Shown in pieces: positions 1 to 44,316 of a stretch of 44,316 nt of DNA. The stretch is taken from NCBI GenBank assembly GCA_910585575.1, contig CAJUFS010000019.1, positions 1 through 44,316 of the forward strand. The letters run 5' to 3'. A program made the position numbers and the translations under genes. The DNA is from an uncultured Adlercreutzia sp. Its GTDB lineage: Bacteria > Actinomycetota > Coriobacteriia > Coriobacteriales > Eggerthellaceae. Within the stretch, counting starts at the first letter, position 1, and the number at the start of each line of letters is the position of its first letter. Below the pieces are notes generated by a model. That model made no database searches and was not told the DNA's origin. It saw nothing but the letters and a program-made list of their open reading frames with translations.

Positions 1-1061
1 CGGCGGCCATGCTCACGTCGTCGGGCCAGGCGGCGAACTTCTTCGCGGTGTTCAATATTGCCGGCGCGGGCGACCACGTGGTGGCGTCCTCGTCCATTTA
101 CGGCGGCACCTACAACCTGCTGGCCCACACCATGGGCCGCATGGGCATCGAGTGCACCTTCGTGGACCCGCACTGCTCCGACGAGGAGCTGGAGGCGGCC
201 TTCCGTCCGAATACCAAGTGCGTGTTCGGCGAGACCATTGCCAACCCGGCGCTGACGGTGCTTGATATCGAGCGCTTCGCCGCGGCGGCCCACGCCCATG
301 GCGTGCCGCTTATTGTGGACAATACTTTCCCGACGCCGGTGCTGTGCCGTCCCATCGAGTGGGGCGCCGACATCGTCACCCACTCCACCACCAAGTATAT
401 GGACGGGCACGGGGCTTCCGTGGGCGGCGTCATTGTGGACTCGGGGCGCTTCGACTGGACGGCGCACGCCGACAAGTTCCCGGGACTCTGCGAGCCCGAC
501 GAGAGCTACCATGGCGTGGTGTACACCGAGCGCTTCGGGCTGGAGGGCGCCTATATTACGAAGGCGACTGCCCAGCTCATGCGCGATTTGGGCTCCATCC
601 AGTCGCCGCAGAACGCCTTCCTCATCAACCTGGGTCTGGAGAGCCTGCACCTGCGCATGGCTCGTCATGCGGAAAACGGTCGCACGGTGGCCGAGCACCT
701 GGCGGCTCATCCGAAGGTGACCTGGGTGCGCCACCCCTCCCTGGAGGGCGATGCCGAGGCCGCGCTGGCGGCGAAGTACCTGCCTGATGGCTCCTGCGGC
801 GTCATCAGCTTCGGGGTGGCCGGCGGCCGTGCGGCGGCCGAGACGTTCATGGCGAACCTGAAGCTGGCGCAAATTGCCACCCATGTGGCCGACGCCCGCA
901 CCTGCGTGCTGCACCCGGCCAACGCCACCCACCGCCAGATGAACGACGAAGAGCTGGCGGCCGCCGGCATTGGCGCCGACCTCATCCGCCTGTCCTGTGG
1001 CATCGAGGACGCTGCCGATCTCATCGCCGACATCGACCAGGCCCTGGCCTGCGTGGAGTAG
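1..1061 (+). CDS. metY: O-acetylhomoserine sulfhydrylase MetY, 5' end outside the window
   Basis: This PLP enzyme of the Cys/Met-metabolism family would make homocysteine from O-acetyl-L-homoserine and sulfide in the cytoplasm. The frame is open to the left edge and the visible 350 residues begin inside the protein: the stretch around LTSSGQAAN is an internal motif of this family, so about 70-80 residues are missing against a usual 425-430. The PLP lysine lies in [11 protein letters not shown], lysine 129 counted from the ATG at 9, and the aspartate of IVDNTF binds the pyridine ring. The enzyme is told apart from cystathionine gamma-synthase by the long acidic insert region around PDESYHG and by the adjacent acetyl-type MetA. 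metA follows after 11 bases, so the two form an operon for direct sulfhydrylation. Confidence 0.9.
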
Positions 1062-1072
1062 GGGAGGCCGCC

Positions 1073-1996
1073 ATGCCCATCCGCATTCCCGATTCGCTGC
1101 CGGCCACGGCGGCGCTTGAGAGCGAGAACATCTTCGTCATGACGGAGTACCGCGCCATGCACCAGGACATTCGTCCTTTGCGCGTGCTTCTGCTGAACCT
1201 CATGCCTACGAAGATCACTACCGAGACGCAGATTCTTCGCAAGTTGTCGAACACGCCCATTCAGGTGGAAATCGAGTTGCTGCAAACGGCCAGCCATCAG
1301 TCGAAGAACACGGCCGCCGAGCACCTGGAGTCCTTCTACACCACCTTCGACGAGGTGCGCCATCAGCACTTCGACGGGCTCATCATCACCGGGGCCCCGG
1401 TGGAGAAGCTGGAGTTCGAGGACGTGGACTACTGGCCGGAGCTCTGCGAGATCATGGAGTGGTCGAAGACCCACGTGCATTCCACGCTGCACATTTGCTG
1501 GGGCGCCCAGGCGGGCATCTACTACCATTACGGCGTGCCGAAGCACACGCTGGACCACAAGGTGTTCGGCGTGTTCGACCATCAGTTGGTGAAGACCACC
1601 TCGCCTTTGGTGCGCGGCTACGATGACTGCTTCTGGGCGCCGCACTCGCGCTTCACCGAGGTGGAGGCGGCCGACATCGAGGCGCACCCCGACTTGGAGC
1701 TCATTGCCGTGTCCGACGAGGCGGGCGTGTACATTGCGAAGTCCACGGACTCGCAGAACTTCTTCGTGTTCGGGCATCCGGAGTACGACCGCGACACGCT
1801 GAAGGCTGAGTACGACCGCGATATTGCCAAGGGCATGGACATGGCCGTGCCGGCCCATTACTTCCCGAACGACGACCCCGCCCAAACGCCGCGCTCCAGC
1901 TGGTTCTCCCACGCCCAGCTGCTGTACACTAACTGGTTGAACTACTACGTGTACCAGACCACGCCCTACGATATCACCCAGGCAGGTAGGGAGTAG
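1073..1996 (+). CDS. metA: Homoserine O-acetyltransferase, MetA family
   Basis: The protein of 307 residues matches the MetA family from end to end and starts with the typical [11 protein letters not shown]. It activates homoserine for methionine synthesis. The catalytic cysteine is C142 in HICWGAQAG, and the His/Glu pair is H235 and E237 in FGHPEYD. Lysine 47 (NLMPTK) is also conserved. The acyl-specificity position is glutamate (E111, in TGAPVEK). In MetA proteins a glutamate there goes with acetyl-CoA use and a glycine with succinyl-CoA use, so acetyl transfer is the better call despite the historical family name. This agrees with the upstream metY, which needs O-acetylhomoserine. A GGAGG-type ribosome site precedes the ATG. 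Confidence 0.93.
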
Positions 1997-2015
1997 GGCG
2001 CGAAAGGAGGCCGCC

Positions 2016-2243
2016 ATGGCCATCGATCCTGCGCGTGACCCCCATGCGCGCATTGTGACAAAGCCGCTTCCCAGTCAGATCGCGGCGGCAAAGGCGGCGA
2101 AGGCGGCCCAGGAAAAGAGTGGGGAAGGGGAGTCAGACGACCCGTTCTTGCGCGCCGAGAACGAGGACGACGACGGCTACGACCCCTATTCCGACCGCCC
2201 CGCCGAACGCGAGCCCCTGTTCCAGGAAGATCCCTGGGCATAG
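2016..2243 (+). CDS. Small acidic hypothetical protein (75 aa)
   Basis: A short frame follows metA after 19 bases and carries a very strong ribosome site (AAAGGAGG, 6 bases before the ATG), the main reason to accept it. The product is hydrophilic. An alanine/lysine-rich segment (residues about 22-35) is followed by an acidic, Asp/Glu-rich C-terminal half ending in DPWA. There is no signal peptide, membrane segment or recognisable domain. It is probably co-transcribed with metY-metA and ends just before a strong hairpin. Function is unknown, and a conserved small Coriobacteriia protein is only a guess. Confidence 0.6.
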   Translation: MAIDPARDPHARIVTKPLPSQIAAAKAAKAAQEKSGEGESDDPFLRAENEDDDGYDPYSDRPAEREPLFQEDPWA

Positions 2244-2277
2244 GCGGCGGCTAAAGAGCTCTCGCGCAATCAATGAG

Positions 2278-2310
2278 TAAGGCCTTCGGCTGCAAGAGTC
2301 GAAGGCCTTA
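2278..2310. terminator. Bidirectional hairpin between metA operon and ZIP gene
   Basis: A perfect 11-bp inverted repeat (taaggccttcg / cgaaggcctta) with an 11-nt loop lies between two converging genes. There is no long U-tract on either side, so it may act with another factor or as a transcript-end stabiliser. Confidence 0.7.
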
Positions 2311-2317
2311 CGTGCGC

Positions 2318-3184
2318 TTAGATGAAGATCATGAACATGCCCAAGGCCAGGCCGACCATGACGGCGAAGGCGGGCAGCTTGCTGCGGTAAATGAGGTAGG
2401 CCTCAGGCAGGATTTCACCGAACACCACGTAGAGCATGGCGCCGGAGGCAAAGCCCAGGGACATCGTCAGACCCAAGGGGCCGATGTCGCCCAGCCAAAA
2501 GCCCAGCCAGGCGCCGAGTACGGTGGGAAGCCCGCAGGCGGCTGTCAGCAGGGTGGCCTTCACGCGCCCCGTGCCGCCGGAAATGAGCGGCACGGCCACG
2601 GCCATGCCCTCGGGAATATTGTGCAGGCCGATAAGCACGGCCATGATCATGCCCGTACCCCACATAAGGTTGTCGGATACGGCGAAGCTGGCGCCGATGG
2701 TCATGCCTTCGGGAATGTTGTGCAGGGCAATGGCGCAGGCCATGACAATGCCGGCCACGAACAGTGACAGCTTCGAGTCGTTGTGGCGCTTGTGCATGTT
2801 CAGGTGGTCGGCATGGATAAGCTCGTCGATGTCGTCGTGGGTTTCGGGGTGGGCCGCATCGGCGGTGTGCGACACCTCGGCGCGGGTCTTGCGGTCGATA
2901 AGGTAGTTGAGCAGGTACACCACGGCCACGCCCAGCACCACGGCGCCAATGACAATGAGAACGCCCAGGTCGGTCATGGTCTTCGCCGCATCCACGGCCT
3001 CGGCCAGAAGGTCGAAGCACACCATAGCCGTCATGACGCCGCCGGCAAAGGCCAAAAGCAAGCTGATGGTGCGGTTCGATTCGCTCTTGAACAGGGCGCC
3101 AATCAAGCCGCCAACGCCCGTGCCTCCCGCACCGGAAATCAAGGTAACCAGCGTGACGAAGACAAAGGGCGAAAGAGTTTCCAT
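2318..3184 (-). CDS. ZIP-family divalent metal transporter
   Basis: This 288-residue integral membrane protein would import Zn2+ or another divalent metal. It shows about eight hydrophobic segments. The paired metal-site motifs of the ZIP family are present as HNIPEG at residues 155-160 and again at 188-193. A histidine- and acid-rich cytoplasmic loop (about 105-135, with HADHLNMHKRH) separates the two halves, as in GufA/ZupT-type members. The start is supported by a GGAG-like site. A TATATT box on the minus strand lies at 3199-3204, and a DtxR-like half site (TTAGTTAGGCT, 3190-3200) overlaps it, hinting at metal-responsive control. The metal cannot be decided from sequence. Confidence 0.88.
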   Translation of the reverse strand: METLSPFVFVTLVTLISGAGGTGVGGLIGALFKSESNRTISLLLAFAGGVMTAMVCFDLLAEAVDAAKTMTDLGVLIVIGAVVLGVAVVYLLNYLIDRKTRAEVSHTADAAHPETHDDIDELIHADHLNMHKRHNDSKLSLFVAGIVMACAIALHNIPEGMTIGASFAVSDNLMWGTGMIMAVLIGLHNIPEGMAVAVPLISGGTGRVKATLLTAACGLPTVLGAWLGFWLGDIGPLGLTMSLGFASGAMLYVVFGEILPEAYLIYRSKLPAFAVMVGLALGMFMIFI

Positions 3185-3189
3185 GAGGG

Positions 3190-3204
3190 AGCCTAACTAA
3201 TATA
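3190..3204 (-). promoter_or_regulatory. Possible -10 box and metalloregulator half site for the ZIP gene
   Basis: On the minus strand TATATT (3204-3199) directly precedes and overlaps TTAGTTAGGCT (3200-3190), which resembles one arm of a DtxR/IdeR-type box. No good second arm or -35 box is visible, so this is a weak call. Confidence 0.25.
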
Positions 3205-3289
3205 CGATGTTGACTATCAGGTTCGCCTTCTATTGTCCCCCAAGCCCGTCGGAGCGCAACCCCTCTTTTGCGTCTCGTAAGAGATTGGG

Positions 3290-3364
3290 CATTCAATGGC
3301 GGAGCGCGTAGCCGCCTGAATTATGGCGAAGCGTACGCGTGCTCGCATTATGGCGGAGCACGCG
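3290..3364 (+). repeat. Three degenerate direct repeats upstream of the sigma factor
   Basis: Three related units occur at 3290-3308, 3318-3339 and 3345-3364. They share the core ATTATGGCGGAGC (first copy ATTCAATGGCGGAGC, second GAATTATGGCGAAGC) at about 27-base spacing in a stretch without a gene (3185-3471). They could be regulator sites or drifted tandem copies. A TTGACT (3210) / TATTGT (3231) pair with only a 15-base spacer lies just upstream and is the only promoter-like pair seen. Confidence 0.35.
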
Positions 3365-3471
3365 ACCTTTGGAAATGTTGTTCGAGGGGTGAAAAAATCT
3401 CGGCATCTCGATCGTGTTGTAGGTGAAGGGCCACGAAACGTGCAAGGTGCCTGCAGCAGGGAAGGAGCCGT

Positions 3472-3963
3472 GTGTCAGATCGAGGTATCTCTCTTGAGCG
3501 TCTGCTGAACGAGCATGGACGCATGCTCGTGAGGCTGGCGGCCACGCGGCTTGATTCAACGGCCGACGCCGAAGACGCGGTGCAAGATGTGTTTTGCAAG
3601 GTGGTTGCCAATCGCCTTGTTTTCCGCGATGAGGAGCACGCCAAGGCGTGGCTCGTGCGTGCAGTGATCAATCGCGCTACCGATTTACGCCGTCGTGCGG
3701 CTCGTCGCAACGTGCCTTTTGACGAGGCGGCGGAGCTGATCAATGGTGCCGATGACCTCGCTTGCGAGGTGGAACGTAACGAGATGCTCGAGGTATTGCG
3801 CTCGCTTCCCGAAGCATACGCCTCGGTCCTTCATTTGCATTACTACGAAGGCTATACCGCGCGTGAGATAGGCGCTTTGCTCGGCATACCGGCGGCAACG
3901 GTGGGCACTCGTTTGGCGCGGGGCCGGCAGCGGCTAGCGCGGATACTTAAGGAGGATCGGTAA
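3472..3963 (+). CDS. ECF-type RNA polymerase sigma factor
   Basis: This 163-residue cytoplasmic protein has the two-domain ECF layout. Region 2 lies at about residues 10-75 (AEDAVQDVFCKV is the core-binding and -10 recognition helix). Region 4 lies at about 105-160, with a helix-turn-helix at YTAREIGALLGIPAATVGTRLARGR. It starts at a GTG preceded by GAAGGAG. Its stop codon overlaps the ATG of the next gene by one base, so the two are translationally coupled, the usual arrangement for a sigma factor and its membrane anti-sigma partner. The regulon and signal are unknown. Codon use is less GC-biased than in the metabolic genes nearby, a mild hint of accessory origin. Confidence 0.92.
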   Translation: MSDRGISLERLLNEHGRMLVRLAATRLDSTADAEDAVQDVFCKVVANRLVFRDEEHAKAWLVRAVINRATDLRRRAARRNVPFDEAAELINGADDLACEVERNEMLEVLRSLPEAYASVLHLHYYEGYTAREIGALLGIPAATVGTRLARGRQRLARILKEDR

Positions 3964-4931
3964 TGGACTGGAATAGCTATCGACGGGCCATGGACGCCCT
4001 GCCGATTTCTGAAGACTTTGAAGCACGGGCATTGGCGGCCGCCCTGGCGGTCGAGGGTGCTTCCCAAGAGGCAACCTCGGCGTCGGCTCGATGCGCAGGG
4101 GTTGCGGGTGCTGCTTGCGAGACATCCCAGGCGACCCCTCGACAGAGGCTGGCGAGGCGTTTCGTGGGGGTGGCTGCGGCGGTGGCGGCTACCTTCGCCT
4201 TTGCTGTCTCAGCATTTGCGATTGGCGGCTTTCTAGCGCCCGAGGAGGTGGCTCACGAGTTGCTAGACGCCTCTCTGGAAGCGGCATTTGCGGGGAACGA
4301 TGCGGTGCCGGTGGACGAGACGCAACGCGTGGGAGATTACGATGTCACCCTAGAGGGCTTGGTGACCGGCGAAAATCTATCCGACTGGATCGACAACTAT
4401 GACCGGAGTGCCACCTATGCCGTAGTGGGGCTGCGCCGCGCCGATGGCACACCTCTGACGGAAGAGATGCTTGCTGCCATGCGCGACAAACGATATGCAG
4501 CCGGGGAGATGATCGGGGCCGATGAATATTACTGGCCCGATGGCGCAAAGGCGCTCTCGAACCGCGAAACTCTGTCGGCTGAAGACACTGATCTGGAGCT
4601 TGTGACGTGCTACGCGTTGGTGCAGGGCCTCGAGGGGTCTGTCCTGAGCGACTATGCGACGGACGGCGCGAGCTGCACGAGCGTGCTGATCGATGGCGCT
4701 TATTATCTGGTGGCGGCCGTGAACGATCTGAGTGTGTTTGCGGATCGGCCCGTGTACCTGGCGGTGTACGAGGGCGTTGATAAGCCGGCAAGCATTTTGC
4801 AAGAAAACCCGGACGGCTCTTTTTCCTATCGCGAAGGTCATGGGGGCGCCCTGTTCAAACTCCCCTTGGATCCCGCTGACGCCGACCCGGAAAAGGCCGC
4901 TCAAATTGCAGCGGAGCGCAGCGCGGCTTGA
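3963..4931 (+). CDS. Probable membrane-bound anti-sigma factor
   Basis: The 322-residue protein has a cytoplasmic N-terminal part of about 65 residues and one membrane segment at about 67-91 (FVGVAAAVAATFAFAVSAFA). An extracytoplasmic domain of about 230 residues follows. This layout and the one-base overlap with the ECF sigma gene identify it as the likely anti-sigma factor. It resembles DUF4179-type partners more than zinc-binding ZAS proteins, since no HxxxCxxC motif is seen in the N-terminal part. The outer domain (DYDVTLEGLVTGENLSDW and onward) may sense an envelope signal. The operon probably ends at the hairpin at 5050-5083. Confidence 0.75.
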   Translation: MDWNSYRRAMDALPISEDFEARALAAALAVEGASQEATSASARCAGVAGAACETSQATPRQRLARRFVGVAAAVAATFAFAVSAFAIGGFLAPEEVAHELLDASLEAAFAGNDAVPVDETQRVGDYDVTLEGLVTGENLSDWIDNYDRSATYAVVGLRRADGTPLTEEMLAAMRDKRYAAGEMIGADEYYWPDGAKALSNRETLSAEDTDLELVTCYALVQGLEGSVLSDYATDGASCTSVLIDGAYYLVAAVNDLSVFADRPVYLAVYEGVDKPASILQENPDGSFSYREGHGGALFKLPLDPADADPEKAAQIAAERSAA

Positions 4932-5049
4932 GGCGCGCTGCCGAAAAATGGTCTGAAATGAACGGTTTAGCAGAAGCGGTGATTAAGCGCCCGTGTGCGA
5001 CCTGGGGTTTCTCGGGCTCGTGAAGGGGCGACGCCTTGTAGTTGATCCC

Positions 5050-5083
5050 AAAGCGACGGTTTAGCATGTTAAACCGTCGCTTT
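5050..5083 (+). terminator. Terminator of the sigma/anti-sigma operon
   Basis: A perfect 14-bp stem (aaagcgacggttta / taaaccgtcgcttt) with a 6-nt loop is followed 7 bases later by TTTTT. It lies about 120 bases past the anti-sigma stop codon; no gene is visible in between. Confidence 0.75.
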
Positions 5084-5233
5084 GAGGCCATTTTTCGCGG
5101 GTGCTTCCGCGCACAGCCTCCGCGCCTCGCACGCGCGCCAACGGGCAAGTGCCTCACGCGCCCCCCGGCGCGCCGCCAGCCCCGTTCTCCGCGGAATCTT
5201 TCTGCAAAATGTGCCGTTTGCCGACCGTGCCCG

Positions 5234-5262
5234 TTGACATTCGCGGACGAACGGGTGAGAAT
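5234..5262 (+). promoter_or_regulatory. Sigma-A-type promoter of rplM-rpsI
   Basis: TTGACA (5234-5239), a 17-base spacer and GAGAAT (5257-5262), with a TG at 5256-5257, form a good housekeeping promoter. Transcription would start near 5269, giving a leader of about 235 bases before rplM. Confidence 0.65.
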
Positions 5263-5502
5263 GCAAAAGTTCGCTTTCAAAAGCCCCGTAAACGCATGCC
5301 TTTAAGGAAGCGCAAACGCCAAGGGAGTCCAGGCCCGCGGCACCGCGCGTCGGCGTAGGAAACCGGCATCCAAGAAGCTTGCACTTTTGAAAACAAACAC
5401 CTCTGGCGGACGGTTCCGCCCCGGCTATCGCGGCTGCCACGCCGACGCGGGGGAGGAGGCTTCACCCGCCCGACAGAACCTGCAATCTATTGGAGGAAAA
5501 CA
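5263..5502 (+). promoter_or_regulatory. Long 5' leader of the rplM-rpsI mRNA
   Basis: About 235 bases separate the promoter from the GTG of rplM, with no convincing gene. The clearest element is a hairpin with a perfect 6-bp stem and CGGT tetraloop at 5405-5420 (GGCGGA / TCCGCC), followed by GC-rich sequence up to the ribosome site. L13 operons in other bacteria carry leaders for autogenous control, so this may be one. It does not match a leader I can recognise by name. Confidence 0.4.
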
Positions 5503-5937
5503 GTGAAGACGTATCATGCAAAGCCCGGTGAGGTTGAGCGCGAGTGGGTCATCATCGACGCTGAGGACCAGGTCCTCGGTCGTGTGGCCACCAAGGCTGC
5601 TCAGATTCTGAAGGGCAAGCACAAGCCGCAGTACACCCCCCATGTGGACACGGGTGACTTTGTCATCATCATCAATGCTGACAAGATCAAGGTCACCGGT
5701 ACCAAGGCTGCCACCAAGATTTACTATCGTCACAGCGGTTTCCCGGGTGGTCTCAAGCAGGAGACCTTCACCGAGGCTATGACCAAGCACCCCGAGCGCG
5801 TCATCGAGCATGCCGTCAAGGGCATGCTGCCGAAGAACACGCTGGGCCGTGCGATGGGCAAGAAGCTGAAGGTGTACGTTGGTGCGGAGCATCCCCATGC
5901 TGCGCAGCAGCCCCGTAAGATCGAACTGGAGGGTTAA
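5503..5937 (+). CDS. rplM: 50S ribosomal protein L13
   Basis: The 144-residue protein is L13 of the large ribosomal subunit, recognisable from [20 protein letters not shown] at the N-terminus, the core YRHSGFPGG, and the conserved VKGMLPKN...[11 protein letters not shown] block. The length is normal. It starts at a GTG behind TTGGAGGAAAACA. rpsI follows after 2 bases, the widespread L13-S9 operon. Codon use is strongly biased, as expected for a highly expressed gene. Confidence 0.98.
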
Positions 5938-5939
5938 TC

Positions 5940-6332
5940 ATGGCAGATGAGGCTTTGTACTACGGCACCGGCCGCCGCAAGAACGCGGTGGCGCGCGTCC
6001 GTCTCGTTCCCGGCACTGGCAAGGTGACCATCAACGGTCGCGACGGCCAGGAGTACTTCGGTCGCGAGGCGCTGTTCAACTACGCGATGACCCCCTTCAA
6101 GGTAACCGACACCACCGATCACTTCGACGTGAAGGCCCGCATCGACGGCGGCGGCGTGTCCGGTCAGGCCGGCGCTCTGCGTCACGGCATTGCCCGCGCC
6201 CTGCTGGAGGCCGGCGACTACCGCGCCGAGCTGAAGAAGGCCGGCTACCTCACCCGCGACGCCCGTATGGTGGAGCGCAAGAAGTACGGTCTGAAGAAGG
6301 CCCGCAAGCGCCCGCAGTTCTCCAAGCGCTAG
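5940..6332 (+). CDS. rpsI: 30S ribosomal protein S9
   Basis: The 130-residue protein is S9 of the small ribosomal subunit. It shows [16 protein letters not shown] near the N-terminus, [19 protein letters not shown] in the middle, and the basic tail ending in PQFSKR, whose terminal arginine reaches the ribosomal P site. It is co-transcribed with rplM, and the GGAGG of its ribosome site lies inside the rplM end. A strong terminator follows at 6391. Confidence 0.98.
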
Positions 6333-6390
6333 TTTGGAACTGCCGCTCGGCTCGCTTCGGCGAACCGGCGCTGGCTACTTCATCGCATGC

Positions 6391-6428
6391 AAAGAGGCTC
6401 GTCCCCGCAGGGGCGGGCCTCTTTTTCT
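6391..6428 (+). terminator. Rho-independent terminator of rplM-rpsI
   Basis: Stem arms AAAGAGGC (6391-6398) and GCCTCTTT (6417-6424) enclose a CCCC/GGGG inner stem and run into a TTTTTCTT tract. Confidence 0.9.
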
Positions 6429-6641
6429 TGAGCGGGTGTGCTTGCAAGGGGAGGGGTGGCTCTGGCTGCGAGTTCGGAAAAGCGGGCTCTCAGCTGCGCG
6501 TAGCCGACAAGGATGACTGAAAGCCTTGCCAAAAACGGAGTTCTGCCGACGTTTGCCAACTTCTCTCCCGCAGCGCGCTAAGAAACGTTATTCTCAAGGG
6601 CGAACAGCAAGGCTTGGTCCCCTTTGCGAAAGGAGCGTCCC

Positions 6642-7100
6642 ATGGGAACAACGCGGCGACAGCGAGAATACATCGGCTACCGCGTCTACTCCACGCAGCG
6701 GGCGCTGTATCGCAGCCTGGAAGCCTGCGTGGCCGAAGCGGGGCTCACCCCGGGCCAGTGGAACGCCTTGAGCCAGCTGGCCGAGCACGGGGCCATGACC
6801 CAGCGCCAACTGGCCGAGCGCCTGCAGAAAGAGCAGGCCACGGTCACCCGTTCGCTTGATCGTCTGATGCAGCGCGGTCTGGTGCAGCGCACGCAAAGTC
6901 CTCGCGACCGTCGCGCCAACATTGTGGAAATCACTCCTGCGGCCCTGAAGCTCCTCACCGATCTTGAGCCAAGCGTCACCCGCCGCAATGCGGAAATGGC
7001 CGCCAATATCTCCGATGAGGATCTTGCCGTGTTCCTCAAAGTGCTCGATCAGCTTGAAGCCAATGCTGAACACTCCGCGGGCGAGAGCGAGGCTTCGTAG
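6642..7100 (+). CDS. MarR-family transcriptional regulator
   Basis: The protein of 152 residues has the MarR fold. Helices for dimerisation flank a winged helix-turn-helix at about residues 50-105, with TQRQLAERLQKEQATVTRSLDRL as the recognition part and DRRANIVEITPAA as the wing with its conserved Asp-Arg-Arg. The ATG at 6642 is chosen over an in-frame TTG at 6624 because GAAAGGAG lies 8 bases before it. The gene ends in its own terminator. It stands directly upstream of, and points at, a molybdoenzyme operon whose promoter carries a perfect inverted repeat. Control of that operon in response to a small phenolic or other ligand is a reasonable inference but unproved. Confidence 0.9.
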   Translation: MGTTRRQREYIGYRVYSTQRALYRSLEACVAEAGLTPGQWNALSQLAEHGAMTQRQLAERLQKEQATVTRSLDRLMQRGLVQRTQSPRDRRANIVEITPAALKLLTDLEPSVTRRNAEMAANISDEDLAVFLKVLDQLEANAEHSAGESEAS

Positions 7101-7152
7101 CCCGTCTTTCCCCTGCAATTTCGTCAATAAATTATTCCAATAATCCAAGATT

Positions 7153-7175
7153 AAGCCCCGTATTCGGGGCTTTTT
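7153..7175 (+). terminator. Terminator of the marR-like gene
   Basis: AAGCCCCG / CGGGGCTT stem (8 bp) with a TATT loop and a T-tract running to 7175. Confidence 0.9.
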
Positions 7176-7190
7176 CGCTCTGTCAACTCC

Positions 7191-7218
7191 TTGCATAAAT
7201 ATTTTCCGATGCTACTAT
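7191..7218 (+). promoter_or_regulatory. Promoter of the first molybdoenzyme operon
   Basis: TTGCAT (7191-7196), a 16-base spacer and TACTAT (7213-7218) form a fair promoter about 86 bases before the structural gene. The -35 box itself contains TTGCATA, the motif repeated in the inverted repeat downstream. Confidence 0.5.
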
Positions 7219-7228
7219 TTCCTCGTCA

Positions 7229-7267
7229 ATATTTGCATAGCTAATTATTTACCCACTATGCAAATAT
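7229..7267 (+). promoter_or_regulatory. Perfect 12-bp inverted repeat, probable operator
   Basis: ATATTTGCATAG (7229-7240) and its exact complement CTATGCAAATAT (7256-7267) are separated by 15 AT-rich bases. The dyad sits from about the transcription start to +40, where a bound regulator would block transcription. A third TTGCATA lies in the -35 box. The MarR-type protein encoded just upstream is the obvious candidate ligand. Confidence 0.6.
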
Positions 7268-7303
7268 GAAGAGGAGAGGGCAATTGAATAAGAGGAGGAG
7301 ACT

Positions 7304-10216
7304 ATGTCACTGAAGTTGACACGTCGCGACTTTGTCAAAGCCTCGGCCGTGGCCTCGGCTTCGGCTCTGGTGCTCGGCGCTGCCGAATCAGCTGTGGCCG
7401 ACGAGGCATCCGACGGGGCAGGGGCAAGCGACGACGTCAAGGTGATTCCCAGCGCCTGCCGTCAGTGCTACGGGCGCTGCGCCCTGTTCGGCACCGTGGA
7501 AAACGGGCGCCTGACGAAGATCGAGGGAAACCCCGACCTGTTCAGCGAGGGAACGCTGTGCGGGCGCGCTTTCGCCATTCCCCAAGAGCTGTACAACCCC
7601 ACCCGCGTGCGCTACCCGCAGAAGCGCGTGGGCGAAAAGGGCTCGGGGCAGTGGAAGCGCATCACTTGGGAAGAGGCCTATCAGGAGGCCGCCGATCGCT
7701 TCACCGAAATTGGCGAAAAGTACGGCTGGCATACCATCGCCCACCAGTACGGCACTGGCCGTGACATGCTTCAGTTCCAGGCCATCAACAAGCTGTGGCT
7801 CGAACTGGGCTCCACCGCCACCTTCGGCGTGGGCAACCTGTGCTGGGTAGGCAGCTACTTCACCAGCCAGCGTCTCTACGGCGACGAGACCCAGTACACC
7901 GGCTGGGACGGCAACAACACCGACTGCATTGTCATCTGGTGCCGTCAGGAGCGCAGCCGCGGCTACTACGACTGGCTGACCGTCAAGCGCGCCCAAGAGC
8001 GCGGCGCCAAGGTCATCTGCGTGGACCCGCGCTTCACCTGCACGGCCTCGAAGGCCGATCTGTGGCTGCCCATCCGTCCCGGCTCCGACATGGCGCTCGT
8101 GCTGGCGTTCATCAACGAGATCATGCACTCCGAGAAGTGCGCCACCGACTTCGCCCGCCAGTACACCAACGCGCCGTTCTTCATCGACGAGGAGGGCACC
8201 GGCTACCAGCTGCGTCAGTCCCTCATGCGCGAAGGCGGCAACGAGGAGCTGTACCCGGCTTGGGACGAGGCGCACGATCAGCTGATTTACTGGTCGGGCG
8301 ACTGGCAGAACACCGCTGGCGTGGGCGGCCCCAAGGCCTTCCAGTGGCTGGACGAGAAGGGCAACATTGTGGCCGACGCCAAGCCGGCCCTGACCACCCC
8401 CGACGGCAAGGGTCGCGAAATCGAGGGCAAGACCTACCGCACCTCCTGGGATATCTTGCTTGAGCATGTGACTCCCTGGACTGTGGAGCGTGCGGCCGAG
8501 TTCTGCGAGCTGCCGGAGGACAAGATCCGCGAGGCCATCGATACCTATATTGCCGCGAGCCCCCATGCGTGCTTCACCCGCGGCCAGAAGGTGGAGTTCT
8601 CCATCAACACCTCCGGTATCTCTCAGGCCTTCACCATCATGATGGCTTTGGCTGGCAACTTCGATACCGTGGGCGGCCAGAACATCGGCCGCGAGCCTGC
8701 CACCGGCTATGACTCCTTCATGTTCGACGTAGTGCCGAACCGCGAGGGCCGCATGGGCGAGCGCCGCAAGCAGACGGCCATGAACATCAAGCAGCTGTCC
8801 GTGTGCCAGAACACCGGCTATCAGCAAATTCTCCAGGCCGACGACGTCACCGGTGAGCTGCGCGAGGTTACCCAGAACTCCGGCGGCCAGGTCATCTATG
8901 GCCAGCAGGGCGGCTTCGGCGCTGTGACTACCAAGGCTATGGCCCAGGGCGATCCGTTCCAGATTCATGGCTATTGGCAGCAAACCTCCGAGCCTATCTT
9001 GTCCATTGAGGGCGGCAAGGAGATCATTGAGGGTTTCAAGAATCTGGACTTCTTCGTGAACGTCGACATCTTCATGACTCCCTCGGGCGAGTTGGCCGAC
9101 ATCATCCTGCCGGCGGCCCACCCCAACGAGGTGGACCGTGTGGAGTGGGCCCACTCCGGCCACGGCTATCCCACGAGCCACACTTACCTCATCCGCCAGC
9201 CCTTCCATGAGCCGCTCGGCGAGGCGAAGGACGATATGGACATCTGCTTCGAGTTCGCCGAGTACATGGGCGTCGATATGTACTGGAAGGACAAGTACGA
9301 GTTCTTCGACTACATGGTGAAGGGTCCCGAGACCCTGCCGCCTCAGCTGTCCTGCGCTAGCTTCGAGGAGTTCCGCGAGCGCATTTCCGTCACCGGCGTG
9401 CAGATGACCGACGTGAAGGGCGGCGCGCCGAAGTACGAGACCGGCTTCATGCGCAAGACGAGCGACTTCCGCCCCGGCTTCAACACCATGTACCGCGGCA
9501 ACAAGATGGGCTCGGTGTACCGCTTCCCCGGCACCACCACGCCCGACGGCACGGTCATCCCGCCGCACCCGCAGTCGGACAACGGCAAGATGGAGCTGTG
9601 GAGCGAGGACTTGCTGCTGTACGGCAACGGACCTTTGCCCATGTACATCGAGCCGCCGGTGACCGCCCGCTCTCGCGAGGACCTGCTGGCCGAGTACCCC
9701 TACACGCTGATCACGGGCGGCCGCAGCCACGCCTTCTTCCACACCGAGTACCGCAACTCGCCGTGGATGCGCGAGGTGCACATGTTCCCCACCATGGACA
9801 TCAACCCCGCCACGGCCGCCGAGCTGGGCATCGAGCAGGACGACTGGTGCTGGATCGAGACTTACGTGGATCGCATCCGCCAGCGCGCCAACCTTACCGA
9901 GGCCATCAACCCGAACACCATCCACGTGGAACACGACTGGTGGTTCCCCGAGCGCGCCGCTACCGACGATCTGCACGGCGCCCTGGACGCCAACTGCAAC
10001 ATCCTGTTCGAGAACAACGGCCCCTACGACCCGGCCGTGGGCACCGACAACTTCGGCGGCCTGTGCAAGGTGTACAAGGCCGAAGAAGGCGCCCCGGACA
10101 ACATTTGCATGACCAGCGAAGATCTGCGCGTGTTCCTGCCGCTTACCCGCGAGCAGCTGGCCCAGGACGGCCAGGAGAACGGCGTGACCACCGTCGAGAC
10201 GTGGAAGGAGGCCTAA
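7304..10216 (+). CDS. Tat-exported molybdopterin oxidoreductase, DMSO reductase family, catalytic subunit
   Basis: This 970-residue protein is a type II bis-MGD oxidoreductase. A twin-arginine signal (LTRRDFVKAS, residues 5-14) and hydrophobic stretch to about 31 send it folded across the membrane. A [4Fe-4S] site follows with C52, C55, C59 and C86. Cysteine 180 in GVGNLCWVG is the likely molybdenum ligand by position, as in NapA and PsrA-type enzymes; this is inferred. The C-terminal cap domain (from about residue 795) shows the family's GGRSHAFFHTEYRN and ENNGPYDP blocks. B and C subunits follow at 3 and 1 base spacing. The substrate is unknown: S- or N-oxide, thiosulfate/polysulfide-like or aromatic acceptors all remain possible. 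It lacks the CCRGCGKMEC motif of the second molybdoenzyme here, so the two are distant paralogues. Confidence 0.9.
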   Translation: MSLKLTRRDFVKASAVASASALVLGAAESAVADEASDGAGASDDVKVIPSACRQCYGRCALFGTVENGRLTKIEGNPDLFSEGTLCGRAFAIPQELYNPTRVRYPQKRVGEKGSGQWKRITWEEAYQEAADRFTEIGEKYGWHTIAHQYGTGRDMLQFQAINKLWLELGSTATFGVGNLCWVGSYFTSQRLYGDETQYTGWDGNNTDCIVIWCRQERSRGYYDWLTVKRAQERGAKVICVDPRFTCTASKADLWLPIRPGSDMALVLAFINEIMHSEKCATDFARQYTNAPFFIDEEGTGYQLRQSLMREGGNEELYPAWDEAHDQLIYWSGDWQNTAGVGGPKAFQWLDEKGNIVADAKPALTTPDGKGREIEGKTYRTSWDILLEHVTPWTVERAAEFCELPEDKIREAIDTYIAASPHACFTRGQKVEFSINTSGISQAFTIMMALAGNFDTVGGQNIGREPATGYDSFMFDVVPNREGRMGERRKQTAMNIKQLSVCQNTGYQQILQADDVTGELREVTQNSGGQVIYGQQGGFGAVTTKAMAQGDPFQIHGYWQQTSEPILSIEGGKEIIEGFKNLDFFVNVDIFMTPSGELADIILPAAHPNEVDRVEWAHSGHGYPTSHTYLIRQPFHEPLGEAKDDMDICFEFAEYMGVDMYWKDKYEFFDYMVKGPETLPPQLSCASFEEFRERISVTGVQMTDVKGGAPKYETGFMRKTSDFRPGFNTMYRGNKMGSVYRFPGTTTPDGTVIPPHPQSDNGKMELWSEDLLLYGNGPLPMYIEPPVTARSREDLLAEYPYTLITGGRSHAFFHTEYRNSPWMREVHMFPTMDINPATAAELGIEQDDWCWIETYVDRIRQRANLTEAINPNTIHVEHDWWFPERAATDDLHGALDANCNILFENNGPYDPAVGTDNFGGLCKVYKAEEGAPDNICMTSEDLRVFLPLTREQLAQDGQENGVTTVETWKEA

Positions 10217-10219
10217 GCC

Positions 10220-10792
10220 ATGACCCGCTACACTATGGCGATTGACCTGGACAGCTGCATTGGATGCCATTCCTGCGCCGTTGTCTGCAAGCAAGAGAAC
10301 AACGTGGGCCTGGGCACCTTCTACAGCAAGGTGCTGACCATCGGCCCCTCGGGCACCTACCCCGACCTGGAGATGTACTACCTGCCCGTAGCCTGCCAGC
10401 ACTGCGACAACCCCCAGTGCGTGACGGTGTGTCCCACGGGTGCCAGCTACAAGCGCGAGGACGGCATTGTGCTGGTGGACCATTCCAAGTGCATCGGCTG
10501 CCAATACTGCGTTATGGCCTGCCCCTACGGCGTGCGCGCCTACGATAACGATCGCGACAAGGGCGTTATCGAGAAGTGCACCCTGTGCGCCCACCTGGTC
10601 GACGACGGCAAGAAGCCGGCCTGTGTGCGCCACTGCCCCGGCCAGGCGCGCCTGTTCGGTGACTTGGACGACCCCGAGAGCGATGTGAGCAAGATGATCG
10701 CGTCCAAGCAGACCCATAAGCTGACCGACGTGGGCAATGCCCCCTCAGTGACCTTCGGCTTGGACAAGTGCGAGTGGAAGGGAAGTAACTAA
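10220..10792 (+). CDS. DmsB-like four-cluster ferredoxin subunit
   Basis: The 190-residue protein carries sixteen cysteines in four groups for four [4Fe-4S] clusters: CIGCHSCAVVC near the N-terminus, CQHCDNPQCVTVC, CIGCQYCVMAC, and CTLC...CVRHC. This is the DmsB/PsrB/NrfC layout. It passes electrons between the membrane anchor and the catalytic subunit. It has no signal of its own and probably crosses the membrane bound to the Tat-borne A subunit. A strong AAGGAGG site lies in the end of the preceding gene. Confidence 0.93.
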   Translation: MTRYTMAIDLDSCIGCHSCAVVCKQENNVGLGTFYSKVLTIGPSGTYPDLEMYYLPVACQHCDNPQCVTVCPTGASYKREDGIVLVDHSKCIGCQYCVMACPYGVRAYDNDRDKGVIEKCTLCAHLVDDGKKPACVRHCPGQARLFGDLDDPESDVSKMIASKQTHKLTDVGNAPSVTFGLDKCEWKGSN

Positions 10793-10793
10793 C

Positions 10794-11666
10794 ATGGACG
10801 TACAGTGGCCCCTGCTGATCTTCAGCGTTCTATTGGGAATGGGCTCCGGCCTGCTGGTGTTCATCGGCATCGGCGAGCTGAAGGGCGCGTTCAAGAAGGT
10901 GCGCTTCGTGCTGGCTGTCAGTGCTCTGGTCCTTTTGGCTGCCGGCGGCGTTGCCTCGACGTTCCATCTTGGGCACATCGACCGCGCCTTCCATATTCTG
11001 GGCAACCTGAACTCGGCGTTCTCCCACGAGTTGTTCGCGGTGGCCTTTGCCGCTCTGGTGGCGCTGGTCTACGCCGTGCTTGCGCGCAAGGACTACCCCG
11101 GCGCTTCCAAGGTGGTGGGCATTCTGGCCCTTATCGCTGGCTTGGTATTGCCGCTGACGGCGGGTATCTCGTTCATGATGCCGGCCCGTCCCGCCTGGGA
11201 CAGCTTCACCCTGCCGCTCATGTACCTGGGCACCGGCCTGGGCATGGGCATGGTGCTGGGCGCCGCCCTGGTGTACGCCAAGGGCGATGCCGAGGACGCA
11301 CCGCTGGCCCTGCGCGTGGCCATCATCGGCGTGGTGTGCTCCATTGTCACCATGGTTGCCTATGTGGCCGCCCTGGCACTGGCGCCCTTCGCCCATGAGA
11401 GCCGTTCGCTGGCCCGCCTGTTCAGCGGCAGCTTGGCCGTGGAGTTCTGGGTGGGCGTCGCGCTGCTGGGCATTGTGGTGCCCGCGGTGCTGGTGGGGCT
11501 GGCTGCCAAGCGCAGCCCGAAAGCCAGCGCGGGCGGCAGCGCCGTAGCTGTCAAGCAGACGGCGGGCTACCTGTGGGCCGCCTTCGTCTGCCTGGTCATT
11601 GGCAGCGTGGTCTTGCGCGTCATCATGTACGCCGTGGCCACGTCGGTCGAGTCGCTCATCTACTAG
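10794..11666 (+). CDS. DmsC-like membrane anchor subunit
   Basis: The 290-residue protein has about eight hydrophobic helices, starting MDVQWPLLIFSVLLGMGSG, and resembles DmsC-type quinol-oxidising anchors rather than NrfD. Typical features are the polar GELKGAFKK loop after helix 1 and the FHLGHIDRAFHILGN segment, whose histidines could lie near a quinol site. It would anchor the A-B pair and feed menaquinol electrons to them. It starts one base after the B stop codon. Confidence 0.88.
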   Translation: MDVQWPLLIFSVLLGMGSGLLVFIGIGELKGAFKKVRFVLAVSALVLLAAGGVASTFHLGHIDRAFHILGNLNSAFSHELFAVAFAALVALVYAVLARKDYPGASKVVGILALIAGLVLPLTAGISFMMPARPAWDSFTLPLMYLGTGLGMGMVLGAALVYAKGDAEDAPLALRVAIIGVVCSIVTMVAYVAALALAPFAHESRSLARLFSGSLAVEFWVGVALLGIVVPAVLVGLAAKRSPKASAGGSAVAVKQTAGYLWAAFVCLVIGSVVLRVIMYAVATSVESLIY

Positions 11667-11739
11667 AAGATCGCGCCGTCTCCATGGCGCTCTTCAAGGC
11701 AGCCTTTCTCTCCCTTCCTTTTGGAACGGCCGCCTTCCC

Positions 11740-11772
11740 GGCGCCCCGCAGGCCTCAGACCCTCGGGGCGCC
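11740..11772 (+). terminator. GC-rich hairpin between anchor gene and chaperone gene
   Basis: GGCGCCCCG (11740-11748) pairs perfectly with CGGGGCGCC (11764-11772) across a 15-nt loop in the 161-base gap. There is no clear T-tract, so partial termination or mRNA processing that lowers chaperone expression fits better than a full stop. Confidence 0.4.
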
Positions 11773-11827
11773 CCCGTTTCCGTACCCGCTGCGGGCTCTG
11801 TCCCGCTCAATTGCAAAGGAGGTCCCT

Positions 11828-12526
11828 GTGAGCGACAACGCCATGGATCGCGAAACCCGCACGGCCCTCATTGACTTGATGGAAAGCCGCGCCCATGTCT
11901 ACCAGGTGCTGTCCCGAAGCTATCGCACTGAAGTGGACGCCGCCTTCGCCCGCGAATTTGTCGAGGACTTTGTCTTCGAAAGCGACGATGTCGTCCTGAG
12001 CGCGGCCTTGACCGCCATGCGCCGTGCCCTGGTCGATGCCGACGAGCAAGCCCTCGAGCAGTTGGCTGTTACCTTCGATCGCGTGTTTTTCGGCATGGGA
12101 CCGTTGACGGCCCGCCACGCCTTTCCCTACGAGTCGGTGTACACCTCCGATAAGGGCATTATGATGCAGGAGGCCTACACCAGCGTAGCCCGCGCCTATC
12201 GCGAGCAGGCACTGGCCAAGGACCCCGCCTTCACCGAGCCTGAAGATCACCTGGCCGTCGAGCTGGCCTTCATGGCCACATTGGCCGCGCGCGCCAGCCT
12301 GTTCCTCCGTGCCGAGGACGAGGCCGGCGACGAGGCGGCCACCGAAACGGTGCGCCAGTCCCTGGTCTTCGCCCAGACGCATTTGCTGAACTGGCTCGAT
12401 CGCTTCTGCGGCGAGCTGGCCCTGGCCGCGCGGCCCGATGGCGAAGACGGCTTCTACGTGGCGCTGGCCCAGTTCACCGCGCGCTTTGTGGAAGGAGACG
12501 CCGCCCTTCTGGAAGAGATGCTATGA
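11828..12526 (+). CDS. TorD/DmsD-family molybdoenzyme chaperone
   Basis: The 232-residue all-helical cytoplasmic protein belongs to the TorD family, which holds the apo-molybdoenzyme, guards its Tat signal and helps cofactor loading. The family signature is seen in YESVYTSDKG and in EPEDHLAVELAFMATLA. The GTG at 11828 is chosen because AAAGGAGG lies just before it and MSDNAMDRETRTALIDLMESR then begins the family-like first helix; the frame stays open 85 codons further up without support. The stop overlaps the next start (ATGA). The partner is most likely the catalytic subunit at 7304. Confidence 0.88.
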   Translation: MSDNAMDRETRTALIDLMESRAHVYQVLSRSYRTEVDAAFAREFVEDFVFESDDVVLSAALTAMRRALVDADEQALEQLAVTFDRVFFGMGPLTARHAFPYESVYTSDKGIMMQEAYTSVARAYREQALAKDPAFTEPEDHLAVELAFMATLAARASLFLRAEDEAGDEAATETVRQSLVFAQTHLLNWLDRFCGELALAARPDGEDGFYVALAQFTARFVEGDAALLEEML

Positions 12527-13194
12527 GCGGCGAGGTGACCCGGCGCCAGTTCTGCCTGGCGGGCGGAGCCGCTGCGGCGGTGGCGGCCTTGGGAGGGGGC
12601 GGTGCCCTGGCGCAGCAGAATGCCTCATCGGTGTACCTGCGTCCGCCCGGTGCCGTCAGCGAAGCGCATCTGCTGGCCCACTGCGACCGCTGCCAGCGCT
12701 GCGTGCAGGTGTGCCCCTACAACCTAGTGCAGCCGCGCCCGCTTTCCTGGGATTTTCCTACGGTGGGCACGCCTGAACTGATCTTCAAGGAGGGCTACTG
12801 CGACTTCTGCATGCTGTGCGTGGACGTATGTCCCACCGGCGCGCTGAGCTACGAGGCTCCCACGGCCGAGAACATCGGCGTGGCGAAACTCATCAGCGAC
12901 GCCTGCGTGGCCTGGGATTGGGGCGGCTGCACCGTGTGCGCCGACGTCTGCCCCGTCGAGAGCGCCCTGACTTTGGACGAGAAAGGCCGTCCTCATGTAG
13001 ACGAAGACCTGTGCAACGGGTGCGGCCTGTGCGAGCTGGAATGCCCGGCGCCGTCACTGCGCGCCTACGACCCCTCCACCGTGGCCAAGGGCATTTACGT
13101 GGTGAGCCGGATGAGCGAGGCGGCGGCCCTGCCCGGTGCGCTGACTTCGGCCGAGTACGAGGCCACCTGCCGAAAGGAGGCCGGCCATGAATAA
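12523..13194 (+). CDS. NapG-like Tat-exported polyferredoxin
   Basis: The 223-residue protein begins with a twin-arginine signal (VTRRQFCLAGG and an alanine-rich stretch to about residue 29). Four cysteine groups for [4Fe-4S] clusters follow: CDRCQRCVQVC, CDFCMLCVDVC, CTVCADVC and CNGCGLCELEC. The order and length fit NapG/MauM-type proteins. With the NapH-like protein encoded next it would form a quinol-to-periplasm electron route, here serving the molybdoenzyme operon instead of a nitrate reductase (no napA or napB is present). It overlaps both neighbours by 4 and 8 bases. Confidence 0.88.
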   Translation: MSGEVTRRQFCLAGGAAAAVAALGGGGALAQQNASSVYLRPPGAVSEAHLLAHCDRCQRCVQVCPYNLVQPRPLSWDFPTVGTPELIFKEGYCDFCMLCVDVCPTGALSYEAPTAENIGVAKLISDACVAWDWGGCTVCADVCPVESALTLDEKGRPHVDEDLCNGCGLCELECPAPSLRAYDPSTVAKGIYVVSRMSEAAALPGALTSAEYEATCRKEAGHE

Positions 13195-14011
13195 GATGCG
13201 CTACCTGCGCATAGGGGTGGCCTTGGCCGTCCTGGTGGTAGTCTTCGGCTGCACTTTGGCCCACGTGCCCGTGGGCACGCTGTGCGCGCTGTGTCCCGTG
13301 GGGTTTGCCGAGCTGACCGTGGCCGGCGGGGCCGTGCCCTGGGAGCTGCTGCCCGGCGTGCTGGTGCTCCTGGCCGTGGTGTTCCTGCTGGGCCGCGTGT
13401 TCTGCTCCTGGGTGTGTCCGACGAGCCTTTTGCGCAACCTGTTCGGCGGCCGCACGCCTCGCGGGCTGACCGGCCAGACGGGCACCTGCGCCGGCTGCGC
13501 CACCGATCCTGCCAATCCCAACACGGCGCGCACCCGCAACAACCTGGCCTCTCAGGGGCTGGTGCTGGCGGTGCTTCTGGCGGTGTCCTTCATCGTGCAC
13601 TTCCCGGTGTTCTGCCTCATCTGCCCCATCGGTCTGGTGTTTGGCACGCTGTTTGCCGCCAGCCGTCTGCTGGTTACCTGGCAGCCGGGCTGGGAGCTTC
13701 TGGTATTTCCCGCCATGCTGGTGCTGGAGGTGTTCGTGCTGCGCCGCTGGTGCTCGGCCATCTGCCCGCTCGGGTTCTTCTTCGGTCTTATGGCGAAGGC
13801 GCGCTCGCGCCTGACCTTCCTGCCCGACCCGCGGGTACGCAAAGACGTGTGCCTTCATAACGAGGGCTGCAACGTGTGCGCCACGGTGTGCCCCGAGGAT
13901 ATCAGCGCTGCCACCGCCGAGCCTCATGATCTGGAGGATTGCACGCTGTGCCTTGACTGTCGGGAGCACTGTCCGACGCGGGCTATTTCCCTGAAGGTTC
14001 CCAAGGAGTAG
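13187..14011 (+). CDS. NapH-like membrane Fe-S protein
   Basis: The 274-residue protein has four to five membrane helices, two CxxxCP motifs on helix ends (CSWVCP, and CSAICP further on) and a C-terminal pair of ferredoxin motifs (CNVCATVC and CTLCLDCREHC). This is the NapH layout: quinol oxidation in the membrane with cytoplasmic clusters. An additional CALCP sits after the first helix. The start lies inside the preceding gene behind AAAGGAGG. It is the last gene of the operon before the hairpin at 14127. Confidence 0.88.
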   Translation: MNKMRYLRIGVALAVLVVVFGCTLAHVPVGTLCALCPVGFAELTVAGGAVPWELLPGVLVLLAVVFLLGRVFCSWVCPTSLLRNLFGGRTPRGLTGQTGTCAGCATDPANPNTARTRNNLASQGLVLAVLLAVSFIVHFPVFCLICPIGLVFGTLFAASRLLVTWQPGWELLVFPAMLVLEVFVLRRWCSAICPLGFFFGLMAKARSRLTFLPDPRVRKDVCLHNEGCNVCATVCPEDISAATAEPHDLEDCTLCLDCREHCPTRAISLKVPKE

Positions 14012-14126
14012 GGGGGTAACGGCGGGTCAAAGCAGCTCTGGTCTTGGCGGGACGAAAGAGGCCGCCCGCGGTGGGATGCAAGAGGCCACGGTCTCGCATT
14101 GCTGTGCTGCAACGCTCAAGCTTGTA

Positions 14127-14158
14127 AGAGGCGCCCGACCTGAAGGCCGGGCGCCTCT
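14127..14158 (+). terminator. Terminator of the first molybdoenzyme operon
   Basis: AGAGGCGCCCG (14127-14137) pairs with CGGGCGCCTCT (14148-14158), with two further inner pairs and a short CTTT tail. The rest of the 339-base gap holds the rhaB promoter. Confidence 0.8.
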
Positions 14159-14252
14159 CTTTGCGGCAAGGAGCGGATGATGCCGCTTCGACAAGGTTTT
14201 TAGTCATCGTTGTTGATTTGTTACAGACGAGCACCTGTTTCTTTCTGTGGGG

Positions 14253-14279
14253 TTGAAACGGGACAGCCCCTGTTATAGT
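14253..14279 (+). promoter_or_regulatory. Promoter of the rhamnose operon
   Basis: TTGAAA (14253-14258) and an extended -10 (TG-T-TATAGT, 14271-14279) with a short 15-base spacer. The transcript would start near 14286. No clear operator dyad was found around it. Confidence 0.5.
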
Positions 14280-14350
14280 GAGCGCCGTATTGTTCATCGA
14301 CCATAGTCTTTTCCAGGTAAAACCTAAGAAAGACACTCAAAGATAGGAAG

Positions 14351-15895
14351 ATGCTTATGGCGCAGTCCGCATGCGAGACGGCCCCTGAAACCGTGTCTGG
14401 GGTGCGGCGCGATTGCTACGCCGCCGTCGACATCGGAGCCTCTTCGGGGCGCGTCGTAGTCGGCTTTGTCCAGGATGGGCGCATCTGCTTGGAAGAGGTG
14501 CACCGTTTCGACAACCGTCAGGTACGCCTGCACGGCCACGATTGCTGGGACATCGATCTGCTCTTCGGCGAATTGGTGCATGGCTTGGCCCGGTGCAAAG
14601 AGCAGGGCTTCGCGCCGAAGTCCGTGGGCATCGACACCTGGGGCGTCGACTTCGTGCTGCTGGACGGCGACGACAACCTGGTGGGCGACCCGGTGGCCTA
14701 CCGCGATGAGCGCACCCAGGGGATGTTCGAGGTGGCCGACGCCATTATGGCGCCGGAGGAGCTGTACCAGCGCACCGGCATTCAGCGCCAGCCCTTCAAC
14801 ACGCTTTATCAGTTCCTGGCCCTGCAGCGTCAAAACCCCGAGCAGCTAGAAGCGGCGGAAACCTTCCTCATGATCCCCGACTATCTGGGGTTCCTGCTTA
14901 CGGGCGAGAAGGCCATCGAGTACACCAACGCGTCCACCACCGGCATGCTCAATGCCGAGACCGGCGCCTGGGATGAAACGGTGCTGGCGGCCTTCGGCAT
15001 TCCGCGCCGCCTGTTCCGCAACGTCACCATGGCCGGTGCCTGCCTGGGGCCCGTGAAGCCGGACATTGCCCAGGCCATCGGCTACGACACCTGCGTGGTG
15101 CTGCCGGCCACCCACGATACCGGTAGCGCCTATCTGGCCGTGCCGGCCTGCGATTTGCCGGCGGTGTTCCTCAGCTCCGGCACCTGGAGCCTTTTGGGCG
15201 TAGAGAATCGCAGCCCCCTCACCACGGGCGCGGCCTATGCCGAGAACTTCACCAACGAGGGCGGCTATCACTTCCGCTACCGCTTCCTGAAAAACATCAT
15301 GGGCCTGTGGATGATCCAGTCCATCCGTCGCGAGCTGAACGGCATCAAGTACGTAGTGGACGAGAAGGCCATCCGCAAGGGGCGCCTGCATCAGTACACC
15401 GGCATCGAGGGCCTCGGTCGCGAGGTGGGCTTCGAGGACCTTATCAAGGCGGCCGACGACGCCGAGGCCGCCGGCGTGCAGGCTTCCATCGTAAACGTGA
15501 ACGACGACCGCTTCCTCTCGCCCGACTCTATGATCGAGGAGATCTGCGCGGTGTGCGAGGAGACGGGCCAGGCGGTGCCGAAGACCTTGGGCGAGCTCAT
15601 GATCTGCGTGTACGAGAGCCTTGCTCTGTGCTACCGCGATGCCGTCGAGGGCCTGAGCACTCTGGCCGGCCATCCCTATAAATCCATCAACATCGTGGGC
15701 GGCGGCTGCCGCGATAACCACCTGAATCGACGCACGGCCGAGCTGTGCGGCCTGCCAGTGTACGCCGGCCCTGTCGAGGGCACCGCTCTCGGCAACCTGG
15801 CCGTGCAGATGCTCGCCGACGGCGTCTTCCCCAACCTTCGCGCCGTGCGCGCTGCCATAGCCGAATCTTTCGACGTTCGAAAAATTGAGCCCTAA
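14351..15895 (+). CDS. rhaB: L-rhamnulokinase
   Basis: The 514-residue FGGY-family sugar kinase phosphorylates L-rhamnulose to L-rhamnulose 1-phosphate. The N-terminal phosphate-binding loop is VDIGASSGR (residues 26-34), and RhaB-type features follow: DCWDIDLLF, GIDTWGVDFVLLD and the DYLGFLLTG block. The second ATPase half shows SSGTWSLLG and NIVGGGCRDNHLN. The length is slightly above the usual 480-490 because of an N-terminal extension of about 20 residues. Two close ATGs (14351 and 14357) are both possible. rhaA follows after 15 bases. Confidence 0.93.
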   Translation: MLMAQSACETAPETVSGVRRDCYAAVDIGASSGRVVVGFVQDGRICLEEVHRFDNRQVRLHGHDCWDIDLLFGELVHGLARCKEQGFAPKSVGIDTWGVDFVLLDGDDNLVGDPVAYRDERTQGMFEVADAIMAPEELYQRTGIQRQPFNTLYQFLALQRQNPEQLEAAETFLMIPDYLGFLLTGEKAIEYTNASTTGMLNAETGAWDETVLAAFGIPRRLFRNVTMAGACLGPVKPDIAQAIGYDTCVVLPATHDTGSAYLAVPACDLPAVFLSSGTWSLLGVENRSPLTTGAAYAENFTNEGGYHFRYRFLKNIMGLWMIQSIRRELNGIKYVVDEKAIRKGRLHQYTGIEGLGREVGFEDLIKAADDAEAAGVQASIVNVNDDRFLSPDSMIEEICAVCEETGQAVPKTLGELMICVYESLALCYRDAVEGLSTLAGHPYKSINIVGGGCRDNHLNRRTAELCGLPVYAGPVEGTALGNLAVQMLADGVFPNLRAVRAAIAESFDVRKIEP

Positions 15896-15910
15896 GGAAA
15901 GGACCGACGA

Positions 15911-17164
15911 ATGACCACTATGTACGATCTTGCCAAGGAAGAGTACGCTGCCATCGGCATCGACACCGAGGCGGTCATGGAGAAGCTGGCAAAGAAGCCC
16001 ATCTCCGTGCACTGCTGGCAGGGCGATGACGTGCTCGGCTTCGACCAGGAGGGCGGCCTGTCCGGCGGCATCCAGGCCACGGGCAACTACCCCGGCCGAG
16101 CTCGCAACTTCGAGGAGTTGACCGCCGACTTCGACGCCGCTATGGCCTTGGTGCCCGGTGCGAAGCGCATCAACCTGCACGCTTCCTACGCGGTGTTCAC
16201 CGACGAAAACCCCTGGGTGGACCGCGACGCGCTGGAGTACAAGCACTTTGAACCCTGGGTCCGCTGGGCCAAGGAGCGCGGCTACGGCATCGACTTCAAC
16301 CCCACCATCTTCGGTCATCCGGCCATGAACAACGAGCTGTCGTTGTCCTCGCCGGACAAGGAGACGCGTGACTTCTGGATTCGCCACTGCAAGGCCTGCC
16401 GCAAGATTTCCCAGCAAATTGCCGAGGCACTCGATGACGAGACGCTGTGCAACATCTGGATTCCCGACGGCCTGAAGGACGTGCCCGCCGACCGCTACGG
16501 CCTGCGCGAGCGCCTGCGCGACTCCCTCGACCAGATTTACGCCGAGAAGTACGACCGCGTTATCGACTGCTGCGAGTCGAAGGTGTTCGGCATCGGCCTG
16601 GAGTCCATGACCGTGGGCTCCAACGAGTTCTACCTGGCCTACGCCGCCATCCACCCCGGCGTGTACGATCTGCTCGACCTGGGCCACTTCCATCCGACGG
16701 AGAACGTGGCCGATAAGCTGTCGAGCTTGTTGGTGTTCTTCGACAAGGTGCCGCTGCACGTCACCCGTCCCGTGCGCTGGGATTCCGACCACGTGGTGCT
16801 GTTCGACGATCCCATCAAGGAAGTGGCCACGGAAATTGCCGCTATCCCTGGCGCCTGGGACAAGGTCATCATCGGGCTCGACTTCTTCGACGCCTCCATC
16901 AACCGTGTGGGCGCCTGGGCCACGGGCACCCGCGCCATGGAGAAGAGCCTGCTCTACGCGCTGCTGCAGCCGTCCGCCCGTCTGAAGGAGCTGCAGGACA
17001 CCTACCAGTTCACCGAGAAGATGATCCTCGGCGAGCAGGCGAAGTCCATGCCCTTCGGCGCCGTGTGGGACGAGTACTGCCGCCGCCAGAACGTGCCCGT
17101 CGACGGGGGTCTCTTCGTCGAAGTGTCCACCTACGAGGCAAAAATCCTCCCCGAGCGCGCTTAG
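15911..17164 (+). CDS. rhaA: L-rhamnose isomerase
   Basis: The 417-residue cytoplasmic enzyme interconverts L-rhamnose and L-rhamnulose, the first step of the pathway. Family blocks include PISVHCWQGDDVLGFD near the N-terminus, INLHASYAV, and the metal-site region with DLGHFHPTEN and DSDHVVLFDD, whose acidic and histidine residues hold Mn2+. The length matches the family (about 420). A AAGGAAAGGAC site precedes the ATG. It sits between the kinase and aldolase genes. Confidence 0.96.
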   Translation: MTTMYDLAKEEYAAIGIDTEAVMEKLAKKPISVHCWQGDDVLGFDQEGGLSGGIQATGNYPGRARNFEELTADFDAAMALVPGAKRINLHASYAVFTDENPWVDRDALEYKHFEPWVRWAKERGYGIDFNPTIFGHPAMNNELSLSSPDKETRDFWIRHCKACRKISQQIAEALDDETLCNIWIPDGLKDVPADRYGLRERLRDSLDQIYAEKYDRVIDCCESKVFGIGLESMTVGSNEFYLAYAAIHPGVYDLLDLGHFHPTENVADKLSSLLVFFDKVPLHVTRPVRWDSDHVVLFDDPIKEVATEIAAIPGAWDKVIIGLDFFDASINRVGAWATGTRAMEKSLLYALLQPSARLKELQDTYQFTEKMILGEQAKSMPFGAVWDEYCRRQNVPVDGGLFVEVSTYEAKILPERA

Positions 17165-17172
17165 GAGTTCAC

Positions 17173-18078
17173 ATGACATTCTTAGATCAAGCCCAGGAAG
17201 CGCTTACGCAGGGCTTCGATACGGCCCGCGGCGCGGTGTCCGGCGTGGCCATGGAGCAGCTGGGATTCGTCCGCGGCTTCGTGCGGCTGTGCAACGACGG
17301 CTGGGACCAGGGCTGGCACGAGCGCAACGGCGGCAACCTCACGTACCGTTTGACTGACGAGGACGTGGAAACCGCCCGCAAGTTCTTCGACAAGGAACCG
17401 CGCGAGTGGACGCCCATGGGCGTTGAGGTGCCCAGCTTGGGTGGCGCGTACTTCCTTACCACGGGCACCGGCAACTACATGCGCAACGTGGCTGGCAATC
17501 CGAAGAAGAACATCGGCATTGTCCAGCTGAATGAGACCGGGGACGCCTACCGTATTGTGTGGGGTCTTATCGACGGCGGCCGACCCACGTCGGAGTTCCC
17601 GACCCACGTCATGAACCACGCCGTGCGCGTGGCGGCCACGGACGGGGAGTGCCGCGTCATCTATCACGCGCATCCCACGAACGTGATCGCCATGACTTTC
17701 GTGCTGCCCCTCGATTCGCGCACGTTCACCCGCGTGCTGTGGAAAGCCATGACGGAGTGCGTGGTGGTGTTTCCCCAGGGTGTGGGCGTCGTGCCGTGGA
17801 TGGTGCCCGGCGGCGCCGACATTGCGAAGGCCACCAGCGAGTTGATGAAGGATCACGACGCGGTGGTGTGGGCCCAGCACGGGCTGTTCGTGTCGGGCGC
17901 CACGTTCGATTCCACCTTCGGGTTGCTGCACACCATCGAGAAGGCGGCCGACATCTACGGTAAGGCCCGCATGATGAACGGCGGCTCCGATGCGTTCATG
18001 AACACCATCACTGACGAGGGCCTGCGCCAGATTGCGAAGGACTTCAACATTTCCATTAACGAAAGCTACCTGGATTAG
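17173..18078 (+). CDS. rhaD: Rhamnulose-1-phosphate aldolase
   Basis: This class II zinc aldolase of about 301 residues splits L-rhamnulose 1-phosphate into dihydroxyacetone phosphate and L-lactaldehyde. The RhaD motifs are HERNGGNLTYRL near residue 50, IYHAHPTNVIAMT with two zinc histidines, and WAQHGLFVSG with the third. The ATG at 17173 has an AGGAG site and gives the family N-terminus; the frame extends 36 codons upstream into rhaA without support. The MFS gene follows after 8 bases. No lactaldehyde reductase or dehydrogenase gene is present in the window. Confidence 0.95.
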   Translation: MTFLDQAQEALTQGFDTARGAVSGVAMEQLGFVRGFVRLCNDGWDQGWHERNGGNLTYRLTDEDVETARKFFDKEPREWTPMGVEVPSLGGAYFLTTGTGNYMRNVAGNPKKNIGIVQLNETGDAYRIVWGLIDGGRPTSEFPTHVMNHAVRVAATDGECRVIYHAHPTNVIAMTFVLPLDSRTFTRVLWKAMTECVVVFPQGVGVVPWMVPGGADIAKATSELMKDHDAVVWAQHGLFVSGATFDSTFGLLHTIEKAADIYGKARMMNGGSDAFMNTITDEGLRQIAKDFNISINESYLD

Positions 18079-18086
18079 GAGACGTC

Positions 18087-19445
18087 ATGGCACTGTCCCA
18101 AGAGAAGAAAGGCACCATTGCCGTTTCTCTGACCAACTTCCTGGACTCGGGCTGCATTGTGGCCTCGTCTGTGGCGCTGGCTGCCTGGGCCATCGCCTTC
18201 AACTTCGACAACGTATGGGTGTCCATCCTGGGTGCCGTGGGCGCGAACGCCTTCGGTGCTGCCGTGGGCGCGCTTATCGGCGGCTTCTTGGCCGACCGTT
18301 TCGGGCGCAAGTTCATTTACACCTACAACTTGCTGGTGTATGCCCTGGGCGTCTTCCTTATTATGGTGGCGCCGAACCTTATTGTGCTGTGCCTGGGCAT
18401 TGTCATCTCGGGCCTTTCCGTGGGCGCCGGCGTGCCGTCGTCGTGGAGCTACATCTCCGAGATGTCCTCGTCCACCAGCCGTGCTTCCAACATCGGCATC
18501 AGCCAGTTCGCCTGGTCTTGCGGCCCGGCGGTCATCTTCCTCATCGCACTGTTGTTCTCGTTCATCTTCCCGACCTTTGGTCCCGACGGAGCGCTGCTGC
18601 CCGCAGGCACCTATGGCCCCTTCGATGGCCTGTTCGGCATGCGCCTTTTGTTCCTCATCCTGTTCGTGGTGGCGCTTATCGCATGGAACCTGCAGCGCAA
18701 GCTTGAGGAATCGAAGGACTGGACGGAGAAGCAGCAGGCCGGTGGCAAGCAGGACACCTTCATTGCCATGATGGGCCGCGCCCTGACGAACTCCGTGAAC
18801 ATCAAGTCCATTGTGTTCCTGGTGGCCGTGTACCTGACCTGGAACATTGTGGCTGGCACCATGGGCCAGTTCATGCCCTACATGTACGCGGCGGCTGGCC
18901 ATTTGGACGACACCACCATTTCGCTTTTGCAGGCGGTTATGTGGGTGCTCACGGCGGTAGGCTCGCTGGCCATCTTCTCGAAGTTCGGCGACAAGATTCC
19001 GCATCGCATTCTGTTTGCCGCTACGGCGTTGATGGCTCTGGCGGCCTGGGTGGTCATGGTGTTCTTCGGCATGCAGCTGCAGGCCGGCACCGCCGATGCC
19101 TGGGGCTGGCTCCTGTGGGTGTTCGTGGCCCTGTGGGGCATTTCCGCCGGCTTCTCGGCCCAGTGCTTCTATGCGCTGTGGTCCACCGAGCTGTTCCCGA
19201 CGCTTTATCGCGGTGGTGTGCAGGGCATCATGTTCTTCCTGGTGCGCGGCGTGCTGGGCATCTGGTCGCTGGTGGCTGTGGCTGGTCTGGGCGTGGAGAC
19301 GTCCGCGGGCTTCGTGACGGCTGGCATTATCATGTGCGGCTTCTTGCTGGTGTCCTTGGTGGTGGGCGTCGTGTGGTGCCCCAACACCCAGGGCCGCACC
19401 TTGGATGAGATTACCGAGGAGCGCTACGGCAAGCACATCGACTAG
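18087..19445 (+). CDS. MFS sugar transporter, probable L-rhamnose importer
   Basis: The 452-residue protein has twelve predicted membrane helices. MFS signature A follows helix 2 (GGFLADRFGRKFIY), and the C-terminus shows GRTLDEITEERYG, typical of the sugar porter family. It is the last gene of the rha operon, 8 bases after rhaD, which suggests that it brings in L-rhamnose, taking the place of RhaT or an ABC system. Substrate assignment rests on context alone. Confidence 0.85.
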   Translation: MALSQEKKGTIAVSLTNFLDSGCIVASSVALAAWAIAFNFDNVWVSILGAVGANAFGAAVGALIGGFLADRFGRKFIYTYNLLVYALGVFLIMVAPNLIVLCLGIVISGLSVGAGVPSSWSYISEMSSSTSRASNIGISQFAWSCGPAVIFLIALLFSFIFPTFGPDGALLPAGTYGPFDGLFGMRLLFLILFVVALIAWNLQRKLEESKDWTEKQQAGGKQDTFIAMMGRALTNSVNIKSIVFLVAVYLTWNIVAGTMGQFMPYMYAAAGHLDDTTISLLQAVMWVLTAVGSLAIFSKFGDKIPHRILFAATALMALAAWVVMVFFGMQLQAGTADAWGWLLWVFVALWGISAGFSAQCFYALWSTELFPTLYRGGVQGIMFFLVRGVLGIWSLVAVAGLGVETSAGFVTAGIIMCGFLLVSLVVGVVWCPNTQGRTLDEITEERYGKHID

Positions 19446-19494
19446 TGCATCGGCGGACGCATCAACGAGCGCTCCGCTTATCACGGCAAGTACG

Positions 19495-19530
19495 ACGGCC
19501 GGCTTCCTGGGGAGCCGGCCGTTTTCTTTT
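19495..19530 (+). terminator. Rho-independent terminator of the rha operon
   Basis: ACGGCCGGCT (19495-19504) pairs perfectly with AGCCGGCCGT (19513-19522), followed by TTTTCTTTT. Confidence 0.92.
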
Positions 19531-19665
19531 GCGCAGGTTCTTCGCCGTCGCAAACTCCTCGAAACAATGCGCCATTAATTTGATAAACGGACCCGCGCCG
19601 CGCTCGATGGAGAAGGGGCGTGGTATCTTTAGCCCCATCATCCCATGAGTGAGGAGCGGACACAG

Positions 19666-21759
19666 ATGTCTAAAGTCACCGATATCTACGGATCCATGGT
19701 GTTCAACGAGCACGTTATGCGCGAGCGCCTGCCGAAGACCACATACAAGCAGCTGATGAAGACCATCAAGCAGGGCGAGCCCCTCAACGAGGACGTGGCC
19801 AACGTGGTGGCGCACGCCATGAAGGAGTGGGCCATCGAGAAGGGCGCCACCCACTACACTCATTGGTTCCAGCCGCTGACGGGCATCACCTCCGAGAAGC
19901 ACGACAGCTTCATCGATCCCACCGACGACGGCCTGACCATCATGACCTTCTCGGGCAAGGAGCTCATCCAGGGCGAGCCCGATGCCTCCAGCTTCCCCTC
20001 GGGCGGTCTGCGCGCCACCTTCGAGGCCCGCGGCTACACCGCCTGGGATCCCACCAGCTACGCCTTCATCAAGGACGAAGTGCTGTGCATCCCCACGGCC
20101 TTCTGCTCCTACACCGGCGAGGCCCTGGACAAGAAAACGCCGCTGCTGCGCTCCATGAAGGCCATCGAGACCCAGGGGCGTCGCGTGCTGGCGCTGTTCG
20201 GCGACGACGCCACCGAGCGCGTGACCACCACCCTCGGTGCCGAGCAGGAGTACTTCCTCATTTCCGAGAAGGACTACGAGAAGCGCCTCGACATCATGCT
20301 CACCGGCCGCACGCTGTTCGGCTATCCGCCGGTGAAGGGTCAGGAGCTGGAGGAACATTACTTCGGCGCCATCCGTCCCAGCGTGAACGAGTTCATGAAG
20401 GAGCTCGACGACGAGCTGTGGGCCCTGGGCATTTCGGCGCGCACGAAGCACAACGAGGTGGCTCCCGCCCAGCACGAGCTGGCGCCCATCTTCGCCGAGA
20501 CCAACCGCGGCGTGGACGAGAACCTGCTCACCATGGAGAAGATGAAGCTGCTGGCCAGTCATTACGGCCTGGTGTGCCTGCAGCACGAGAAGCCCTTCGA
20601 GTCCATCAACGGCTCGGGCAAGCACAACAACTGGTCCATTTCCGCTGGCGGGAAGAACCTGCTCGACCCCGGCGAGAACCCTATGGAGAACTTGCGCTTC
20701 CTGGTGTTTCTCACCTGCGTTATCCAAGCGGTGGACGAGTACCAGGAGTTGCTGCGCATGACCACGGCGTCGGCGGGCAACGATCACCGTCTGGGCGCCC
20801 ACGAGGCACCGCCGGCCATCGTGTCCATGTTCCTTGGCGATGAGCTGGGCAACATTGTGGAAGCGCTCATTGACGACCACGACTATCGCTCGGCTGAGCG
20901 CGTGTCCATGGACCTGGGCGTCGACGTGCTGCCCAACTTCATCAAGGACAACACCGACCGTAACCGCACCAGCCCCTTCGCCTTCACGGGCAACAAGTTC
21001 GAGTTCCGCATGCCCGGCTCGGCCCAGAACCTGTCCGACGTGAACATGGTGCTCAACACCGCCATGGCCAAGTCGCTCAAGGAGTTCGCTGACCAGATGG
21101 AGGGCAAGACGGGCGACGAGTTCGAAGCGGCGGCCATCGATTACATCAAGCACACCCTGCGCGACCACCAGCGCATCATCTTCAACGGCGACGGCTACTC
21201 CGAGGAGTGGGAGGCCGAGGCGGCCCGTCGCGGCCTGGCCAACCACCGTACCACCGCCGATGCGCTGCCGTGCTTCGTGGATCAGAAGTCCATCGACCTG
21301 TTCGGCGAATTCGGCGTGCTCACGGAAACCGAGGTGCGCAGCCGCTACGAGGTGAAGCTCGAGAAGTACAACAAGATCATGAATATCGAGATTCGCGCCA
21401 TGAAGCGCCTGGTGCGTCGCGACTACCTGCCGGCTATCAACCGCTATGCGGCGAAGCTGGCCAACGGCATTACGGCCATTCGCAGCGTGCTGCCCGACGG
21501 CGATACCTCATTTATGGAGGACAAGCTGCGCAAGCTGGTGTCGGGTGCGGCCGAGATCAACGTGCAGTTGGAGAAGCTGCACAGCCTGCATCGGGCTTCC
21601 CTGGAGATCGAGGACCAGCAGGAACGCGCCAACATGAACGCCCACGAGATTGTGCCGGTCATGGACGCCCTGCGCACCGCTGTGGACGCCATGGAGATCA
21701 TCGTCGAGCGTGAGGCCTGGCCGGTGCCCACCTACAACGAGATCCTCTTTTATGCGTAG
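19666..21759 (+). CDS. glnN: Glutamine synthetase type III
   Basis: The roughly 697-residue protein is a GSIII enzyme, which makes glutamine from glutamate, ammonia and ATP. Its length is well above the 440-470 of types I and II. GSIII marks include FPSGGLRATFEARGYTAWD, the catalytic GAEQEYFLI, KHNEVAPAQHELAP, and NGSGKHNNWS for the ATP/glutamate site. The ATG at 19666 is preferred to the one at 19645 because GAGGAG lies 9 bases before it. The stop codon is buried in a strong hairpin. The gene stands alone, with terminators on both sides. Confidence 0.95.
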   Translation: MSKVTDIYGSMVFNEHVMRERLPKTTYKQLMKTIKQGEPLNEDVANVVAHAMKEWAIEKGATHYTHWFQPLTGITSEKHDSFIDPTDDGLTIMTFSGKELIQGEPDASSFPSGGLRATFEARGYTAWDPTSYAFIKDEVLCIPTAFCSYTGEALDKKTPLLRSMKAIETQGRRVLALFGDDATERVTTTLGAEQEYFLISEKDYEKRLDIMLTGRTLFGYPPVKGQELEEHYFGAIRPSVNEFMKELDDELWALGISARTKHNEVAPAQHELAPIFAETNRGVDENLLTMEKMKLLASHYGLVCLQHEKPFESINGSGKHNNWSISAGGKNLLDPGENPMENLRFLVFLTCVIQAVDEYQELLRMTTASAGNDHRLGAHEAPPAIVSMFLGDELGNIVEALIDDHDYRSAERVSMDLGVDVLPNFIKDNTDRNRTSPFAFTGNKFEFRMPGSAQNLSDVNMVLNTAMAKSLKEFADQMEGKTGDEFEAAAIDYIKHTLRDHQRIIFNGDGYSEEWEAEAARRGLANHRTTADALPCFVDQKSIDLFGEFGVLTETEVRSRYEVKLEKYNKIMNIEIRAMKRLVRRDYLPAINRYAAKLANGITAIRSVLPDGDTSFMEDKLRKLVSGAAEINVQLEKLHSLHRASLEIEDQQERANMNAHEIVPVMDALRTAVDAMEIIVEREAWPVPTYNEILFYA

Positions 21760-21785
21760 TTAGAAGGGTTCCCCTTCTAACTACG
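21755..21785 (+). terminator. Hairpin overlapping the glnN stop codon
   Basis: A perfect 14-bp stem (CGTAGTTAGAAGGG / CCCTTCTAACTACG) with a 3-nt loop includes the TAG stop at 21757-21759. No T-tract follows, so it may serve as a 3' stabiliser or a translation-coupled terminator. Confidence 0.6.
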
Positions 21786-21943
21786 CCTGACGCTGCGGTT
21801 GCGACTGCACCTGGCCTCGCACTTCACCGCTTTCCTTCGCGTAACGAAGTACGCTCAGCCGCGGTTCAGCACGATTCCAGGCACCTGTCGAAACCTCGCT
21901 GACTTCCTTGGGCGCATCCCTGAGTTCTTATTAAATAATTTGA

Positions 21944-21963
21944 AAAGGCCCGTGAGGGCCTTT
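21944..21963 (-). terminator. Terminator of the minus-strand TPR protein gene
   Basis: An 8-bp stem AAAGGCCC / GGGCCTTT with a 4-nt loop. On the minus strand it continues into TTCAAATTATTTAA. It starts 3 bases past the stop codon at 21967. Confidence 0.85.
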
Positions 21964-21966
21964 CGC

Positions 21967-24018
21967 TTATACACCCTGGCGGAGGCTGGCGGCCACGGCG
22001 TGGAGGATGTCGTTGCGCTGGGTGGAGGCCACCAGGCTGGCCAGGGGCGCCGCAGCCAGAGGCATGTCGGCATCGCAGAGGCCGATGAGGGCGCGGCCGA
22101 CCACTTCCATGACGTCGTCGAGGGGTGCCAGGGGCACGCCGGCGGTGCGCAGGGTGGCCGTGGAGTCCCAGTCGCTGCCGGGCACGTTGTTGCCCATTTC
22201 CGCAATGAGGTCGTTGCGCTCGCGCAGGCCTGCCTCGCCCATGGGGCTCGACTCGGGGACGCGCAAATAGCAGGCAAGGGCCTCCAGCAAGCGACCCGTC
22301 TGCCAGTAGGCGAAAGCCAGGCGGTAGTACACGTAGGCGATGTCGTTGCCCGTGACGGCGACGCGCAGGGCCTCTTTGGCCACGTCGATGATGCGGTCGT
22401 AATGATCGCCCTCGGCATAGCAGGTAATGAGGTCGTTGTAGGCCGGAGTGCTGGTGGGGGCCAGGTCGATGCACACGCGCGCCTGGGCCTCGGCGGCATT
22501 CAGGTCGCCCATGTCGCGATAGATGCGCGAGAGGGACGAGCGGGCCGCCTGACCGATGTCGGAGGCGCGGCGATAGCGCACGGACGGATCGGACTCCACA
22601 ATGCTGACCAGATAGCGGGCGAACACGTTCTCGCAGTATAGCAGCTTCAGGGGGTCGCCTTCGGCGTTCTCGGGCGGATCGAGGGGCTTGTCCGTCTCGG
22701 CAACGATGTCCTCCAGCTGGGCCACGGCCAGCAGCAGGGAATCGTCCTTCTCGTCCATGATGGCGCGGTAGCGCGCGCCCAGGGCCGCGTCCTGCTCGCT
22801 CATAACGTCGAGGTCGGACACGATGTCGGCATGGAGCAGGTTGCGCAGGTCTTCCGGCAGGGGACGGGAGTCTTCGGCCACGGGGGTGCGGTTGACTTTC
22901 AGCTCGACGGGCAGCGCCTCGACGGGCTGCAGCGCGCCGTCCTCTCCGAACTCCAAGACGCTGTTCTGCAGGAAGAGCATAGCCAGCAGGGCCTGCGGAT
23001 CATATTCGGTTTCCGGGGCACTGAACTCGCCGCCGCGAATTTTCGCGATGGTGCCCATGGTGAAGGGGATGCGGGCGAATTCCAGGGAAAGGCAGGTGAG
23101 CCCGGCGATGCTGCCCTCTTTGCCGTTGACGACGACGTGGGTGACGCCCACGCTGCTGCCAAAGGCAGCGCTGGCGATGAGCGCCGCCAGGCGCAGGGCG
23201 TAGGATGCGGCCGCGGCGCCGCGCTGGGCGGAGCAGTCGACCCACTGGCCCGTGGCGGCGTCGAAGCGCGACTTCGGGAACACGTCGGCTGTGGGCACGG
23301 ATACGTCGGCGACGATGGTGCCCGAGGCGCTGTCGCACACGAAGCGGTATTCCAGGCGGAAGGGGAGCACCATGGCCTCGCAGGCCGTGGCAAAGCGCGT
23401 GGACAAATCCCAGTTGCCGCCACGGGTGCCCGTGGTGCCGTACTGAGTGTCCAGCTTGTTGTCGCGCTCGGCGGCGCTCAGGTACTCCGGGGCCTCCGCG
23501 GCAATAGAGCGCAAGGCGGTCCAGTCCAGCTCGCTGCATTGGCCCTCGGAAAATTGGTTGACCCAGGCCACGCCCTCGCCGTCCTCGAGCGCCTTGGATA
23601 CCATGGCCAAGCGGTCCAGGATGGACTCGATGCGCAGGATAGTGCCGCGATCGGCGGCGCTGATGGTGGAGTCGTCGAAGACCGACCAGAAGAGCCCCGT
23701 GGTGTTCAGGCGACGCAGCTCGATGGGGTGCTCCACGGCAATGGCTCGCAGTCGCGGCGCGTCGGCGTCGGACAGCAAGCGGGCGGCGTACTGCTCGAAA
23801 CCCGACGAGGAAGCCGGGTCGGCCGGATCGGCCATGGACATGCGGAACAGCAGGCCGTCCACGGCGTCGGGCAAGGGGGCGCTGGTGAATTCCTGCAGGA
23901 CGTCGCGGGTGGTTTTGGTGCCCTCGTCGGCTGCCGTAGTGTTGCCCGAGGCATCGCCACGGGCGCCTTCGTCATGGCTGTCGCTGTTCTGGTTCTTCTT
24001 GCGGAAAAAGTCAAACAC
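21967..24018 (-). CDS. Unrecognised TPR-containing cytoplasmic protein (683 aa)
   Basis: I do not recognise this family. The protein is soluble, with no signal or membrane segment. It begins MFDFFRKKNQ followed by a low-complexity polar linker to about residue 35, a start that resembles SseB-type enhanced-secretion proteins. The central part has no clear motif. From about residue 490 helical repeats look like TPRs (LSRIYRDMGDLNAAEAQAR, YYRLAFAYWQTGRLLEALA), suggesting a protein-binding scaffold. Translation begins at a GTG with GGGAGG 8 bases upstream. It stands alone and converges on glnN. The gap 24019-24256 beyond its start holds nothing firm. Confidence 0.75.
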   Translation of the reverse strand: MFDFFRKKNQNSDSHDEGARGDASGNTTAADEGTKTTRDVLQEFTSAPLPDAVDGLLFRMSMADPADPASSSGFEQYAARLLSDADAPRLRAIAVEHPIELRRLNTTGLFWSVFDDSTISAADRGTILRIESILDRLAMVSKALEDGEGVAWVNQFSEGQCSELDWTALRSIAAEAPEYLSAAERDNKLDTQYGTTGTRGGNWDLSTRFATACEAMVLPFRLEYRFVCDSASGTIVADVSVPTADVFPKSRFDAATGQWVDCSAQRGAAAASYALRLAALIASAAFGSSVGVTHVVVNGKEGSIAGLTCLSLEFARIPFTMGTIAKIRGGEFSAPETEYDPQALLAMLFLQNSVLEFGEDGALQPVEALPVELKVNRTPVAEDSRPLPEDLRNLLHADIVSDLDVMSEQDAALGARYRAIMDEKDDSLLLAVAQLEDIVAETDKPLDPPENAEGDPLKLLYCENVFARYLVSIVESDPSVRYRRASDIGQAARSSLSRIYRDMGDLNAAEAQARVCIDLAPTSTPAYNDLITCYAEGDHYDRIIDVAKEALRVAVTGNDIAYVYYRLAFAYWQTGRLLEALACYLRVPESSPMGEAGLRERNDLIAEMGNNVPGSDWDSTATLRTAGVPLAPLDDVMEVVGRALIGLCDADMPLAAAPLASLVASTQRNDILHAVAASLRQGV

Positions 24019-24256
24019 GGTGTCTACCTCCCACCGGGGAGCTTTGGGTAAGTCGATTCATTCTCCCACAGCCCTTGACGAAAGACCAGGTAAAAAACGG
24101 GGAAGATGCCAGACCCCCACAGCTTTCCAGGGGTTTTGCCCTTCTCGTTGACAGCAACGTTCGATAGTCAATAACAAACATGAGGTAGAAGGTCATTAAG
24201 AGGGCTTGTCGAGGGCGAGACAGTTGGCCGCCTTATTGTCGGAGGAAGAAGAGGCG

Positions 24257-24985
24257 CTACGCCAGCTTGTAGCCCAGGCCCCAGACGGTTTGCAGGTAGT
24301 CGTCGGTGCCGGTGGGCTTGAGCTTGCGGCGCAAGTTCGAAACGTGCACGTTGATGGTGGAGTCGTCAACGGCGTAGGGCTCGCCCCATACCAGCTCAAA
24401 CAGCTCTTGCTTGGTGAACACCTTAGTGGGACGACCCATCAGCAACGCGAGGATGCCGAACTCGGTGCGGGTAAGCGCAAGCGGCGTGCCCGCGGCGGAG
24501 AATTCGTAGGACTCGGGGTCGAGCGTCCATTCTTTATAGCGCAGGAGCTGGACGGCTCCTGCGCCCTGTGCAGCATCCGCTTCCGGGCTCTCGCTCGCGG
24601 TTGTCTTCTGCGCCATTCGGTGCCTGAGCTGCACCTCGATGCGGGCGGACAACTCCTCCAGGTCGAAGGGCTTGGTCAGGTAGTCGTCGGCGCCTAACTT
24701 CAGCAGCGCCACCTTGTCGGCCGGTGTTATGCGCGCCGAGATGACGATGAGGGGCAGGTCGGGGGCTTGCTCGCGCACCTTCTGCACCACGTCTTCGCCG
24801 CAGGCTCCGGGCAGCATGAGGTCGGTGATGACCAGATCGAAGGGCTCGGCGCCGAACTGCAACAGTCCCTCGCTTCCCGAGTAGGCTTGGACGCAGCGGT
24901 GGCCCGCGCGCTCCAGATGAGCGGCAACGATTTCATTGATGGAAGGATCGTCCTCGATGATCAGTATGTTCAGGGGCTCGGCCAT
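24257..24985 (-). CDS. OmpR-family response regulator
   Basis: The 242-residue protein has a receiver domain (residues about 5-118) with the acidic pair E11/D12-D13, the phosphoacceptor D55 in VITDLML and the lysine of LTKPFD. A winged-helix DNA-binding domain follows (about 150-240, with LTRTEFGILALLM and DSTINVHVSNLRRKL). A low-complexity linker of about 25 residues joins them. The ATG at 24985 gives the normal N-terminus, although no clear ribosome site precedes it; an in-frame TTG at 25030 is a weaker choice. The gene is divergent from the ABC transporter and kinase genes, its probable partners and targets. Confidence 0.92.
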   Translation of the reverse strand: MAEPLNILIIEDDPSINEIVAAHLERAGHRCVQAYSGSEGLLQFGAEPFDLVITDLMLPGACGEDVVQKVREQAPDLPLIVISARITPADKVALLKLGADDYLTKPFDLEELSARIEVQLRHRMAQKTTASESPEADAAQGAGAVQLLRYKEWTLDPESYEFSAAGTPLALTRTEFGILALLMGRPTKVFTKQELFELVWGEPYAVDDSTINVHVSNLRRKLKPTGTDDYLQTVWGLGYKLA

Positions 24986-25032
24986 GGGGAAAGCATAACG
25001 AGCCACGCCGCCCCTGTCAGCTATCTTCAAAC

Positions 25033-25062
25033 TTTCTTAAGGCTTGCGTACGAGTTTCTTTA
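25033..25062 (+). promoter_or_regulatory. Direct repeat in the divergent regulator/ABC gap
   Basis: TTTCTTAA (25033-25040) and TTTCTTTA (25055-25062) are direct repeats 22 bases apart, two helical turns, between the response regulator gene and the ABC genes. OmpR-type regulators bind such direct repeats, so this is a candidate site. Confidence 0.35.
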
Positions 25063-25127
25063 TTTTCGCCGCGCACACTGAGGACCGTAGGAAATGCGGT
25101 ATACCTAGGCAAGCGAAAGGAGACGAG

Positions 25128-26033
25128 ATGGCGGTCATTGAGGCTCGCGGCCTGGCGAAGGCCTACGGCGGGCGACGGGTGGTAAGCGATTTCGCTATGA
25201 CGGTGTCGCCGGGCGACATCTACGGCTTTGTGGGGAAGAACGGCGCGGGCAAGTCCACGGTCATGAAGATGATCTGCGGCGAGGTGACGCCCACGGCTGG
25301 CGAGGTGGTGCTGTTCGGCGGCGCTTCCGAGGGTGGTGCGCGGCGCATTGGCGTGCTCATCGAGCAGCCGGGGCTTTTGCCGGGGCTCACGGCTTATGAG
25401 AACGTGATGGCGAAGGCCCTGGCATTTGGCCTGGTCGATGCCAAGGAGCGTTGCGCAGAAGTACTGCGTTTGGTGGGGCTGGACGGCACGGGCCGCAAAA
25501 AGGCGAAGGGCTTCTCCCTGGGCATGAAGCAGCGGCTGGGGCTGGCCTCGGCGCTGCTGGGCAATCCGGACGTCCTGCTGCTCGACGAGCCGTTCAACGG
25601 GCTCGATCCGGAAGGCACCCGCGCCCTGCGCAACCTGATCGTACGACTGAACGAGACCTTGGGCGTGACCGTGGTGGTGAGCTCGCACGTGCTCGATCAG
25701 CTCGATCGCTTCGCCACGCGCTACGGTGTCATCGCCGACGGGCGCATGGTGCGTCAGATGACGGCCGAAGAGGTGGCAGCCGAGTGCGCCACCAGCTTGC
25801 GCGTGCGCACAGCCGATGCCGCCCGCGACCTGGCCCTGCTGGAGGAGGCCTTTCCTGCGGCGCGCTTTACGGCATACCCCGATGGCTCGCTCGTGGTCGG
25901 TGGCGTTTACGATGCGGAAAGTATCGCGCGCACCTTGCGCGACAACGGTGCCGTGGTTCTGGAGTTCTCCCAGGAAACGCGCGATATCGAGGACTACTTC
26001 GTGGCGCTGATGGAAGGAGGCCGCCATGTTTAA
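25128..26033 (+). CDS. ABC transporter ATP-binding protein, BcrA-like
   Basis: The 301-residue ATPase shows Walker A GKNGAGKST (residues 36-44), a Q-loop region (IEQPGLLPGLTAYEN), the signature SLGMKQRLGLA and Walker B VLLLDEPFNGLDP, then the switch histidine in SSHVLDQL. It resembles the BcrA/LanF group of peptide antibiotic exporters. AAAGGAGA precedes the ATG at 25128. The permease gene overlaps its end by 8 bases, and a histidine kinase gene follows. Export of, or immunity to, an antimicrobial peptide is the usual role in this arrangement, but the substrate is not shown. Confidence 0.9.
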   Translation: MAVIEARGLAKAYGGRRVVSDFAMTVSPGDIYGFVGKNGAGKSTVMKMICGEVTPTAGEVVLFGGASEGGARRIGVLIEQPGLLPGLTAYENVMAKALAFGLVDAKERCAEVLRLVGLDGTGRKKAKGFSLGMKQRLGLASALLGNPDVLLLDEPFNGLDPEGTRALRNLIVRLNETLGVTVVVSSHVLDQLDRFATRYGVIADGRMVRQMTAEEVAAECATSLRVRTADAARDLALLEEAFPAARFTAYPDGSLVVGGVYDAESIARTLRDNGAVVLEFSQETRDIEDYFVALMEGGRHV

Positions 26034-27117
26034 CCTCCTGAAAAGCGACCTGTACCGTCTGGTGCACGGTAAAATGCTCTGGGTCATGACGGCCTGCGTG
26101 CTGGGCATCGCGGCGTTGACGGTCTTCGCCGTTGCCATGGTGTCGAGCCCTGAGTTTCTGTACGCCTCTTCCCAGAGTTTCGAGATGGCTATCGACTATG
26201 TTGAGGACGAGGGCTTGGGCGATTCTTCTGGGGGCGAAGGCTCGGCGGCGTATCCCGTAGAGAACGTTGTCGGTGCTGCCGGGGAGGGGAGCGCGGAAGG
26301 GCCTGCCTCGGTGAATGCTGGTGAGGTGGAGACAGGCTTCAATGACGATGATACCGGCGTCGCGGTTGCCCAGACCTTGGAAGCGACGGGCAAGTCGGCG
26401 GCGGATCTGACCGTGGCGGATTTCGAGGACGCCTCTCGCGATATGCGCACGTTTGCCTCTCCGACGGACATGCTGGGCGATGCCATGCTTTCCGGTGGCT
26501 TCGCATCGCTGCTCACCTGCTTGCTGGTGGCGCTGCTGTTCGCCAGTGATTTTGCGACGGGCTTTGCCCGCAATCTGGTGATGGATCGTCGCGGCCGGCT
26601 GTGCTATTACGGCGAGAAGCTGCTGTTGACAGGCATGGCGGCGCTGTACTTCGTGCTGCTGGCGGCCGCCGCCTGCGCGGCGTTCTTCGCGGTGGCCGGC
26701 TTCACCTATGCGGCGTCCAACAGCGTGGGCGAGGTGGCGGGCTATCTGGGCCTGGGGTGGCTGATCGCCTGGGCCTATGGCTGCCTGACGGCCGTTGTCG
26801 TGTGGATGACGCGCAGCGGCGGCGCGGGCATCGCGTTTGCCATTGTGGTGGGTACGGGCATGCTGGGAGCCATGCTTGGCCAGGTGCTTCTCATTCTGGC
26901 GGGAGGCATTGTCCCTTGGGCCGGCGCGGTGGAGCCGTGGCTCTTGGCCAGCTGCCAGGGCGCGCTGGGTCTGGGCATGCCCGATCTTATGGAGGGCGCG
27001 TTGGTCGGCCCTGGATCGAGCATCCTTCCTGCGGTGCGCGTAGTGGTGGTGTCGGTGTTCTGGATCGCCGCAAGTGCCGTGATCGCTTTCGCATGGCTTC
27101 GCAAGCGGGATGTGTAA
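26026..27117 (+). CDS. ABC-2-type transporter permease
   Basis: The 363-residue membrane protein has one helix near the N-terminus (about residues 18-40) and then a large extracytoplasmic stretch of about 110 residues, rich in acidic and small residues. Five further helices follow in the C-terminal half. This is the ABC-2 permease layout seen in BcrB/LanE-like exporters, with an unusually long first outer loop that might bind the signal or substrate. GAAGGAGG inside the preceding gene drives its translation. Confidence 0.85.
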   Translation: MFNLLKSDLYRLVHGKMLWVMTACVLGIAALTVFAVAMVSSPEFLYASSQSFEMAIDYVEDEGLGDSSGGEGSAAYPVENVVGAAGEGSAEGPASVNAGEVETGFNDDDTGVAVAQTLEATGKSAADLTVADFEDASRDMRTFASPTDMLGDAMLSGGFASLLTCLLVALLFASDFATGFARNLVMDRRGRLCYYGEKLLLTGMAALYFVLLAAAACAAFFAVAGFTYAASNSVGEVAGYLGLGWLIAWAYGCLTAVVVWMTRSGGAGIAFAIVVGTGMLGAMLGQVLLILAGGIVPWAGAVEPWLLASCQGALGLGMPDLMEGALVGPGSSILPAVRVVVVSVFWIAASAVIAFAWLRKRDV

Positions 27118-27196
27118 AAGTCGATCCGCCAGGTACGATTCAATTGCTTGTCAGAGGGCGGGGCCTGGCCCTTGCCACTCGAGAAAGGAAGGCTTC

Positions 27197-28078
27197 ATGG
27201 CGTTGGCAACCTGCCTAGGTGGCCTGGCGGTGTGCGCATTCGTCGTGCTCTGGCTTTATGGACGCGAGCTGTGCCGCATGGCGCGGTGGCTGCGCTATCA
27301 CGATGCGGCCTCTAACGAGCGACTGACGACGGAGATGCCCGGGCCGGGCTTTACGGCCATGGCCCGGGCGGTGAACGACGCTCTCGATGCCGCTGCTGCT
27401 CGGCAGCGGCAAGCAGCTGCCGAGCAGCGCCAGTTCCAAAGCGATTTGGCAAGCCTGTCCCATGACATTCGCACGCCGCTTATGGGGGCGAAGGGCTATG
27501 TGTCCCTGGCCGCCGATGAGCCCGATGCCGCCCGTCGTGCTCACTACCTGCAAGCAGCTGAGGCGCGTCTAGGGGACATGGAAGGTTTGCTGAACTCGCT
27601 GTTTGCCTATGTGCAGGCGGTGGATGCCGAGCGGGAGTTGGATCTGCGGCCGGTAGCTGTGCTGCCAGTATTGGCCGACGTGCTGATGGGCCAGTACCCT
27701 GCGTTCGAAGCCCGTGGCTGGGAGCCCGAGGTGCGCTTCGAGAACGAGGCGTTCACCGTGGAGGCAGACCCTGATGCCCTGGCACGCATCTGCGAGAACC
27801 TCGTCGGCAACGCGTTGCGCCACGGGACGGAGGCGCCCGTCATCACCCAGTGCGGTCGCACGATAATGTTCGCCAATGCTGTGGTCGATGGAGCCGCCAT
27901 CGATCCGGCGCGCCTCTTCGAGCGTTTCTATCGCGCCGACTCCACGCGCACGGGGGCGGGCGCGGGCCTCGGCTTGGCCGTGGTGGCCTCCTTGGCCGAG
28001 GCCCTGGGAGCCACCTGCGCCGCCGAGGTGCAAAACGGCCGCTTTGCCATCGCCCTCACGTTCCCCGATGTTCTCTAA
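27197..28078 (+). CDS. Short sensor histidine kinase
   Basis: The 293-residue kinase has one N-terminal membrane helix (about residues 5-21) and no outer sensor domain. It continues into a HisKA domain with the phospho-accepting histidine 89 (SLSHDIRTPL) and an HATPase domain with the N box ENLVGNALRHG, F box LFERFYRADS and G2 box GAGLGLAV. The G1 box is degenerate (VVDGAA instead of DxGxG). Such intramembrane-type kinases often sense through an associated ABC transporter, which fits the upstream genes. The ATG at 27197 has GAAAGGAAGG before it. The likely partner is the regulator encoded at 24257-24985. Confidence 0.88.
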   Translation: MALATCLGGLAVCAFVVLWLYGRELCRMARWLRYHDAASNERLTTEMPGPGFTAMARAVNDALDAAAARQRQAAAEQRQFQSDLASLSHDIRTPLMGAKGYVSLAADEPDAARRAHYLQAAEARLGDMEGLLNSLFAYVQAVDAERELDLRPVAVLPVLADVLMGQYPAFEARGWEPEVRFENEAFTVEADPDALARICENLVGNALRHGTEAPVITQCGRTIMFANAVVDGAAIDPARLFERFYRADSTRTGAGAGLGLAVVASLAEALGATCAAEVQNGRFAIALTFPDVL

Positions 28079-28084
28079 CGATCG

Positions 28085-28216
28085 ATCCCATCAATCCCAT
28101 TTACAATCCCATTTACAATCCCATCAATCCCATTTACAATCCCATCAATCCCAATTTGGGACAGTAAATGGGATTGATGGGATTGATAGCAGTGTAAGGG
28201 GGCAGCTATGGGATTG
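28085..28216 (+). repeat. ATCCCA repeat array with inverted copies reaching into the next start codon
   Basis: Seven forward units begin ATCCCA at 28085, 28094, 28106, 28118, 28127, 28139 and 28148. They alternate between 9-base (ATCCCATCA) and 12-base (ATCCCATTTACA) forms. Three exact inverted copies (ATGGGATTG) lie at 28168-28176, 28177-28185 and 28208-28216, the last containing the ATG of the next gene. Segments 28117-28137 and 28164-28184 are perfect 21-bp complements, and inside that loop TCCCAA-T-TTGGGA (28149-28161) is a smaller dyad. Confidence 0.9.
28112..28140 (+). promoter_or_regulatory. Promoter built from repeat units
   Basis: TTTACA (28112-28117, 5/6 to the -35 consensus) and TACAAT (28135-28140, 5/6 to the -10 consensus) are exactly 17 bases apart, and each comes from a 12-base repeat unit. 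Transcription would start near 28147, about 60 bases before the AlbA_2 gene. Confidence 0.55.
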
Positions 28217-29752
28217 CCGACGAGCATTGACGCGCTTCTTGATGGCGGCATTGTTGAGAATGCGCGCATCGAGTTCAAGGCTTCTTGGGACCCCCAGACT
28301 TCCCTGAAAACCATCTGCGCTTTCGCCAACGACATCGACAATTGGGGCGGCGGCTATCTAGTGATAGGCGTGACCGACAACGGGGAGGGCGGTCGCGCGG
28401 CTGTGGGCGTTCCGCCCGAGAAGATCGACGGTTACCTGAAGGACATGCTCAATAAGTGCAAGCTCATCCAACCGAGCTATATGCCTCTCGTGGACGTCGT
28501 TGATTATCAGGGCACGAAGCTCATCGTCTTATGGGCGCCGGGCGGAAGCACGCGGCCCTACTCGTCCCCCAAGACCATGGGGAGGCCAAGCGAGCGCATC
28601 TATTGGATCCGCAAAATGGCGAGCACTATCGCGCCAACGGAGGACGACAAGCGCGACTTGTACAGCCTGGCCAATCAGGTACCTTTCGATGATCGCATCA
28701 ATCATGGAGCCGAAGTAAGCGACTTGAACCTAACGCTTATAAAGGAGTACCTTCGCGAGGTAGGAAGCTCGCTCTATGCGGAGGCCGACACCCTCGACTT
28801 CACCGAGCTGTGTCGCGCCATGGGTATAGTGGAAGGGCCTGCGGAGTTCACGAAGCCAAAAAACGTGGGCTTGCTTTTCTTCTCGATGAATCCCGAGAAG
28901 TTCTTTCCCTACGCGCGCATCGACATTGTCGACTTGCCCGACGGCGAGGGCGGCGATCGGCTCGAGGAGCATATTTTCAGGGGGCCCATTCACCAGCAAA
29001 TGCGGGAGGCGATGCTCTATTTACAGAATCGTGTGATCGAGGAGCATGTGATCAAGCGTCCCGATGCGGCCGAGGCCGATCGATATTTCAACTACCCCTA
29101 TGCCGCCTTGGAGGAGGCGCTGGCGAACGCCGTGTACCACAAGGGCTACGATGTGCGTGAACCTATCGAAGTGCGTATACTGCCCGATCGCATTGAGTTC
29201 CTGAGTTTCCCGGGAGCTGATCGCTCCATTAGCATCGAAGGCCTGAAGCAGTTTCGTGCCGTGAGCCGCCGCTATCGCAACCGGCGGGTGGGCGATTTTC
29301 TCAAAGAGCTGCACCTCACCGAGGGGCGCAACACCGGCATGCGGAAGATGCTGAACGCCCTGCGCCGCAACGGTTCTCCCGATCCGGTTTTCGAAACCGA
29401 CGAGGGTCGACTGTACTTCCTTGTGACGATTTACGCTCACCGGAGCGCTGAGGCCGAGGGCGGAGAGGATTCGCTTGGCTCGCCGACTCGGCCAGTCGAA
29501 GAGACGGGGCCCGGTGCCGAGCGTGCCACTGCGAAAAAGCCCCAGAGCCAGATCGTCTTCGGTGGCGTGGCGCAGCGCCAGGATGAGCTGCTGGACTTTT
29601 TCGCGCAGCATCCTGCGGCCACCGTGGCTCAAGCTGCCAAGGCCCTTGGGGTAGGAAAGTCTACTATCAACCGGGATATCGAGTCGCTCAAAGTTGAAGG
29701 CCGCCTGCGCCGGCACGGCTCGGCCAAGGCCGGTACTTGGGTGGTGCTTTAG
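28208..29752 (+). CDS. AlbA_2 (Schlafen-type) / HATPase_c_4 / HTH protein, putative transcriptional regulator
   Basis: The 514-residue protein starts with an AlbA_2 domain (formerly divergent AAA_4; residues about 10-130, with ENARIEFKAS, AFANDIDNWGGGYLVIGV and IYWIRKMAST). A middle region is followed by an HATPase_c_4-like part (about 290-400, with YPYAALEEALANAVYHKGYD and the GRNTGMRKML block). A C-terminal helix-turn-helix lies at about 465-505 (TVAQAAKALGVGKSTINRDIESL). Members of this family are usually annotated as DNA- or RNA-binding regulators, with no settled function. AAGGGGG precedes the ATG, which itself lies in an inverted copy of the upstream repeats, suggesting autoregulation. 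Codon use is looser than in neighbours, consistent with accessory origin. Confidence 0.85.
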   Translation: MGLPTSIDALLDGGIVENARIEFKASWDPQTSLKTICAFANDIDNWGGGYLVIGVTDNGEGGRAAVGVPPEKIDGYLKDMLNKCKLIQPSYMPLVDVVDYQGTKLIVLWAPGGSTRPYSSPKTMGRPSERIYWIRKMASTIAPTEDDKRDLYSLANQVPFDDRINHGAEVSDLNLTLIKEYLREVGSSLYAEADTLDFTELCRAMGIVEGPAEFTKPKNVGLLFFSMNPEKFFPYARIDIVDLPDGEGGDRLEEHIFRGPIHQQMREAMLYLQNRVIEEHVIKRPDAAEADRYFNYPYAALEEALANAVYHKGYDVREPIEVRILPDRIEFLSFPGADRSISIEGLKQFRAVSRRYRNRRVGDFLKELHLTEGRNTGMRKMLNALRRNGSPDPVFETDEGRLYFLVTIYAHRSAEAEGGEDSLGSPTRPVEETGPGAERATAKKPQSQIVFGGVAQRQDELLDFFAQHPAATVAQAAKALGVGKSTINRDIESLKVEGRLRRHGSAKAGTWVVL

Positions 29753-29776
29753 AGCCGTTTCGGGTACAGCAGCGAA

Positions 29777-29807
29777 TCCCGGTCGGGGTAGGCGCAGGGG
29801 ACCGGGA
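29777..29807 (+). terminator. Possible hairpin after the AlbA_2 gene
   Basis: TCCCGGTC (29777-29784) and GACCGGGA (29800-29807) form a perfect 8-bp stem with a 15-nt loop. No T-tract follows. Confidence 0.4.
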
Positions 29808-29848
29808 GCTCCTCGGCTGCTTGTTGGCTTGAGCAGAAGGCGTCCGCG

Positions 29849-29877
29849 TTGCCTTAGGGGTGCGTTTTCGCTATACT
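29849..29877 (+). promoter_or_regulatory. Promoter of the polyferredoxin gene
   Basis: TTGCCT (29849-29854), a 17-base spacer and TATACT (29872-29877) make a good sigma-A-type promoter, with a start near 29884 and a short leader to the ATG at 29917. Confidence 0.65.
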
Positions 29878-29916
29878 CGCAGGTGGGGTTGGGGCTGTGT
29901 CTGGAAGAGAGGCGAC

Positions 29917-31101
29917 ATGGCTCCTTTAGCGAACGCGTTTGAGTTGTTCGAGAAAATTCAGAGCGCCGATATCTCGGTGCATCCGCAGCGCTGTGTGGTG
30001 GTGCGCAACCGTCGGGCCACCTGCTCGAAGTGCGCCGATGCCTGCACGTCCGGTGCCATTTCCGTGCGAGACAACGAGCTTTTCGTAGCGGGGGAGCAGT
30101 GCATCGGTTGCGGCACCTGTGCCACCGTGTGCCCCACTTGCGCCCTTGAAGCCCACCGACCCAACGACGTCCAGCTCGCGACAGCGGTTCTGGCGGCAGC
30201 CCGGGCCAACGGCGGCGAGGCGGTTATCGCGTGCCGTCGGCTGGTCGAGGCAGCCGCCGATGCGTTGGATGCGGAGAAGGTCGTGGCGGTGGAATGCCTG
30301 GGGCGTGTGGAGGAGTCGCTGCTCACGGCTCTGGCAGCTGCCGGGGCGCGCCGCGTGGTGCTCGTAGGCCGCGAGTGCGAGGCCTGCGAGCATGTTGCCG
30401 GCTTCCGCGCGGCTGGCGCCGTCTGCTCAACTATGGCTGAGCTTATGAGCGCGTGGCAGTGCCCGACGACCGTTGAGTTGGCCGAGAAGCTGCCTTCCTC
30501 GGTGCGCGCTGCCGGCCCCAAAGGCTACGACGAGTCGCGGCGCAACTTCTTCTTCCGCGCTCAGGAAGGCGCGCGCCTGGTGGCCGGAGTGGCTGCGGAG
30601 GCGGCCGTGCGCGAGGCAGTGGGCGCCCCCGAGGAGGCGGAGCCGCCGCTCGTGAAAGTCATGGACGACGGAACCCTGCCCCATTTCGTGCCCGATCGGC
30701 GCGAGCGCATCCTGGACAACCTGTCGGCCCTCGGTGAGCCGGAAGACCGTCTCTTGATGACGCGCCTGTGGGGCCATGTGGTCATCGATGCGGAAACCTG
30801 CAACTCCTGCCGCATGTGCGCCACATTCTGCCCGACGGCGGCCATCACGAAGTTCGACGATGACGACGGCACTATCGGCATCGACCATTACCCCGGCGAC
30901 TGCGTGCTGTGTCGGTGCTGCGAGGACATCTGCCCCACCGGCGCGCTCACGCTGTACGACGAGGTGTTCGCTGGCGACCTGCTTTCCGGAACCGTGGAAC
31001 GCAACGAGATGAAGCCGCCCAAATACGACCTGACGAGCCCTAAGAAATCCCTGTTCATGTTCAGAGACATTCTCGACTGTCCCGATATCTACGAGCGCTA
31101 G
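29917..31101 (+). CDS. Polyferredoxin with MvhD-like central domain
   Basis: The 394-residue soluble protein has two N-terminal ferredoxin motifs (CSKCADAC and CIGCGTCATVC, residues about 30-70) and two C-terminal ones (CNSCRMCATFC and CVLCRCCEDIC, about 300-350). Between them (about 90-170) lies a stretch that recalls the hydrogenase/heterodisulfide-reductase delta subunit MvhD: an early cysteine (IACRR), then VECLGRVEESLL and LVGRECEACEH, which parallel CSGRVDP and GCHxGDCH. It has no Tat signal, so it acts in the cytoplasm. It probably moves electrons between a soluble donor and a partner redox enzyme. The ATG at 29917 is chosen over an upstream frame start by its GAGAGG site. The UvrD-like gene follows after 11 bases. 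Confidence 0.75.
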   Translation: MAPLANAFELFEKIQSADISVHPQRCVVVRNRRATCSKCADACTSGAISVRDNELFVAGEQCIGCGTCATVCPTCALEAHRPNDVQLATAVLAAARANGGEAVIACRRLVEAAADALDAEKVVAVECLGRVEESLLTALAAAGARRVVLVGRECEACEHVAGFRAAGAVCSTMAELMSAWQCPTTVELAEKLPSSVRAAGPKGYDESRRNFFFRAQEGARLVAGVAAEAAVREAVGAPEEAEPPLVKVMDDGTLPHFVPDRRERILDNLSALGEPEDRLLMTRLWGHVVIDAETCNSCRMCATFCPTAAITKFDDDDGTIGIDHYPGDCVLCRCCEDICPTGALTLYDEVFAGDLLSGTVERNEMKPPKYDLTSPKKSLFMFRDILDCPDIYER

Positions 31102-31112
31102 GAGAACCGGCC

Positions 31113-32126
31113 ATGACTCACGCTGCTGCTTTCCGAGAAGCTCCCAATCCGCGTATCGCCGCCTTCGCCCAGGCCGTAGCGACGGGAGACGCCGCCGCTT
31201 ACGACGGGGCCGTGGCCCGAGGGGAGATAGATGCCGCCGATTCGTCGGTGACGGTGCTCAAATGGCGCACGAGCGCGGCCGAGCAGGACGCCGTCGCGCC
31301 GTTGGTGCGGGCCCTGCTCGCCGAAGATGCGAGCTTGGCGCCCCATGACGTCTACGTGGCCGCCTGGAGCGGGCCCCAGGCCCAGCGGGTGGTCGACGAC
31401 CTGCGGCGCCATCGCTTGGAAAGCTCCCTGGGTCTTTTCGGAAACCCCTTGGCTGCCGATGCGCGGATGCCCGAGCAAACGCGAACTCGCGAGGCCTATG
31501 CCCGTCTGGCCCTGGCGGCTGAGGGCGATAGGCGGGCCGCGCGATTGCTGCGGTGGGGCCCCGAAGAGGCGGCGGCTTTCCAGGGGCGCACGCGGGCTCT
31601 GCGCGGGCTTTCCCTGCTGGCAGCCTGCAACCCCGAAGGCGACGAGATCTTCTCTCGCCTATGCGGCGCGATCGAAGGCGACGAGGCCCCTGCCGACCTT
31701 CTCGCTCGGGTGCTCGACCGCGCTGGCCGGCAGGCGCCCGACTCGGTGACGGGCGCTGTGAACGTAGGGCCCTTGGCGGCTTTGGCGCAGCGGCCCTGCC
31801 GCGTGGCCCTCGTGCTTTCCGCCGTGGAGGGGCTTCAGCCCGCATCCACCGAAAAGGCGGCGACCGAAGATGCCGAGGCGCCCTTCAGGACCGAGCGCCG
31901 GCGTGTGGCTCGGGCCTTTGCTGCCGTGAGGGACAAGCTTGTGATCTCCACCTTCTCGCTGATGCCTGAAGCGCAGGCGCGCTCATGCGGCGCAACCATC
32001 GTGCGAACGCGACGCGATAGGGGAGAGACGGTGGCCCTTATGCGTCCGAGCCGGTTTCTCGCCGATGCGGGCAACGCCGCGCCAGGCACGGAGTCGGGCG
32101 AGCAGTACCTGACGGCGCGCTTTTAG
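31113..32126 (+). CDS. Stand-alone UvrD-like C-terminal (2A-type) domain protein
   Basis: I do not recognise a named family. The 337-residue protein has no Walker A or B motif. Its first third (VTVLKWRTSAAEQDAVAPLVRALL, then DVYVAAWSGPQAQRVVDDL) looks like motif IV of UvrD helicases. Its end (VALVLSAVEGLQP, an arginine-rich ERRRVARAFAAVRDKLVIS, and later PSRFLADAG) looks like motifs V-VI and the UvrD tail. The TRA arginine-finger sequence of motif VI is not intact. It therefore seems a helicase remnant recruited to another task. It is co-transcribed with the polyferredoxin gene and overlaps the end of the converging LuxR gene. A larger UvrD-like protein lies at 38924-40831. Confidence 0.6.
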   Translation: MTHAAAFREAPNPRIAAFAQAVATGDAAAYDGAVARGEIDAADSSVTVLKWRTSAAEQDAVAPLVRALLAEDASLAPHDVYVAAWSGPQAQRVVDDLRRHRLESSLGLFGNPLAADARMPEQTRTREAYARLALAAEGDRRAARLLRWGPEEAAAFQGRTRALRGLSLLAACNPEGDEIFSRLCGAIEGDEAPADLLARVLDRAGRQAPDSVTGAVNVGPLAALAQRPCRVALVLSAVEGLQPASTEKAATEDAEAPFRTERRRVARAFAAVRDKLVISTFSLMPEAQARSCGATIVRTRRDRGETVALMRPSRFLADAGNAAPGTESGEQYLTARF

Positions 32127-33655
32127 GCGGCCCCGTCTCGCTTCGATTCCACCAAATCGAGCAGCTCCTGCTTGGAGTGGACGCCGGTCTTGCGGTAGAT
32201 GTGCTGCAAGTGCGTGGTGACGGTGCCGCGGGAAATGAATAGCTCCTCCTGAATGTAGGTGCTCGAGCGGCCACGGGCGAACAAGAGCAGAATCTCGGTC
32301 TCGCGCGGCGTGAGCCCTGCCTCGCTGGCGAGGGTCATGCAGCGGTCGCGGAACGACCCCGGCCGAATGCCGTCGGCATCGCCGTCCCCCGTCGACTCGC
32401 CGGCAGGGGTGGCCTCGCTCTCGCTCTCCTCACTGGCCTCTACGGTGAACTGCATCTTCTTCAGGTCGACCAAATCGTCGTCCTTCAGCACGAAGACGAG
32501 CATGGCGAAGATGGCAAGCGTGGTGAGCGCCGTGATGAGGCTCAGGGTCAGCGACGAAAGCTCTACCGCCGAGATCATGGCCGATCCGATGATATGCCCC
32601 ATGGTGTTGCCCACCGTGAGCAGCCCCCAGCCGAAGCCGAACACGAAGGTGGCGGGCAGGCGCAGGGAGTAGGCGATGTTGGCCAGCAGAATCCAGACGA
32701 ACACGTTGAAGGTGTTGTAACCGACAAGCACGAGCAGGCTGTCCCAGGCGGCCGACTCCACGAACACCGGGGTAAGCACGATAGAGGCGGCGATGATGAA
32801 GGTGATGAGCTTGTACAGGTCGCGGAAGGTGCCCTCGCGGCGCAGAAGCAGAAAGCCGATGAGTAAGACGGCCATGACGATGGAGCTGACGAGCATGCCC
32901 GGGTGGTAGAACTGGTGGGGGCTTACCGATGCCACGGTCATGAACGTTTGGCGCATAATGCCGTCGGCCAGGCTGATGACGCAGGTACACAGGCCGATGC
33001 GCAGCAAGAATCCCACGGCGCCTTCAAGCGACGTGCTCGCCTTCACCACGTGCGCTGTGGCCCAGGTGTGCTGCTGGAGGGTCATGATAAGGCCCGAGGC
33101 CAGGGGCAGAAGCGACACGATGGCCACGGCCGCCACAGAGGGAATGTTCGAGATGACAGCGTAGAGAATGCCGGCGAACAGCGCCGCCGTGGGAATTTCG
33201 ATGCCCACTTCGGAAGGGGGGCGGTTTCGGTATATCTCGCCATAGCCTAAATCGAGCAGGCCGCTGCCCGCGCCTGTGCCCACGCCGCCCACCAGGGCCA
33301 AAAGCCATACGGGGGCGTCAATGGCGGTTAAGACAAATGCGCCGAGCGTGCAGGCCGATGTGAGGATGGTGGCGAACCAGCGCACGCGCCGGTCGTAAAG
33401 GGCCTGCTCCATGCGCCGGTAGGCCACCGCGGCGAGAAGCAGGGTGGTGCAGAGGGCCAGAGACGACCATTGGTAGACGGCAGGCGGCAACGGGCTGGGA
33501 GAAAGCCCCACCGAGTTGGCGCCCATGCCGACGAACATCACATAGACCCAGGCGCGCTGGAAGGCGAAGCCCCAAACGCGCATATTGAGGAACATGGACA
33601 GGGAAACTGAGTCTCCTCCTTGATACTCTGAAATACGAGCGAGAATGCCCCTCAT
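32123..33655 (-). CDS. Membrane-embedded LuxR-family regulator
   Basis: The roughly 510-residue protein has about twelve hydrophobic helices in its first 400 residues. A charged linker and a C-terminal LuxR helix-turn-helix follow (about 447-505, with LTPRETEILLLFARGRSSTYIQEELFISRGTVTTHL). This layout is the one described for the Eggerthella family of LuxR regulators that control drug- and diet-metabolising genes, including catechol dehydroxylases. It is divergent from just such a gene here. The ATG at 33655 with GGGGGAG is preferred over an in-frame GTG at 33703. The membrane part probably binds the inducer; the ligand is unknown. Confidence 0.88.
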   Translation of the reverse strand: MRGILARISEYQGGDSVSLSMFLNMRVWGFAFQRAWVYVMFVGMGANSVGLSPSPLPPAVYQWSSLALCTTLLLAAVAYRRMEQALYDRRVRWFATILTSACTLGAFVLTAIDAPVWLLALVGGVGTGAGSGLLDLGYGEIYRNRPPSEVGIEIPTAALFAGILYAVISNIPSVAAVAIVSLLPLASGLIMTLQQHTWATAHVVKASTSLEGAVGFLLRIGLCTCVISLADGIMRQTFMTVASVSPHQFYHPGMLVSSIVMAVLLIGFLLLRREGTFRDLYKLITFIIAASIVLTPVFVESAAWDSLLVLVGYNTFNVFVWILLANIAYSLRLPATFVFGFGWGLLTVGNTMGHIIGSAMISAVELSSLTLSLITALTTLAIFAMLVFVLKDDDLVDLKKMQFTVEASEESESEATPAGESTGDGDADGIRPGSFRDRCMTLASEAGLTPRETEILLLFARGRSSTYIQEELFISRGTVTTHLQHIYRKTGVHSKQELLDLVESKRDGAA

Positions 33656-33773
33656 CAACTCCCCCTGTTGCCTTGGTCTAACCCTTTTGATTCTATCACT
33701 CACCGTGGCTGACTGGTGGAAGTCGTTCTTTCTAAAACAAGGCTATGAACAGGTAATTCTTAAAAGTCATATG

Positions 33774-33819
33774 AAACGCATGATGGGATTTGAGGCCAAT
33801 TCTGGCTAAACGCATGATG
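33774..33819 (+). promoter_or_regulatory. 12-bp direct repeat between LuxR and dehydroxylase genes
   Basis: AAACGCATGATG occurs at 33774-33785 and again at 33808-33819, 34 bases apart. TATGAAAC (33770-33777) also has an exact inverted partner GTTTCATA at 33857-33864. The gap 33656-33993 is AT-richer than its surroundings and has no strong -10/-35 pair on the plus strand, which fits an activator-dependent promoter. Confidence 0.5.
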
Positions 33820-33993
33820 CCTTTCCCCCTTCTTGTTGATAGGTTGTAAATGCTGGGTTTCATAGCTCGGCTTACGAGGGGAAGCGCCTTTTGAAGGTCG
33901 CGGTGGGCCGCACAGCTCGGGGTGAGTGCTGATGGCCGCACGGCGGGGCTGCATCCCCATACCCGACAGAGAGAAGTAGAGGAGGAGAGACGC

Positions 33994-36900
33994 ATGGGTA
34001 AATTGTCCATGACGCGTCGCACGTTCGCGAAGCTGTCGGCTACCTGTGCCGCCGCCACTGCCGCCATCGGCACTTTCGGCGCCGGCACCGCGCTTGCCGC
34101 CAACGAGACGAGCGAGGCCGAGGCTTCCGAGATCAAGCGCATTCGCTCCTGCTGCCGCGGCTGCGGCAAGATGGAGTGCGGCGTTTGGGTGACGGTGCAG
34201 AACGGTCGCGTCATCAAAACCGAGGGCGATCAGTCGTCTTCCCAGTCCCTGGGCAACCACTGCTCCAAGGGTCAGGCATCCCTGCAGGCGTGCTATCACC
34301 CGGCGCGCATCTACCATCCCATGAAGCGCACGAACCCCAAGGGCGAGGATCCCGGCTGGGTGCGCATCTCGTGGGATGAGGCTATGACTACCATAGCCGA
34401 GAAGTTCAATGAGGTTATCGACCAGTACGGCGGTCAGGCCTGCTTCGGCATGTGCGGCACTTCGCGTCAGTGGGTGTACGGTCCCTACGCCTTCTTCAAG
34501 TGGCTGTTCGATAGTCCCAACAGCCGCGTGGCCTCGTCGATTTGCAAGGGCCCGCGCCGCTTGATGGGCTCCATCACCTCCATCGACGGCGCCCCGTGGT
34601 TTGCCCTGCGCGACGGGCCGCGCGTCTACGTGCAGTGGGGAACGGCGCCCGAGAACTCGAACTACGACGACAGCTGCCGCAACATCGTGGATAAGATGAC
34701 CGAGGCTGACGTGCACATTTGCGTCGACCCGCGCCTGTCCGGCTCGGGCAAAGAGGCCGATTACTGGCTGAACTTGGAGCCGGGCACCGACTGTGCGCTG
34801 GCCCTGTGCTGGCAGCATCTCGTCATCAAGAACGATTTGGTCGACTGGGAATTCGTAAAGCGTTGGACCAACGCCCCCATTCTCGTCGTGGACGACATGG
34901 AGCCCACCGGCGGCCGCTACCATACGATTTTCACCAATGTCCAGGTAGCGCCCGACCTGACGGGCGAGAAGTTGCAGACGCGCCTGTTGAAGGAGAGCGA
35001 TCTGAAGGAAGGCGGTTCCTGCCGTCGCTTCATGGCGTGGAACAAGAACGCCAACAATGGCGAGGGCGGCCTGGTGTTCTGGGACACCGATACCACCCAG
35101 TGGGAGGGCTGCAACCATGTGGCGCCCACCCGCGATCAGATGGAAGTGGTCTACGAGGGTACGTCCCAGGAGGGCTATCTGCCGCCCATCTCCTATAACG
35201 AGCTGGTAGAAGCCGGCATCGATTTCGACATGACGGGCAGCCACGAGGTTACGCTTGCTGACGGCACTGTGCATACGGTGCGCCCGGTGTGGGCCTACCT
35301 TGCCGACTCGGTGAAGGACTGCACGCCGGAGTGGTGCGCTGAAATCACCAAGCTCGATCCTGCGATGGTGGAAGAGGCCTGCCTCATTTGGGCCACGCGT
35401 CCCGAAGGTCAGAGCTACGGTAACGGCGGCATTCACCTGAACCTGTCTCCCGACCAAGAGGGCAGCTGCACTCAGACGGTTCGCGCGGTGCTAAACCTTT
35501 CCTATACCACGGGCAACTTCGACGGCCCCGCGGGCAACCGCGGACTGACTCGCACGCCGGTGGACGAGCAGGCCACAGGCGCGCCGGGCACCAATATGCC
35601 CCAGGCGGTGAAGCACGTGCTGTCGGGCCTGGGCGCTCTGCCGCCCATGTACGAGGGCACGGTGCCGCAGTACGACATTACCGAACTGCCCGATCAGTAC
35701 GAGGTGCATGCCAACATGGTGGGTGCCGACAAGTACCCGCTTTTGGCTTACTACAACGAGTGGTGCGATGTGGTCAGCATGTACGAGGCCATCCTCACGG
35801 GCGACCCGTACCCCATTCGCGTGGGCATCAACGAAGCTGGCTCCTTCATGAACGAGGGCAACGCCCTCATGGCGTGGGAGGCGCTGAAGTCGCTCGATTT
35901 CTGGGTCGATATGAACATGTTCCACCATCCCTCCACGGAGATGGCCGATATCATCCTGCCGGTGGCCCACTGGCTCGAGATTAACAACATCCGCGTGTCC
36001 CAGGGCGCAACGGGCGGCATCGGCATGACCTGCCGCGCCGTGGAGCCGCCGGCGGACGCCAAGTTCGACTACGACGTGAACCGCCTGCTGTTCGAGGCCT
36101 TCGAGAAGCAGGGCAACCCCAACGGCACCTGGACCAACATCGCGGGAGACGCGCCTGGCGCCTACGACTCCGACGACCGCATGGAGGACTGGTTCCGTGC
36201 CCACAACGAGGTCGATGGCTTCAGCACCCACTACCCGGGCTGCAAGTGGCAGCACATGCAGGACTTCGTGGACGACTTCCAGGATCACGGTTGGTTCAAC
36301 GCCAAGGTGCTCGAGCCCGAGCGCTGGGGTACCTACCGCCGCTTCGAGACCGGCTGGATGCGCATGGGCAAGGACGCCTGCACGGCGGCTCCTTGGTCGA
36401 TGGACGAGAACGGACAGCCCGTCGCCAACTTCGGCTGCCCCACGCCGTCGGGCCTGGTGGAGATTTGGCCTATGCTGTTCGAGACCTACTGCCTGGATAA
36501 GGCCAACGAGTTCGAGCCGGGCAAGTTCGATGTGATGAAAGAGATCATGCCGAACTACGAGCCGGCGCGCACGGCTCCCGGTGGCGAATGGGATTCCGAG
36601 GCCTCGGCCGAGGAGTACCCGATCATCCTGACGACGGGCCGCCGCATTCCCGTGTACTTCCATTCCGAGCATCGCCAGCTTCCCTGGTGCCGCGAGCTGT
36701 GGCCCGTGCCTCGCCTGGAGCTGAACCCGGCCGATGCCGAGAAGCTCGGCCTCAAGCAGGGTGATTGGGCGTGGATCGAGGTGGAGCCCCATTCCGATCT
36801 GGGCAAGCAGTACTGCAGCAGAATCCGCGAGTGCGTCGATATCTACGAGGGTATCGCGCCGGGTTGGGCCAATGCCGAGCACGGCTGGTGGTTCCCCGAG

Positions 36901-37155
36901 CTTCCCGCTCCTACCCACGGCTTCGATCTGGTAAACGCCGAGTGCCTGTGGGATCCCCTGGGTGCCGACAAGTTCATCGCCTCTACCCACATGCGCGGCG
37001 TGCGCTGCAAGATCTACAAGGCAACGCCCGAGAACTCGCCTTACGGCAACCCCATTCCCTGCGCGACCGAGGACGGCACGGAGATCATTCACGACTGCAC
37101 CGACCCGCGTCTGAAGGAATGGCTGCCCGACTACGACATTCGAAAGGAGGCGTAA
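33994..37155 (+). CDS. Catechol-dehydroxylase-like molybdopterin oxidoreductase, catalytic subunit
   Basis: This 1053-residue Tat-exported bis-MGD enzyme (signal MTRRTFAKLS, residues 6-15) carries motifs I associate with the Eggerthella/Gordonibacter catechol dehydroxylases such as dopamine dehydroxylase. They are SCCRGCGKMECGV (Fe-S cysteines 53/54, 57 and 62, with C90 in NHCSKGQ), YHPMKRTNPKGE, ICKGPR with cysteine 184 as probable molybdenum ligand, SNYDDSCR, GRRIPVYFHSEHRQLPWCRE and the tail DPRLKEWLP. The CxxCxxxxC spacing differs from the first enzyme's CxxCxxxC. The likely reaction is reductive removal of a para-hydroxyl from a catechol used as electron acceptor; the substrate is not predictable. 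The ATG at 33994 has GAGGAGGAGA. B and C subunits follow. Confidence 0.87.
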   Translation: MGKLSMTRRTFAKLSATCAAATAAIGTFGAGTALAANETSEAEASEIKRIRSCCRGCGKMECGVWVTVQNGRVIKTEGDQSSSQSLGNHCSKGQASLQACYHPARIYHPMKRTNPKGEDPGWVRISWDEAMTTIAEKFNEVIDQYGGQACFGMCGTSRQWVYGPYAFFKWLFDSPNSRVASSICKGPRRLMGSITSIDGAPWFALRDGPRVYVQWGTAPENSNYDDSCRNIVDKMTEADVHICVDPRLSGSGKEADYWLNLEPGTDCALALCWQHLVIKNDLVDWEFVKRWTNAPILVVDDMEPTGGRYHTIFTNVQVAPDLTGEKLQTRLLKESDLKEGGSCRRFMAWNKNANNGEGGLVFWDTDTTQWEGCNHVAPTRDQMEVVYEGTSQEGYLPPISYNELVEAGIDFDMTGSHEVTLADGTVHTVRPVWAYLADSVKDCTPEWCAEITKLDPAMVEEACLIWATRPEGQSYGNGGIHLNLSPDQEGSCTQTVRAVLNLSYTTGNFDGPAGNRGLTRTPVDEQATGAPGTNMPQAVKHVLSGLGALPPMYEGTVPQYDITELPDQYEVHANMVGADKYPLLAYYNEWCDVVSMYEAILTGDPYPIRVGINEAGSFMNEGNALMAWEALKSLDFWVDMNMFHHPSTEMADIILPVAHWLEINNIRVSQGATGGIGMTCRAVEPPADAKFDYDVNRLLFEAFEKQGNPNGTWTNIAGDAPGAYDSDDRMEDWFRAHNEVDGFSTHYPGCKWQHMQDFVDDFQDHGWFNAKVLEPERWGTYRRFETGWMRMGKDACTAAPWSMDENGQPVANFGCPTPSGLVEIWPMLFETYCLDKANEFEPGKFDVMKEIMPNYEPARTAPGGEWDSEASAEEYPIILTTGRRIPVYFHSEHRQLPWCRELWPVPRLELNPADAEKLGLKQGDWAWIEVEPHSDLGKQYCSRIRECVDIYEGIAPGWANAEHGWWFPELPAPTHGFDLVNAECLWDPLGADKFIASTHMRGVRCKIYKATPENSPYGNPIPCATEDGTEIIHDCTDPRLKEWLPDYDIRKEA

Positions 37156-37158
37156 GTC

Positions 37159-37836
37159 ATGACTCAGTACGCTATCGTCACGGACCTGAACCGCTGCGTG
37201 GGCTGCATGGCCTGCATGGTGAGCTGTAAGGTCATCAACAACGTGCCCATCGGCAATTACTGGAACAAGATTCTGCGTATCGGGCCCTACAAGCGTGCCG
37301 ACTACCAGAAGACCAACGATGTCGACATGTACTACCTGTGCGTCCAGTGCCAGCACTGCGAGAACCCGAAGTGCGTGGATGTGTGCCCCACGGGCGCGTC
37401 TTCGAAAATGGAAGACGGCACCGTGCAGATTGACAAGTCGAAGTGCATCGGCTGCCAGTTCTGCGCCATGGCCTGCCCCTACGGCGTGCGCTATCTGAAT
37501 GAGGAGGAGCGCGTCGTTGAGAAGTGCACCCTCTGCGAGCAACTGACGGCTCAGGGTGGCCTGCCCCAGTGCGTGAGCCAATGCGGCGGTCGTGCCCGCT
37601 TCTTCGGCGACTTGGATGCCGGTATCGAGACCTTCGAGGCCCCGCGCAACGCCTACCAGGCCGACCGCGAGAACGCGGACTTCTCCTACGATCAGCTGTT
37701 CACGGGCAACCGTATCACCGTGGGCGAGCTGGCCGAGCCCTACGACGAGTCCGAGGTGCACCACCTGCCCAACGCCAACAACAACCCGAACTTCGTGTAC
37801 ATCCTCCGCGGACGTGAATGGAAAGGAGCTGAATAA
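37159..37836 (+). CDS. DmsB-like four-cluster ferredoxin subunit of the dehydroxylase-like enzyme
   Basis: The 225-residue protein has four cysteine groups for [4Fe-4S] clusters: CVGCMACMVSC, CQHCENPKCVDVC, CIGCQFCAMAC and CTLC...CVSQC. The layout is like the B subunit of the first operon, but with a C-terminal extension of about 45 residues (FSYDQLFTGNRITVG onward). It would hand electrons to the catalytic subunit, from whose stop it is separated by 3 bases. AAAGGAGG lies in the end of that gene. It has no signal peptide and is probably exported with the A subunit. Confidence 0.92.
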   Translation: MTQYAIVTDLNRCVGCMACMVSCKVINNVPIGNYWNKILRIGPYKRADYQKTNDVDMYYLCVQCQHCENPKCVDVCPTGASSKMEDGTVQIDKSKCIGCQFCAMACPYGVRYLNEEERVVEKCTLCEQLTAQGGLPQCVSQCGGRARFFGDLDAGIETFEAPRNAYQADRENADFSYDQLFTGNRITVGELAEPYDESEVHHLPNANNNPNFVYILRGREWKGAE

Positions 37837-38705
37837 TGGAACTGCAATGGCCCCTCATTCTGTTCACGACCTTCGTCGCCTGGTGTGCCGGCACCTTTGC
37901 CACCCAGGCCTACCTGGCCCTGCGTGGCAAAGGTGAGAAAATCCAGTTCACCTGCTGGATAGTGTCAGCGGTGCTGCTGGTTATCGGCGGTATTGCGGTA
38001 TTCCTCCACCTGGAGCACTGGGAGCGCATCTTCAACGGCTTCGGTCATCTGACGAGCGGCATTACCCAGGAGTTCATCGCCATTGTGGTGCTGGCCGTCA
38101 TCGCCCTTATCTACCTGGTGATGATCAAGCGCAACGATGGCAAGGTGCCTGCGTGGTGCGCCATCTGCGCCATCGTGGCTTCCGTTGCCCTGGTGTTCGT
38201 GGCCGGTCACTCCTACCTGATGGAGGCGCGCCCGGCGTGGGACAACATGTTGTGGGTGGTGTCGCTTCTCGGCGCTGGCTGCATCATGGGCCCGGCCACC
38301 GTCGCCGCCGTCAGCGGCTTTATGGGCGAGGATGCCTCCGAGCTTTCGCCGGTGGTGCTGATCGGCTCGATCGTGAATGCCGTGGCTTCGGTGGCGGCGG
38401 CCATCAGCATCAACATGGCCTCGGTCAGCGAGGTGGGCTACTACTACGACTTGACCCATCCCACAAAGGACATCACCGCTTCGGTGGACAGCCTCAACGT
38501 GTTTGCCGGTGAGAGCGCCCTCATGATGATCGTGGGCGTGCTTATCATCGGCTGCGTTGCCCCCATCGTCTGCGCCGTACTCGGCAAGAAGATGGGCAAC
38601 TGGAAGGTGTGGGGCACGGTGGCCGCTGTGTGCGGCGCCATCGGCGCCATCTGCCTGCGCGGCGTCTTCTACACCGCCGGCCTGTCGGTATTCGCCATCT
38701 TCTAG
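37836..38705 (+). CDS. DmsC-like membrane anchor of the dehydroxylase-like enzyme
   Basis: The 289-residue membrane protein has about eight helices, begins MELQWPLILFTTFVAWCAG and shares its pattern with the anchor at 10794-11666 (FLHLEHWERIFNGFGHL matches FHLGHIDRAFHILGN in position). It should oxidise menaquinol and pass electrons to the B subunit. Its ATG overlaps the B stop codon by one base (TAATG). A membrane anchor implies that this enzyme is tied to respiration and energy conservation. Confidence 0.87.
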   Translation: MELQWPLILFTTFVAWCAGTFATQAYLALRGKGEKIQFTCWIVSAVLLVIGGIAVFLHLEHWERIFNGFGHLTSGITQEFIAIVVLAVIALIYLVMIKRNDGKVPAWCAICAIVASVALVFVAGHSYLMEARPAWDNMLWVVSLLGAGCIMGPATVAAVSGFMGEDASELSPVVLIGSIVNAVASVAAAISINMASVSEVGYYYDLTHPTKDITASVDSLNVFAGESALMMIVGVLIIGCVAPIVCAVLGKKMGNWKVWGTVAAVCGAIGAICLRGVFYTAGLSVFAIF

Positions 38706-38753
38706 GTTCGGTTGGCCGTCGCAGGGCCCAAGGGGCGCCGCGATGGCCGGCTG

Positions 38754-38783
38754 GCGCGGGGAGCGCCCCTCCGCTCCCCGCGC
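38754..38783 (+). terminator. Strong GC hairpin after the anchor gene
   Basis: GCGCGGGGAGCG (38754-38765) and CGCTCCCCGCGC (38772-38783) are perfect 12-bp complements around a 6-nt loop. Lacking a T-tract, it may stabilise the 3' end ahead of the terminator at 38831. Confidence 0.5.
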
Positions 38784-38830
38784 CCATCCTTGCGCGCGCT
38801 GCAGGAGCGCCTGAAATCCTGCAAAAAAAG

Positions 38831-38905
38831 AGAAGGCTCCTCCGAGGATCGATTCGCTCCCCAACCCCCATGCAAATGACGAATCGATCCCCGGAAGAGC
38901 CTTCT
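38831..38905. terminator. Long bidirectional terminator between converging operons
   Basis: A 26-base stem (38831-38856 with 38880-38905, 24 of 26 positions paired) encloses a 23-nt loop. TTTTCG follows on the plus strand, and a run of seven T bases on the minus strand (38829-38823). It serves both the dehydroxylase operon and the operon that ends at 38924. Confidence 0.9.
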
Positions 38906-38923
38906 TTTCGTTGTGCGGCCCCG

Positions 38924-40831
38924 CTACCTCAGAAGCACGCTGCGGCTTACGCGGGCCATGCGGGTGCCCTTGTCCGCATAGAAGCGCTCTATGTGGAGCC
39001 CTTGGGCCTCGGCATCGACGGCTCGGAGCGTCTCGAAGGAGAGCAGCAGCGCACCACGGGCGCCCAGAGAAAGCGGAGCCTTGAGAAGCCCTGCGGCCCG
39101 TGCCGTAAGCGCGGCGGCCCTCTCCGGGCTCGTGCGCGTGCGGTCAAACACGGCTCGCGGCGGCGTGAACCCGTTCACCAGTCCGGTGACGACCACGTGC
39201 GTCGCCTCGAGGCCGAACGCCCGCTCGGTGCGCACGACGGCCACAGCGTCCTCGTCGGGAAGACAGGGGCAGGTCATGGCGCGCTGGAGGCGGTCAGCCA
39301 GCTTCACTGCGTCGTCGGTCTCTTCCAGGCCGCCCAGAAGGCCGGCTATGGCCGAGGGAAGCGGCGCGCCGGAGCGGCCCGCCACGCAGTCGGCGGCGGC
39401 TTGGACCAGGGCGCTTCCCGTAAGCCCCCGAAGCGCCTTCAGGCCGCGCTCCAGCTCGGCCATGCGAGCGCTTACGCCCTCGGCGTCGCTTTGGAAGGTC
39501 AGGCTCTGTCCCGGGGTTGCGCCCAGCTCGCCCAGCAGGGCTGCCAGGTCGCGCCGGGGGCTGCACAGGGGCAGCAGCTCCGAGAACAGGGCGCGATGGG
39601 TAAGGTAGTCGCCGAACCCGCACCAGGCGCGCAGGGCCGCTCCGTCGCGCGGGTCCGCCGCCAGGGTGACGAGCGTGACGAATTGGGCCGCCTCAGATAG
39701 GTCGGCGTAGCGCACGTCGCCCGCCACCGGCCCGGCCTGGCCGCCGTTGCGCACGGGAATACCCGCGGCCTTCAGGGCGCGCACCATATTGCGCTCCCAG
39801 GTTTTGTTGGGCACGACAACGGCAAGGTCGCGCGGGCGCGCTCCGGTGCCCAGGACCTCCTTGATCCAGGCGAGGGCGCGCCGGCCCTCGTCGGCGGGCG
39901 TGGGGCAGCTTTCGATGCTCAGCCCCGCTTCGGAGGCTGCCGGCAGTCCGCCGGGCTTCGGAAGGCCGTCTTCGAAGGTCGCCTGGCTCCGGATCAGGCG
40001 GTTCAGGTGGTCTATGGCGCTCTGCACGCCGGGGGGAAGGGCGCTTTCGGTTAGTTTCGTCACGGTGGCGTAAGGGCAGGCCTCGGCCAGCTCGTCGGCG
40101 CCTGCGGCGTAGGGGTAGCGCTCGAAGATGGCGATGCAGGTGTCGGGGTTGCACGTCACCGTGAGGGATTTACGAGCTGCCAAGGCTGTCAGGTGCTGCG
40201 AGGCCCGGCTGAGGTTCTGGTAGTCGTCGACCAGAACGTGCGAAATTTGTCGGGCGGCGAGGGCCGCCTCGTCGTTGCTCAGATAATGGTAGCCCGCATT
40301 TGCCACCTCGGTTGCCAGATAGGCGCCATAGGCGGCAAGCACGTCCTTAGCGAGTTGGTGCAGCTCGCGCTCCTCTTCGAAGATAAGCCAATGCTCATCA
40401 AGGTCGGCCAGGTCGGACCAGCTGCGGCCGAAGAATTTCAGCAGCGAGCCGATGCGCCCGGGACGTACCCCGCTCACCTTCATGTCCTCTAAAAGAAAAC
40501 TCTCCTCGAAGGGGGCAAGCAGGCGCGGGCGCCGCCCGGTGAATGTCTGGGCGTGCGGGTCGGACAGGACATCCAGGGCCCAGGCGCGAGGGGTGGTGAC
40601 GGTTGCCGTTGCCAGGCGCGGGTCGGCCTCGATGAGCCGGCGGTGCAGCACCGCGGCCCCGTCGGGGTTCGCAGCGAAGACGAGCAGGTCGTCGGGGCTC
40701 GCGCCGTCGCGCAGAAGGGAAGCGGCACGGGCTACAAGAGCGGCCGTCTTCCCTGTTTTCTCAGTACCCTCGAAGATCGTCGTGCTCGGCGGCGCCGGCG
40801 GGACGCCGGGCAGGGGTGCGGGCTCGGCCAT
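38924..40831 (-). CDS. UvrD-like SF1 ATPase in a redox-maturation operon
   Basis: The 635-residue protein follows the UvrD/Rep layout. Walker A is GTEKTGKT (residues 22-29). The motif II position reads VDDYQN (201-206) instead of DExQD. Motif III is poor (CNPDTCIAIFERY instead of GDxxQSIY). Motif IV-like and motif V sequences follow (VVVTGLVNGFTPPR), and the motif VI region is degenerate (ALTARAAGLL). ATP binding seems intact, while true unwinding is doubtful. It is the last gene of an operon with NapG-like, NapH-like and TorD-like genes, starting 3 bases after the chaperone stop, without a strong ribosome site of its own. A role in DNA repair does not fit this context; an ATPase working on cofactor or protein maturation is speculation. 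Confidence 0.75.
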   Translation of the reverse strand: MAEPAPLPGVPPAPPSTTIFEGTEKTGKTAALVARAASLLRDGASPDDLLVFAANPDGAAVLHRRLIEADPRLATATVTTPRAWALDVLSDPHAQTFTGRRPRLLAPFEESFLLEDMKVSGVRPGRIGSLLKFFGRSWSDLADLDEHWLIFEEERELHQLAKDVLAAYGAYLATEVANAGYHYLSNDEAALAARQISHVLVDDYQNLSRASQHLTALAARKSLTVTCNPDTCIAIFERYPYAAGADELAEACPYATVTKLTESALPPGVQSAIDHLNRLIRSQATFEDGLPKPGGLPAASEAGLSIESCPTPADEGRRALAWIKEVLGTGARPRDLAVVVPNKTWERNMVRALKAAGIPVRNGGQAGPVAGDVRYADLSEAAQFVTLVTLAADPRDGAALRAWCGFGDYLTHRALFSELLPLCSPRRDLAALLGELGATPGQSLTFQSDAEGVSARMAELERGLKALRGLTGSALVQAAADCVAGRSGAPLPSAIAGLLGGLEETDDAVKLADRLQRAMTCPCLPDEDAVAVVRTERAFGLEATHVVVTGLVNGFTPPRAVFDRTRTSPERAAALTARAAGLLKAPLSLGARGALLLSFETLRAVDAEAQGLHIERFYADKGTRMARVSRSVLLR

Positions 40832-40834
40832 GGC

Positions 40835-41542
40835 CTAGTCCACGGCTTCCGGCGCCTCGGTGAGCACGTCGGCCAGCAGCTCGCCGTCGCTCTCGAGGAA
40901 TCCATCGGTCATGCAGGCGAGGCCCCGGTAGAAGTCGGTTTTCGCAAAGTGGCGCATATCCACGGTTAGCAGGGGTGCCCAGGCGCCCACGTGGTCGCCA
41001 AGGAAGTTTCTCTGAGTCTCCAGCAGGTTGAAAGCCGCTTCTTCGTCGCCTTGTCGCAGGGCATCGGCCGTGCGCCGGCAGAGCGTGCCCATGAACTCGA
41101 GCTCGAGGGCGATATGATCCTCGCCCTCACGCCAGGAAGGATCCTTGTCGATGCCGAAAGCGCGGTAGATGGCTAGCACTTCGTCGCGAGCCTGCTGCAT
41201 GAGAAGGCGCTTCTCCGAGGTGTACACGCTCTCAAAGGGGAAGGCGGCGCCGTCCAGCTCGTTGGTGTTACCAATGAACGCGCGCACGTAGTCTACGGCG
41301 AGCTCCGTAAGGGTGTTGTCCCACTGTTGGCTCAGGTACGAGGCAATGAGGCGATGACCCCGATCACTTTGGACGTTTCCCGTGGCTGCGGGAAAGCGCA
41401 TGGCAGAAAGGACTTCGAGCAGCTCCTCGTCCACCTCCTTGCGGTACAGGCGCGAGAGCAGCTCGTAAGTGGCAGCGCGCTGCTCGCACAAGTTCGCAAG
41501 GTCATCGAAGAAGTTCTGCTCCTCGGGGGCGATAGTAGTCAT
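40835..41542 (-). CDS. TorD-family chaperone (second copy)
   Basis: The 235-residue protein matches the TorD family: helices with YELLSRLYRKEVDEE, FPFESVYTSEKRLLMQQ, and the signature GEDHIALELEFMGTLCRR. It differs clearly from the copy at 11828-12526. AGGAGA lies 6 bases before the ATG at 41542. The catechol-dehydroxylase-like operon next door has no chaperone gene of its own, so this protein is the natural candidate to mature that enzyme. It sits 8 bases after the unknown gene and 3 before the UvrD-like gene. Confidence 0.87.
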   Translation of the reverse strand: MTTIAPEEQNFFDDLANLCEQRAATYELLSRLYRKEVDEELLEVLSAMRFPAATGNVQSDRGHRLIASYLSQQWDNTLTELAVDYVRAFIGNTNELDGAAFPFESVYTSEKRLLMQQARDEVLAIYRAFGIDKDPSWREGEDHIALELEFMGTLCRRTADALRQGDEEAAFNLLETQRNFLGDHVGAWAPLLTVDMRHFAKTDFYRGLACMTDGFLESDGELLADVLTEAPEAVD

Positions 41543-41550
41543 GGGTTCTC

Positions 41551-42369
41551 CTATTCTCCGCTGTTCATCTCCGCCAGAACGGTGCGTCCCAAATCGGTGA
41601 TGCGCCATCGCTTGCCCTCCCATTTCACGGCATCGCACTCGTTGAGCTTGCCGATGAAGCGCTGGGGGTACATGCGCGGCTTTTCGAGCACCGGGTCGTC
41701 GCCGATGAGGGCCGCCACCTCTTTCTCACTGGTGCCGTCCTCTGCGGCGGCCGCCTCAAGCACGGCGCGGAAAAGATGGCGGTACTGCGGCTCCGATTCT
41801 AGCTGCCAGGCCAGGTGGTCGGCAGGGCGGTTGCCGGCCAGGGCCGCTTGGCCGTCGGCGGTGGTATGCCAGTAAATCTCCGGAGGGACAACGGGCGTGA
41901 GGTACTCGACGCCGTCCTCGACGACAACGCTCGGTTCCAGGTTAAGGCTCTCGTAGCTGCTGCCGTCTTCGCACAGGCGCTCGAGGGCGCCGGCGCGGTG
42001 AAGGTGATGAAGAATCAGGTCGGGTGTGAAGACGCTTTTGGCGTGGCGCTGGAACTCGGCGATGAAGGCGGTGATGTCCTCGTTGGCCTGGGGCGCGGTG
42101 CAGCGATCCATAAGAGCGAAGAGCAGTTTGCGTGAGGGCTGCATGTTGTCGAGGAGGGTGGCGATGCGCACCGCGGCGGGCTGAGCGGCCAGTGACTCGG
42201 ATGCTTGGGCGAGGGCCTCGGCGGAGGGAAACTCCTTGGGCTCCGCGCGGATGACGCCGCTTTCGATGGGCGCGTCGAGGTCGTCTTCGCTCGGCCCGAA
42301 GTCGGCCAGAGGGTCGAACGTGCCGTAGTCTTCCTCAAGGGAAAGGTCGAAGAAGTCGTCGGTCGTCAT
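41551..42369 (-). CDS. Unrecognised cytoplasmic protein with C-terminal winged-helix-like end
   Basis: I cannot name this 272-residue protein. It has no signal, membrane helix or cysteine motif. The first 60 residues are acidic (DDFFDLSLEEDYGTFDPLADF), and the middle is helical. The last 60 (KEVAALIGDD, then KLNECDAVKWEGKRWRITDLGRTVL) resemble a winged-helix end, as found in some regulators and adaptor proteins. Position between NapH-like and TorD-like genes suggests a part in assembly or regulation of the redox system. The ATG at 42369 has GAAAGGAC; the frame runs 48 codons further up without support. Confidence 0.7.
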   Translation of the reverse strand: MTTDDFFDLSLEEDYGTFDPLADFGPSEDDLDAPIESGVIRAEPKEFPSAEALAQASESLAAQPAAVRIATLLDNMQPSRKLLFALMDRCTAPQANEDITAFIAEFQRHAKSVFTPDLILHHLHRAGALERLCEDGSSYESLNLEPSVVVEDGVEYLTPVVPPEIYWHTTADGQAALAGNRPADHLAWQLESEPQYRHLFRAVLEAAAAEDGTSEKEVAALIGDDPVLEKPRMYPQRFIGKLNECDAVKWEGKRWRITDLGRTVLAEMNSGE

Positions 42370-42400
42370 GGGGCGCGTCCTTTCGTCGTGGGGTTGCGGT

Positions 42401-43447
42401 TTAATCGTCAAGGCCGATAGAGGCCGCCAGGGGAAGGTCCTCGTCGAGAATTGGCGCATCGGCCTCTTTCTGCTTGCGAGTTTTTCTGCTTTGGGAGGGA
42501 GGCTCGGTGTCATCGGCCCGCGCTGGCAAAAACGGCATGGTAATGGCGCGGCCCGGGCAGGCGTCTACGCAGGCCCGGCATTTGGTGCACTCTGACCAAT
42601 CTGCCCCGCGCTCGGGGTGGCGCGGGTCGATGCCCTGTTCGCACACGCGTGCACAGACGCCGCAGGTGACGCCTCTCGAGGTTTCCAGGCAGGCCTGGTC
42701 GTTAATGGCCGGGCGGAAGGTGCGGTTCGCCTTGCCGATGAGGCTCATGAGGGCTGAGAGCGGGCAGAAGGTGCTGCACCATTTCCGGAAGAAGACCACC
42801 TCGGCTGCCAGCAGCGCCGGCACTGCCACAATCGACCAGGTGACATCGCCGCCGGTAAATAGCAGCATGACGAGCAGCACCGTGGCGAAGGTGAGGCCGA
42901 TGGGGCAGATCAGGCAGAAGACGGGGAAGCCGAAGATGGCCGCGGTGAGCAGGGAGCCGCCGAGCACGACATGGCGCGAGTCGATGGCGCCCCGCTTCTC
43001 AGCGCAGGAGTCGCAGCCTTTCACTTTGCCGCATCCGGTGTGGATGACCTTAAGCTCTTCGACCGAGAGGGGCTTGACGGTGCGCTCTGCTTCCGAGGAG
43101 GCTTTCCCGTCGGTTTCCGTCGACAAGGCCGCCTCCGTAGCCGCGTCCGTCTTCTTGTGGAAGATGTCGCGCAGCTTCGAGACGACGGGCACGGGGCACA
43201 CCCAGCCGCAGAAGGCGCGCCCGAGAAGGAGAATGGCCGCAACGGCCAGCCCGAGCGATACAAGGGCGCGGGGCACGAGCATCTTCGAGGCCAGCATGGT
43301 GCCCAGAGCCCCCAGGGGGCAGAGGATGGAGATGGAGCCCCAGCCGAAGGCGGAAAGCGTGCCCACGCCGGAATGGAAGGCAAAGCCGACGCCGATGACG
43401 AGCAAGACGGCCAGGGGAACAAGGATTCTCAGGGTCTTGGTGTTCAT
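42401..43447 (-). CDS. NapH-like membrane Fe-S protein (second copy)
   Basis: The 348-residue protein has an N-terminal helix, a second helix pair ending in CGWVCP, and further helices with CLICP and CSTFCP. Two C-terminal ferredoxin motifs follow (CGVCARVC and CTKCRACVDAC). It is longer than the copy at 13187 because of a polar insert at about residues 95-150 (with CGKVKGCDSCAEKR) and a charged tail. It would take electrons from quinol and pass them to the NapG-like partner encoded 10 bases upstream. Confidence 0.87.
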   Translation of the reverse strand: MNTKTLRILVPLAVLLVIGVGFAFHSGVGTLSAFGWGSISILCPLGALGTMLASKMLVPRALVSLGLAVAAILLLGRAFCGWVCPVPVVSKLRDIFHKKTDAATEAALSTETDGKASSEAERTVKPLSVEELKVIHTGCGKVKGCDSCAEKRGAIDSRHVVLGGSLLTAAIFGFPVFCLICPIGLTFATVLLVMLLFTGGDVTWSIVAVPALLAAEVVFFRKWCSTFCPLSALMSLIGKANRTFRPAINDQACLETSRGVTCGVCARVCEQGIDPRHPERGADWSECTKCRACVDACPGRAITMPFLPARADDTEPPSQSRKTRKQKEADAPILDEDLPLAASIGLDD

Positions 43448-43457
43448 AGCGTCCTCC

Positions 43458-44087
43458 CTAGGCTTCCGTGTCCGGCACGACGATGATGGCGCGGCTGGTG
43501 GCGCCCGAGGAGATGGAGCCGTTCTGCAGCGATACGCAGACGCTCTCGCAGGCCCCGCAGCCGTTGCATTTGTCGGCGATCACATGCGGACGGCTGTCGG
43601 CATCTAGCTCGATGGCCTCGTAGGGGCAGGCGTCGTAGCAGTAACGGCAACCGGTGAGGCGGTAGGCCAGGCACCAGTCCTCGATGACGATGGCCTTGCC
43701 GAGGATAGTGGTCTCCGGTTCGGCTCCCTGCGGGAGGGCAAGGGCCTCGGTGGGACAGCGCTCAACGCAGAGGGGGCGGCCGTCGTTGGCCTGCTCGCAC
43801 CAATCGCACCAGTGGTTGTCGAAGTACATGACGGGCGTGCGCATGGCTACGAGGCCGTCCTCGATGTGGGCTGGCCTGATGACGGAGTGCGGGCATACTT
43901 CGAAGCATTTCTCGCAGCGGATGCAGGCCGAGATAAGGCGTTGCTCGTCCTGGCCGCCGGGGGGCCGCACCAGGGCGTCGGCATTGGCAACTTTGACGCC
44001 GCCGAGGGCAGCCAGCACAGCTACGCCCCCCACGCCCAAGCAGAGGTTGCGACGGGTGATAACAGGTCTCTTATTAGTGGATTCCAT
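43458..44087 (-). CDS. NapG-like Tat-exported polyferredoxin (second copy)
   Basis: The protein of about 209 residues has a twin-arginine signal (VITRRNLCLGVGG, then a hydrophobic stretch to about residue 36). Four cysteine groups for [4Fe-4S] clusters follow: CIRCEKCFEVC, CDWCEQANDGRPLCVERC, CRYCYDAC and CNGCGACESVC. The ATG at 44087 is chosen for its closeness to GAAGGGCGG and for a normal-length signal; ATGs at 44105 and 44120 are in frame. It is the first gene of the minus-strand operon, preceded by a near-consensus promoter and three stacked hairpins in the leader. Confidence 0.87.
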   Translation of the reverse strand: MESTNKRPVITRRNLCLGVGGVAVLAALGGVKVANADALVRPPGGQDEQRLISACIRCEKCFEVCPHSVIRPAHIEDGLVAMRTPVMYFDNHWCDWCEQANDGRPLCVERCPTEALALPQGAEPETTILGKAIVIEDWCLAYRLTGCRYCYDACPYEAIELDADSRPHVIADKCNGCGACESVCVSLQNGSISSGATSRAIIVVPDTEA

Positions 44088-44104
44088 AATCCGCCCTTCG
44101 GACA

Positions 44105-44148
44105 TCGCAAGCGACGGCACGCGAGTGCCGGCAGGTTCCCCAACCTGC
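44105..44148 (-). promoter_or_regulatory. Three adjacent hairpins in the 5' leader of the right-hand operon
   Basis: Read on the minus strand, GCAGGTT/AACCTGC (44148-44131, 4-nt loop), CGGCAC/GTGCCG (44130-44115, 4-nt loop) and TCGC/GCGA (44114-44105) abut each other, just before the ribosome site of the NapG-like gene. Such back-to-back stems suggest a folded regulatory leader. I do not recognise a known riboswitch class. Confidence 0.5.
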
Positions 44149-44157
44149 TCGTATCGT

Positions 44158-44166
44158 TATGCAAAT
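44158..44166 (-). promoter_or_regulatory. ATTTGCATA motif shared with the first molybdoenzyme operon
   Basis: ATTTGCATA on the minus strand equals the core of each arm of the inverted repeat at 7229-7267. It lies about 35-40 bases past the predicted transcription start, similar to its place in the first operon. No second arm is present here. Confidence 0.3.
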
Positions 44167-44205
44167 GATGTCCGCTCGAAACTTCGGGCGGTTTCCCCGT
44201 TGATC

Positions 44206-44234
44206 ATAATAAGATGGCCGTTGACCCCTGTCAA
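44206..44234 (-). promoter_or_regulatory. Promoter of the NapG-NapH-unknown-TorD-UvrD operon
   Basis: On the minus strand TTGACA (44234-44229), a 17-base spacer and TATTAT (44211-44206) match the housekeeping consensus at 11 of 12 positions. The start would be near 44199, giving a leader of about 110 bases. The sequence from 44235 to the window edge holds no feature I can name. Confidence 0.75.
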
Positions 44235-44316
44235 GGACAAGCCGTCCTCCCCAATGTGGCAGACGGCGTGACTTTGATGGGGGCAGCATCCCCTCGATCT
44301 CCTACCAGCCCGTTCC

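Follow-up and report, generated by a model that had tools for sequence, protein, structure and literature searches.

A repeat array across the predicted promoter of a Schlafen-like gene in Adlercreutzia as a probable operator for the gene's own winged helix

We analyzed a stretch of 44,316 nucleotides from an uncultured Adlercreutzia sp., which is called the window below. Between a histidine kinase gene (27110-28078) and a gene for a protein of 514 amino acids (28208-29752), the window holds an array of short repeats, and the predicted promoter of the 514-aa gene lies inside this array. Since the architecture recurs in homologues, the repeats track the winged helix of the protein, and the units are nearly confined to the gene, we think that the array is the operator of an autoregulator. 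That is, we hold it probable (roughly three chances in four) that the array is read by the winged helix fused to the C terminus of the gene's own product, which most likely acts as an autorepressor. An earlier interpretation made from the letters of the DNA (the sequence-only reading) had also proposed a self-binding autoregulator, and this still seems the best reading, because repeats lie across the predicted promoter in many homologues and their similarity follows the winged helix. The features of the locus are as follows.

28085..28153, + strand: seven direct ATCCCA-headed units, left part of the putative operator array (from the sequence)
28112..28117, + strand: -35 element TTTACA, predicted, within the array (promoter scoring)
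28135..28140, + strand: -10 element TACAAT, predicted, within the array (promoter scoring)
28157..28185, - strand: inverted copies, right arm of a dyad (partial TGGGA at 28157; full ATGGGATTG at 28168 and 28177)
28196..28202, + strand: AAGGGGG, likely ribosome-binding site, 5 bases ahead of the ATG (from the sequence)
28208..28216, + strand: copy of ATGGGATTG at the start codon, probably coincidental; not found in homologues
28208..29752, + strand: 514-aa gene with SLFN_AlbA_2, HATPase_c_4 and winged helix, in this order (Pfam, AlphaFold2 model)
28256..28615, + strand: SLFN_AlbA_2, aa 17-136 (Pfam, 52.9 bits against a curated cut-off of 25.3)
29162..29413, + strand: HATPase_c_4, aa 319-402 (Pfam, 45.4 bits, cut-off 26)
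29576..29728, + strand: DeoR-like helix-turn-helix, aa 457-507, proposed reader of the array (HTH_DeoR, 28.8 bits, cut-off 21)

The coordinates confirm the description in the sequence-only reading, that is, seven ATCCCA units in steps of 9 and 12 bases followed by inverted copies. The word ATCCCA starts at 28085, 28094, 28106, 28118, 28127, 28139 and 28148 (steps of 9, 12, 12, 9, 12 and 9), and an exact CAATCCCAT occurs five times in the array, at 28092, 28104, 28116, 28125 and 28137. In inverted orientation the word is TGGGAT; it begins at 28169, 28178 and 28209 and is incomplete (TGGGA) at 28157. The array contains a dyad with 29-base arms (28116-28144 and 28157-28185) whose complementarity is 93%. 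The alternation of 9 and 12 bases sets many units 21 bases apart, corresponding to two turns of DNA, and this spacing would suit the binding of several molecules on one face. The units are nearly identical to one another, and the GC content of 28081-28190 is 40%, compared with 63% for the window. The commonest 7-mer has 8 copies within the 170 bases upstream of the start codon. Since 4 or more copies of a 7-mer were found in 2 of 116 random windows taken from Coriobacteriia loci, the array stands above chance.

TTTACA and TACAAT are separated by exactly 17 bases, and the spacer is composed of repeat units. This pair was the top-scoring promoter of the upstream region in the window, with a predicted transcription start at 28147; all promoter calls given here are predictions made with sigma-70-type weights. 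The coverage of this promoter by repeats was 1.00, that is, the -35, the spacer and the -10 are all overlapped, which bears out the claim that the array itself forms the predicted promoter. It is clear that the repeat array and the promoter-like match inside it are real. Autoregulated promoters with embedded operators are ordinary.

The AlphaFold2 model of the 514-aa protein (mean pLDDT 83, pTM 0.58) places the winged helix at aa 454-513, behind a low-confidence linker at aa 417-452. Glu-17 and Glu-22 (E17 and E22) were invariant in all 30 aligned homologue rows, and they may correspond to the nuclease residues in the RNase pocket of mammalian Schlafens; the position that would be taken for the third acid varies. 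The closest solved structure was 3LMM (DIP2311 of Corynebacterium), with a TM-score of 0.36-0.39 over the query and an identity of 14-17%, and 2KYY, the other best fold match, covers the N-terminal domain only; both come from structural genomics. In the Foldseek search, Z-alpha domains also ranked near the winged helix, and we take this as a general winged-helix resemblance. Pfam gave no match to a WYL domain in the protein, and a weak PADLOC match to WYL (E 0.0005) was confined to aa 455-496, which is the helix-turn-helix. The AlbA_2-HATPase part is matched by PADLOC models for pAgo and pAgo-associated proteins. The 14 proteins of the window that were scanned resemble those of respiration, metabolism and regulation, and a replication initiator domain was found in none of them. 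Of the term iteron-like, used in the sequence-only reading, the picture of tandem sites thus stands but not the connection with replication.

Homologues were found in 9 of 138 genomes of the same family, the own genome included (E<=1e-20), in 27 of 396 genomes of the class (E<=1e-60) and in 16 of 140 genomes of a second family (E<=1e-80); these three genome sets overlap. The sequence-only reading had proposed a search for the repeat unit upstream of such genes and regarded homologues without such repeats as evidence against it. The window unit was not found as an array ahead of the homologues. However, most of the homologues examined carry an array of another word at the same place: TTAACCTCAC in L006 and L102, CTCGAC in L008-L010, L106 and L108, GTCGAATATTCGAC in L112, L113 and L116, GTCGCATATGCGAC in L109 and L111, TAGCGCATATGCGCTA in L114, and four copies of AGTTAAGTCATC in L119. 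Therefore the unit does not recur, whereas the architecture does.

The recurrence was measured in 30 Coriobacteriia loci, from which L105 was omitted and in which L110 was taken with its start inside the gene; the rows include close relatives (L115, L117, L118 and L128; L112 and L116). Significant repeats just upstream were found in 25 of the 30 by comparison with dinucleotide shuffles, and the repeats of the remaining five (L104, L107, L113, L123 and L124) were not significant. Random windows of these loci gave a background of 18 in 116 (p<0.05), and of the homologues from elsewhere, which are mostly Bacillota, 9 of 74 had significant repeats. Four or more copies of one 7-mer occurred in 16 of the 30 Coriobacteriia loci, compared with the 2 random windows mentioned above and 2 of the 74 other homologues. 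A significant upstream inverted repeat was found in 24 of 31 Coriobacteriia homologues, including L104 and L113, which have no significant direct repeats, and in 8 of 59 homologues from elsewhere. The outside control consisted of 74 loci with 170 upstream bases (73 genome contigs and 1 viral contig); for inverted repeats it was reduced to 59 by removing 15 by hand, mostly but not all for resembling others. Since both kinds of repeat are near background in homologues elsewhere, the arrays are largely a trait of Coriobacteriia in this sample.

In many homologues the repeats lie across a similar predicted promoter. The mean coverage of the predicted promoter by repeats in 31 loci was 0.73, compared with 0.56 for the whole upstream region, and in some homologues, e.g. 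L103, L115, L119, L124 and L128, the top-scoring promoter lies outside the array. Three relatives were found on viral contigs; one of them (L095) is full length with 38% identity, and its upstream region showed no significant repeats. As a separate observation, the upstream regions of nine Bacillota homologues (L017, L019, L021, L023, L024, L025, L029, L035 and L041) resemble, by eye, the end of one common small gene, and no array was seen by eye ahead of these genes. This small gene is perhaps a separate regulator, like trlR of Photorhabdus.

We then compared the protein identity of homologues with their operator similarity, defined as shared repeated 6-mers, for 24 non-redundant members of 28 homologues (those with at least 90% core identity were removed, and the start of L110 was corrected). 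The identity of the winged helix correlated with operator similarity (rho 0.57, p=0.0001), and it still did so when core identity was given (partial rho 0.33, p=0.0004), whereas the value for the core given the winged helix was 0.135 (p=0.087). When the protein was divided into segments, a test that counts gaps as differences in the core too and thus gives 0.35 instead of 0.33 for the winged helix, the partial effects were 0.43 for the linker and 0.38 for the recognition helix. The effect of the middle part was weaker (0.25, p=0.0035), and no partial effect was seen for the AlbA_2 segment (0.10, p=0.16) or the HATPase segment (-0.08, p=0.77). The suggestion that AlbA_2 might read the repeats thus loses ground, because this domain does not track them once the core is controlled for. 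The linker and the winged helix give equally strong signals, and the recognition helix does not stand out. As a statistical coupling, repeat similarity appears to follow the winged helix beyond what the core explains.

The coupling is carried by class B, the label for homologues with a GYK-type recognition stretch (n=15; rho 0.69, partial 0.43, p=0.003). It was absent in class A, the class of the window gene (n=9; rho 0.08, p=0.27), where the words hardly overlap and the power is small; a clear common word was found in this class solely in L006 and L102, both of which have the recognition stretch ARGTLDRD. Under a strict pattern, the 20 loci of class B comprise 13 with two palindromes of 14 bp, five with one and two with none. 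The spacing of the 13 pairs was 23 bp in nine, 22 in three and 24 in one, and the second palindrome often lies within the 17-bp promoter spacer, e.g. TTGCAT-17-TATCAT in L112 and L116. L108 and L112 share an identical GYKGITKRL, yet their half-sites are GTCGAGT and GTCGAAT, respectively; since the same residues go with different half-sites, the recognition code involves more than this nine-residue stretch. L111, with GYKSVSKRL, has the half-site GTCGCAT, one base from that of L112.

The units are also nearly private to the gene. With a 19-base unit pattern and up to 3 mismatches, this locus was the only match in its own assembly (2.76 Mb, about 90% complete), and when the own genome was searched with another pattern, which left four bases free, the result was four scattered matches with 2 mismatches and no array. 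In other genomes, all 11 places with a palindrome were at the gene in one search (6 genomes), as were 10 of 13 in a second (4 of 8 genomes with a match) and 6 of 7 in a third that allowed one mismatch (2 of 5 genomes with a match). Within these patterns, the regulator seems to have its own gene as nearly its sole target. The three exceptions of the second search (in G161, G366 and G374) were considered as further targets and rejected, for they lie inside the coding sequence of what is presumably gyrA. In L153, L154 and L155 the 14-base word ATCGAGTACTCGAT arises by codon choice in this apparent gene (SFIEYSM), and this occurrence is a warning for operator scans.

We propose the following mechanism for the autoregulatory operator. 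The 514-aa protein would be a bacterial Schlafen in one piece: AlbA_2 is probably the effector, acting on nucleic acid or as an RNase, a GHKL-type module would be the ATPase, and a flexible linker would carry the winged helix. Several winged helices would occupy the units that span the promoter from the -35 through the spacer to the -10, so that the protein shuts off the promoter of its own gene. A potentially harmful effector might thereby be kept low until a signal, such as phage, stress or nucleotide state, releases the repression, with nucleic acid acting at AlbA_2, or else ATP or a ligand acting on the GHKL module. The repeat words would differ by lineage because winged helix and operator change together. 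The binding, the repression, the effector activity and the signal are what we infer, and activation in place of repression is possible.

A different explanation is that the repeats act in RNA: transcripts reading through from the kinase gene would pair the array with the ribosome-binding site and start codon and stop translation, leaving the transcript of the gene itself as the only one in use. The sequence-only reading had suggested such pairing, with five CAATCCCAT copies as the partners, and had counted the last inverted copy, at the start codon, as part of the array. The read-through RNA (28020-28270) is indeed predicted to fold far better than shuffles (z -5.95, 0 of 200 shuffles as good), with the start codon and most of the ribosome-binding site paired to the array, and the start-region pairing in the window was 0.74, compared with 0.34 for shuffled upstream sequence (p=0.03). 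However, any array with inverted copies folds well. The predicted partner of 28208-28216 is 28083-28091, which is the first unit and not an exact CAATCCCAT copy, and the ribosome-binding site pairs with 28096-28102. Furthermore, the RNA from the predicted start at 28147 pairs 28147-28175 with itself instead, in a weak fold (z -1.8). Among 31 loci, the start-region pairing was significant in just three (the window, L104 and L124), which is about chance. The sequence of the start-codon copy occurs 7 times upstream of the window gene, whereas none of the 28 other homologues tested has it there (L105 and L110 being outside this test), and it encodes a conserved Met-Gly/Ala-Leu/Ile-Pro type of start. 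We therefore do not count the copy that ends at 28216 as part of the array, although it is present. The fold predicted for the window RNA allows translational control, and pairing may take place at the window gene, which it might insulate from read-through, but the family as a whole has not conserved it. As a general explanation we consider control through RNA rather unlikely; it and the operator are not mutually exclusive.

The array might also be the operator of some other regulator, e.g. the response regulator of the neighboring kinase. The histidine kinase gene ends just upstream of the array, and a long reading frame that looks like a sensor kinase from its sequence follows the homologue in G213. 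In contrast, the closest relative, G002, has the kinase without the array or the gene, and this joint absence also speaks for an operator of the gene's own. The sequence of G002 agrees with the window at 93% as far as 28065, which is 20 bases short of the first unit, and beyond this point it runs into a convergent LuxR-type gene, which is at 32123-33703 in the window. The G002 stretch contains no unit array, only two single AATCCCA matches in 21 kb, far away. With the unit found nowhere else in its own assembly and the repeat word following the protein's own winged helix, we give little credit to a foreign regulator. Even less can be said for plain tandem expansion without function, which is very improbable: the near-identity of the units in the window would fit a young satellite, but the architecture, built from different words, is seen again from family to family in the class, and the controls stay at background.

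A further alternative is that the arrays mark the ends of a mobile gene cassette, at which it recombines or is inserted; this would be compatible with the operator role. The gene is patchy, as the 27 of 396 genomes of the class show, and eight genomes of the same genus gave no homologue at E<=1e-20. The array and the gene are jointly absent at this place in G002, and the stretch without a counterpart there (28066-32122) also includes the genes at 29860-32126, that is, an iron-sulfur gene (29860-31101) and a gene for a 337-aa protein without a Pfam match. Because the absence lies within this larger unshared stretch, the border of the moved DNA is known on one side only. In addition, in 4 of 27 homologues with enough downstream sequence the upstream array is repeated, nearly unchanged and in direct orientation, behind the stop codon, as follows.

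L006: downstream array copy, 69 bases, 97%
L102: downstream array copy, 165 bases, 98%
L106: downstream array copy, 69 bases, 93%
L109: downstream array copy, 62 bases, 95%

In G366 (L106) and G220 (L109) the next gene is convergent, so the downstream copy drives nothing obvious there. In 73 other fetched loci, any downstream match was seen in five, of which L015 and L050 are the same loci again and the other three have 20 to 41 bases. G213 (L102) has a relative, G300, in which no member of the protein family was found at E<=1e-60. Locus L188 of G300 (G300:C1:1924000-1932000) nevertheless has TTAACCTCAC arrays around a different gene with SLFN_AlbA_2 and a helix-turn-helix, in which HATPase_c_4 scores below the cut-off only. 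This gene is itself flanked on both sides by GCGACA...TGTCGC-type palindromes, nested inside the TTAACCTCAC arrays, and the outer word is the word of the homologue in G213. Duplication and loss, or cassette exchange at the arrays, could lie behind G300 and the flanking copies. On the other side, a downstream copy is absent in 23 of the 27 homologues, the window included (L103 has merely a 17-base inverted match), ordinary tandem duplication and loss would give the same pattern, and the position of the repeats across the promoter is left unexplained. We thus consider boundaries of a cassette improbable as the explanation of the arrays. In L189, L190 and other genomes of the genus of G213, we also observed dispersed repeats with a GTGAATTCAC core, at several places in several genomes; these are perhaps REP-like elements.

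We speculate, quite tentatively, that the arrays serve twice, once as an operator private to a Schlafen system of one gene and once as edges for gain, loss and swap of the gene. Different words might then let related cassettes share a genome or nest in one locus without cross-talk, like the immunity groups of phages, and the array-gene-array loci and G300 would be snapshots of cassette exchange.

The proposed autoregulator can be compared with known systems through passages of the papers cited. An architecture of Schlafen RNase, minimal histidine kinase and wHTH, which has the same domain order as the 514-aa protein, is described beside BREX (PMC12839542), in a paper that also cites a preprint on bacterial Schlafens in anti-phage defence. 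The passages of that paper drawn on here describe no operator array, autoregulation or change of the unit from gene to gene, unlike the present case, and no BREX-like genes were seen among the 14 window proteins scanned. TrlG of Photorhabdus, which restricts growth at raised temperature, likewise has AlbA_2 and HATPase_c_4 and a patchy distribution; as described there, its putative regulator is the separate 79-aa TrlR (PMC7554251), whereas in the 514-aa protein the DNA-binding domain is fused. CapW, which represses a CBASS effector system (PMC9122588), and BrxR of BREX (PMC9122589) are defence-linked DNA-binding proteins with a site upstream, in the promoter region of their own system. In these accounts the regulator is a WYL protein distinct from the effector, and a single palindrome or target site is described, in contrast to the 514-aa protein, in which no WYL domain was found. 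In the open-access literature searched, we found no account of operator arrays ahead of bacterial Schlafen-like genes. Nor did that literature show a private and changing word for Schlafen-type genes, read by the protein's own tail and sometimes flanking the gene.

How bacterial Schlafen-like proteins are silenced is little described in the literature searched. If our explanation is true, effector and repressor would be one polypeptide in this family. The family would also offer a natural set of winged helices, each paired with its own DNA word, which may be usable for working out a recognition code. Finally, the arrays flanking some of the genes suggest a route of exchange that is testable in sequence data.
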